Below are positions 1-37,497 of a DNA stretch of 37,497 nt, piece after piece; position 1 is the first letter of the stretch, and every line of letters begins with the position of its first letter. Both the position numbers and the translations under genes were made by a program. Origin of the DNA: Methanofollis sp. W23 (GTDB lineage: Archaea > Halobacteriota > Methanomicrobia > Methanomicrobiales > Methanofollaceae); contig NZ_JAGGMN010000002.1 in NCBI RefSeq assembly GCF_017875325.1, forward strand, positions 1 to 37,497, given 5' to 3'. The notes below the pieces were generated by a model that was not told the DNA's origin, did no database searches, and saw only the letters and a list, made by a program, of their open reading frames with translations.

Positions 1-95
1 GCCTTACCATGCCGGGCCTCGCCGCGATCCCCTCACCCTCACGGGATCATCGGGGGAAAGCCGTCATGGAGGTCTGACCCTCCACGGCGGTAAAC
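1..95. repeat. Terminal direct repeat (circular overlap)
   Basis: Bases 1-95 are identical to 37403-37497. This is what an assembler leaves when a circular molecule is linearised, so the true circle is about 37402 bp. A linear genome with short terminal repeats, or a circularly permuted one, is less likely but not excluded. The repeat lies inside the pentamer array and hairpin-repeat region described next. Confidence 0.9.
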
Positions 96-238
96 CCTGC
101 CATACCTTGCCTTGCCTTGCCTGGCCAAGCCAAACCTCACCGTACCTTACCTCAGCCTGCCGTGCCTTGATCCCCTCACCCTCGCGGGATCATCGGGGGA
201 AAGCCGTCATGGAGGTCTGACCCTCCACGGCGGTAAAC
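26..238. repeat. 70-bp double-hairpin repeat, two copies
   Basis: A 70-bp unit occurs at 26-95 and 169-238 with one mismatch (A41 versus G184), and again at 37428-37497 as the terminal overlap copy. Each unit holds two potential hairpins. One is GATCCC pairing with GGGATC across an 11-nt loop. The other is TGGAGG pairing with CCTCCA across TCTGAC, extended by GCCG and CGGC outside. The units are separated by C-rich pentamer repeats. Position and structure suggest a cis-acting site (partition, secondary origin, recombination) or a small RNA, but nothing in the sequence decides between these. Confidence 0.8.
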
Positions 239-300
239 TCTGCCATACCTCGCCTAGCGCTGCCATGCCCGGCCTCGCCACACCTTGCCATACCTCGGGC
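96..300. repeat. Degenerate pentanucleotide array (GCCNN)
   Basis: Outside the hairpin units this stretch is a degenerate 5-bp tandem array of the type GCCTT, GCCTG, ACCTC, GCCGT, continuing through the junction from 37341. Open frames across it on the + strand are Pro/Leu/Cys low-complexity translations without start signals, so I treat it as non-coding. With the region to 405 it forms the largest gene-free block around the circle junction. Confidence 0.75.
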
Positions 301-355
301 GCCCCTTCGGAAATAACTCCTCAGAGGCGTATAATATCTTGTCCTCCTCTGTTAT

Positions 356-405
356 CATCTTAGCCTAAGATGTTTACATAGGGGATGTGAGGGATTTCTC
401 ACATC
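356..405. terminator. Two inverted repeats downstream of the 406-705 gene
   Basis: CATCTTAG-C-CTAAGATG at 356-372 is a perfect 17-nt palindrome. GATGTGAG-GGATTT-CTCACATC at 384-405 is a perfect 8-bp stem ending at the base before the stop codon of the minus-strand gene at 406. The second is placed to act as a transcript 3' end or processing hairpin for that operon. The first could be a protein-binding site. Confidence 0.5.
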
Positions 406-705
406 TCAATAGAGCGTTAACTCCAGGCCGCACCGCGAGCAGTAGGCCCGGCGGTCGCCGTCCTCGGACATATATACTCTCAGGAGGTCGCACCCACAGT
501 AGTAGCACGCCACCTTCTCCCGGCCGGTCGTCTCCCGGCCTTCCTGCTTCTCGTAGTGCTCCCCGTAGACCAGATAGTAGAGGGCTCGGTCCTCGCGGTC
601 CTGAGTCGCCTCAGACTCCGGGTACTCCCGCAGCGGTCGGAGGCGCCGTTCTCGCTCCTCCGCAGGCATCTCGGCGACGATCTTCATGATGTCGTCCGGG
701 CTCAT
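406..705 (-). CDS. Small zinc-ribbon protein, unknown function
   Basis: A 99-aa protein. The N-terminal half is charged and helical; the C-terminus carries CYYC and, 21 residues on, CSRC, a treble-clef or zinc-ribbon pair typical of small viral DNA/RNA-binding or adaptor proteins. The start at 705 is chosen because AGGAGG lies 4 nt upstream; an in-frame ATG further upstream lacks this. It is the last gene of a minus-strand cluster (1663-2235, 1198-1650, 968-1126, 723-983, this gene). Function unknown. Confidence 0.65.
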   Translation of the reverse strand: MSPDDIMKIVAEMPAEERERRLRPLREYPESEATQDREDRALYYLVYGEHYEKQEGRETTGREKVACYYCGCDLLRVYMSEDGDRRAYCSRCGLELTLY

Positions 706-722
706 ATTGCCTCCTACCCCCA

Positions 723-983
723 TCAGAACCGCCTCTCCTTGACGCACTCGTCACACGCGAGGAGGACGCAACCGTCCTCCAGGTGGACGATGCTCAGTTG
801 CGCAAGCCGGTCGCAGACCTGGCAGCGCCCCTCGACGTTCAGGCGCTCGAACCGATCCACCCGCCGGTAGGGGCGGATGAACTTCCGGTTGCACCTCGCG
901 CACCCGATGTACTGGCCGGGTGCGGATTTACCGGAATACTCCCATTCGTGCCCGCAGTGCGAGCATATTACGTGTACACCCAT
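723..983 (-). CDS. Double zinc-knuckle protein
   Basis: An 86-aa protein with two Cys pairs in a classical ribbon (CSHC followed by CARC at residues about 8-34) and a second set (CQVC and CDEC) in the C-terminal half. The N-terminal ribbon, reading CGHEWEYSGK then GQYIGC, resembles that of the protein at 33289-33549 (CGHAWNYRGK then DQYICC), so the two are probably paralogous domains. The start at 983 has AGGAG 5 nt upstream. It overlaps the end of the 968-1126 gene by 16 bp, implying coupled translation. Likely nucleic-acid or protein binding; role unknown. Confidence 0.7.
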   Translation of the reverse strand: MGVHVICSHCGHEWEYSGKSAPGQYIGCARCNRKFIRPYRRVDRFERLNVEGRCQVCDRLAQLSIVHLEDGCVLLACDECVKERRF

Positions 984-1126
984 TGCGTCTCCTGTTGCCA
1001 TTCCTTCTGTGTCTCTGCGACCCGGATCGCCTCGTCGATCTGGCGTACCCTGGCGAGGAGGGCTTCGCGCTCTGCTTTCAGGATCGCAATCTCCTCGTCT
1101 AGATCTTCAAAACTCTTTTCGTTCAT
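968..1126 (-). CDS. Short coiled-coil protein (52 aa)
   Basis: This small frame begins MNEKSFEDLDEEIAILKAER and continues as one amphipathic, Glu/Arg-rich helix with heptad-like Leu/Ile spacing, so it is probably a coiled-coil dimer. GGAGG sits 6 nt before the ATG at 1126. Its 3' end overlaps the next gene by 16 bp. It is preceded by a GGAT-hairpin leader like those at 33-36 kb. Function unknown; accessory or oligomerisation protein. Confidence 0.6.
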   Translation of the reverse strand: MNEKSFEDLDEEIAILKAEREALLARVRQIDEAIRVAETQKEWQQETQWVYT

Positions 1127-1132
1127 TGTTTT

Positions 1133-1162
1133 CCTCCTTCGCCGTCCTCAAGAGACGGATCC
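1133..1162 (-). promoter_or_regulatory. GGAT-hairpin leader module
   Basis: On the minus strand the order is GGAT, a 5-bp stem (CCGTC/GACGG, 7-nt loop, plus coordinates 1142-1158), CGAAGGAGG and the start codon of the 52-aa gene. The same order, GGAT - stem-loop - TGAAG - ribosome-binding site, occurs before genes at 33.5-36 kb. A translation-control or RNA-protection element is inferred from position. Confidence 0.5.
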
Positions 1163-1197
1163 GGTAATGCCGGGGGAGAAAATACGCATATGCATTT

Positions 1198-1650
1198 TCA
1201 TCCCTCCCTGTGAAGGACAACTGTGTCCTTCAGCCATGATCCCTCTTCGCAGAGGTAGGCAAAGCCTACCACGTCTCCCTGTGGGAGCGGCGCGGTTAGT
1301 AGGGCGCACCACCCGCAGATCTTCCCGCAGTTGGGGGAGGATAACTGGTGAACGACGGCGGTCTCCCACCCGTCCGGGGACCACCCCCACGGAGGGCAGG
1401 CCTCATATACTGGCGCGAATTCCAATTTTGTCGCGCTCTCCTCCTCCGGGGTGAGGGGGCGGCACTCGTCGTACCCCCCACGGGTCGTCGCGAGGGCGGT
1501 GGGGAGGCGGTACGTGTGTACCTTCCCGTAGCAGTCTGTGACGCGTGCAAACGTCACTGTGTCCTTGAACTTCTGTTCGTCGAACGGCGTCATGCCGTCC
1601 AACGCCCCCCGGCCTGTGCCGGGGATGGCGATCTGGTATACTTCAGTCAT
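1198..1650 (-). CDS. Hypothetical protein (150 aa)
   Basis: I do not recognise this protein. It is a soluble, mixed alpha/beta sequence with four Cys (around CPPWGW and CGKICGWC), aromatic-rich in the middle, without a signal or membrane segment. AGGTG lies 8 nt before the ATG at 1650. It follows the 1663-2235 gene by 12 bp, so they are likely co-transcribed. Confidence 0.6.
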   Translation of the reverse strand: MTEVYQIAIPGTGRGALDGMTPFDEQKFKDTVTFARVTDCYGKVHTYRLPTALATTRGGYDECRPLTPEEESATKLEFAPVYEACPPWGWSPDGWETAVVHQLSSPNCGKICGWCALLTAPLPQGDVVGFAYLCEEGSWLKDTVVLHREG

Positions 1651-1662
1651 ACTTTTTTCACC

Positions 1663-2235
1663 TCATACTCCTACTTTGGCGGGGAGGTCCACGTCCTCCC
1701 CTATGTCCACAAACTCCTCAATCTCATCAATCTCGTCGCGGAACTCGGCGAGTTCCGCATCTATATCCTCCCCCACGTCGGGGAGGACGTACTCGCGATA
1801 GGGGATGAACTCAAGGTTCATCTCCGCGGGGTACCGCATCCCTGCGGAGAGATCCCATCCCTCCATCCCCTCAACGAAGTCCGCACATGCGCGGACGGCT
1901 TCGTTCAGGAGACCCTTCTCATACAGGGCCTCGATCACCCTCCCCTGGAGGGTTTCGGGGTCGCGATACAGTACCAGAGGGAGCGGGAGATGGCCCGCCC
2001 TGAACGTCGCGCAGACGTAGTATGGGTCGTCCCTCGGAAGGGCTCGAACCCATCCCTCCTCGGCCTGTATGGTGATCTCCAGGCCGACAAAGCCGGACTG
2101 GATTTTCCTAACCGCATCCTCGGCAAGGGTCGCCTCGCCGAGGATCATCTCTCTCGCAGAGGCCACGGCCCCCTGCTTCCTCGCCACATGCGCAAGGGAC
2201 GCCGCCCTGCGCTGGGCAATAATTTCCTTCTCCAT
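1663..2235 (-). CDS. Hypothetical acidic protein (190 aa)
   Basis: First gene of the leftward cluster. The N-terminus is a basic helix (MEKEIIAQRRAASLAHVARK); the last 45 residues are strongly acidic (Asp/Glu in more than a third). No family recognised. Two nested ATGs exist, at 2241 and 2235; the second is preferred because AGGTGA is then 5 nt away, whereas it abuts the first. The leader contains a stable hairpin directly ahead of the ribosome-binding site. Possibly a DNA-mimic or regulatory protein, but that is only a guess from the acidity. Confidence 0.6.
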   Translation of the reverse strand: MEKEIIAQRRAASLAHVARKQGAVASAREMILGEATLAEDAVRKIQSGFVGLEITIQAEEGWVRALPRDDPYYVCATFRAGHLPLPLVLYRDPETLQGRVIEALYEKGLLNEAVRACADFVEGMEGWDLSAGMRYPAEMNLEFIPYREYVLPDVGEDIDAELAEFRDEIDEIEEFVDIGEDVDLPAKVGV

Positions 2236-2245
2236 CTCCATCACC

Positions 2246-2300
2246 TGTGGGGCCACTCGCCCCACAATACTACAATTGTAGGTATAGTATATATAATCTT
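2246..2300 (-). promoter_or_regulatory. Promoter with palindrome and 5'-terminal hairpin
   Basis: Reading leftward: a TATA box (TTATATATA near 2290), the 12-bp palindrome CTACAATTGTAG (2270-2281), an initiator-like TAGTATTGTGG, then an 8-bp perfect stem TGTGGGGC/GCCCCACA (2246-2266) ending at the AGGTGA ribosome-binding site. Archaeal TATA spacing puts the RNA start close to the first G of the hairpin, so the transcript would begin with it. The same initiator occurs in the 35.9-36.1 kb promoters. Confidence 0.6.
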
Positions 2301-2414
2301 CTATTTTGATCTGAAGAATTGAATAACATAATATAAATGGCGCAGACTATGGTCGAACTCACTCGAAATAGATCCCGTCCCCCCCTAGAACGGATAGGTT
2401 GTGCAGCATACGAT

Positions 2415-2463
2415 AATGATATATGTTACTAACTACAATGTAACTATGAGGAGCATACAGAGT
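2415..2463 (+). promoter_or_regulatory. Promoter of the 2464-2904 gene
   Basis: A TATA-like GATATATG lies near 2420, followed by TACTAACTACAATGTA at 2427-2442. That 16-mer recurs exactly at 2915-2930 before the next gene. The shared element overlapping or just following the TATA box points to common control of the two genes. Confidence 0.55.
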
Positions 2464-2904
2464 ATGTATGAGATCACGGAAGAAGGGTTCCAGGCTGTGG
2501 TCGGGAAAAGATCAATTGTTTTCCAGAGATCCAATTATGAGGACGGCCGGTATTATTACGAGGGGGAAGCACTCGTCTCTGAATCGGGGCGCTTATCGTT
2601 TGTCGTTCGGTTCCGTACGCGTGAAGAGAATGTGATTCGGTCGCTTCTGATTGATGGTGAGGGGGAGCACGAGGCCCCCGACCTGGTGCTCCCTATCGAC
2701 GAGCAGACGCGCGAGAGATATTATGATTCGATATATCAATATCTCCTTGAGATGCTCATCGTCTCAGTATCGCAGCACCCGCTCACTGAATTTAGGGTAT
2801 TCGGGCACGAATGCATCACAAAAACAGTGAAGCCGGGATCGGGTGCAGGGCATATCTATACCCCCAAGGGTTGGATCGGGTCTACAGTCCAGATCATCAG
2901 GTAA
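2464..2904 (+). CDS. Protein with C-terminal AbrB/DUF2080-like motif
   Basis: A 146-aa protein. The N-terminal 110 residues are an unrecognised beta-rich domain. The C-terminus, SGAGHIYTPKGWIGSTVQIIR, shortened here as GHIYTPKGWIG..VQII, matches the GxSGRIYVPxxWIGxxVxVI signature of the archaeal DUF2080 family, a small AbrB-like swapped-hairpin fold. An ATG at 2446 fits a leaderless transcript; I chose 2464 because AGGAG precedes it. It is likely a DNA-binding regulator acting with 2959-3366, with which it shares promoter elements and the C-terminal motif. Confidence 0.6.
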   Translation: MYEITEEGFQAVVGKRSIVFQRSNYEDGRYYYEGEALVSESGRLSFVVRFRTREENVIRSLLIDGEGEHEAPDLVLPIDEQTRERYYDSIYQYLLEMLIVSVSQHPLTEFRVFGHECITKTVKPGSGAGHIYTPKGWIGSTVQIIR

Positions 2905-2958
2905 TTATTTATACTACTAACTACAATGTAGTTATTAACGCACGGAGTGTGAGAAACA
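2905..2958 (+). promoter_or_regulatory. Promoter/operator with 17-nt palindrome
   Basis: TAACTACA-A-TGTAGTTA at 2918-2934 is a perfect inverted repeat just downstream of TTATTTATA. It contains the 16-mer shared with the upstream promoter. The leader then carries GGAGTGTGAGAAAC before the ATG at 2959, nearly identical to the leader of the pilin gene at 13991. Probable binding site of an autoregulator, perhaps the AbrB-like proteins themselves (inference). Confidence 0.6.
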
Positions 2959-3366
2959 ATGTCTGAAGGGAATTATTTCATCCGGTTTAGGAATTCGCAG
3001 GGCAATGAGTACGAGATCGGTCTCGTCAACGACGAGATCGTGATCGACGTGGGGGAAGGAGGAGTCCTCTCCTTGGAAAGTTACTACAATTACGCGGACG
3101 CAGAGAGGGAGCGGATCTATTTCGAATTCATGGGGACCGAAATCCGGGACTCGATCCGCGAGGCGGCGGAGCACCCCGATCTACCCTATCTCGTCGGGAT
3201 CGAGGAGGAGGATTTGGTCAGCGTCGAGCGGATCACCCCTCGGAAGATAGAGATTGAGGGGTACGAACTCCTCGAAAAGAGGGCGGCGGCGTGCGGCAAC
3301 TCAGGACGCATCTACGTCCCCGCAGACTGGATCGGTCACCGCGTTGCGGTGATCCGGCTCGACTAA
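2959..3366 (+). CDS. Protein with DUF2080-like C-terminus, paralog of 33909-34604
   Basis: A 135-aa protein. Residues 9-90 (RFRNSQGNEYEIGL onward) align by eye with the N-terminal domain of the 33909-34604 protein (RLKNSQGREYEIRL, then matching MxxEIRxxxxE and ITxxDL positions). The C-terminus has GNSGRIYVPADWIGHRVAVI, a clear AbrB/DUF2080-type motif known from archaeal transposon-encoded proteins. A dimeric DNA-binding regulator is likely. The palindrome in its promoter suggests autoregulation. Confidence 0.65.
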   Translation: MSEGNYFIRFRNSQGNEYEIGLVNDEIVIDVGEGGVLSLESYYNYADAERERIYFEFMGTEIRDSIREAAEHPDLPYLVGIEEEDLVSVERITPRKIEIEGYELLEKRAAACGNSGRIYVPADWIGHRVAVIRLD

Positions 3367-3825
3367 TCTCTTTTTTTCTCTGTTTCAGAAACCGCCATGA
3401 CAGGTACGCCAAGAGCAGGGTAGGTAAGGAGGTAAGCCATGGTAGGTACGCAGGCTGAGGAAGGGCGGCAAGATCAACCAATCATCAACAATTTTCAACA
3501 AAAACGTGAGGGAGGAGTTATTTTGCCCGTCTCCTCCCCACCCCAAAATCACATCATGCGCTCAAATGAAGTTGCGGGGATACTCCGCCCAAAGTCGTTA
3601 CCCCGCAACCTAACCCCCGTTACCAGGAGCGTGAGAAGAGACCCTGAAGATCAGAGCCTCATAATCTCCATTGCTCTGGCCTATGATAACGGTTCCGATT
3701 TTTTTCGTATATATTAAATTGAATTTCGTATATATGAAAGTCTGATTGTATCCCAAAATGACCTATACAATCCGCAAAAAATGTATGTACAAGATCTATA
3801 CGTTTGTCAGAGTTTTGTACGCCGC
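3367..3825. other. Non-coding convergent gap with repeats
   Basis: About 460 bp between convergent genes. A T-run (3369-3376) directly after the stop at 3366 is an archaeal-type terminator. At 3400-3460 there is a GGTAG/GGTAA pentamer tract, the complement of the junction array. GTTGCGGGG and CCCCGCAAC (about 3573-3610) form a 9-bp inverted repeat. TTTCGTATATAT occurs twice (about 3703-3737). A 92-codon frame at 3439 has AGGAGGT before its ATG, but its content looks non-coding and the motif lies in the array. Nothing else is supported. Confidence 0.5.
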
Positions 3826-4110
3826 TTAAAATGCGTCGGGATTGTTCGAATGCGTATGATGGTTCCCGCGCTCGTTTTCGGCCATCACGCCAAGGTCAAC
3901 AAATGTAAGGAGGACAAGCACCATCCCCAAAACGAAGACCCCGGCCGCGACGATCTTAACCACAACGCCATAATCCGCGAGGACTCCCACGGGACACGTG
4001 CGGTGGCCGCAACAGTCCCGACCGGCGCAAGCTCCGGCTCCCGCAAGGGAGGGGATGGAGAATAGCAGGATGCCTATGACGGGGATGCCGAGAAGGGTTA
4101 TGGGAATCAT
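3826..4110 (-). CDS. Small membrane protein, last gene of the long leftward operon
   Basis: A 94-aa protein with an N-terminal hydrophobic segment (about residues 2-22, possibly a signal), a Cys-rich loop (CAGRDCCGHRTC, five Cys) and a second membrane helix (about 47-73), then a short polar tail. The ATG overlaps the preceding stop in ATGA. The Cys-rich extracellular loop suggests disulfides or metal. Role unknown; possibly an envelope or superinfection protein. Confidence 0.6.
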   Translation of the reverse strand: MIPITLLGIPVIGILLFSIPSLAGAGACAGRDCCGHRTCPVGVLADYGVVVKIVAAGVFVLGMVLVLLTFVDLGVMAENERGNHHTHSNNPDAF

Positions 4111-4271
4111 CCGCCATCTCCTTTTTGCTTGGATATCTCTGCCTTCACCGCATGCCAGAGGGCTCCGGCGGTCTTGTAGATGGGGTCGTCGCTCCCCTCT
4201 TCGAGCCCGGAAAGAACCGGGTCGAGGTGCTTGAACCGCTCATACGCGGCATGAAGTTCATCCATCGCCAT
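4107..4271 (-). CDS. Short helical protein (54 aa)
   Basis: A mostly helical, acidic peptide, MAMDELHAAYERFKHLDPVL and onward, ending KQKGDGG. Two in-frame ATGs compete (4271 and 4265). It overlaps the upstream gene by 14 bp and the downstream gene by 4 bp, consistent with translational coupling. Family and function not recognised. Confidence 0.5.
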   Translation of the reverse strand: MAMDELHAAYERFKHLDPVLSGLEEGSDDPIYKTAGALWHAVKAEISKQKGDGG

Positions 4272-4512
4272 CGCCCCCAGGAGGAGCCTCCTTGGGGAGA
4301 AGGGCGTCCAGCCGGGCGATCTCCCCATACGTGAGATATGTCTGCATCTCGTGGACCGACAATACCAGCCCGGCGAGGCCCAACGCATAGCCCAGGGCAT
4401 CGCCTGTGTACGCGGCACAGGCTATGAGGGAAAATGATATCACAGCACAGGCTAACCCAGCAATCCGGGCGATTCTCCTTCTGCTCTCAATTTCTTTGGT
4501 TTTCCCTTTCAT
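4258..4512 (-). CDS. Small two-helix membrane protein
   Basis: An 84-aa protein with a basic N-terminus (MKGKTKEIESRRR), two predicted membrane helices (about 14-34 and 37-55) and an acidic, glycine-rich tail. AGGAGG precedes the ATG at 4512 by 8 nt. Topology is likely N-in/C-in. No family recognised. Confidence 0.6.
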   Translation of the reverse strand: MKGKTKEIESRRRIARIAGLACAVISFSLIACAAYTGDALGYALGLAGLVLSVHEMQTYLTYGEIARLDALLPKEAPPGGDGDG

Positions 4513-4524
4513 GATCTATACCTC

Positions 4525-5064
4525 CTAACTGAGCTTGTCCTCTTTTCTTCTCCTGAAATCCGATTCAAACTCGGGTTTCAGTTTTCCCCCGAAGGAAAAC
4601 GGACACTTCCCCCGGACATAGCCCGGACAGTCCCCGTTGTTGCAGGGGCCGTCGTCGCCCTGCGGCCCCGATCTCCGGTGGGGGCAATGGCTGATGGCGC
4701 TCTGTCGGCCAACATACTCCCATCTTCCCCGTCTTTTGTTTTCCTCGGTTTTTCGCTGGAATTTTCTCAACTCGTCATACGTGCAGCGGGGGCAGACCAA
4801 CGTCGGTGCTATCTTTCGGGGGTCGTCCCAAACCACTTCTCGCCCACACTCCGAGCAATAGCGTAGGGCTTCTGGGATCTCGATGTAAGGGGCCACGTCC
4901 TCCTGGTCAACTACAAGGGATCCTTTGCCCTTTGTTTTAACTTCGGCCCACCATTTCGGGTTGTCGGGGGTGCCGTGGTTGCGGATCTCTTCGAACGTGC
5001 CGATGAGCGTGACTGCCACCTGATCGCCGGGGTGGAGGTCGGTTCGTTTTTCAGATGCCATCAT
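4525..5064 (-). CDS. Zinc-ribbon protein with C-terminal Cys cluster
   Basis: A 179-aa soluble protein. The N-terminal 60 residues look like a beta-barrel domain (GDQVAVTLIGTF, VKTKGKGSLVV), followed by a zinc ribbon (CSEC at about 70 and CPRC at about 91), a charged helix and a C-terminal cluster (CPHR, CNNGDCPGY, KCPF). The OB-like N-terminus plus ribbon suggests nucleic-acid binding, but no family match is claimed. GGAG precedes the ATG at 5064; a second ATG at 5061 is possible. Confidence 0.6.
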   Translation of the reverse strand: MMASEKRTDLHPGDQVAVTLIGTFEEIRNHGTPDNPKWWAEVKTKGKGSLVVDQEDVAPYIEIPEALRYCSECGREVVWDDPRKIAPTLVCPRCTYDELRKFQRKTEENKRRGRWEYVGRQSAISHCPHRRSGPQGDDGPCNNGDCPGYVRGKCPFSFGGKLKPEFESDFRRRKEDKLS

Positions 5065-5065
5065 T

Positions 5066-5239
5066 TCACCTCTCCAACTCCTCCTGCCACACCTGCTCTA
5101 CCTCCTCGATGGCGGCTCTCGCCCCATGGGGAGGATGGATGATCGTGCATTTCCCGGAGGGGACGACGATCTCCGGGCCGTCAGGAGTCTCGTGGCGGCA
5201 GACCTTGCCGGAGCACACCCGGCATATGAAGAGAGCCAT
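5066..5239 (-). CDS. Small Cys-containing protein (57 aa)
   Basis: A 57-aa frame starting MALFICRVCSGKVCRHETPD and ending with an acidic helix. The three Cys and one His near the N-terminus could bind a metal. The ATG at 5239 overlaps the TGA of the radical SAM gene (TGATG), so it is translationally coupled to that gene and may serve the same pathway. Unknown family. Confidence 0.5.
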   Translation of the reverse strand: MALFICRVCSGKVCRHETPDGPEIVVPSGKCTIIHPPHGARAAIEEVEQVWQEELER

Positions 5240-5988
5240 CAGCAAACCCCCTCGCAATAGGGCCGAAGATCCTCCTTGATGTAGTAATCGGCACCAAGGC
5301 TCTCTAAGAGGCTCACAACCCCGTTCCCGAAGGCGTGCCAATCGGTCTCCTTCGCTCTCTGGTCGTAGTTCCACTTCCCGACCTTGAACAGGTCGGTATA
5401 GGGCGCCGCCTTCCTGATCAGGCTCATCGTCTGGTCGGGGTCGATCACAGGTTCGCACGACACCCACGTCCTGAACCCACACGCCTTCGCCTTCGCCAGG
5501 GCGTCAAGCCGCTCCTGCGTCGGAGCGGCGCCGGGCTCGTAGAGTTGCCGCTGCGCCTCGTCCTCGAAGGTGAGGGTCGTGGCGCAGGTGACAAGTTCGG
5601 CGTGCCTTTCGAGGATGTCGAAGTCTCGCAGGCTCCTGTTTCCTCCTTTGGTGAGGATCGTGACGGGTTGGTCGAAGGTGAGGAGCATCTTGAGGGCTTC
5701 GCGGGTGATCTTGTGCTCCTCGTCGGCCCGGCAGTAGGGGTCGCAGGTGAAGCAGAGGAGGATGGTTTTGTCGTTGTCTGCTTTGTTGAGCGTGTCGCAG
5801 TCGAGGAGGAGTTTATCCAGAATGTCTTTGCGGGGCTCTGCCGCCGCGAATGCCGGGCGCTTCATGTGGAGGACGCGAGGGCCGTAGCAGTAGGTGCAGC
5901 CGTGGTCGCATCCGCGATACAGGTTCAGGGCGAGGGGGGCGTATTCCCCTGCACGCCCTTTGGGTTCATATATGACTTTCAACTTCAT
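5239..5988 (-). CDS. Radical SAM protein (SplB-like)
   Basis: A 249-aa protein with the radical SAM cluster motif CxxxCxxC at C27, C31 and C34 in the context YRGCDHGCTYCYGPR, which resembles the spore-photoproduct-lyase-like branch often seen in phages. The barrel core continues with LLCFTCDPYC, an ILTKGG strand and a SCEPVIDP segment. It would bind a 4Fe-4S cluster and cleave S-adenosylmethionine; the substrate is unknown. It sits between a C5 methyltransferase, a TGT-like protein and small zinc proteins, so DNA modification or repair is the best contextual guess. AAGGTGA precedes the ATG. Confidence 0.8.
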   Translation of the reverse strand: MKLKVIYEPKGRAGEYAPLALNLYRGCDHGCTYCYGPRVLHMKRPAFAAAEPRKDILDKLLLDCDTLNKADNDKTILLCFTCDPYCRADEEHKITREALKMLLTFDQPVTILTKGGNRSLRDFDILERHAELVTCATTLTFEDEAQRQLYEPGAAPTQERLDALAKAKACGFRTWVSCEPVIDPDQTMSLIRKAAPYTDLFKVGKWNYDQRAKETDWHAFGNGVVSLLESLGADYYIKEDLRPYCEGVC

Positions 5989-6005
5989 TTTTTCACCTTT
6001 CCGTT

Positions 6006-6935
6006 TTACGCATGTGACGTATAGCCCAATTCGATCATGGCGATTCCTCGCAGGATAGGGTAGACCTGTTGCGGCACGACGGCGTTTCCGAGGGCTCGCA
6101 GTCGCTCCACCCGTCCGGAAACCCCATCAACCACTCGACCCACCGAGGGCTCAACTGCCCACTGGCCCCCTCGTGGATCAGAGCACCAGGTATCGAATCC
6201 CGATCCTTCTGTGACTGTGGGAGAGTCGAGTTCTTGGCGTCCTGGGCGCACGGCGTCGGGAACATCGCCGCCGCCTGAATCAATTTCATGGCGTGCCGGG
6301 TTTTCCCGGTATACTCCTTCCCCTTCAGATCTCCGCAGGTCGCATCGAAACGGGTTGGTGTCGGGAACATCGCCACGGCCGTCTGGAGGCCTGGTCCGCC
6401 CTCCCCGTGCACACATTTCCCCGTCGAGGAGTTCGCCCGCGGCGTGGGCCACAACGAACACTCTCTCTCTCTGGTGCGGGGCACCGACGCCCGCAGCCGG
6501 AATATGGAACGGCCGGCAGGTGTAGCCGATACGCTCCAGGTCAGCAATGCAATCGTCGAGTGCCAAGCTGATGATTCCAACAACATTCTCTCCAAACACC
6601 CAAGCGGGCCGGAGCTCCTGCACAATGCGGAGCATTTCCGGCCAGAGGAAACGGTCATCCTCTGTGCCTCGTCGCTGCCCGGCGAGGGAGAACGGCTGGC
6701 ACGGGAACCCGCCGGAGAGGAGGGTCGGGCGTTCGATGCCGGCGTCCCGGAGAGCGTCATTTGTAACGGTTCGCACATCGTCGAATCGTGGGACGTCTGG
6801 CCAGTGTTTCGCGAGGTCTTGCTGGCAGTACGGGTCTTGCTCGACCTGGGCGACGGTGCGGAATCCGGCCCACTCTGCGGCAAGGTCGATCCCGCCAATG
6901 CCAGTGAAGAGGCTGAGGTGTGTGAGGTCATTCAT
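6006..6935 (-). CDS. DNA (cytosine-5) methyltransferase
   Basis: A 309-aa Dcm-family enzyme. Motif I is SLFTGIGGIDLA (residues 8-19); motif IV is the catalytic PCQ (78-80); motif VI is ENV (116-118); motif VIII is QRER (155-158); and motif X is RLRALGNAVVPQQ near the C-terminus. The target-recognition region between VIII and X is about 110 residues, so the enzyme appears complete. There is no restriction endonuclease next to it, so it is probably an orphan that protects the element from host restriction. Its start overlaps the end of 6928-7383 by 8 bp. Confidence 0.92.
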   Translation of the reverse strand: MNDLTHLSLFTGIGGIDLAAEWAGFRTVAQVEQDPYCQQDLAKHWPDVPRFDDVRTVTNDALRDAGIERPTLLSGGFPCQPFSLAGQRRGTEDDRFLWPEMLRIVQELRPAWVFGENVVGIISLALDDCIADLERIGYTCRPFHIPAAGVGAPHQRERVFVVAHAAGELLDGEMCARGGRTRPPDGRGDVPDTNPFRCDLRRSEGEGVYRENPARHEIDSGGGDVPDAVRPGRQELDSPTVTEGSGFDTWCSDPRGGQWAVEPSVGRVVDGVSGRVERLRALGNAVVPQQVYPILRGIAMIELGYTSHA

Positions 6936-7383
6936 CCTCTCCCCTCATCGAAGGTTGGCGTGCCTTGCGCCACTTCCATGCTCCAGGAGTACCCACAAAA
7001 ATCCCGTCGATGGAGGGGATGAAGGGGAGCACGTCCTGCGGGGTGATGCCCTCTTGAACGGCGAGATACCGGGGCATCTCCTCTGGGATCAGGGGGAGAT
7101 GTTCTTCAGACCGCTTCAGGGAGGCGAGGCCGCCCTTCACGATGTCAGGGATCACGACCCCATAGGGATGTAGCCCCGCGGCGTGGAATCTGGTCAGCAT
7201 CCGGTAGAACGCCTTCTCGTCCCACTCTTCGCCATGTTTCCACGCGGTGAAGGCGCCGTTGTCCAGCATGAACGTGGCGCCGGGCGGAGGGATAGTCGCG
7301 TACTCGGCGAGGATGTTGCGCTCGATGCCGTGGAGGTTGTCGGGCGAGGAGAATGGGCCGGAGATGTAGAGGAGGCGCATCAT
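6928..7383 (-). CDS. TGT/DpdA-like putative base-exchange enzyme
   Basis: A 151-aa protein. The run LDNGAF (about residue 40), IPD (about 77), YLAVQEG (about 108) and GIFVGT (about 131) has the order and spacing of catalytic and substrate loops in tRNA-guanine transglycosylase-like barrels, including phage DpdA-type enzymes that put 7-deazaguanines into DNA. It is short for the family (usually 250 aa or more), so it may be a minimal version or only fold-related. Methanogens make preQ0 for archaeosine, so a substrate would be available from the host (known pathway, inferred use). The start ATG overlaps the upstream stop. Confidence 0.5.
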   Translation of the reverse strand: MMRLLYISGPFSSPDNLHGIERNILAEYATIPPPGATFMLDNGAFTAWKHGEEWDEKAFYRMLTRFHAAGLHPYGVVIPDIVKGGLASLKRSEEHLPLIPEEMPRYLAVQEGITPQDVLPFIPSIDGIFVGTPGAWKWRKARQPSMRGEDE

Positions 7384-7628
7384 ATCCCTACCCCCCTGGT
7401 CGCACTGTAGAGTCCGATCACGGCGGTCAGCAGATAGAACGAGAACAGCCGGGCGATGTGCCGGTTGCCGGCCCGCCGACCGTATGCGACCCATGCGGTG
7501 TTGCCGACGAGCCAGACGGTGAACCCCGCCGCTCGCGCGAGGGAGGAGGGGAGGGCGACGAGGACCGCCCCGGTGACGCCCAGGGCCTCGCCGATGTACT
7601 GAAGGCGGTCAGAGGTCTGGTCGTCCAT
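7380..7628 (-). CDS. Small membrane protein (82 aa)
   Basis: After a polar N-terminus (MDDQTSDRLQYIGEALG) there are about three short hydrophobic helices separated by RRAGNR-type loops, topologically like small YgjV/PnuC-type halves. Starts inside TGATG with the upstream gene and ends inside ATGA with the downstream one. Transport or holin-like roles are possible but unsupported. Confidence 0.6.
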   Translation of the reverse strand: MDDQTSDRLQYIGEALGVTGAVLVALPSSLARAAGFTVWLVGNTAWVAYGRRAGNRHIARLFSFYLLTAVIGLYSATRGVGI

Positions 7629-7978
7629 CACGCCGCCTCCAGCAAGCCCAGGCGGGCGGCGAGGTCGGCGGAGATCCGAACCTGCTTCGGGGGCGCCCTG
7701 CCGCGCCGGGGGTCGATGTCCTGGTTCAGACCTGCCTGCTGCATGGCGGCACGCACGGTGGCGCGAGCACATCCTATCTCTGCCGCGATGGTAGTGGCGG
7801 TCCCGCCAGCGGCGATCTTCGCGGCGAGCCAGTCGGGATCGTGTAGTTGTGGGTATTTCTGGGCGGCGCCCTCTTTTCTGAGGGCGAGACCGCGGGCGGC
7901 GAGGTGGCATTCGCGAGAGCAGTACTTCTTTTGGTGGCGACCGAGAGGGCGGCCGCAGAAGAGGCAGGTGCGGGACAT
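7628..7978 (-). CDS. Zinc-finger plus HTH DNA-binding protein
   Basis: A 116-aa protein. Residues 5-28 form a Cys finger (CLFC, then CSREC) in the style of small phage zinc proteins. Residues 50-83 (WLAAKIAAGGTATTIAAEIGCARATVRAAMQQAG) carry a helix-turn-helix of the resolvase/Hin type. The C-terminal tail is Arg-rich. A sequence-specific DNA-binding regulator is the natural reading. TGATG coupling on both sides. Confidence 0.65.
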   Translation of the reverse strand: MSRTCLFCGRPLGRHQKKYCSRECHLAARGLALRKEGAAQKYPQLHDPDWLAAKIAAGGTATTIAAEIGCARATVRAAMQQAGLNQDIDPRRGRAPPKQVRISADLAARLGLLEAA

Positions 7979-8070
7979 CACGGCACCCCCATTAGGGCGC
8001 ACGCCCCCATCAGACCGATGAGGGAGAACGAGACGATGGCGATGATGGCGCGGTCTGCGGCGGCAGTCAT
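7978..8070 (-). CDS. Single-span mini membrane protein (30 aa)
   Basis: A 30-codon gene wedged exactly between two coupled neighbours: its ATG overlaps the upstream stop (ATGA) and its stop overlaps the next ATG (TGATG). The product, MTAAADRAIIAIVSFSLIGL and ten further residues, is one hydrophobic helix. The exact fit in the coupled series supports expression despite the size. Could be a holin- or toxin-like peptide; not testable here. Confidence 0.5.
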   Translation of the reverse strand: MTAAADRAIIAIVSFSLIGLMGACALMGVP

Positions 8071-8348
8071 GGTAGCGCCCTCGCGGGGTCGTCGTCGTTC
8101 TGGACCGTCACGGGGTCGAGTTGGCCCTGTTTCCAGTAGCGGAGCACCGCGATGCGGTCTGTCGTTTTGTTCCGGCGCCGGGCGTCGGAGACGACCGAGA
8201 CGCAGCCGCCACATTCGGGGCAACGGAGGCCCGCCTGATCGATGCAACGGGTCTCTTCGTGCCCACATCGGCAGCAGCGGATCCATACAACTTCTTCCCG
8301 AGGGAGGAAGAGACGGTCGAAGTTCGTGAGGCGAGTCTGCGCGTTCAT
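8067..8348 (-). CDS. Zinc-ribbon protein (93 aa)
   Basis: The central ribbon has CCRCGHEE and CPECGG (residues about 25-47) with an extra Cys between; the flanks are basic (DARRRNKTTDR), suggesting nucleic-acid binding. The start at 8348 follows GGAGG by about 12 nt and overlaps the upstream stop. No family recognised. Confidence 0.6.
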   Translation of the reverse strand: MNAQTRLTNFDRLFLPREEVVWIRCCRCGHEETRCIDQAGLRCPECGGCVSVVSDARRRNKTTDRIAVLRYWKQGQLDPVTVQNDDDPARALP

Positions 8349-8518
8349 GACCCTATCGCCTCCAGGAGAGCTTTGCGCTGGCCTTCCTCGGTGGTGGGGG
8401 GAATCCATACCAATTTCCCGCCGCCGGTCTTCCATTGAACGGTGCGTCCGCATTCGGGGCAATGCATGGTGTTTTTCCCGACGCGCTCCATCGCGGCGCC
8501 GCAGGTATGGCACTCCAT
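8345..8518 (-). CDS. Mini zinc-ribbon protein (57 aa)
   Basis: A compact ribbon: CHTCG, 14 residues, then CPECGR, followed by a basic strand and a helix ending LLEAIGS. It starts at the TGATG junction with the YkgJ-like gene and ends overlapping the next start by 4 bp. The clean ribbon plus coupling makes it credible. Function unknown. Confidence 0.6.
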   Translation of the reverse strand: MECHTCGAAMERVGKNTMHCPECGRTVQWKTGGGKLVWIPPTTEEGQRKALLEAIGS

Positions 8519-8865
8519 CACGCGTCACCCCCGATCATGTGCGGGCAATCCCTCTCCGTAGAGTTGTCGTAGGGGAAGTGCCGGCACAGGAGCGGCCGGT
8601 CGGGGCTGTCGTAGATGGCGCAGGAGTAGAGCCCCGTGTCGCTGTTCTGGCGGAGGTGCTTGCACGGGAAGTTGAACCGCAGCCAATAGCCGCCCTCTTC
8701 TTCGTGGATAGTGATCTTGTCGCCGATGCCGTCCAACATCTGGAACCGCTGGATCTCGGAGAGGACGAGGGGGTCGTTGTCTTTCGAGTACCAGACCTCG
8801 AAATATTTGCAGCACTCGCCGCAGGTGCGGCAGTGTGCCGGGTCGATGTAGGGAGAGGAGTTCAT
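8518..8865 (-). CDS. YkgJ-family Cys-cluster protein
   Basis: A 115-aa protein with the YkgJ zinc/iron-chelating pattern: CRTCGECCKYFEV near the N-terminus, FPCKHL in the middle, then YSCAIYDSPDRPLLCRHFP. Family members bind Zn or an Fe-S cluster and have been linked to oxidoreductase or protein-modification roles. AGGAGG precedes the ATG at 8865 by 8 nt. It overlaps its upstream neighbour by 4 bp. Confidence 0.75.
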   Translation of the reverse strand: MNSSPYIDPAHCRTCGECCKYFEVWYSKDNDPLVLSEIQRFQMLDGIGDKITIHEEEGGYWLRFNFPCKHLRQNSDTGLYSCAIYDSPDRPLLCRHFPYDNSTERDCPHMIGGDA

Positions 8866-9167
8866 GGTGTCTCCTCCTTGCCTTCCAGGGCGGCGCATGT
8901 CGCTTGAATCGCATCAAAACACGCGTCGGTGAATCCCATGTCCTGCCAGCCAAGTGGTGCCGTGCGAATCGGACGATGGCGGCGTTTGTCGATGGAAAGA
9001 ATATACTCGTATGTGGTGGAGCATGTGGAAAGCTCTTGTAGTGAGGTGGTGTATGCGGACAGTAGGGCGTCGCGGCTAGCGGGATCGCTAATCTTTTTGG
9101 CCCGCTCGATCCTCCTGAGTAGATCTTTTCTGATTCTAGACCGAACCCGAGCATCCGAGAGAGACAT
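8862..9167 (-). CDS. Helical hypothetical protein (101 aa)
   Basis: A basic helical N-terminus (MSLSDARVRSRIRKDLLRRI) is followed by a second helical region and a mixed C-terminus with two Cys. No motif recognised. TGATG start and ATGA end place it firmly in the coupled operon. Confidence 0.55.
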   Translation of the reverse strand: MSLSDARVRSRIRKDLLRRIERAKKISDPASRDALLSAYTTSLQELSTCSTTYEYILSIDKRRHRPIRTAPLGWQDMGFTDACFDAIQATCAALEGKEETP

Positions 9168-9445
9168 CAGGCCACCCCCTCGCCGATCACCATCTCCAAC
9201 GCGGTGAGGCTCGCCTTCAGCCCCGACGCCCCGCCGCCGCCGGGTCCGGCGTAGAACAGGAACAGGCGTTCGACCAGACCCGGGATGGGGCGGCCTTCGG
9301 AGTCGAGAACGTCTTCCAGGAAGGAGGGATCGATCTCGATTTCCAGGCTCGCCTTCAGCACCACCTTCGGAGGGGTGGCGGTGAGGTGATCCACCGCGGC
9401 ACAGAAGTTTTGAGATGCGACTTGCACCTCGGCTTCGGTGGTCAT
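9167..9445 (-). CDS. Hypothetical protein (92 aa)
   Basis: A soluble protein with an N-terminal helix, a beta strand pair (KVVLKASLEIEIDPSFL) and a Gly-rich loop (YAGPGGGGASG). Not recognised. GGAGG lies 7 nt before the ATG at 9445, which overlaps the upstream stop (ATGA). Confidence 0.55.
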   Translation of the reverse strand: MTTEAEVQVASQNFCAAVDHLTATPPKVVLKASLEIEIDPSFLEDVLDSEGRPIPGLVERLFLFYAGPGGGGASGLKASLTALEMVIGEGVA

Positions 9446-9753
9446 GTGGTGGCCTCCTGGACGACCTGCTCCAGATCCACGGTGCCGGCCCGCACTGCGT
9501 TCACCGCCGCCCAGATTGCTTCGACGGTTTCGGGGACGCGGGGCTCGGGGACTCTCGCACTGATGAGGATGGTCTGCCGGAGTCTCCCGTGGGCGACGAC
9601 GGCGTGCAGCCGGACAAGGTTTGATGTGCCAAACTGCGGGCGCACGATCTTGATGAGGGCGAGGTCGTCGGCGAGGAAGGTTTGATCCCGGATCCTGCAG
9701 ATGGCAGGGGGTTGGAGGGCGACTTGGGTGGTCGCGGTTGTGGTGGCTGGCAT
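9442..9753 (-). CDS. Hypothetical protein (103 aa)
   Basis: Thr/Ala-rich N-terminus, then a beta-rich core (ICRIRDQTFLADDLALIKIV, LVRLHAVVAHGRLRQTILIS) and an amphipathic C-terminal helix. No family recognised. The ATG immediately follows the TGA of the first gene of the operon. Confidence 0.55.
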   Translation of the reverse strand: MPATTTATTQVALQPPAICRIRDQTFLADDLALIKIVRPQFGTSNLVRLHAVVAHGRLRQTILISARVPEPRVPETVEAIWAAVNAVRAGTVDLEQVVQEATT

Positions 9754-9957
9754 TCAGGCCACCTCGATGATGGGGGTGCGGTGCGATACCGGGACGCCGC
9801 TGCCAGCACCACGGATTCGCACCTCTGTGGGTGGCCGGTTCAAGATCTCGCGCTCTTTTATAGTACTGCAGCCAACGGTTACAATGGCAGTTCCCGCCCG
9901 GGCCGACCAAAGCAGGGGTTGAGGGCTGCCAATACTTTTTTTCATACGTTCTTTCAT
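9754..9957 (-). CDS. First gene of the long leftward operon (67 aa)
   Basis: A basic N-terminus and a beta-rich body; not recognised. AGGAGG sits 7 nt before the ATG at 9957. It opens the run of about 18 overlapping genes down to 3826, reading away from the operator region shared with the rightward HTH/replication genes, so it is probably an early gene under the same switch. Confidence 0.55.
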   Translation of the reverse strand: MKERMKKSIGSPQPLLWSARAGTAIVTVGCSTIKEREILNRPPTEVRIRGAGSGVPVSHRTPIIEVA

Positions 9958-10111
9958 TTTACTTCCTCCTTTTCTATACTACCGGGAGTATATCGCTCCC
10001 TTGTATAGGGCTATACCCATAACTACATAAATCTTTCTAATCGCACCGCCGCACACAAAACTACACAAAAAAATACATAAGTATATAATGTAATGGTGGA
10101 TATGATATTCC
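9958..10111. promoter_or_regulatory. Divergent promoter/operator region
   Basis: Between the leftward operon and the rightward HTH/helicase genes. GTATAG/CTATAC hexamers occur at 9974-9979, 10003-10008 and 10011-10016; the last two form the palindrome GTATAG-GG-CTATAC, and GGGAG/CTCCC pair at about 9984-10000. For the rightward gene a TATA box (AGTATATAATG, about 10079-10089) lies 26-27 bp before the ATG at 10112, so that mRNA should be leaderless. Likely target of one of the two adjacent HTH proteins. Confidence 0.65.
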
Positions 10112-10324
10112 ATGCCCATTGTAACTCCCGAACTGTACAACCCCGAAGAAGTAGCCGAGATATTGGGTGTCAGCCCACATACTGTCCGGCAATGGTGCCG
10201 CGATGGAAGAATAAAGGCCATGAAAATTGGGAGATTGTGGAAGGTTCACAGAAGTGAGATTGATAAAATAATGGAGAATGGGCTACCTCTTGATGAGGAG
10301 GGGGAGACACAAGAGTATAAATAG
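10112..10324 (+). CDS. Excisionase/MerR-type HTH protein
   Basis: A 70-aa winged HTH of the HTH_17 type: PEEVAEILGVSPHTVRQWCRDGRIKAMKIGRLWKV (shown in part as EEVAEILGVSPHTVRQW and IGRLWKV), residues 11-46, followed by the wing and an acidic tail. Such proteins act as transcription regulators or recombination directionality factors. It lies at the operator region and overlaps the next HTH gene, so regulation of the lateral switch or of replication is likely. The predicted transcript is leaderless. Confidence 0.8.
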   Translation: MPIVTPELYNPEEVAEILGVSPHTVRQWCRDGRIKAMKIGRLWKVHRSEIDKIMENGLPLDEEGETQEYK

Positions 10325-10577
10325 TATCGTTGATTATGTTGATCGTGTTGATCGTATGGGTATGAAATGGGTGACACCTAATGTCGTGGGTGCCGAACTT
10401 GGGGTTCATCCTCAAACGGTGCGCCGCTGGATAAAGCAAGGAAAAATACGAGGGATCAAATACGGCCGCCAATGGCGTGTGCCGTTTGAAGAATTTGAAC
10501 GAATCGTAAGAGAGGGTGTTGATGTGGATAATCCAGATGAGGAAGGAGGTGTGGTGGTTGCAGCACCACGCCTCTAA
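10278..10577 (+). CDS. Second excisionase-type HTH protein
   Basis: Residues about 30-72 again show the HTH_17 pattern (VVGAELGVHPQTVRRWIKQG, then IKYGRQWRVP), about 40 percent identical by eye to the preceding protein, suggesting duplication. It overlaps that gene by 47 bp in another frame. The start is uncertain: ATGs at 10278, 10293 and 10356 are all possible and none has a good ribosome-binding site. The tail is acidic with Gly/Val. Confidence 0.7.
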   Translation: MGYLLMRRGRHKSINSIVDYVDRVDRMGMKWVTPNVVGAELGVHPQTVRRWIKQGKIRGIKYGRQWRVPFEEFERIVREGVDVDNPDEEGGVVVAAPRL

Positions 10578-10696
10578 TAGTAGTGCCGTTCCGTTCGCTG
10601 TCCCCAAGCTACACGCCTGGAGGGATAGCTGATGATATGTTGCCCCCCCCTGGTTGATATTGTTTTGGGTCATTGCGCTCTATGCGGGGTGAGTTT

Positions 10697-12988
10697 ATGA
10701 CCGAGGTTGGGGATCACGGCCACGGCGCAAAGATCACGGCATCTCGGGAGAAATACCTATACAGAATTGCCAGAGATCTGCATTCGCAGAACCCTGTCGA
10801 GAACTTTCTAGAGGATCTTCAAGACACAAATCGGAAAGTAATTTCGCCGCCCCTCCCTGAAGAGACGGTATCTCAAATCTATAAAGATGTGGCCGGGTGG
10901 AATCTCCAATTCACGCCGCAGATATACCAGATGCACGTGCCGCCAGGTTCAATATCTGCAATCGTAGAGGGCATGCGCCGGGTAGTGTCTGAAAATGATG
11001 GAGATCAGACTAAAAAGGAAAATACCCGGGCTATAGAAATTAGAATGTGCCACCGCCTCGACGATAAAGAGAATGGGGCCGTTGTGCCCATCGAGATCCC
11101 CCTCAGAATGGATCTCAGTACTCTCCAATATATCGAGGGGGCGGGGGCTCGGATTGTAGGCAATCCCTACCATGAAGTTGAACCCTACGAGGCAGTCCGA
11201 TTTACCAACGCGATGGATCTAGATCGGATATTTTACCATGCCCAATCTGTATACCAGGAGCGAAACGCCACAAATGCGCCGAAGATCATCACAGATGAAA
11301 ATCTGATGAAGATGAGAGAGGCGTTCATCGAACGCGCACGCGGGTACCTAGAGCGCGGGGATGATGAGTGCTCGGTCCTGAACGACCTCATCAACGAAGA
11401 CCGTGGGCACTATTTCTGGGAAATTCGGATCTCAGATATTGTTGGGGCTGCGAAGGATGCCGTCCAACGCGCCAATAGTAATGCTCGCCTTCAGAACAAT
11501 CCTCTTCTGAAACTAACTCCTGCAAGTGTTGCGGAGAGGTTTGTAGACCTAAAAGGGAAAGAGATCAGATTTGTCTACGATCTGAAGATCTGGAGAGTCT
11601 GGAACGGCATTCGGTGGGAAGATGACCCCGCCGAGGTGAAAATTCAGAAGAAAATTAAGGAAGTTGTCTCGAACTTGGCAAAAGAGGCCACGCTTACCGT
11701 GGAGGATGAAAAAATCTTGGGGGCGGTTACCAAATTCTTCAAGGGACTGCTCTCCAATGGAGGAATCAAGGGACTAATTGAGATTATATCACGAGATGAA
11801 AAAATTGCCACGAGTTATGGGCACTTCGACGCAGACCCGTACCTCCTGAACTTTGAAAACTGCACATATGACTTGCGAACGTTTACAGGCCGTCCACATT
11901 CCCCCGATGATCTGATCACCAATGTCGCGGGCCAGGGGACGGATCCCGACACTGGAGAAACCATGACAGTCAGGTACGACCCCTCGGCCAAGTGCCCCCT
12001 CTGGAAGAAGAGCCTCGAAGAATGGTTCCCGTTGGATCATGATCATAACCCACATGGGAAAAACGTAGACCGCGATACAATCGAATCCCTCCAGGTTCGA
12101 TTGGGATACAGTATTTCAGGAAATGCCATTGAAGACGACTTCCTGGTGTGGTATGGATTGAAGGGGCGAAATGGAAAGGGGGTATGCAAGGATATTACTA
12201 TGGCAGTTCTTGGAACCTATGCCACGGTATCTGACCGAACCTTAGTCATTGAAACGTATGAAACGGGGAAAGGAGGATCCAGAGGAGACCTCAAAAATCT
12301 CATTGGGAAACGCCTCGTTTTCGTAGATGAACTTAAAAGGAAAGATAGGTTGGACTGCGCGTTTGTGAAGGACTGGTGCGGGCACGGCATCATATCTTTC
12401 CGGCCGCCATACGGATCCAACGAAATCCATATGCGCCCCGCAGGATCCATCATACTCCTCACAAACAATCTGGGATCTATTGAAAGTGCCGACAGTATAT
12501 GGGACAGGTTGAGGATTGTCCCGTGGACCAAGTACTTTGGTGAGAACGAAAGGAAAAAGAATCTCAGATCCGAGTTGTTCAAAGAATTGCCGGGCATTAT
12601 AAACTGGTACCTTGAAGGCTACAAAAAATATACTCAACTAAAAAAATTGCCAGAATCCAACGCAATGCATGCATCACGGGTGAAATACATGGAGGACAAC
12701 AACCCTCTGGCAGACTGGATCGCCGATGAGATGATATTGGCGAATGAGGCCCCAAAATCTCAAAGGCACAAAATAAAAACTCTAAAATCGGAAGTTTACA
12801 CGTATTATAAAAACTGGGCGCTAAATGAAGGATATGATAAAAAAGAGTACCTTGGAAGAACCACATTCTACAAGGAACTTGAGGATAAATACAGAGGAGT
12901 GATCACCCTTAAAACCATACAAGGCAGTAGATTTTATCAAGGAATATGTCTTAGATATCGGTTTGAAAATGATAAACATACGCTCTAA
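10697..12988 (+). CDS. D5-like primase-helicase (SF3)
   Basis: A 763-aa replication protein. Residues about 15-70 resemble a primase C-terminal (PriCT-1) domain. Around residue 290 begins a D5_N-like region (FVYDLKIWRVWNGIRW). The SF3 helicase core follows: Walker A GLKGRNGKG (about 485-494), Walker B RLVFVDEL (about 538) and the motif C strand SIILLTNN (about 583). The C-terminal 110 residues look like the winged-helix tail of D5 proteins. A catalytic AEP primase domain is not evident at the N-terminus, so priming may rely on the host. GGTGAG precedes the ATG at 10697; an upstream TTG and ATG lack this. The adjacent iterons fit a replication initiator. Confidence 0.88.
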   Translation: MTEVGDHGHGAKITASREKYLYRIARDLHSQNPVENFLEDLQDTNRKVISPPLPEETVSQIYKDVAGWNLQFTPQIYQMHVPPGSISAIVEGMRRVVSENDGDQTKKENTRAIEIRMCHRLDDKENGAVVPIEIPLRMDLSTLQYIEGAGARIVGNPYHEVEPYEAVRFTNAMDLDRIFYHAQSVYQERNATNAPKIITDENLMKMREAFIERARGYLERGDDECSVLNDLINEDRGHYFWEIRISDIVGAAKDAVQRANSNARLQNNPLLKLTPASVAERFVDLKGKEIRFVYDLKIWRVWNGIRWEDDPAEVKIQKKIKEVVSNLAKEATLTVEDEKILGAVTKFFKGLLSNGGIKGLIEIISRDEKIATSYGHFDADPYLLNFENCTYDLRTFTGRPHSPDDLITNVAGQGTDPDTGETMTVRYDPSAKCPLWKKSLEEWFPLDHDHNPHGKNVDRDTIESLQVRLGYSISGNAIEDDFLVWYGLKGRNGKGVCKDITMAVLGTYATVSDRTLVIETYETGKGGSRGDLKNLIGKRLVFVDELKRKDRLDCAFVKDWCGHGIISFRPPYGSNEIHMRPAGSIILLTNNLGSIESADSIWDRLRIVPWTKYFGENERKKNLRSELFKELPGIINWYLEGYKKYTQLKKLPESNAMHASRVKYMEDNNPLADWIADEMILANEAPKSQRHKIKTLKSEVYTYYKNWALNEGYDKKEYLGRTTFYKELEDKYRGVITLKTIQGSRFYQGICLRYRFENDKHTL

Positions 12989-13023
12989 ACCTTTTTTCAA
13001 CTATTTTAGCCATATTTTGAAGA

Positions 13024-13063
13024 GATAATCAAACTATATAGATGATAATCGAACTATATAGAT
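13024..13063. repeat. 20-bp tandem direct repeat
   Basis: GATAATC-A/G-AACTATATAGAT occurs twice back to back (13024-13043, 13044-13063), differing at one base, just upstream of the iteron array. AT-rich, probably part of the origin or a promoter. The T-run at about 12990-12997 after the helicase stop is a likely terminator. Confidence 0.7.
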
Positions 13064-13092
13064 CGAAATGTTCACAGCGCTAACTTTTTGGG

Positions 13093-13455
13093 ACTCTGCA
13101 CCCTGACCCTACAACTCTGCACCCTGACCCTACAACTCTGCACCCTGACCCTACAACTCTGCACCCTGACCCTACAACTCTGCACCCTGAATATCCTCAT
13201 ATATCTGTTATTTTCTACTATACTCAGAGTATTATAGGAATCTACCCTATAAGGGTGCAGAGTTACCTTGTCATAACACTACACAGAGCGCATTTTCGCG
13301 TTCCCATAAGGTTTATAGAAATGGGGTGTAACTCTGCACCCTACAAATCATGAATATTACAATCTGCCGATCAATCCTGAAAAGAAGAGTGACATTTGTT
13401 CCGATTCATTTTGATTAGGGTGCAGAGTTTGATCTCAACTCTGCACCCTGTCAAT
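13093..13455. repeat. Iteron array, probable replication origin
   Basis: Four complete 21-bp units ACTCTGCACCCTGACCCTACA and a fifth partial one run head to tail from 13093 to 13190. Further single copies of the core CTCTGCACCCT follow: one inverted (about 13251-13265), one direct (about 13328-13342), and an inverted/direct pair around 13420-13450 that forms a 13-bp inverted repeat with a 7-nt spacer. The stretches between are AT-rich. Nine cores in both orientations next to the replicative helicase gene are typical of an initiator-binding origin. Confidence 0.8.
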
Positions 13456-13490
13456 AGTATTATATATTAGATCGCACCTTCGGGAATGAA

Positions 13491-13805
13491 TTACAGAACC
13501 CCAACGATCTGCCCGACATTATTCACCACCGGCAGGAGCGACATCCCCCATGCCGCGAGCAGAGGGTACACCGCCCCGCCTGGCATCGACCGTTCGGCCA
13601 TGACCGCCACCCCTGCCATCAGCACCACCCCTACCAGTTTTGCCCCCAGCATCGTGTGAACCGACTCGACGACCGGGACCATGAGAGGGTTCGCCTCCTG
13701 CCCTCCTCGGTCCAGGGCGTACGCCGTGGTGGCGACATCGCAGCCCTGGAGCACCACCACCATCCCCAAGATCACCATCACCAGGTGCCGTTTCTCGATC
13801 TCCAT
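13491..13805 (-). CDS. DUF5658-like membrane protein
   Basis: A 104-aa protein with three to four hydrophobic helices and the run LQGCDVATTAYAL followed by GGQEANPLM, the signature of archaeal DUF5658 small membrane proteins. Function of the family is unknown. A TATA-like TTATATT about 26-30 bp before the ATG suggests a leaderless transcript, diverging from the pilin gene. Confidence 0.7.
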   Translation of the reverse strand: MEIEKRHLVMVILGMVVVLQGCDVATTAYALDRGGQEANPLMVPVVESVHTMLGAKLVGVVLMAGVAVMAERSMPGGAVYPLLAAWGMSLLPVVNNVGQIVGVL

Positions 13806-13990
13806 TACGCCTTAAATCGGGCGGATGCAATATAACCCTAACGCCTCTTCAGGATCAATTATTTTTGCTATGGAGGTTTTTTTGATGGGCTGATGACAAA
13901 AAAGTATATCAAAAGAACGCATCATATGACAACGAATATATGCCGTGACGTTATTTTAGATCTTATCCCGTAAAGGGAGTGTGAAAAACG
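13806..13990 (+). promoter_or_regulatory. Promoter region of the pilin-like gene
   Basis: The intergenic stretch holds GAATATATG (about 13934-13942), which would place the RNA start near 13965. The leader GGAGTGTGAAAAACG just before the ATG matches almost base for base the leader of the 2959 gene, suggesting shared translational signals. Confidence 0.5.
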
Positions 13991-14494
13991 ATGAATGTAC
14001 AGAAGAACGATGAAGCGGTTTCACCCGTGATCGGCGTCATCCTGATGGTTGCCATTACGGTGATCCTCGCGGCAATGGTCACAGTCCTGGTATTCAACGA
14101 GACCGACAAGATACAGCCTTCAGAAAAGTCTGTAATCCTCCAGGGTTCAGCCACGGGATCATCCGTGACGGTGGAACTGATTAGCGGAGCAGATGTCGTT
14201 GAATTAACTGCACTGAAGTTCTCGTTCGGTGCGGACTATCCCGAGGAGGACACTATAATTGCCAACGGATATATTGTTAATGAGGGGTACACGGTTACAT
14301 CAGGGCAACTAAGTCCCAGTGCTACAAACGGCACAGAGGGCTCATCTGTCGATATTTTCAGCGACAAGAAGTTTAGCGTCGGTGACACCTTCCAGATGGA
14401 TAACGATGGGGGGAAGTTCACCGTGGTCGGCATCTTCGCCGACGGCACCGAACAGGTGCTCTACACGAAGACATACCCCATAGTAACAGAGTAA
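13991..14494 (+). CDS. Archaeal type IV pilin-like protein
   Basis: A 167-aa protein. Residues 7-35 (DEAVSPVIGVILMVAITVIL and on) are the archaeal pilin N-terminal domain (Pilin_N, formerly DUF1628): a short charged leader, the SPVIG processing site and one hydrophobic helix. The remaining 130 residues are a beta-rich, Ser/Thr/Gly-rich ectodomain with NGT and similar sequons. The host prepilin peptidase would process it and it could assemble into pili or anchor on the cell or virion surface. It stands alone on the + strand between membrane-protein genes. No assembly ATPase is encoded here. Confidence 0.85.
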   Translation: MNVQKNDEAVSPVIGVILMVAITVILAAMVTVLVFNETDKIQPSEKSVILQGSATGSSVTVELISGADVVELTALKFSFGADYPEEDTIIANGYIVNEGYTVTSGQLSPSATNGTEGSSVDIFSDKKFSVGDTFQMDNDGGKFTVVGIFADGTEQVLYTKTYPIVTE

Positions 14495-14673
14495 CCTCTC
14501 CAACCTCCTCTTTTTCCCCGCACCGCAACCCTTATCCCCCCACGCCCCCACCACTCTCCATCCTGCTCCCCACAAATGGTAAAATGTTCATCGAATTTCA
14601 CTCGCCCTGGGGTCGTCGCCCCGTGGCCGGGGAGCAGGCACTTTTTCCGACACCGAATTAAAAAAGAAGAAGG
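14495..14673. terminator. Convergent terminators
   Basis: After the pilin stop comes a pyrimidine stretch with CTCTTTTT (about 14506-14515); on the other strand the gene ending at 14674 is followed by CTTCTTCTTTTTTAATT (about 14652-14668). Both are archaeal T-rich termination signals. The rest of the gap shows nothing else. Confidence 0.6.
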
Positions 14674-15090
14674 TCAAGCCTTTGGCACAGAGAACGGCAT
14701 CACCACTTGCCGCCGTCCATCGACCGGGATGAACGTCGCCTGATAATCGCCCATCGGGTGTGCAGGCGTGATCAGTATACCCGTTGCGTCCTCGGGCCAG
14801 ATATACGCCTCAGCGACGTCAGGGGAAGCGCGAGTGCGGTCGATCCTGCGGTATATCGAAACCTTCCCAATCCCCCACTGGTTCGCCGGCTCCATCTTGC
14901 GGATCTCTGCAGTATACCCCGCACCGAGGAACCCGACCATCATGGTATCGTTGTTTTCATGATCGGGGAAAAGAGCGAAAGAACACGGTTCGAGGTCGGG
15001 GCCGCTGGTGAGGACGAAGGCACCGGCGGCGAGAACCGCCACGATCACAACACCGGCGACAAGAATCACGCGAGAAGAAGATAAGTTCAT
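14674..15090 (-). CDS. Signal-anchored extracellular protein (138 aa)
   Basis: The N-terminus MNLSSSRVILVAGVVIVAVL is a single membrane anchor or signal. The rest is a beta-rich extracellular domain (IRKMEPANQWGIGKVSIYRR, YQATFIPVDGRRQVVM) resembling archaeal membrane-anchored proteins of unknown role. Starts within ATGA of the upstream gene. Likely an envelope or superinfection-related surface protein. Confidence 0.6.
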   Translation of the reverse strand: MNLSSSRVILVAGVVIVAVLAAGAFVLTSGPDLEPCSFALFPDHENNDTMMVGFLGAGYTAEIRKMEPANQWGIGKVSIYRRIDRTRASPDVAEAYIWPEDATGILITPAHPMGDYQATFIPVDGRRQVVMPFSVPKA

Positions 15091-15362
15091 TCCCCCTCTC
15101 CTTCGGCATACAACGGATCAGTGTGCCGGACAGCACAATTCTCGACATCAGGGGACGAAGAGATGAACCCGCGGCACGCGGCAATGGTAATTCCACCGAC
15201 AAGAGCCGCCCAGAGCAACCCGAAGATCCCAAGAGAGGGGAGACCCATCATCGTCTGCGCGAGAGAATCAACGACACTTACGCCATAGAGTGCGACGGCG
15301 GCGGTGAGGGTGCCGAACAGAACAGAGAAGAAACGACCGCAGAGAGCGCGAGGGGCAATCAT
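15087..15362 (-). CDS. Two-helix membrane protein (91 aa)
   Basis: Two to three hydrophobic helices (about 9-30, 42-65) with a polar acidic C-terminal tail ending AEGEGE. Coupled at both ends by ATGA overlaps with 15359-15520 and 14674-15090, so these three genes form one transcription unit. Family not recognised. Confidence 0.6.
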   Translation of the reverse strand: MIAPRALCGRFFSVLFGTLTAAVALYGVSVVDSLAQTMMGLPSLGIFGLLWAALVGGITIAACRGFISSSPDVENCAVRHTDPLYAEGEGE

Positions 15363-15520
15363 AGATACCTCCGAGGATCGATGTTGTGCCGTTCACCATA
15401 CTCGGTAATGGCCCTTCGTGCAAGGTCCGATTTAGAGCAGGCCACCCCCTCAACAAGGGCACCGCGAACAATAGCCGACTCTTCTTTTCCCAGGACAAAC
15501 GTCTCTCTGGAGGGAGGCAT
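15359..15520 (-). CDS. Ribbon-helix-helix-like small protein (53 aa)
   Basis: Short gene: MPPSRETFVLGKEESAIVRG and then KSDLARRAITEYGERHNI. The beta-strand followed by the (S)KSDLARRAI helix is the pattern of CopG/Arc-type ribbon-helix-helix repressors. A TATA box (TATTATATA, about 15541-15549) lies 26 bp before the ATG, so the mRNA is probably leaderless. It heads the operon 15520-14674 and may autoregulate it. Confidence 0.6.
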   Translation of the reverse strand: MPPSRETFVLGKEESAIVRGALVEGVACSKSDLARRAITEYGERHNIDPRRYL

Positions 15521-15579
15521 AATATGAATATCGTCACAACTATATAATACCCTATTGTTATGTCTGAAAAATATAGGTG
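15521..15579 (-). promoter_or_regulatory. Promoter of the 15520-14674 operon
   Basis: ATTATATAG on the minus strand centred near 15545 with leaderless spacing to the ATG at 15520. The 58-bp gap separates the end of the structural operon (stop at 15580) from this unit. No terminator hairpin is seen; the T-rich GGAATTTTC stretch lies inside the upstream gene end. Confidence 0.55.
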
Positions 15580-15741
15580 TTATAGGAATTTTCTCTGGAT
15601 ATCTTCGAGGCTATATTCCCCAACGCTTCGCCGGGCTCGCCGGTCGATCACGGGGAGCATGGTGCCGACGAGTTTGTCCAGACGAATGACCTGGCCCCCG
15701 AGAGGGCGCAGATCAATTAGATAATCGTTTTTCCGGGCCAT
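15580..15741 (-). CDS. Small basic protein (53 aa), end of structural operon
   Basis: Gene begins MARKNDYLIDLRPLGGQVIR and continues with an Arg-rich stretch (VIDRRARRSVGEY) and a helix. The ATG shares a base with the TAA of the upstream gene, and GGAGGT lies in that gene's last codons with ideal spacing. Unknown function; basic, possibly DNA- or membrane-associated. Confidence 0.6.
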   Translation of the reverse strand: MARKNDYLIDLRPLGGQVIRLDKLVGTMLPVIDRRARRSVGEYSLEDIQRKFL

Positions 15742-16517
15742 TAGACATACCTCCGATAGAGCGAATACCCTATGCCTATCAGGGCGGCGGCGGCGAATGC
15801 ATACCCCATCTCGGCGAATTCGGGCAGGATGTGCGGGATGATCACTCCTGCGATAAGGCCGCCGACCATGAACGGTATGACGACGTCGCCGGACCGCAGG
15901 AAGAGGACGATGAAGACCAACGCAGACAGGAGGGAGACGAAGACCATCACGCCGAAGTCTCCCCCGCCGAACTGGTCGCCGTAGGTGTCGGCCTCGGCCT
16001 CCCAGAATGCCGGGATTGAGAGGTTGCCGCTCATGAGCGTGTTGAAACGGTCGCCGTAGGTGGTACGGGGGCGTGGCGTGACAGAGGGGAGCGTGAAACT
16101 GACCTCAGAGGAGTACCCGCCGCCACACCCTGCCCGGGCATAGAACGTCTCGCCTGCGACCAGGGGGAAGGATTCGATGGTGGCAGTGTAGGACGAGGTG
16201 TTGGTGGAGATGATGGCAGACTGGTATCCGTAGTTGCCCGGAGCGGTGCCGAGGGCGATCCATACCTCCGAGTACGGAGTCGAACCCGAGAGCGTGACCG
16301 ACTGAGATGTGAGGCCTGAGGCGGCGACGGTGAGACCGTCGCAGAGCGTGTAGTCGGTGCCGGCCGTGCGGTGAATCACCAGGTCCTGCTGATAGGATGA
16401 TACGTCGGTGGCGTTGTAGTCGATGGTCTGGTAATAGTCGTAGCCGTCGAGGGCGGCGGCGGGGGCGGCGAGGAGGAGGAGGAGGGCGGCGCAAAGGAGG
16501 AGGACGCGGCGCATCAT
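15741..16517 (-). CDS. Secreted/membrane protein with C-terminal TM bundle
   Basis: A 258-aa protein. Signal peptide MMRRVLLLCAALLLLLAAPA (cleavage after AAA), then a beta-sandwich-like ectodomain of about 150 residues with Fn3-like strands (SEVWIALGTAPGNYG, SSYTATIESFPLVAGETFYA), and three membrane helices at the C-terminus (about 180-255). Type-I-like topology with a membrane bundle mirrors the large spike at 16901-19594. Probably a second envelope glycoprotein; several NxS/T sequons are present. Start by ATGA overlap. Confidence 0.65.
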   Translation of the reverse strand: MMRRVLLLCAALLLLLAAPAAALDGYDYYQTIDYNATDVSSYQQDLVIHRTAGTDYTLCDGLTVAASGLTSQSVTLSGSTPYSEVWIALGTAPGNYGYQSAIISTNTSSYTATIESFPLVAGETFYARAGCGGGYSSEVSFTLPSVTPRPRTTYGDRFNTLMSGNLSIPAFWEAEADTYGDQFGGGDFGVMVFVSLLSALVFIVLFLRSGDVVIPFMVGGLIAGVIIPHILPEFAEMGYAFAAAALIGIGYSLYRRYV

Positions 16518-16894
16518 TTCGCCTGCCCCCATCCGAATTTGGTGGCCACCTGGATCAGAAACGTCACAATGGAAAGAACCACCGCGACCTGGAAGAACGC
16601 GGCGAGGGGCGGCGGCATGTGGAAAATGCCCACCATAGAGGGGTAGACGTAGACCATCGTGCAGATCATCTCTTTGAGCCACCCCAAGCCCGCGAGACCC
16701 AGGGATACCGCGAGGCCGAAATAGTCCAGGATCCCGATGTTGGAAGGGGCGGCCATGGACGACATTTCAGAGAGCTCGAACGCCGAGGTCTCGGGTGCGG
16801 TGTAGTAGTTGTGGGCGAAGATGCCCAGGCCGTTGAGGAGGGCAATGGCCGGCCCACAAAAAGTGAGAAGAGTTAGAATATCGTGGAATCTCAT
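16514..16894 (-). CDS. Polytopic membrane protein (126 aa)
   Basis: Three to four hydrophobic helices (about 6-27, 53-75, 84-92, 97-118) separated by an acidic Ser/Met loop (SAFELSEMSSMAAPSN). Lies between the spike and the second surface protein, suggesting a virion membrane or assembly role. Family not recognised. Confidence 0.6.
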   Translation of the reverse strand: MRFHDILTLLTFCGPAIALLNGLGIFAHNYYTAPETSAFELSEMSSMAAPSNIGILDYFGLAVSLGLAGLGWLKEMICTMVYVYPSMVGIFHMPPPLAAFFQVAVVLSIVTFLIQVATKFGWGQAK

Positions 16895-16900
16895 CTTTCA

Positions 16901-19594
16901 TCACCTGTAGAGTTTGTATTCGGATTTCCGCATGTATACGAACACTCCCAGGAACGTCAGTGCCGCGACGATGGGCGCGAGAGCGAGGGGGAGCCACCCG
17001 AGGAAGACCGGGAGCCCGCCGCCGAAGAGCGGGACGATGATCGCACCCTGTCGGACGCGAGGCCCTGAGAAGAGGCTACCGAGACCGATAATCCAGCAGA
17101 CCGAGATGAGCTGATACCAGAACTCATCTTCGAACCCGAGATCCACCAACCGTCCGGTGCCGTGAAGCGTAATCTCCCGGTAGTTGGAGATGGTGCCATA
17201 CTGCGTGTGCGTCGCGTTGAACCCGTAGGACGCGGTGGTCGGATGCGTGTTGTCGATGGCGTACGAGGAGTTGATCCATCCGGCGGCGTTTGGTGCAGAA
17301 GATTCAGTGTAGAGCACTGTGCCGGCCGCGTCCTTCACCCAGAAGTTGAGTGTTGTGGTGCCGTTGACGCCCTGTGGATCATGGTAGGAGAGGGCGAGCG
17401 AGATGGATTCGGGGGAGACTTCTGTTGCGGTGAGGTCGTAGGAGGGGTACTGTGCGCCGGCCGGAGCGTCACGAAGCCTGAACTGGATGGTGTACTCCGC
17501 CTCTTTCGGGAAGATAGAGAAGGTGGTGGACGTGTTCGAGACCGGATCGAAGGCGTCGATCTGGTAGCGGATGCACTCGATCATCAGGAAGTTGATCGAC
17601 CCGTCGAGGCCGGTGGTGCCGGAGAGCGTCGCGGTGGTGATGTTTGCGCAGTCACCGACCGGGACACCGATGAGGTTGCTGAGCCAGTCGTCAGGGTTGG
17701 ATATCTCGATGTAGGCCGCGGAGAGTTGGACGCCGGGCATCGGGGCGCCGTAGTCGTCGATGCAGTGGAACCGGACGGTCCGCGGGACGTAGTTCCCGGT
17801 AGACGGCGGCGCTGCGGCGGCCTGTTTGGTGAGTAGCAGCGTCACTTTCGTGTCCCGGTCAACGAAGGCGTAGGTGGATGTCGGGTAATATCCCTGCGCC
17901 GCGGCAGAGACCGTGTACGACCCGTAGCCGACGGTGAAGCGGGCGGTGCCGGAGGAGGTGACGGTTTCCTGCCCGTCGGTGAGTGAGACCGTGGTGGAGT
18001 TGGTGAGGATGGTGCCGGCCTCTGCGTCTTTGACGGTGACGTTGAGGGTGAACGACGAGGCGAGGGCGACGTTGCGCTGTGTGACTCCATCGACGACGAC
18101 CGTCTCGGTTATGCCGGTGTGCCCCGGTGCAGAGGCAGAGAGGGTGTACTGCCCGTTGGCGACGTCGGCGAACTCGTAGAACCCCGTGGAGGTGGTGACG
18201 GTGCTGTCGGACCATGAGGCGTTGTTGACCGCGACGGTGGCGCCGGAGATGCCCTGCGCTGAACCCTGAGCGTAGACCTGGCCGTAGAGGGATGTGGTGT
18301 TTGCCGGCGGCGGGGTGTCGGGGTAGAGGTAGAGGTTGATTGCCCAGGTGGAGAGGCGCGGGACGCTGGTATATTCAGTGGTTTGTGAGGTGTAACCGGA
18401 TTTGCTGACGGTGAACGAGACGGGGAAGTCGGGGTTGAGCGGTGTGATGCTGAAGTATCCGGCGCTGTCGGTGGTATCGCTGTCGCTGGTGCCTGCGGCG
18501 GGTTGTGCGGCGGAGACGGTGGCGCCCTCGATGACGGTGCCGGTGGTTACGTCGTAGACGAAGCCGGTGGCGGTGACGTTGGTTTTCGGGTCGATGTACA
18601 TGCCGCTGATCGTTGCGGTGGCAGAGGGAGAGGCGAGTTCTTTGAGCGAGGAGTCGTAGACGCGGCAGGTGATGGTGTGGCGCCCTTCGGAGGGGAAGGA
18701 GAGAGATTGTGTTTTTGCGGCGGCGGCTGTAGTGGCGTGGGAGTAGGTGCCGGTGAATTGGTCGTATTCGTACCATGTGGAGCCGTTGAGATGGTAGGTG
18801 TTGTAGAGGGCGCCGTCGGTGAACCACGAGATGTACGCGTATTCGGGGGCGTCGGCGGCGGCGGATAGGGTGGCCTGGATGGGTTCGTAGACGGCGGCGG
18901 TGGTGGGGGAGAGGGAGAGAATGAAATATGTGGTGTCGGGGTCGTTGGGGAGGTCGGGGGCAGGATCTACATAGACATAATCATAATCTCCCTGAGATAT
19001 AACATAAGCCCACGCCGCAGTACCAAACGTCGGATACATAGCAGACGGCGCAGACGTGGTTAAAACCCGCCAGTCAGCATCATCGATGGCAAATTTCAGA
19101 GTAGTACCTTCAACACGAAACTTATACACATGATAAGAAGAACCCGTTATACGCTCCTCATTAACTAACTTAGACGAACTAGACCCACTACAACGATAAA
19201 CATTGAACCCCGTAGACCATAAACCAACGTGAATCCCATTTCTCGTACTCACATCATACGCAGGAGAAGTACCCGTGAAAAGACCAAAAATGATCTGGTT
19301 CCCCCCAGCATGACGTACCCGAAAATGACATTCATAGGTCCCGCTCATCGAATTAGGATACTGATACCAGTTCCACCGCTTCGCAAGGGAACCCGAATTG
19401 GTCCAGATAGACGCAACACCGACATCCACCGACGACGATCCCCCCGAGACTCGATGATTCCAGACAGACGAGATGGATCCACCGAAGTCGTCCCTAAAAT
19501 CTTCGTAGGCGCTGACGGGGGCGACGGCACCGATCATCATCAATGCGAGGGCGGCGAGGATCACCAACCGTGGCGTGCCTCCTCCCGGCGTCAA
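16901..19594 (-). CDS. Large spike protein with carboxypeptidase-regulatory-like repeats
   Basis: An 897-aa protein. Start TTG at 19594, overlapping the upstream TGA and 8 nt after AGGAGG; it yields a signal peptide ending APVSA. Residues about 30-230 look like a lectin/LamG-type sandwich; 240-350 an Ig-like domain; 350-640 a series of carboxypeptidase-regulatory-like folds (VYDVTTGTVIEGATVSA, VYAQGSAQGISGATVAV, repeated AGYFSI / GFYEF / GSYTV); then further beta domains; and three C-terminal membrane helices ending MRKSEYKLYR. Many NxT/S sequons. Best read as the host-recognition spike anchored in the virion membrane. Base composition changes sharply near 18960. Confidence 0.75.
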   Translation of the reverse strand: MTPGGGTPRLVILAALALMMIGAVAPVSAYEDFRDDFGGSISSVWNHRVSGGSSSVDVGVASIWTNSGSLAKRWNWYQYPNSMSGTYECHFRVRHAGGNQIIFGLFTGTSPAYDVSTRNGIHVGLWSTGFNVYRCSGSSSSKLVNEERITGSSYHVYKFRVEGTTLKFAIDDADWRVLTTSAPSAMYPTFGTAAWAYVISQGDYDYVYVDPAPDLPNDPDTTYFILSLSPTTAAVYEPIQATLSAAADAPEYAYISWFTDGALYNTYHLNGSTWYEYDQFTGTYSHATTAAAAKTQSLSFPSEGRHTITCRVYDSSLKELASPSATATISGMYIDPKTNVTATGFVYDVTTGTVIEGATVSAAQPAAGTSDSDTTDSAGYFSITPLNPDFPVSFTVSKSGYTSQTTEYTSVPRLSTWAINLYLYPDTPPPANTTSLYGQVYAQGSAQGISGATVAVNNASWSDSTVTTSTGFYEFADVANGQYTLSASAPGHTGITETVVVDGVTQRNVALASSFTLNVTVKDAEAGTILTNSTTVSLTDGQETVTSSGTARFTVGYGSYTVSAAAQGYYPTSTYAFVDRDTKVTLLLTKQAAAAPPSTGNYVPRTVRFHCIDDYGAPMPGVQLSAAYIEISNPDDWLSNLIGVPVGDCANITTATLSGTTGLDGSINFLMIECIRYQIDAFDPVSNTSTTFSIFPKEAEYTIQFRLRDAPAGAQYPSYDLTATEVSPESISLALSYHDPQGVNGTTTLNFWVKDAAGTVLYTESSAPNAAGWINSSYAIDNTHPTTASYGFNATHTQYGTISNYREITLHGTGRLVDLGFEDEFWYQLISVCWIIGLGSLFSGPRVRQGAIIVPLFGGGLPVFLGWLPLALAPIVAALTFLGVFVYMRKSEYKLYR

Positions 19595-19860
19595 TACCCA
19601 TCCCTCCTGTACTGCACCTTCTGAATCACCACGCGCCAGATGTAGATCAGCGCTCCGACGCCGCAGGCGAGAATCAAGAAATAGAAGAACTTCGCGAGCA
19701 TGAACCAGGTATTGGCATACGGGTTCGGGCCGTTGGCACCGATATACATCGTGAACCAATCGAAGATAGGCCCGAAGCCGATCACCAGGGCGAAGAGGGC
19801 GACGATGGTGCCCAACCCCGCAATGATGGCGAAGATCACAGACGGTCCTCCGTCGCTCAT
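19591..19860 (-). CDS. Two-helix membrane protein (89 aa)
   Basis: Start MSDGGPSVIF at 19860. Helix 1 (about 7-30) ends in GFGPIFDW, helix 2 (about 57-80) is followed by a basic tail (VVIQKVQYRRDGY). Similar layout and a GPI[FI]D motif occur in the neighbouring 19862-20137 protein, so the two may be ancient duplicates. Probable virion membrane component. Confidence 0.6.
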   Translation of the reverse strand: MSDGGPSVIFAIIAGLGTIVALFALVIGFGPIFDWFTMYIGANGPNPYANTWFMLAKFFYFLILACGVGALIYIWRVVIQKVQYRRDGY

Positions 19861-19861
19861 A

Positions 19862-20137
19862 TCAGATCCCTCCGTCGTCGCTGCGGTTGGCGACAATGAC
19901 CGCGTACAGTCCGAGGGGGAGGAGGACGCCGAAGATGAGGAAAGTGCCGAAGATCAGGTTGAGATGGCCCATGGTGTCCTCGCGGTCCTGAGACATGGGG
20001 AAGGCGCCGTCGGCTTGGTCGATGTGTTGGTCGTTGAGGGTGTCGATGATCGGGCCGGAGGCGATGTAGAGGAAGCCGACGACGGCGAGGGCGACGGCGA
20101 GGTAGACGAGGACGCCGACACTGCCCGCGTCATCCAT
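19862..20137 (-). CDS. Two-helix membrane protein (91 aa)
   Basis: Helix 1 (about 6-30) ends in SGPIIDTLNDQHIDQ; helix 2 (about 62-84). The polar loop between carries many Asp residues. GGAGGAG precedes the ATG, which overlaps the upstream stop by 8 bp. Probably paired with the 19591-19860 protein in the envelope. Confidence 0.6.
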   Translation of the reverse strand: MDDAGSVGVLVYLAVALAVVGFLYIASGPIIDTLNDQHIDQADGAFPMSQDREDTMGHLNLIFGTFLIFGVLLPLGLYAVIVANRSDDGGI

Positions 20138-20330
20138 CGCTCTCCTCCTCCCCCTCGGGCGGCTGGATGATGCCGTAGTCTTTCATGATGTCGGTGAGGG
20201 TGGCGCCTACGACGCCGCCGGGGTAATCCTCGGCGAGGAGGGTGAGGACGGTGGCGACCCGGGCGCGGTAGGCCGCGGTGTTGGCTGCGGCGGTGACTTC
20301 ATCTTCGGTGTAGACGGTTTTGGAACTCAT
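20130..20330 (-). CDS. Small soluble protein (66 aa)
   Basis: A helical protein (MSSKTVYTEDEVTAAANTAA, YRARVATVLTLLAEDY) with an acidic tail. Not recognised. ATGA coupling to the Lys-tailed protein upstream and overlap with the membrane protein downstream suggest an assembly factor made in stoichiometry with them. Confidence 0.55.
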   Translation of the reverse strand: MSSKTVYTEDEVTAAANTAAYRARVATVLTLLAEDYPGGVVGATLTDIMKDYGIIQPPEGEEESDG

Positions 20331-21922
20331 TTCTTCGACCTCTTTTTCTTTTTCTTGGCGGGAGTTTTCACGGGTGGCGGGACGATGGCGAAGGGGACGG
20401 GGGAGAGTTCGAAGAAGCCGATCCCGCCCTTTTTCGTGCTCTTCTTCTTGCTTTTCTTCTTACTCTTCTTCCGGCGGCGGCGCTCCTGGGATTGTGCGGG
20501 CGGCCCGAAGGAGAAGGCCGGAGGGTTTGCCGGCGGATAGCCCGGCGGGTTTTCGGGCGGGAAGTCGAACGGGTTGTCGAGGATGTTGATCTCGGGGATG
20601 GTGTCGGTGCCAATGATGGTGCTCGCGGCAGATGCGGGGGTCGCCAGTGCGGCCAGAATCGACGATGTGATCGGGACTGAGGGCGAGTGAGCATAGTCGA
20701 GCGGCGATGAGTGAGCGAAGGCTCCAGGTAGAGCGGCGTCGATCCCGCCGTCAAGGGCGTCGGCGACGCGGTCGGAGGGACGGTAGGAAGTAGTGTTTCC
20801 GGGTTTGACTTGCGTTTCGGGAGGAGTGACGAAAACGTACCGGGGAGACTCTGCGATTATGTCGGGCGTCACGACGGGGACGGTAGGCTGGACCAGCCGA
20901 TCCTCTGCGGTCGGTCGAGAGAGAGGTTGCGGACCGGTGGGGAATGCTGGGAAGGCGTCGGGGAAGTTAGACGGGCCGAATGGAGACTGCGGTGAAGGGA
21001 TGGCTTCGGTAGCCTGGAAGCGTGCTTTGGTTGTGTCGGGACGGGTGAAGATCTCAGCGCGACCGATGTTCCAGGCGTCGGGCGAGTAGGGGATCTCGGG
21101 GATGTGGTGATCTCTGGCGATCCGCTCGTTGGTGCCGGCGGGATTTTTCGGCGGGGTGATCGTTGCCCGGGAGATGTTCGGGCCGTTCCCGATCTCTGCA
21201 CCCCCTGGACTCCATTCACTGTTACCGGGCCGATGCGTACCGATATCGAAGGGCTCTTTACCGCCGAAAATCTCCTGTTCGGGTCGGCCGGTTGGGAATT
21301 GTGGTCCGGGGTTCGGTGTCGTGGGGAAGATTTCGGCGACCGCGAGAGGAAGCGTGGCGGCGGCACCGGCGGCGAGGGCTGTACCTGCCCCCGCTCCCAC
21401 CGTGCCCGCTCCCTGAGCGGTTGCGAACCCTGCGGCACCTCCTCCGGTGCGGCCGATTGTCGTGGCGACCGCGGGCCCTGCTGCTGCAGCGCCGCCGCCG
21501 ACCCCGAGCACTGCTCCGGCGGTCAGGGCGGTCCCGACGATCCCGGCACCGATGAGCGCACCTTTCCCGAGGTCTTCAGGCCGGGCGGCAAACTGGTACC
21601 GGGAGTCTTTTGGTAGGCCGGGGATGATGCCGAACACCGTGTCCATCCCTTTCCCGACCAGAAAGCCGAGGGCGGCGGGGCCGGCTTTGATGGCGACGTC
21701 TATGGGCGACGCGTGATGAGAAGAGGGGTTTGGCTGCTGGCGTGCGGCGCTCTGCGGTTCAGGCGGGCGCTGCGGACGAGGCGCGGGCTGCTGCTGAGGA
21801 GGAGGTTGGGGAACGGGAGGCTGTCCCCCGTTCTGCTGTATCTGGTGCTGTGCGGCGAGGCGTTGGGCGGCGAGCGCCTGCGGTCCCGGGTGCGTGACCG
21901 GGCGAGGAAGCGGAGTGGCCAT
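20327..21922 (-). CDS. Pro/Gln-rich protein with hydrophobic core and Lys-rich tail
   Basis: A 531-aa protein. Residues 1-70 are a Pro/Gln/Ala-rich disordered region; 75-200 hold Ala/Gly-rich hydrophobic stretches (GKGALIGAGIVGTALTAGAV, AAGTALAAGAAATLPLAV) able to span or enter membrane; 200-470 are low-complexity Pro/Ser/Thr; the C-terminus has two Lys/Arg blocks (RRRRKKSKKKSKKKSTKK and KKKKKRSKK) around a short hydrophobic patch. It could bridge the virion membrane and the packaged DNA, the basic tail binding DNA. No family match. Confidence 0.65.
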   Translation of the reverse strand: MATPLPRPVTHPGPQALAAQRLAAQHQIQQNGGQPPVPQPPPQQQPAPRPQRPPEPQSAARQQPNPSSHHASPIDVAIKAGPAALGFLVGKGMDTVFGIIPGLPKDSRYQFAARPEDLGKGALIGAGIVGTALTAGAVLGVGGGAAAAGPAVATTIGRTGGGAAGFATAQGAGTVGAGAGTALAAGAAATLPLAVAEIFPTTPNPGPQFPTGRPEQEIFGGKEPFDIGTHRPGNSEWSPGGAEIGNGPNISRATITPPKNPAGTNERIARDHHIPEIPYSPDAWNIGRAEIFTRPDTTKARFQATEAIPSPQSPFGPSNFPDAFPAFPTGPQPLSRPTAEDRLVQPTVPVVTPDIIAESPRYVFVTPPETQVKPGNTTSYRPSDRVADALDGGIDAALPGAFAHSSPLDYAHSPSVPITSSILAALATPASAASTIIGTDTIPEINILDNPFDFPPENPPGYPPANPPAFSFGPPAQSQERRRRKKSKKKSKKKSTKKGGIGFFELSPVPFAIVPPPVKTPAKKKKKRSKK

Positions 21923-21928
21923 GACAGA

Positions 21929-22645
21929 TCACGCCCCTCCTCCACCGCCGAAGATGTAGACAACTGCCATGATAGCGCAGATCACCATCTCGACCGCGAT
22001 GAGCGCCTTCATCCACCCCGGCCACGAGGACGTTTTGAGGTCGTCGGTCTCTTCGGCAACCCTCTCAGCGATGTGCCCTTCGAGATCTCCGGCACCGATG
22101 CGCTGAAGGTAACGCTCAATCTCGAAGAGAGGAACCTCAGAGACGGCCGGGATGAGGACGGGATCGTCGATTTTCCCGGCCTTGAGCAGATCCATCAGGT
22201 CGCCGTAGTTTGCAATCTGTTCATCTTCGTCGTGTGTCTTGTTCCAGTCAATTACGGCGGTTTTAACGGCGGTCTGGAGTTTCGGATCGGTGGAGATCCC
22301 CCAGGTGTCCAGGAAGATCTTGGCGTTAACGGCACCGAAACGGTGACTGTCGGGGGACCGCTGAATCCAGGAAAGTGGGAGACCGACGGCGGTGAAGATC
22401 CCGGCAACGTAGTCCATTGCCTTGAACTTCATGCGTCCCGACCGCTCAACGAGGACGCCGAGATCTGAACCGGTACGCGAGGCGGTCCAGTAGCCGTTCA
22501 CCGGCCCCATGGACCACCAGTACCAGATCCACGCACCGTTTGAGAGGAGCAAGAACACTCCGAAGGCCACGAAAGCCCACCAATACCATGCGAGCCCGAG
22601 GATCATCCCCTCGGTCGCCCCGGTTGTATATACGCTTACAGGCAT
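21929..22645 (-). CDS. Membrane protein with N- and C-terminal helices (238 aa)
   Basis: A strongly aromatic N-terminal helix (LAWYWWAFVAFGVFLLLSNG, then WIWYWW), a second weaker one near residue 80, a soluble central domain (about 100-205, helical, acidic) and a C-terminal anchor (MKALIAVEMVICAIMAVVYI) ending in GGGGGA. AGGTTA precedes the ATG. Likely virion or assembly membrane protein. Confidence 0.6.
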   Translation of the reverse strand: MPVSVYTTGATEGMILGLAWYWWAFVAFGVFLLLSNGAWIWYWWSMGPVNGYWTASRTGSDLGVLVERSGRMKFKAMDYVAGIFTAVGLPLSWIQRSPDSHRFGAVNAKIFLDTWGISTDPKLQTAVKTAVIDWNKTHDEDEQIANYGDLMDLLKAGKIDDPVLIPAVSEVPLFEIERYLQRIGAGDLEGHIAERVAEETDDLKTSSWPGWMKALIAVEMVICAIMAVVYIFGGGGGA

Positions 22646-22649
22646 TTTT

Positions 22650-23126
22650 TTAACCTCTCTTTATGAAGGATAGGAACCCCCCGCCGACATCTTTCGGGAC
22701 GTCGGGCCGTCCCGCCGAGATAGTCTGTGAGATTCTGTTCTCGTTGAGGGCGTCGCGCTCTCTGCTGTGCCGAGTATACCCGATGGACTTGCCCGCGAGG
22801 ATGTCGCAGAAGACGAACCGGGCCATCCTCTCTGCTGCGTATTCGTCGGCGTCCCACTCTTTGACTCGCATAATGTCCGTGACGCGCCGCCGCAGTTTCT
22901 TGTGTGCCTCGGGCGTCGGGATGTTGGTGAGTTCGACGTGTCTGGCGACGGGACCGGAGAAGATCCACAGGTCGGCCAGGGATTTTGTGTTCGGGATGTC
23001 CGGGTCAAGGAGTTTCGCGAGGGTACGCTCGCCCAGAGGCATTCCTGCGGACGGCAGAGCGCGGTCCGGGTCGTTGGCCCGTTCCATGAGTTCTTCGTAT
23101 TCTTCATCTGAGATTTCGAGTGGCAT
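22650..23126 (-). CDS. Soluble helical protein in structural operon (158 aa)
   Basis: An acidic N-terminus (MPLEISDEEYEELMERANDP) and a mostly helical body with Arg-rich central part (KKLRRRVTDIMRVKEW, AAERMARFVF). No membrane segment; one of the few soluble proteins in this operon, so possibly a matrix or scaffolding-type protein under the membrane. Start at 23126 follows AGGTGA by 6 nt. Confidence 0.6.
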   Translation of the reverse strand: MPLEISDEEYEELMERANDPDRALPSAGMPLGERTLAKLLDPDIPNTKSLADLWIFSGPVARHVELTNIPTPEAHKKLRRRVTDIMRVKEWDADEYAAERMARFVFCDILAGKSIGYTRHSRERDALNENRISQTISAGRPDVPKDVGGGFLSFIKRG

Positions 23127-23131
23127 GGGGT

Positions 23132-23614
23132 TCACCTCATCGGCGGCATTTCGCCGCGTTCCATGAGTTTTGCATCTCTGATCGGGCGTAGATACTCCTC
23201 CCAGACCACGCGCCAGACGTTGATGACGCTCGCCAGAGTGACCGCGAGGAGAAGGTACGGGACGCCGGCGGGGTGGACAACCGTCTCGACCGGGATGACG
23301 TGGACCGCGCCGTCGATCACCTCGGTATAGGTGGCAGCGAAGGCAATGGCGGTGGAAAGGTAGGCGGCAGCGGCACTGAAGATGAACGCGAGGATAGCCC
23401 AGAGGTCATGTGCGCCGACGTTGGGATAAAGCGAGAGGAAGAGGAAAAGGAACGGCGCGATGGCGATAGGTAGCCAGATCTCGAAGGGGATGTATGCCGC
23501 GTCGGGAGGGAGGATCGTCGTGGTATCGGCGGCCGTGACGTTGATTGCCGCCGCCGGCGCTATGATGAAAGAGAAGAGCACTAAAAGGGGAAGAAATGAG
23601 ATTCGGGGGGTCAT
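23132..23614 (-). CDS. Four-helix membrane protein (160 aa)
   Basis: Signal-like N-terminus (MTPRISFLPLLVLFSFIIAP), then helices at about 46-62, 70-95 and 118-138, and a basic cytoplasmic tail (RPIRDAKLMERGEMPPMR). Immediately downstream of the two-TM major candidate, so probably a minor virion or assembly protein. Confidence 0.6.
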   Translation of the reverse strand: MTPRISFLPLLVLFSFIIAPAAAINVTAADTTTILPPDAAYIPFEIWLPIAIAPFLFLFLSLYPNVGAHDLWAILAFIFSAAAAYLSTAIAFAATYTEVIDGAVHVIPVETVVHPAGVPYLLLAVTLASVINVWRVVWEEYLRPIRDAKLMERGEMPPMR

Positions 23615-23626
23615 GATTGCCCCCGG

Positions 23627-23980
23627 TTACTTCTGGCGCGGCATCAGGACGTAGAGCGCACCAAGGATACCGACAGCCGCCATGATGATCAGCGTGATCG
23701 CCAGGAGACCGTACCCGCTCTGGGTCGTGGTGGCCAGACTGGTCTGGATTCCGTGCCAGGACGAGTTGTCGGGGATGGCGGGGGTCCCTGCCTCGATGTT
23801 GTAGAGGATCACAACGCCGATAGCCATCACGACTGCCGCGACGATGAACCCGAGGACAACATTGACGTTGCCATCCTCCACGTCCATCTTGTACCGGTCC
23901 CTGACGGCGCTAGCGCCGCCGGTTGCGTATACGGCGAGGAGTTCCTTGCCGTACTTGGTGTACTTTTCAATCAGAGTCAT
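23627..23980 (-). CDS. Two-TM protein, candidate major virion membrane protein
   Basis: A 117-aa protein. An amphipathic N-terminal segment (ELLAVYATGGASAV) is followed by helix 1 (about 39-61), a Ser/Thr-rich loop and helix 2 (about 91-113) with tail PRQK. Small proteins with two hydrophobic helices are the major virion proteins of spindle-shaped archaeal viruses (family knowledge), and this one leads the structural cluster behind its own promoter and a hairpin over the ribosome-binding site. The start at 23980 is chosen because AGGTGA lies 8 nt before it. Identification as capsid protein is inference; a pilus-like subunit is an alternative. Confidence 0.55.
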   Translation of the reverse strand: MTLIEKYTKYGKELLAVYATGGASAVRDRYKMDVEDGNVNVVLGFIVAAVVMAIGVVILYNIEAGTPAIPDNSSWHGIQTSLATTTQSGYGLLAITLIIMAAVGILGALYVLMPRQK

Positions 23981-24060
23981 CTTTCCTTTCACCTCACTTG
24001 GTGAGGTATTGGAAGATATACTATATAGATGTAGTTATGAACTATTTAGAATATATTTAG
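23981..24060 (-). promoter_or_regulatory. Promoter and RBS-sequestering hairpin of the structural operon
   Basis: AT-rich TATA candidates lie at about 24022-24058 (CTATATAG, AAATATATT). ACCTCAC-TTG-GTGAGGT (23991-24007, plus strand) is a perfect 7-bp stem with a 3-nt loop. On the mRNA its 3' arm contains the AGGTGA ribosome-binding site of the 23980 gene, so folding would block initiation. This would be a translational switch for the candidate major virion protein. Confidence 0.55.
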
Positions 24061-24068
24061 TATATTGA

Positions 24069-25124
24069 CTATATTGACGCGGCATCTTCTGGTGGCGGGG
24101 CGGCGACAGTCTTCACAATTGGGGGTTGGTTCGGGATGCGAGTGAATGGGAGACGGCCGAACCGCTCTTTTGGCTCTTCGAGGATGGCCCACCCGTGCCG
24201 CGGGAGGATGCCGATCAGACGGGTGGAAACCATGCTGATCCTGCTCTTCGGGCGACTCCCCCGCAACCAGATGTAATAAGAGAGCCGGTCGGTGACGCGA
24301 TAATCCATGTCGTTGGTGTCCTGGGTGCCGATCATCATGGAGATGTTGTTTTTTCGGAAACTGATCATCGTCTCTGAGAACCAGCCTACCAGGTGCCAGA
24401 GGTCTCCCCGGGCGCAGGCCGGGAAGACCTGGTGCGCCTCGTCGATGGAGATAAGGAAGAACTCGTCCTGGTATTTCAGGCGGATCAGGGCTTCGAGGAA
24501 CTCATACCACCAGATTGCAGAGGGTGCGCGAACCGCCTCGGTAGGGCGCTTTTTCTGCCGGGTGAGGTCGGCGGCCATAATACGGTCCAGAACTTCAGGC
24601 GGGAGGTAATACTCCCGGGGTTCGTATACGATATTGATGCCGCCCATAAGGAGGTTAGAGTACAAATCCTCGACAGTGCCGTACGTAGTAATCTCTTCGA
24701 TGGGCTGAAGTTGGATCTGATACCTCTTTCGGTCGCGCTCTTCGTACCACGCGAGACGGTCTTTGTAATAGAGATGAACCCTAAGAGGTTTGACGTGTTT
24801 CGCATCGGGGAACGATTTCTGGAAGTTTTGCGGGATCTGGCAGTTCCAGTGGTCGTTCTCCAGGCCGCGGTGAATGACGGTTTCGGGATATTTCGGGGCG
24901 CCTCCAGAGGAATGCTTGTTGTATGGTGCCGGCAGGTACGTTGCTGCTTGTTCGAGTTGTACTATGAACGTGCTTTTCCCGCTACCGAATTTCCCGACAA
25001 GCCCCGTCATGGTTCCCCCGTAAGCGGTCACGCCGTCGTCATGCACGGAAATCTCATACGCCATCTCTCTGCCCTTCGAGGCCGACACTCTCTGAAGAGG
25101 GCGCGGGAGTGTGGATTCGTCCAT
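24069..25124 (-). CDS. Packaging/secretion-type ATPase (FtsK-HerA/Zot-like)
   Basis: A 351-aa P-loop ATPase. Walker A is GKFGSGKST (44-52), Walker B FFLISIDEAH (222-231, catalytic E229) and a sensor-like MMIGTQDTND follows about 35 residues later, the order seen in HerA/FtsK and Zot-type ATPases that move DNA or filaments across membranes. Located at the head of the virion gene cluster, it is probably the genome-packaging or virion-egress motor. Its ATG overlaps the TAA of the 25124-25522 gene. Whether it belongs with A32-like packaging or Zot-like assembly ATPases cannot be settled by eye. Confidence 0.75.
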   Translation of the reverse strand: MDESTLPRPLQRVSASKGREMAYEISVHDDGVTAYGGTMTGLVGKFGSGKSTFIVQLEQAATYLPAPYNKHSSGGAPKYPETVIHRGLENDHWNCQIPQNFQKSFPDAKHVKPLRVHLYYKDRLAWYEERDRKRYQIQLQPIEEITTYGTVEDLYSNLLMGGINIVYEPREYYLPPEVLDRIMAADLTRQKKRPTEAVRAPSAIWWYEFLEALIRLKYQDEFFLISIDEAHQVFPACARGDLWHLVGWFSETMISFRKNNISMMIGTQDTNDMDYRVTDRLSYYIWLRGSRPKSRISMVSTRLIGILPRHGWAILEEPKERFGRLPFTRIPNQPPIVKTVAAPPPEDAASI

Positions 25125-25522
25125 TATTCGCCACTTCCGCGCCTATCCTCTGCGGGGGAAGGTCTCTTGTTCAGGAGCATGTCGGAGAAGTACATGTCTT
25201 GCGATGCGATGGAGATCAAGTCTTCATTCAGGCATACAGTGACGAAATAGTCCATGATGTCTGAGGTTTTTGAGAGTGTTTCAGCCCAGAGGCTGCTATC
25301 GTTGGCAAAGGACGTTGCAACCTTATCCCACGTCTTCTTCCACTCAACCCAGTCTGAGAGGAATTGGGCGGGGGGCTTCCCTTTCTTTTTTTGAATAGCC
25401 GCCCATGTGAGGGACATGACGGAGCGGGACAACCGAAGCGCCTGGGCGGGATCCGTGGAGCATGACGCCACCACAATCAGGCGACCAAGAGCCTCTTTAT
25501 AATCATTGGGTATAATGCCCAT
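25124..25522 (-). CDS. Hypothetical helical protein upstream of the ATPase (132 aa)
   Basis: A helical, Trp/Ser-rich soluble protein (DYKEALGRLIVVASCSTDPA, LSDWVEWKKTWDKVATSF) with a basic tail. TATA box AGTATATATG lies about 26 bp before the ATG at 25522, so it is probably leaderless and first in the transcript containing the ATPase. May be an ATPase partner. Confidence 0.6.
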   Translation of the reverse strand: MGIIPNDYKEALGRLIVVASCSTDPAQALRLSRSVMSLTWAAIQKKKGKPPAQFLSDWVEWKKTWDKVATSFANDSSLWAETLSKTSDIMDYFVTVCLNEDLISIASQDMYFSDMLLNKRPSPAEDRRGSGE

Positions 25523-25682
25523 GCTATATACTTTTCGTGATTACATATATACTTCACTGGGGGGTGTAGGGCACCGTTAAGAGAACGAATTGTCCGAATC
25601 CCAGGGGGGCGGCGGCCGGCGTGACGGGAGAGGGATACATAAAGGGGAGAAATGAGAGAAAAAGAGAATTAGAGAAAGATTA
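25523..25682 (-). promoter_or_regulatory. Terminator of 25683-26210 and promoter of 25522
   Basis: Right after the stop at 25683 the minus strand is T/C-rich (TTTCTCTAATTCTCTTTTTC), an archaeal termination pattern. A GC-rich stretch follows, then the TATA box of the next gene (about 25545-25552). A tRNA-like match in 25590-25605 did not fold. Confidence 0.5.
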
Positions 25683-26210
25683 TCACTTTTTCTTGCTCTT
25701 CTTCTTGGCACTCTTCTTCCGAGTCTTCTTCTTCGGGGCTGGCGCACCGAAGCCGAAGGGATCGTAGGATCCCATGTTGGCACCGAAGTCGGCGAAGTTT
25801 GCCCCGCCGGGGAGACCGCCGCCAGGACCGAGGTTGGCGTTGACGTTGCCACCAATTTCGCCAACATTGTCAAGGATGCCAGCGAAGCCAGAGGGTTTCT
25901 GCGCGGCGGCCCGCTCAGCTTTGGTAAGTTTGCGGACTTTGGGAGAAGTCTCGATCTTCGAGAGTTGCATGCCCGCTTTCCCCAGGGAGAGTTCAGACCT
26001 GGGGTTGGCATCGATGACGCGGTCGCCACCAGGGAGGAGGTAACGGCCGGGCGTCGAGGTCTTGCGGAGGTTGTGCTGCTTGACGAAGTTGTCTTCGCGC
26101 TCGCTGACGGCGCGTTCCTGCTCTCTTTTTAGTTTTCGCTCTTCGTTGCGGGTTGCGAGGGAGCGGCGGGCGTCGCCGCTCCAATTTTTAATGGAGCCTA
26201 GGATCCCCAT
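25683..26210 (-). CDS. Basic-tailed virion-type protein (175 aa)
   Basis: N-terminal charged helix (RRSLATRNEERKLKREQERA), a beta-turn rich middle, a Gly/Asn/Phe-rich low-complexity stretch (about 120-155) and a C-terminal Lys/Arg tail (KKKTRKKSAKKKSKKK). The tail closely resembles that of the 531-aa protein at 20327-21922, suggesting a shared DNA-binding function inside the virion. The ATG at 26210 has no ribosome-binding site; a TATA box at about 26252-26260 implies a short leader. Confidence 0.6.
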   Translation of the reverse strand: MGILGSIKNWSGDARRSLATRNEERKLKREQERAVSEREDNFVKQHNLRKTSTPGRYLLPGGDRVIDANPRSELSLGKAGMQLSKIETSPKVRKLTKAERAAAQKPSGFAGILDNVGEIGGNVNANLGPGGGLPGGANFADFGANMGSYDPFGFGAPAPKKKTRKKSAKKKSKKK

Positions 26211-26262
26211 GGATATAGAGTAGCGAGAGTGTGACAAATAGTTATCGGTAGGAATATATAAT
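26211..26262 (-). promoter_or_regulatory. Promoter of the basic-tailed protein
   Basis: ATTATATATTCC on the minus strand (about 26250-26261) is a good TATA box; the RNA would start near 26229, leaving about 19 nt of leader without a Shine-Dalgarno match. Confidence 0.5.
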
Positions 26263-26844
26263 CTATGTACGGTTTATCCAGGCGCGTAACCGCTCCCAAA
26301 CCCCTTCTTTTCTCGCGGCCCGTATTTCCTTGATCTCCGCAGACATACAATCTATCTCCCCCCTCATTTTGCGGGCATCCTCGGCCGTCTGTACTCGATG
26401 CATTTCGCCCCGATTCAGATCCTCCCTCAACCCCTCGATCTCGCCGGCAAGTGCCTCCTCTCTCACCCGCCGGGCCTGCACCTCCTCCTCCAGGGCGACG
26501 ATCTTCCCCTGCTGCATCTCGAGTACCTCGCGCACCCGGGGGAGGAGGGCAACGGCCTCGAGTACTTCAGGCGCGAGGGCCGGTACCGCGGGGGGATCCT
26601 CGATCACCTCGGCGTCGAGGGTCGGGGCGAGGTCTCGCGCGAGGGCCTCCCGGATCTCCTCGGTGCCGAGCCCCTGATCATAGAGGCCGCGGACAGTCAT
26701 CACGGTCATCACCACACCATCATCATACATATTTCGCCGGCTCTCCTTCGTCGAGGGGCAGAACTCAGAGAACCTATTGAGATATCGCCGGGTGGTCTCG
26801 GTGGGGAGGTCCGCCGCCTCTGCCACCTCCTGCGTCGTCATCAT
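26263..26844 (-). CDS. MerR-like HTH with long coiled coil
   Basis: A 193-aa protein. Residues 1-60 form a MerR-type HTH (MTTQEVAEAADLPTETTRRY, then a wing and GLYDQGLGTEEIREAL). Residues about 95-180 are a continuous coiled coil (LEEEVQARRVREEALAGEIE and on). This layout resembles plasmid KfrA-like or viral MerR regulators with oligomerisation tails. The inverted and direct repeats just upstream (26904-26977) are its likely operator. Partition or transcriptional control is inferred. Confidence 0.7.
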   Translation of the reverse strand: MMTTQEVAEAADLPTETTRRYLNRFSEFCPSTKESRRNMYDDGVVMTVMTVRGLYDQGLGTEEIREALARDLAPTLDAEVIEDPPAVPALAPEVLEAVALLPRVREVLEMQQGKIVALEEEVQARRVREEALAGEIEGLREDLNRGEMHRVQTAEDARKMRGEIDCMSAEIKEIRAARKEGVWERLRAWINRT

Positions 26845-26903
26845 GCCAATAGATGTCGCGTCGGGGGAGAAAAAAAGGGATCGATCTGGTGCCGGGAGGC
26901 GTT

Positions 26904-26977
26904 GTCATCATCACGCTCATCACCCCGTGGTGCGCGTGATGATGACGTGGTGATGATGTGATGATGAGGTGATGAGG
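26904..26977. repeat. Long inverted repeat plus GTGATGATG direct repeats
   Basis: GTCATCATCACGC (26904-26916) and GCGTGATGATGAC (26934-26946) are perfect 13-bp arms; CACC-CCGT-GGTG lies inside the loop. Direct copies of GTGATGATG follow at 26937, 26950 and 26958, and a near copy at 26969. The block sits 60 bp upstream of the MerR-like gene: a probable operator or partition site. Confidence 0.65.
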
Positions 26978-26993
26978 ACGTGGTGTGTCGGCA

Positions 26994-27656
26994 TCAGAGG
27001 ACCATCGGGAGGGCGGCGACGGCGAAGTACGCGAGGACGAGCGCCCCGATCCAGGGGTGCCGCGCCTCCTCCATGGGGACGATGGCGCCCGCCCCCAGGC
27101 CGGCCAGCCACCCGCACCAGTGCCCCACCACATCGGTGTAGAAGGTTCTGCCGTCCCCGAGCACTGTCACCGGAGGGACGAGGAGCGGGACCACGACGAG
27201 GAGGGCGATGCCCGCGAGGATCCCCCGGGTCTTCCGGGAGGGGTGCCGGGCGACTTCGCCGACGAAGTACACTGTGATGATGCCGAGGAGGGCGAACACC
27301 ACGCCAGAGAGCCCCAGGCCGGTGCTCTGCATCCCGAGGCCGGTTTTGAGTAGGGCGGTCAGGAGCGGGACGAGGGCGAGGGCCAGAAGGAACTGTTTCG
27401 ATACGGTGGAGATGCCATCTTTCCCGGCCATGAGGAGGAGAGCGGGAGCGAGGATGGCGTACGCTTTGAGGTTCGACGCGAAGAAGGGCCATCCGTACGA
27501 TACGAAGGGAGCAATGAGGCATTTGGCGAACTGCGGGAGGCCCTGCACCCATGGGTAGAAGGTCGGCGGGAGCTGCGACTGGATGATGCCGAGGAGGAGG
27601 GGAACGGCGAGGAAGAGTCCTATCGGGGCGAAATCATGTAGAGGATGCCTTTCCAT
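26994..27656 (-). CDS. Rhomboid-like intramembrane protease
   Basis: A 220-aa protein with six or seven hydrophobic helices. GLSG (115-118; candidate nucleophile Ser117) opens one helix and HWCGWLAG (candidate catalytic His179) lies in a later one, the GxSG...HxxxxxxG arrangement of rhomboid serine proteases. The usual His/Asn of the earlier loop is only partly recognisable. The start at 27656 overlaps the upstream gene by 37 bp. It could process virion or host membrane proteins; a host-derived gene is possible. Confidence 0.6.
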   Translation of the reverse strand: MERHPLHDFAPIGLFLAVPLLLGIIQSQLPPTFYPWVQGLPQFAKCLIAPFVSYGWPFFASNLKAYAILAPALLLMAGKDGISTVSKQFLLALALVPLLTALLKTGLGMQSTGLGLSGVVFALLGIITVYFVGEVARHPSRKTRGILAGIALLVVVPLLVPPVTVLGDGRTFYTDVVGHWCGWLAGLGAGAIVPMEEARHPWIGALVLAYFAVAALPMVL

Positions 27657-27865
27657 AGAAACCACGTCACGATTATGCCAAGGACGGCAAATGCTGCTCC
27701 CATTCCGATCTGCTCCCACGAGATCAAGGCGTATGGGCTACAGCCATAGTACCCATATGGTCCTGCAATTGCCGATATCATCTCTCGCATCAGAAAAACG
27801 GCGATCACACTGGCGATAAGGGCGGCAAAAAACCAACGTGCTGAGAGGTCCGACTTAGAACTCAT
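27620..27865 (-). CDS. Two-helix membrane protein (81 aa)
   Basis: Hydrophobic helices at about 10-30 and 50-72 flank a Tyr/Gly/Pro-rich loop (GPYGYYGCSPYALISW). ATGA coupling to the HNH gene upstream and a 37-bp overlap with the rhomboid-like gene downstream. Might be a rhomboid partner or substrate (guess from order). Confidence 0.55.
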   Translation of the reverse strand: MSSKSDLSARWFFAALIASVIAVFLMREMISAIAGPYGYYGCSPYALISWEQIGMGAAFAVLGIIVTWFLWKGILYMISPR

Positions 27866-28167
27866 CCCCAATCCTCAATTGATTTCCCGCCGTGTTGGTT
27901 CAGGACGGTCTGCATTGCTGTCCTCTCCTTTTCCCGGCGCAAACTCTCCCGCTCCTCTGCGTGGATCATAACGTGGCACTTGTGGCAGAGTGTCGTGAGG
28001 TTTTCCTTTGTGTTCGTCCCGCCAGCGTGTACGGGAACAATATGATGTACCTCTAAGGCATCTGTGGCCCCGCAGCGATTACATTTGTGCCCGTCTCTCT
28101 CCAGCGCCGCAACTGATGCAACTATGTCGTCGTGGTGGCGATTCAGGAAGTTCTGGAGGGAGTTCAT
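27862..28167 (-). CDS. HNH endonuclease
   Basis: A 101-aa HNH nuclease: zinc Cys pairs C29/C32 and C61/C64, the His pair HH (41-42), Asn56 and His69 in the order CNRCG, LEVHHIVP, ENLTTLCHKCH, MIH. This is the complete ββα-metal fold of small phage HNH enzymes. Free-standing; it may be a homing-type enzyme, a packaging nickase or a host-DNA nuclease. Coupled by ATGA on both sides. Confidence 0.85.
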   Translation of the reverse strand: MNSLQNFLNRHHDDIVASVAALERDGHKCNRCGATDALEVHHIVPVHAGGTNTKENLTTLCHKCHVMIHAEERESLRREKERTAMQTVLNQHGGKSIEDWG

Positions 28168-28682
28168 GGGGCCACCACCCTTACAATGTTACGGCCTTCG
28201 CCATCTCTCCCGAAGGAGACATAATACCGAGTGAACTCTGTCGAGTCTCCATCTCTTTTGGAAACTCGCACTTCATCCAGATCCATCAACAAGAATGATG
28301 CACTCTCGCTATATGCTAGATCGACGGAATACAGCGGCGTTGAGGAGAGAAATCCCCTCTCTATAATCTCGATGTTGGCGGAGGTGCCGGGGGCCGGGTT
28401 GGTGAAAGTAATTGTGTCGTTATCATAGGCAACTGAGAGGAGTTCTGGAGGGATAGATGAGGCGAAGGGGATGTAAGGCTCGGGCGGCGGGGGGCAAAGA
28501 ATATGGGACATGATAACAATGCAGAGTGCGCCTGCAAAGACCCCGGCCACGATGAGAAGCGGTCTGTGCCAAACATCTTCCCAAAGGGCAAGCAGTATCC
28601 CGACACATGCGAAGAAAAGAGCGATGGGCCAGAAGTCAAGACACTTCTCGGCGAAACAGATCTCTTCGTCATCGGAGATCAT
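28164..28682 (-). CDS. Membrane-anchored protein with extracytoplasmic domain (172 aa)
   Basis: Two membrane helices (about 18-33 and 41-61) are followed by a Pro-rich linker (CPPPPEPYIPF) and a beta-rich domain of about 100 residues. Not recognised. ATGA overlaps join it to the genes on both sides. Confidence 0.6.
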   Translation of the reverse strand: MISDDEEICFAEKCLDFWPIALFFACVGILLALWEDVWHRPLLIVAGVFAGALCIVIMSHILCPPPPEPYIPFASSIPPELLSVAYDNDTITFTNPAPGTSANIEIIERGFLSSTPLYSVDLAYSESASFLLMDLDEVRVSKRDGDSTEFTRYYVSFGRDGEGRNIVRVVAP

Positions 28683-28891
28683 GGGAGCACCTTCTTGAAT
28701 CGAATCGCGTCTTTCGGCACAAGAACCGTGTCGCCCTTCTTACGCTCTCGCCCCCCAGGAAGCCGCGTATCCTCGCCGAGGATGACGCGGTACTTCTTCG
28801 GGGTCTCGCCGATGATCTTGACGGGATGGCATGTGATGCCGACCCATCCGTCCAACGCAAGATATGCCTCCTCTCCAGTCATATTCTCCAT
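28679..28891 (-). CDS. Small beta-rich protein (70 aa)
   Basis: MENMTGEEAYLALDGWVGIT then a basic strand-rich region ending VPKDAIRFKKVLP. It resembles short phage hypotheticals with an ETPKxYRV...LPGxxR pattern. GGAGG is 6 nt upstream of the ATG at 28891. Function unknown. Confidence 0.55.
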   Translation of the reverse strand: MENMTGEEAYLALDGWVGITCHPVKIIGETPKKYRVILGEDTRLPGGRERKKGDTVLVPKDAIRFKKVLP

Positions 28892-28944
28892 ACTTCCTCC
28901 TTCCCGCATTTACGGCAGTTTTTCAGTGTTCTCCAGGTCGTTCT

Positions 28945-29268
28945 TTATGAATGCTTGGCAGTTTCTTTCACGCAGGTGTCGGAAGACGGAAGTGTGGAAC
29001 TATCCGGTGATCCCAGATAGTTCATCATGAACTTCTCTTTCCACATATCGAGCCTTGCCCGAGCCTCTTCGGGGTGCCGTTTGTGATAATCTGCGGGCAA
29101 CGTGCCGAGGAAGGCGAGTTTGGTCTTGACATAGAATCCCTTGGATTTCAAGTCGTGTCCATACCGTTCGGTTTTCTTCTCGTCGTAGCCGACGACATCG
29201 CCGACCGAGAACTCATCTTTAGATGACGGGTGTACCCAGGTGACGATATGCCAATACGTCTTTTTCAT
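28945..29268 (-). CDS. Hypothetical protein (107 aa)
   Basis: A Lys/Tyr-rich alpha/beta N-terminus (MKKTYWHIVTWVHPSSKDEF) and a Ser/Thr-rich tail. No family recognised. GGAGGG, within the end of the upstream gene, precedes the ATG by 8 nt. Confidence 0.55.
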   Translation of the reverse strand: MKKTYWHIVTWVHPSSKDEFSVGDVVGYDEKKTERYGHDLKSKGFYVKTKLAFLGTLPADYHKRHPEEARARLDMWKEKFMMNYLGSPDSSTLPSSDTCVKETAKHS

Positions 29269-29272
29269 CGTC

Positions 29273-29671
29273 TCATCCCTCCACGAACCCGAAATCCCGA
29301 TCAACACACTGGATCAGGTCTTCGCAGGTCGGCAACCGGCTCATCAGTGGCCCGGTCCTTGATTCCCGCTCATGGAATGTCAGGCGAAGCCGGCCGACCG
29401 TCGCCCCTTCGATCACCATCCGCAACATCATTCGGTTGGCAGCAACCCAGATCTGAGACAGATCCCATTTGTCCCACGATGTCAGGCATCCCGACCACAC
29501 CACTTCGACACAGTGAGGATCGTCCCACTTCACGTTCTCATGCTTGATAGGGGCGTTGTATATCCCTCCTCCGGCAGCATATGCCAGAAGGACGGCCACT
29601 TTCTTTCCAAGGGGCGAGCATTTGCGACCGCTCGCACTTTCTACCCATGATACAGTTTCTTCATGATTCAT
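29273..29671 (-). CDS. Conserved phage-type hypothetical (132 aa)
   Basis: The order SPLGKKVAVLLAYAAGGGIY, then KWDDPHCVEVVW, WDLSQIWVAANRMMLRMVIE and LRLTFHERE matches, as far as I can tell by eye, a widespread phage/plasmid family of unknown function. AGGAGG precedes the ATG, which overlaps the resolvase end by 11 bp. Confidence 0.6.
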   Translation of the reverse strand: MNHEETVSWVESASGRKCSPLGKKVAVLLAYAAGGGIYNAPIKHENVKWDDPHCVEVVWSGCLTSWDKWDLSQIWVAANRMMLRMVIEGATVGRLRLTFHERESRTGPLMSRLPTCEDLIQCVDRDFGFVEG

Positions 29672-30251
29672 TTTCTTCAACCTCCTTCAGTCTCTTATAC
29701 AGGGTCGTCCTCCCGATGCCGAACTTCTTGCAGATCGTTGTCTTCGGGACTCCCTCGGCAATCATCCGCTGTGCCTCCTTGATGTTCACCGTCTTGCGCC
29801 GCCGGCCGAACTTTACCCCTTTCTCCCTCGCGGCATCAAGGCCCAACTTGGTCCTCTCCATGATGAGTTCCCGTTCATATTCCGCGAGGGCGCCCATGAT
29901 GTAGAAGAAGAGCCGCCCCTCCTTCGTCGTGGTGTCGATGTTGTTGGTGATACTGATGAGGCCGACGCCGTGGTCTTCGAGGTATTTCGAGATGTTCATG
30001 AGGTCCTGGAGGGAGCGGCCCACCCGGTCCAACTTGTAGATCACGAGGGCTTCGGCACTGAGGGGGTTGTGTTCGAGATCCCGGATCATCTGCTGGAACC
30101 CGGGGCGGTCGATGTTCTTGCCGCTGGCCTTGTCGGTGTAGACCTTGACCAGTTCATAGCCTCTGAACTGACAGAACTTCGTGATCTGTTCTTGCTGTAT
30201 GTCGAGGTTTTGGTGATTTGTGCTTACTCTGGCGTATGCTATGACTCTCAT
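29661..30251 (-). CDS. Small serine recombinase (resolvase/invertase)
   Basis: A 196-aa resolvase. The N-terminal catalytic domain begins MRVIAYARVSTNHQNLDIQQ with nucleophile Ser10; LVIYKLDRVGRSLQDL carries the conserved Arg residues; a long E helix follows, then a C-terminal Hin-type HTH (AQRMIAEGVPKTTICKKFGI). The size is that of Tn3-type resolvases and invertases, not the large integrases. It probably resolves genome multimers or inverts a segment. No res or inverted-repeat site is obvious next to it. The start at 30251 is by homology; an upstream in-frame ATG exists. Confidence 0.88.
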   Translation of the reverse strand: MRVIAYARVSTNHQNLDIQQEQITKFCQFRGYELVKVYTDKASGKNIDRPGFQQMIRDLEHNPLSAEALVIYKLDRVGRSLQDLMNISKYLEDHGVGLISITNNIDTTTKEGRLFFYIMGALAEYERELIMERTKLGLDAAREKGVKFGRRRKTVNIKEAQRMIAEGVPKTTICKKFGIGRTTLYKRLKEVEENES

Positions 30252-30271
30252 GTATCTGTCCCCGGGGTTTA

Positions 30272-31870
30272 TCATGTAGATTCCGTTATAGCTGGATAGA
30301 CGTTGTTGCAGGCCCCAAGATAGTACGGGGCATTGTGCAGCGTTTCGTTGTAGGCTGTTTCACCCTCGTAGTCGTCGATAACGGCCTTTTCTTCAACATC
30401 CAGATCCTCGTATGCCTTCCGTCCGTAGGTGGGCGGCAACCAATTCTTGTGCTGGCACCCATAGATGTTGAACCTCTTGAGCAGATCCTCGTCGGTGAAG
30501 GTGATGTGCGTCGTCCCCTTCTTGTAACAGGTTATCGTGAAGAACTCGAACGGGATGTTCTTGGTTGTTCTTTCCTCTTTTGCCTGCCTCAGAATTTCGG
30601 TCACGTCTGACGCGCCGTTCTGGTTTCCCGAGAGGTAATGCAGGGTCTTGTCGATGTCGATGAGTTCTTCCACCTCCCGGTAGGAATAGGGTGAATAATC
30701 CTGTGTCAGGTACTGGTAGAGGCGTATAGGGAGGATCACCTTCTTGTTGATCTTCCATGCCTTGTTCGTGGCCCATCCATTGAAGTAGTGCCGGTTCTTC
30801 TTGGTTTCCGGCGTCCAGTGATATTCGTGAGTTAGGGTGTCGAACAGTTTGATGATCGTCTCGTCCGTAGCCTTGATCATCTTCTGCGTCAGTTCCAGGC
30901 GAATGGCGTTGATGTTGTACTCGTTGAAGTCATAGTCCTGGAGGCGCTGCACATCCCCCCGGCACTGCTCCAGGAGATTCGAGGTGAACTTTGCGGTGAA
31001 CCTCGGGTTCATGAAGAGGTTTTCCCAGTACTTCTTCCGGGTCTGCTGGAGAAACTGGTTCTCATACAGATCGCTGCTGTCTTTGATCTTGAGTTCGAGG
31101 ATGGGCGAGGGGTACTCCCGGCACATCGAGTCGAGAATCAGCGGCTTGATGGTCTTGTAGTCCCGGATCAGTTGCAGACCGGCGCGAGTCTCCTCTCTGA
31201 ACGTCCGCACAACGGCCGTGATGTAGTCGTTGACATTCAGCGCGTTGCACTCTGCATCCAGTTCGTGGAGGGTAGGGCCGCGTTCGAGCGAGTCAAGGAT
31301 CACGCTGTCATGTTTCACCGGCGGGATCCACACCTTGATCAGCGCCACCTCAACGTCTGAGGTGCGTTCGGCTTGCCTGAACTCCCCGTCCAGATAGGCG
31401 ATGGAGGCACCGTAGTGGTTCAAGGTCTTGACGAGTTCTTGCCGGGCGTAGGTGCGAGGATTCCGAACCGTTTCGGCGTTCAGGAGACATACGATCCCGC
31501 CGCCGCGAGCCTGGAGTTCAAGTGCCTTCAGGAGATGCTTCTCACCGTCCGCGAAGGGCGGGTTCATGACGATCAGGTCGTAGTGCTTGAACGTCGAAAA
31601 GGCCAGGAAATTGTCGAACACCACGCGGTGTCCTTTCCCCTTCAGGACGTGCTGGAGGTCCGGGTTGATCTCGATGGTGTCGATGTCAGGGGTGACATCC
31701 CTCTGGCCCCACCGCTGCCTGCTGACGATCTTCTGTTTCACCGCGTCGGCGAGGTCGCCTTTGCCCGCCGACGGTTCGAGGACCGTGGCCACGATGCTGA
31801 AGTCTATCCCGTCCAGCATCTTCCTGATCATAGATGGGGGCGTCGGGTAGAAGGCGTCCAGGAGGGTCAT
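30272..31870 (-). CDS. Adenine-specific DNA methyltransferase with DUF4942-like C-terminus
   Basis: A 532-aa protein. SAM-binding motif I VLEPSAGKGDL (30-40) and catalytic motif IV NPPF (103-106, in DLIVMNPPF) show an N6-adenine methyltransferase fold; no recognition domain of a restriction system follows. The C-terminal 350 residues resemble DUF4942 found behind such methyltransferases in phages and plasmids. Probably protects viral DNA from host restriction, complementing the C5 enzyme at 6006. ATGA overlap with the upstream gene fixes the start at 31870. Confidence 0.82.
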   Translation of the reverse strand: MTLLDAFYPTPPSMIRKMLDGIDFSIVATVLEPSAGKGDLADAVKQKIVSRQRWGQRDVTPDIDTIEINPDLQHVLKGKGHRVVFDNFLAFSTFKHYDLIVMNPPFADGEKHLLKALELQARGGGIVCLLNAETVRNPRTYARQELVKTLNHYGASIAYLDGEFRQAERTSDVEVALIKVWIPPVKHDSVILDSLERGPTLHELDAECNALNVNDYITAVVRTFREETRAGLQLIRDYKTIKPLILDSMCREYPSPILELKIKDSSDLYENQFLQQTRKKYWENLFMNPRFTAKFTSNLLEQCRGDVQRLQDYDFNEYNINAIRLELTQKMIKATDETIIKLFDTLTHEYHWTPETKKNRHYFNGWATNKAWKINKKVILPIRLYQYLTQDYSPYSYREVEELIDIDKTLHYLSGNQNGASDVTEILRQAKEERTTKNIPFEFFTITCYKKGTTHITFTDEDLLKRFNIYGCQHKNWLPPTYGRKAYEDLDVEEKAVIDDYEGETAYNETLHNAPYYLGACNNVYPAITEST

Positions 31871-32142
31871 GGGTTCGGACCCCCCGTCTCCCCGGGGGTC
31901 TGCCACACCTGCCCGGTCCCGTCGCAGTGAGGGCACGAGATCAGGCGCCCCTCTCCTTTCGGCCGCCGCCACAGCCTCCAGTGTGGCTCCCCATTACTCG
32001 CCCGAGGGTACTCCTCTAAGACAGCCTCCTGGCCGATACTCTCCAGCCACTCGGCCTCTTCGCGGGCCCGATCTTTGTAGGGGCCATAGGCTCCGGCAAA
32101 CTCGTACGTCTTCCCCTCAAAGATTTTTGTGAATCGGCTCAT
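31867..32142 (-). CDS. Small protein with DnaJ-like zinc knuckle (91 aa)
   Basis: N-terminal alpha/beta part (MSRFTKIFEGKTYEFAGAYG) and C-terminal CPHCDGTGQVW, half of a DnaJ-type zinc motif. Overlaps both neighbours by ATGA and so is co-translated with the methyltransferase. Role unknown. Confidence 0.6.
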   Translation of the reverse strand: MSRFTKIFEGKTYEFAGAYGPYKDRAREEAEWLESIGQEAVLEEYPRASNGEPHWRLWRRPKGEGRLISCPHCDGTGQVWQTPGETGGPNP

Positions 32143-32402
32143 GGCCCGCCCTCCTCACTCTTGATCCCTACTTTCCTTTGCGACAGGAGTTCAACAACGA
32201 CTGAATCGTCCTCTATGCCTACATTGATCTCGCCTTGAGGATCGTACTGGCGAAGGATGCTTATCGCCGTAGGGACTCCATCTTCGGCAATGTCATAGTC
32301 GGGATGGAATGTGATCGTGATCTGATGCTCATACTCTGGGATGTCGGGCCTGTTGACGATGATTGACGCCATGTGCGTCGTCAAGAATTCAATCGCGTCC
32401 AT
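32139..32402 (-). CDS. Hypothetical protein (87 aa)
   Basis: An alpha/beta protein (MDAIEFLTTHMASIIVNRPD, then ITITFHPDYDIAEDG and VGIEDDSVVVELLSQ). Not recognised. The ATG at 32402 follows the upstream stop directly. Confidence 0.55.
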   Translation of the reverse strand: MDAIEFLTTHMASIIVNRPDIPEYEHQITITFHPDYDIAEDGVPTAISILRQYDPQGEINVGIEDDSVVVELLSQRKVGIKSEEGGP

Positions 32403-32403
32403 T

Positions 32404-32577
32404 TCACTCACTGGCAAACTCCCCGCACCAATCATCCGCGAGAACCACCGGCCAGAGCCAGTCTCCTCCCCACGCCGGGGAGTGTCGGCGGCAAAGACCC
32501 TCATTTGTGATGCCAACATCTGGCCCGTCGAAATAGATGCAGTCTTTGCATCTGCGTTTTTCTGATCTTGTGTTCAT
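32404..32577 (-). CDS. Small Cys-His zinc-type protein (57 aa)
   Basis: CKDCIYFDG, GLCRRHSP and DDWCGEF give a four-ligand pattern typical of a common family of tiny phage/bacterial proteins (CxxCxxF...CxxHPP...DWCGEF). First gene of the leftward operon 32577-29661. A TATA-like region and 18-bp palindrome lie just upstream. The start at 32577 fits a short or leaderless transcript. Confidence 0.65.
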   Translation of the reverse strand: MNTRSEKRRCKDCIYFDGPDVGITNEGLCRRHSPAWGGDWLWPVVLADDWCGEFASE

Positions 32578-32786
32578 GTTGTTCACAAAGGAACATAATA
32601 TACAGCACTGTATATAATGGTTATCATTTGTGTTTTTAAAAACAGACATATACCATATTTCTAAACAGTGTTGAAAGTGTCGGGTTTGTGAACATCTATT
32701 CTTGAAAATACTTCTCAAAATAATACGTACATAAAACTAAGCGTTCTAAACATTAAATTTATTAATATATAACAACACTCTATTGT
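32578..32786. promoter_or_regulatory. Divergent promoters with 18-bp palindrome
   Basis: ATATACAG-CA-CTGTATAT (32598-32615) is perfect and overlaps the TATA region for the leftward 32577 gene, as a repressor site would. For the rightward basic-protein gene, TTAATATATAA (32762-32772) is 20-25 bp before the ATG at 32787, giving a leaderless mRNA. The 90-bp stretch between is AT-rich with nothing further. Confidence 0.6.
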
Positions 32787-33053
32787 ATGCCTCCCAAAAA
32801 AGGGGCCTCCAAAAAGGGAGCGTCGAAAAAGAAGCCGGCAAAGAGCAAACCGTTCCAGAAGAAGCCGGGCCAGCAGAAACTTGGATCGTACGGCCCGAAG
32901 ACAAAGAGAGTGTACAAGCAGACCGGCAAAAGCAACGAATCAAGGGACAAGAAACGCAAAGCCAAAGCGCCCGGCTACCGGCGAACCGCACGCGGGACCG
33001 TGTATTACGAGACCCGGAAAAACAGAAGTGACATGCCAGGGAAGAAGACCTAA
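32787..33053 (+). CDS. Histone-H1-like lysine-rich protein
   Basis: An 88-aa protein with about 23 Lys and 8 Arg against four acidic residues; the N-terminus is a tandem KKGASKK pattern and the rest is basic, Gly/Pro/Ser-rich and probably disordered. This is the composition of viral and bacterial H1-like DNA-condensing proteins. It has its own strong TATA promoter and stands alone on the + strand, so it may be made in quantity, late, to compact the genome. The stop overlaps the convergent gene by 4 bp. Confidence 0.7.
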   Translation: MPPKKGASKKGASKKKPAKSKPFQKKPGQQKLGSYGPKTKRVYKQTGKSNESRDKKRKAKAPGYRRTARGTVYYETRKNRSDMPGKKT

Positions 33054-33292
33054 TCCTCCCAGGCCACTTCTTTCCTTTCTCCATTCACTGTGACAACCCC
33101 GGAATCTCCGGGGGTCACACTTTCCCTGTCAATTTTGACCCACCCCTCCGGGAGCGGATCGGTGGGCGCGTCGGTGTGAATCCACAGCACTTTTCTCCCT
33201 CGCGGTCGGACGGCCGGGATGATCACCCCGTCGCCGTCCCACTCTCGCGCGAGGGCGTGCTCGCGACGGGAGCACCGGAGATGGCGGGTCAT
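33050..33292 (-). CDS. Hypothetical protein (80 aa)
   Basis: A beta-rich protein (VIIPAVRPRGRKVLWIHTDA, VTPGDSGVVTVNGERKEVAW) starting with a basic helix. No family recognised. ATGA overlap with the zinc-ribbon gene. Confidence 0.55.
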   Translation of the reverse strand: MTRHLRCSRREHALAREWDGDGVIIPAVRPRGRKVLWIHTDAPTDPLPEGWVKIDRESVTPGDSGVVTVNGERKEVAWED

Positions 33293-33549
33293 CCCTGATC
33301 CCTCGCGACGAGGACACAGATCATGGCCCCCTCGTCGGTATCCTCGCGCGTCACGGACGCCCGGTGACGGGTGGCGGCGACGAGATCCCGTACCCCGTCC
33401 TCGATCTCGTCGGCGGGGCGCTCGTATTGGCGAGAGTCCGATAACTTGACCCGCGCGAGACACGCGGGGCAACAGATGTACTGGTCGCCGACGGCCTTCC
33501 CCCGGTAGTTCCAGGCGTGGCCGCACTTGGGACAGGTGCAGAGGGCCAT
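33289..33549 (-). CDS. Zinc-ribbon protein, paralog of 723-983
   Basis: An 86-aa protein with N-terminal ribbon CPKCGHAWNYRGK and CCPACLARVK, similar to the 723-983 protein, and a C-terminal alpha/beta part. Its ATG overlaps the preceding stop by one base. Probably a nucleic-acid-binding accessory; unknown role. Confidence 0.65.
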   Translation of the reverse strand: MALCTCPKCGHAWNYRGKAVGDQYICCPACLARVKLSDSRQYERPADEIEDGVRDLVAATRHRASVTREDTDEGAMICVLVARDQG

Positions 33550-33797
33550 TAGAGGGCCCCCGATCCGCTGCGAGTATTAGGGGTCACGCGGAATACGATC
33601 TCCCCTTTCTTCTCGTCGATCCAGTACCGGAACCGGTACCAGTCTGCGAATCTCCTATGTTCGGGGGTATCCTCCAGTCGCACCACGAACGACGACCGGT
33701 AATTACCATCGTCCTCGGACATATATTCGTACTCCGAGAATCCCGCTGGGATTGGCTCGGAGTATGTGTTCCTGAAATTGGGAATACATTTCTGCAT
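33549..33797 (-). CDS. Hypothetical beta-rich protein (82 aa)
   Basis: MQKCIPNFRNTYSEPIPAGF then acidic/aromatic strands ending RVTPNTRSGSGAL. Not recognised. Preceded by the structured element at 33811-33898; AGGAG lies 8 nt before the ATG. Confidence 0.55.
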   Translation of the reverse strand: MQKCIPNFRNTYSEPIPAGFSEYEYMSEDDGNYRSSFVVRLEDTPEHRRFADWYRFRYWIDEKKGEIVFRVTPNTRSGSGAL

Positions 33798-33810
33798 TTT
33801 TCATCTCCTT

Positions 33811-33898
33811 CCTTCACCGGCCCTTGCGGGCCGGATCCAGAATAAAGCGGCCGGGAGGAGTTAGCACCTCCCGCCGGGGCGTGGTTACCCCTGCCGCT
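33811..33898 (-). ncRNA. Structured intergenic RNA element (E5)
   Basis: Between the stop at 33909 and the ATG at 33797. Transcribed strand: outer stem AGCGGC/GCCGCT; an internal hairpin with GGGG/CCCC arms; then CGGGAGG/CCTCCCG (7 bp, 8-nt loop TGCTAACT) whose 3' strand continues almost directly into the outer stem. After a gap come GGAT and a 7-bp stem CCGGCCC/GGGCCGG with GCAA (GNRA) tetraloop, then TGAAGG and the ribosome-binding site. Same architecture as at 34.6, 35.6 and 36.0 kb. Confidence 0.6.
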
Positions 33899-33908
33899 GC
33901 ACCTCTTC

Positions 33909-34604
33909 TCAGTCCTCCCCGTTGGCCAGGATCCACCCGTCTTCCAGGAGGGCATCCTCCAGGTCATCCGCAGACACACGAGAGAGATAGTCTTCGATTG
34001 CCCTGATCCACTCCTGGTTGTTCTCGGGGCAATCCTCCCGATCCGGGGTCGCCTTCAGGACGACCCGCTCCTCTGCGGGCCCCCCCTTGCCAGCATCCCC
34101 ATTGTCGTTGCGGATCTCTATGGAGAGGTCCGCCTCCTCGTCGGCGATCCCGGTCTCCCCCGTCGCGTACGAGGGGACGGTCATCCTGAAAAACGGCTCC
34201 GACTCCTCCATCCCGTCCCTGCCCTCCGGGGGGAGGCGGTCGGAGTAGTCGCGGAGCGGGATGATGTCCGCGTACCCCTCTGCGGGATACAGGAGGATAT
34301 GGAACTCCCCGATCCACGCCTGATATCCTCCGTTGGAGGTAGAATACCAATCGACCGGGAGAGAGAGGAGGGATTTTAGATCATCCTCGGTGATCTCGAT
34401 CAGGCCGTTGGGGTCGTCCTCGGCCAGAGCCTGCCGGATCTCTCCATCCATCTGCTCGAAGTAGCCCCATTCTAGGGGTACCCCTGCGTACTCGAGGTAC
34501 TCAGATATTGTCATGTTTTCTCGCTCATTGTGATCGATCTTGATCAGCCCCCCGCCATCGAGTCTGATCTCATACTCGCGTCCCTGCGAGTTTTTCAGTC
34601 TCAT
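33909..34604 (-). CDS. Hypothetical, N-terminal domain paralogous to 2959-3366
   Basis: A 231-aa acidic protein. Residues 1-85 (MRLKNSQGREYEIRL onward) resemble the N-terminal domain of the 2959-3366 protein; the DUF2080-like end of that protein is replaced here by unrecognised alpha/beta sequence. AGGTGA precedes the ATG at 34604 by 8 nt. Lies in the 33.5-35.9 kb gene set with structured leaders. Confidence 0.6.
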   Translation of the reverse strand: MRLKNSQGREYEIRLDGGGLIKIDHNERENMTISEYLEYAGVPLEWGYFEQMDGEIRQALAEDDPNGLIEITEDDLKSLLSLPVDWYSTSNGGYQAWIGEFHILLYPAEGYADIIPLRDYSDRLPPEGRDGMEESEPFFRMTVPSYATGETGIADEEADLSIEIRNDNGDAGKGGPAEERVVLKATPDREDCPENNQEWIRAIEDYLSRVSADDLEDALLEDGWILANGED

Positions 34605-34629
34605 TTTTTGATTCACCTCTTTTTTCTCG

Positions 34630-34734
34630 CGGCCCTGTGGCCGGATCCCTATTGGGTTTTCTCGCGCTCGCGCCACCAGGACGCGATGAATGCGGGCCGG
34701 GGGATCGAACCCCGGTTGGGCCTACCCCTCCCGC
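34630..34734 (-). ncRNA. tRNA-like intergenic RNA element (E4)
   Basis: Between the stop ending at 34734 and the ATG at 34604. Transcribed strand: outer stem GCGGG/CCCGC (34730-34734 with 34692-34696) encloses a T-arm-like hairpin, 6-bp stem CCGGGG/CCCCGG with the canonical 7-nt T-loop TTCGATC (34697-34715), its 3' strand running straight into CCCGC: an 11-bp acceptor/T-arm-like helix. D and anticodon arms are absent. Downstream is GGAT with a CGGCC/GGCCG hairpin (34630-34643) and then the ribosome-binding site. Confidence 0.65.
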
Positions 34735-35546
34735 TACCTCTCCAGGGCCGCCCGAAGCGCGGCCAAGTCCTCGCGGAACGCCCCCGCTTCAGATTCGTGG
34801 ATCTCGCCGGTCGCGACCCACTCCTCAACCACGTCCGCAGCTGCGGACAGGTACTCCTCCACGGTCTGCGGGATCTCCCCGCTCTCCCAGACCGCACACT
34901 GGTCGTCCCGGACCGATATCAGCGGGGACGACCACACCACGGGGGCCACCAGCCGCCCCGCACCCCCGTGCGCGTCAGCCCACCGGATCACCTCAGGCCA
35001 GGAGACCCCATCCGGGGAGGAGGAGGGGAGGACCGCGTCGATCCCCTTGATGGCCTCCTCGTACTCTGCGACCTCCTCGGGGGAGATTGAGACGGGCTCC
35101 TCGTGGGCCCACACGTCGAGGGCGAGAGTCACACCCTCCAGCGCGTCGAGTACGGTCGTTGGGATCTCCCCACTCTCCCATACCCAGTACTCGCGCCCGT
35201 CGTAGCAGGGGCGGACCGATACCTCAGGGGAGGCGACGACCTCCTGCACCGCTTTGAGGGCCTCAGGGATGTGCTCTGCGGCCCACTCACGCACCTCATC
35301 GAGGGTGACCGAGCCTGCAGCCCGCACCCGATACATGGGCTCGCCGGTCTCGATGAGCCCCTCCTCGGTGATCCTGCGGATAGTCTCTCCTGGGACGACT
35401 GCGAGGTCGATAGTCTCCCCCTCTCCCTCAAAGGCCCCGATGAGCCCTGCGGGGGTCCAGTCGTCCGCACCGTCGCGGATAATCGCAGTCTCCCCCAACG
35501 GAGCGCACAGACGGCGCACCGCTTCCAATTCCGTCATTACTGTCAT
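34734..35546 (-). CDS. Acidic hypothetical with internal repeat (270 aa)
   Basis: No family recognised. Two related segments, REYWVWESGEIPTTVLDAL and DDQCAVWESGEIPQTVEEYL, about 80 residues apart, each followed by an acidic helical region, show an internal duplication. Highly acidic overall. GGGAGA precedes the ATG at 35546. The stop codon overlaps the outer stem of E4 by one base. Confidence 0.6.
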   Translation of the reverse strand: MTVMTELEAVRRLCAPLGETAIIRDGADDWTPAGLIGAFEGEGETIDLAVVPGETIRRITEEGLIETGEPMYRVRAAGSVTLDEVREWAAEHIPEALKAVQEVVASPEVSVRPCYDGREYWVWESGEIPTTVLDALEGVTLALDVWAHEEPVSISPEEVAEYEEAIKGIDAVLPSSSPDGVSWPEVIRWADAHGGAGRLVAPVVWSSPLISVRDDQCAVWESGEIPQTVEEYLSAAADVVEEWVATGEIHESEAGAFREDLAALRAALER

Positions 35547-35563
35547 GTTCTATCTCCCGTCTT

Positions 35564-35646
35564 CACCCTCCTCGCGAGAGGAGGGATCCAACGCAAGCCC
35601 TGGAGGGGGAGTCGGACCCCCTCGCGGCCACCTGGCCAGGGTACTC
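35564..35646 (-). ncRNA. tRNA-like intergenic RNA element (E1)
   Basis: The 49-bp sequence 35598-35646 is identical to 35999-36047. Transcribed strand: outer stem CCCTG/CAGGG; hairpin GGCC-AGGT-GGCC; then GAGGGGG/CCCCCTC (7 bp) with the 7-nt loop TCCGACT, a T-loop-type sequence, its 3' strand contiguous with the outer stem, giving 12 bp like tRNA acceptor plus T stem. Next come GGAT and an 8-bp hairpin CCCTCCTC/GAGGAGGG (35566-35585), TGAAG and the ribosome-binding site of 34734-35546. It starts at the upstream gene's stop codon. Confidence 0.7.
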
Positions 35647-35863
35647 AGTCGTAGAGGCTATACAGGTCGGGGTCGTCGTCGAGGATCTCGCGGATGAACC
35701 GCTCCAGAGCTTCGGGACTCAGAGGGAGACCCTCCCTCCAAAGAAACCGTGCGAGACTCTCCAGTACCTCCTGGGAGTCGCGGCCCTCGCCCCAATCCCA
35801 GCCAATAACTCCGCTATTGAGGACCTCGGTCCTCGCGTCCGTGATTGTAGTATAGTAACTCAT
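35645..35863 (-). CDS. Small acidic protein (72 aa)
   Basis: MSYYTTITDARTEVLNSGVI and then a helical acidic body (EVLESLARFLWREGLPLSPE) ending DPDLYSLYD. Not recognised. AGGAGA lies 7 nt before the ATG at 35863; an in-frame upstream extension runs through promoter and structured DNA and is rejected. First gene of the leftward series down to 33050. Confidence 0.55.
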   Translation of the reverse strand: MSYYTTITDARTEVLNSGVIGWDWGEGRDSQEVLESLARFLWREGLPLSPEALERFIREILDDDPDLYSLYD

Positions 35864-35870
35864 TATCCAT

Positions 35871-35965
35871 CTCCTGTAGAGCGCAGGGTCGGACCCCCCT
35901 TGGGGCCCCACCCCGCTCCACAATACTATGTTATACATAATACTATATATAACTTCCTCTCCCTT
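35871..35965 (-). promoter_or_regulatory. Promoter P2 and structured leader E3
   Basis: TATATATAG (about 35944-35953), then TATGTATAAC and the initiator TAGTATTGTGG; TATA spacing puts the RNA start at GTGGAGCG. The leader folds as GAGCG/CGCTC around TGGGGCCCCA and a GGG-TCCGA-CCC hairpin, a degenerate relative of E1/E2, and ends at the ribosome-binding site of 35645-35863. Confidence 0.6.
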
Positions 35966-36090
35966 CACCGGTCCCCCGTGGGGACCGGATCCGGGAAACC
36001 CTGGAGGGGGAGTCGGACCCCCTCGCGGCCACCTGGCCAGGGTACTCCATACTACTACATTATACATACAAGTATTTATAATTAACTATC
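35966..36090 (-). ncRNA. Promoter P1 and transcript-initial tRNA-like element (E2)
   Basis: A TATA-like TTATAAATA (about 36078-36086) is followed by TGTATAATGTAGTAGTATGG; the predicted RNA starts at ATGGAG, immediately followed by the exact second copy of the 49-nt element (35999-36047). Downstream are GGAT and a 9-bp stem CCGGTCCCC/GGGGACCGG with a 3-nt loop (35968-35988), then TGAAGG. No gene follows before promoter P2, so this looks like a stand-alone structured RNA; the only frame from the start would be a 36-residue basic peptide. Confidence 0.6.
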
Positions 36091-36104
36091 CGTACCATAT
36101 CAGT

Positions 36105-36138
36105 AAACTATATATAATATTATGTATAAGTTAGTAGT
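36105..36138 (+). promoter_or_regulatory. Promoter P3 (rightward)
   Basis: CTATATATAATATTATGTATAA then TTAGTAGTATGG, a divergent copy of the P1/P2 promoters. The TATA centre lies 26-27 bp before the ATG at 36139, which therefore heads a leaderless mRNA. P1 and P3 are divergent and close, so probably co-regulated. Confidence 0.65.
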
Positions 36139-36564
36139 ATGGAGCATATGGAGCAGAAACAGGTACCTCTCTTCACGGAGGTGGATCTGATTTCGATCTA
36201 CACCAGGGAGGACGCAATTAGAGATGGCCTCCTGGTGGACGTATCAGAGATGGGCCGCGAGGCTGGGTTTAGGATCCCGGTCGCGGTCACGCGAAAGTTG
36301 TGGGACGAGTATATAGTACCTGACCCGCGCTCTGTCCCCTACGGCCAGAGTGTGGACGGTCGCCTCTGGGATACCCTGTGGATGAGCCACCTCGCGGCCC
36401 GCTGCAGGCCGGACACGGACCGCGTGCAGTACAGCGTGCAGTACAAGGTCATCTACATCATGAAAACCGCACAGCGGAGGGGGATCACTCTGGAGATGCG
36501 GGTCGGGGCCGCAGACCCACAGGGTCGCCCCTGCATCACGATCATGCTCCCGGGGGAGGACTGA
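36139..36564 (+). CDS. DUF6573-like protein
   Basis: A 141-aa protein with the run ISIYTREDAIRDGLLVDVSE, then REAGFRIPVAVTRKLWDEY and GRLWDTLWMSHLA, which matches the conserved layout of a phage/plasmid family (DUF6573) of unknown function. The ATG at 36139 coincides with the predicted transcription start. Confidence 0.72.
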   Translation: MEHMEQKQVPLFTEVDLISIYTREDAIRDGLLVDVSEMGREAGFRIPVAVTRKLWDEYIVPDPRSVPYGQSVDGRLWDTLWMSHLAARCRPDTDRVQYSVQYKVIYIMKTAQRRGITLEMRVGAADPQGRPCITIMLPGED

Positions 36565-36791
36565 TGGACCCCGCCCCACATCCTCGGACCACCAGGATGC
36601 TGATCGGCGATGTGGAGATCGTCGATAGCGTCGAGGACAACCGCGTGCAGGTGTTTTTCCCCGGCAAGCCGGCCGAGGAGGTGCGCAAGCGGCTCAAGTC
36701 GTCCGGGTTCCGGTGGTCGCCCAGGAACGGGTGTTGGCAATCGTACCGCGGTGCGGGGTACCTCGCCGCGGCGCAAAAAATAGTTTCCTAA
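36564..36791 (+). CDS. Small conserved phage-type protein (75 aa)
   Basis: The core VFFPGKPAEEVRKRLKSSGF followed by RWSPRNGCWQ is a motif found in many small phage proteins and at the ends of larger ones (DUF3560-like). GGGGGAGG precedes the ATG, which overlaps the upstream stop (TGATG). Function unknown. Confidence 0.7.
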   Translation: MDPAPHPRTTRMLIGDVEIVDSVEDNRVQVFFPGKPAEEVRKRLKSSGFRWSPRNGCWQSYRGAGYLAAAQKIVS

Positions 36792-36797
36792 TCTACT

Positions 36798-37337
36798 CTA
36801 TTTTTCCCACTTCGTAACCATAAAGCGGCCAAACGGCCCCTTCCGTTCTGGCCGGAAGTCCAGAAGGCCGACCTTCGCCCCTGCATCATCCACGACCGTC
36901 CTGAGTTGCGCCTCCGTCAGCATTTCAGGATCGTAATCGAGGGTGAACCGAACTTCCCACTGGTCCAGACGCGGACGGTACCGAACTATCCGGCCCTTTG
37001 TCGCAGAGATCACGACGGGGCGCGCGTCGATCTTGTAGTCGGTCGTCCCCAGGCCGCACTGGTCCGGGGAAACGAACACGCAGGCCGCCACGGGTTTTTG
37101 CAGGCTGGCCCTGCCTTTCCCCTTCGAGTAGACCGCTGCGGCGATCAATGCCCTCTGGATCGCAACGCCAGGAATGTACAGTTCCTTCGTCTCTTCGTCG
37201 CGGTATGCGGCTATCTCTGCCTGTTCCTCTTTCGACTTCTTTTCAATCGCATGCACGGGTTCCATGGGGAATCGGTGCATAAGGAGAGCAGATCCCTCAA
37301 CGCCCTCAATTGTTACTTTAACTTTTTTTACAGCCAT
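36798..37337 (-). CDS. Conserved phage/plasmid hypothetical (179 aa)
   Basis: An alpha/beta protein: VKVTIEGVEGSALLMHRF at the start, a helical AEIAAYRDEETKELYIPGVA segment, then W-rich strands and a terminal LLDFRPERKGPFGRFMVTKW. This arrangement, including the Gly-rich GxFGRF end, recurs in phage proteins of unknown function and faintly recalls Cas7/RAMP-type proteins (unproven). GAGGTAA precedes the ATG at 37337; its leader is the pentamer array. Confidence 0.65.
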   Translation of the reverse strand: MAVKKVKVTIEGVEGSALLMHRFPMEPVHAIEKKSKEEQAEIAAYRDEETKELYIPGVAIQRALIAAAVYSKGKGRASLQKPVAACVFVSPDQCGLGTTDYKIDARPVVISATKGRIVRYRPRLDQWEVRFTLDYDPEMLTEAQLRTVVDDAGAKVGLLDFRPERKGPFGRFMVTKWEK

Positions 37338-37340
37338 AAT

Positions 37341-37427
37341 TTACCTCGCCTCGCCGTGCCGTGCCTCGCCGTGCCGTGCCTCGCCATGCCAAACCTCACC
37401 TGGCCTTACCATGCCGGGCCTCGCCGC
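37341..37427. repeat. Pentamer array continuing into the junction
   Basis: GCCTC, GCCGT and GCCGT repeat in order, then ACCTC, ACCTG, GCCTT. It joins the array at 1-300 across the circle junction and serves as leader of the 36798-37337 gene on the other strand. Confidence 0.75.
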
Positions 37428-37497
37428 GATCCCCTCACCCTCACGGGATCATCGGGGGAAAGCCGTCATGGAGGTCTGACCCTCCACGGCGGTAAAC

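Follow-up and report, generated by a model that had tools for sequence, protein, structure and literature searches.

Structured RNA elements between the genes of an archaeal virus or episome, including a conserved hairpin beside the Shine-Dalgarno sequence

A leftward gene series at 33.5–36 kb of a small Methanofollis contig has gaps in which the transcribed strand can fold. The sequence-only reading of this DNA took five such elements, E1 to E5, for one family built like the acceptor/T-arm minihelix of a tRNA. The locus therefore raises the question of what these RNA structures are, how far they resemble tRNA, and what they might do for the genes behind them.

The contig and its Y-shaped elements

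The window that we analysed is a whole contig (C2, 37,497 nucleotides) of the two-contig genome of Methanofollis sp. W23; the other contig, C1, holds 2,869,765 of the 2,907,262 bases. Because its ends are identical over 95 bases (1-95 and 37403-37497), C2 is circular and complete. The host genome gave two mcrA matches, which identifies the host as a methanogen. C2 encodes a D5-type primase-helicase, an ATPase-like protein with weak terminase similarity, two DNA methyltransferases, a resolvase, a pilin-like protein and a radical SAM protein, and could be either viral or plasmid in nature. No tRNA was found in the window, and no Rfam family reached its curated cut-off there. Four genes of the leftward series, all with coding-like GC by codon position, are relevant here; a convincing homologue of g270 was not found.

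35645..35863, minus strand: g72, the gene behind E3
34734..35546, minus strand: g270, behind the E2-B2 module (B2 is described below)
33909..34604, minus strand: g231, the gene behind E4
33549..33797, minus strand: g82, the gene behind E5-B5

Structured elements had been claimed for every gap of the series. The three open gaps (g72-g270, g270-g231 and g231-g82) bear this out, whereas the genes further downstream overlap. Each element was folded on the transcribed (minus) strand and compared with 500 shuffles in which base and dinucleotide content were kept. For E1, E2, E4 and E5 the minimum free energy (MFE) fold was a Y, that is, an outer stem around two hairpins, as had been proposed; E3 folds as a rod. 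We refer to the Y-shaped element as A.

35998..36043, minus strand: E1, a Y with a T-arm-like hairpin (loop TCCGACT); MFE fold Y, seen in 2.6% of shuffles
35597..35642, minus strand: E2, a copy of E1; MFE fold Y; begins 3 nt past the g72 stop codon
34692..34734, minus strand: E4, MFE fold Y; canonical T-loop TTCGATC; outer stem begins within the g270 stop codon
33846..33898, minus strand: E5, MFE fold Y, z -3.2; loop TGCTAACT, without a T-loop

A Y fold arose in 2.4-6.2% of the shuffles in these four tests. The folding energy of the Y part was ordinary in E1 (z -1.4), E2 (z -0.8) and E4 (z -1.0); the energies that stand out are those of E5, the E3 rod (z -5.3) and the hairpins of element B described below (z -2.5 to -3.4). 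Once 120-nt flanks were included, the pair probability of the E2 Y fell to about 0.1. The 5′ part of g270 (35401-35423) is 74% complementary over 23 nt to the E2 T-arm (35603-35625), and this stretch may compete with the Y fold of E2. As had been stated, the outer and T helices together span 11-12 bp; the T-hairpin stems are 7 bp in E1 and E2 and 6 bp in E4, all with 7-nt loops. E1 and E2 turned out to be a single 52-nt repeat with 98% identity, which leaves TCCGACT and TTCGATC as the two independent sequences behind the T-loop claim. We also considered stop-codon readthrough stimulated by element A and rejected it: past E4 and E5 the reading frames run into a stop after a few codons.

Resemblance to tRNA

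Known RNase P substrates include tRNA-like structures in MALAT1/MENbeta, in plant mitochondrial t-elements and in some mRNAs (PMC4919922). By analogy, E1, E2 and E4 might be acceptor/T-arm mimics with a mini D-arm, at which RNase P and/or RNase Z cleave the transcript into single-gene mRNAs, as with mascRNA and mitochondrial t-elements. E4 comes closest. It has a canonical T-loop, a 6-bp T-stem and a GG in the neighbouring loop, and at lax thresholds it was the region's best Rfam match, to mascRNA-menRNA (RF01684; 23.8 bits, E = 0.1); E1, E2, E3 and E5 were not among the matches to this family. Like mascRNA/menRNA, E4 combines an outer stem, a small D-like hairpin and a T-arm without an anticodon arm. 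Unlike them, it lies between prokaryotic genes, has a 5-bp acceptor and falls below the curated cut-off of 42.5 bits, and it is the only element that fits. In a genome-wide search with RF01684 the host tRNAs scored 21-27 bits, a range that includes E4, but a tRNA-free 50-nt stretch of the chromosome scored the same as E4.

The loops and stems of the other elements depart further from tRNA. Among the loops described as T-loop-type caps, only that of E4 matches the canonical TTCRANY on a stem of at least 5 bp; the E1/E2 loop TCCGACT deviates, with a C at position 55, and E5, described as a looser relative, has an unrelated loop and was missed by a covariance model of E1/E2 (R2). In E4 this model picked up the T-stem alone (7.9 bits). 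E1 and E4 have an acceptor stem of 5 bp, E2 one of 4-5 bp and E5 one of 6 bp, against the 7 bp of a tRNA, and E1 can be drawn as 7+5 solely by shifting a bulge. CCA was not found at these elements. In E1 and E4 the GG of hairpin 1 can lie opposite T-loop positions 55-56, which are CC and UC, respectively.

A descriptor for acceptor, hairpin and T-arm with a TYCRANY loop matched three sites in the window, two of them independent and all within E1, E2 and E4, and none in 400 kb of host chromosome, the DNA that served as background. The same descriptor with any 7-nt loop matched 109 sites in the window against 99 expected from the host density, indicating that the geometry itself is common. TYCRANY fits about 1 in 512 random 7-nt loops, so that about 0.2 of the 109 sites would be expected to carry it, against the two independent ones; this excess is suggestive, but the pattern was chosen after the loops were known. 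Overall, the T-arm family reading applies at most to E4 and, in a loose sense, to E1/E2. E5 and E3 fall outside it, and the shared tRNA-minihelix family proposed earlier is not supported. Processing of E1, E2 and E4 as tRNA mimics is unlikely, and we retain a tRNA mimic for E4 alone, as a minority hypothesis.

We also asked whether E4 could be an attP site, that is, a tRNA 3′ half captured for integration as in halovirus HF2. Such tRNA-like attP sites occur in archaeal viruses (PMC8707807). The T-arm of E4, however, occurs in no host tRNA, and all of its chromosomal matches carry three mismatches. We rejected this origin, which these findings contradict for this host and which we regard as extremely improbable.

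A conserved hairpin beside the Shine-Dalgarno sequence

Between element A and the start codon lies a second structure, element B, which was absent from the sequence-only reading. It consists of GGAT, a 7-9 bp stem and TGAA(G), enclosed by an outer stem of 4-6 bp. Bit scores for R1, a covariance model trained on B1, B2 and B5, are training-set scores for these three copies.

35957..35996, minus strand: B1, GGAT-9 bp stem-TGAA plus outer stem; R1 59.5 bits; z -3.35
35553..35593, minus strand: B2, GGAT-8 bp stem-TGAA; R1 63.7 bits; z -2.5
33805..33842, minus strand: B5, GGAT-7 bp stem (GCAA loop)-TGAA; R1 61.8 bits; z -3.2
1129..1173, minus strand: weak fourth B-like hairpin, GGAT-CCGTC..GACGG-CGAAGGAGG; R1 23.7 bits

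The outer stem of B2 ends at the Shine-Dalgarno sequence of g270 (GGGAGAT) and that of B5 at the Shine-Dalgarno sequence of g82 (GGAGAT). B1 has no gene directly behind it; a promoter, P2, is found there instead. The E4 gap contains a degraded B only. The fourth site, which was outside the R1 training set, precedes the start of a 52-aa ORF (1126-968); its E value is 1.4e-4 in the window and 0.011 in the genome, and its z is only -0.6. On the chromosome the best R1 match reached at most 17 bits.

B1, B2 and B5 have identical GGATCC...GGTGAAG flanks and differing stems. In their alignment 97% of the cells are paired and 7 of the 12 pairs show double-sided changes, a level that none of 500 shuffles matched; slid registers gave 0-2. 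This covariation is between paralogous copies within one molecule. Three B elements with an inner stem of at least 7 bp occur in the window, against 0.05 expected from Markov-generated sequence, and the pair probability is near 1 throughout the three copies except in the outer stem of B5. Selection on RNA structure, for which the earlier reading had argued, is supported, and best by B. RNA structure in these gaps is real, while a family of tRNA look-alikes is weakly supported. B, for which no Rfam counterpart was found, is a new conserved RNA shape.

The internal loop of B is a symmetric, G.A-rich 4x4 loop, conserved in all three copies, and its GGAU and UGAA strands can, judging from their sequence, pair through a run of G.A pairs plus a U.U pair. 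The nearest studied parallel is the l7ae leader, in which a k-turn lies beside the Shine-Dalgarno sequence (PMC5539422). Like the L7Ae-regulated archaeal leaders, B is a hairpin that adjoins the Shine-Dalgarno sequence and, by sequence, has G.A pairs (core GAU/UGA), arranged in tandem beside the non-canonical stem in B1, B2 and B5. Unlike those leaders (PMC5539422), it lacks the 3-nt bulge, its 4x4 loop being symmetric in every copy. We therefore rejected B as a k-turn. A k-turn scan of the window did not match B and returned only two copies of a repeat near the contig ends; the same scan gave two matches in 400 kb of host DNA.

These repeat copies, at 172-198 and 29-55 (= 37431-37457), both on the minus strand, form a textbook k-turn hairpin, CCCC-GAT-GAT-CCC-G(T/C)GA-GGG-TGA-GGGG, with loops that differ by one base and are both GNRA. 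They are likely to be an L7Ae site upstream of a gene for a 179-aa protein. A degenerate tandem repeat, GGCGAGGCACGGCAC (37340-37420, minus strand), lies between them and that gene.

The earlier reading had proposed a covariance search for relatives elsewhere, and no credible one emerged among 232 genomes of the order and viral contigs. R1 and R2 gave no convincing match outside the window in those genomes; the weak R1 matches that we read were coding-looking or random, and the weak R2 matches to A that we read had no Y fold. Pattern scans of viral contigs and of a species-wide genome collection returned 56, 28 and 37 stretches, and convincing inner and outer stems were absent from all of them; these scans demand exact GGATCC and GGTGAAG, and diverged relatives could be missed. 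A few loose matches were judged to be due to chance. Relatives of g270, the ATPase and the primase were not found in viral contigs. Relatives of the 179-aa protein are carried by 14 viral contigs; the stretches fetched from these contained neither A nor B, and among the genes tested only the 179-aa gene was common to them. A and B are orphans within what was searched.

Could the elements act as DNA? Protein-binding or recombination repeats, or drifting duplicates of cassettes, might fold as RNA simply as a by-product of palindromes. E1/E2 is a near-identical, discrete 52-nt unit, and a promoter cassette is duplicated too. Repeated intergenic sequences and duplicated promoters recall halovirus HF2, but the HF2 repeats are AT-rich promoters, whereas the C2 elements are GC-rich RNA folds (PMC8707807). 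Against a DNA-level role, all B copies lie on the sense strand, immediately ahead of a Shine-Dalgarno sequence or a promoter, with an asymmetric loop sequence preserved, and on the complementary strand R1 scores no more than the bare stem. We consider a DNA-level origin quite unlikely.

Predicted promoters and proposed structured leaders

TATA boxes were found on the minus strand at 36081 (P1, TTATAAAT), 35952 (P2, spanning 35952-35945) and 2296 (P0). Assuming a TATA box at -31, transcription would start at 36050, 35921 and 2265, respectively, positions that follow from TATA spacing. E1 begins about 7 nt past the predicted P1 start. For both P2 and P0 the predicted +1 is the first base of a stem.

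35876..35921, minus strand: E3, a rod forming the 5′-terminal stem of the predicted P2 transcript, GUGGAGCG...CGCUCUAC
2247..2265, minus strand: P0 leader, a blunt 5′-terminal hairpin, GUGGGGC-GAGUG-GCCCCAC, then AGGUGAUGGAGAUG; z -3.65

Both stems are followed directly by AGG(A/U)GAU, a Shine-Dalgarno sequence; the E3 stem continues into AGGAGAUGG-AUAAUG. E3 had been listed as another looser relative of the Y elements. Its rod has an MFE of -37.7 kcal/mol against -9.8 kcal/mol for the Y, so that a forced Y is 28 kcal/mol worse, and we rejected that kinship. A stem ends at the Shine-Dalgarno sequence in B2, B5, the P0 leader and the P2 leader; conserved RNA structure directly 5′ of the Shine-Dalgarno sequence, as expected of a structured archaeal mRNA leader, is present. 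A pattern scan for leaders of the P0/P2 type found none.

The promoter cassette, from the TATA box to TAGTAGTATGGAG, occurs three times (36045-36145 and 35916-35962). P1 and P2 are on the minus strand, and P3 is divergent and serves the gene for a DUF6573 protein (36139-36564, plus strand; E 2.8e-21), which occurs on Xanthomonas plasmids too. From their predicted starts the P1 and P3 RNAs would begin AUGGAG, and P3 may accordingly be leaderless. A possible leaderless 35-aa ORF (MEYPGQVAARGSDSPSRV...) would run from the P1 +1 through E1 and B1; we found nothing else that speaks for it.

We propose that an archaeal episome or virus here uses these elements as modular, structured leaders of its mRNAs to control translation and/or mRNA ends, an explanation to which we give an even chance. 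Each of g270, g231 and g82 is preceded by an element A at or just past the previous stop codon; in front of g270 and g82, A is followed by B, whose outer helix ends at the Shine-Dalgarno sequence, and in the predicted P0 and P2 transcripts a stem at the predicted +1 leads directly into a Shine-Dalgarno sequence. In this arrangement B would set the ribosome-binding site in a defined context beside a recognisable G.A-rich loop, and could be read by a protein, encoded by the host or the element, or by the 30S subunit, thereby setting how far each gene is translated. A and the 5′-terminal stems may shield or define mRNA ends. The conserved loop, covarying stems and position of B, and the foldability and position of A, are observed; the promoter starts, recognition by a protein and any effect on translation or stability are inferred. 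Resemblance to a T-arm is not required. The version that does require it, in which tRNA-like minihelices are intercistronic processing signals and, with the adjacent B, give each gene of the polycistron its own leader, has only a slim chance of being right.

A simpler explanation is that these are unspecific GC-rich hairpins, stabilising or intercistronic, that protect mRNA ends or serve as targets of a general endonuclease, with no dedicated recognition. Early mRNA of phage T7 carries intercistronic RNase III hairpins, and in both cases repeated structured elements lie between genes of a small DNA element; archaeal nucleases differ, however, and cleavage of the C2 elements is hypothetical. 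The location of the elements, in gaps and at predicted +1 positions, fits such hairpins; the Y and rod shapes differ, and stable structure alone is common to them. Stability by itself, on the other hand, needs no internal loop and flanks that stay identical while the stems vary, as they do in B. We regard unspecific hairpins as possible but doubtful.

If RNase P or RNase Z were found to cut E4, mascRNA-type processing would have a counterpart in prokaryotes. Structured leader RNAs have been little described in archaeal viruses and plasmids. Because it is compact and has no Rfam counterpart, and combines a conserved loop and covarying stems with a fixed place at the ribosome-binding site, B makes a concrete candidate for an RNA through which an archaeal mobile element exerts post-transcriptional control.
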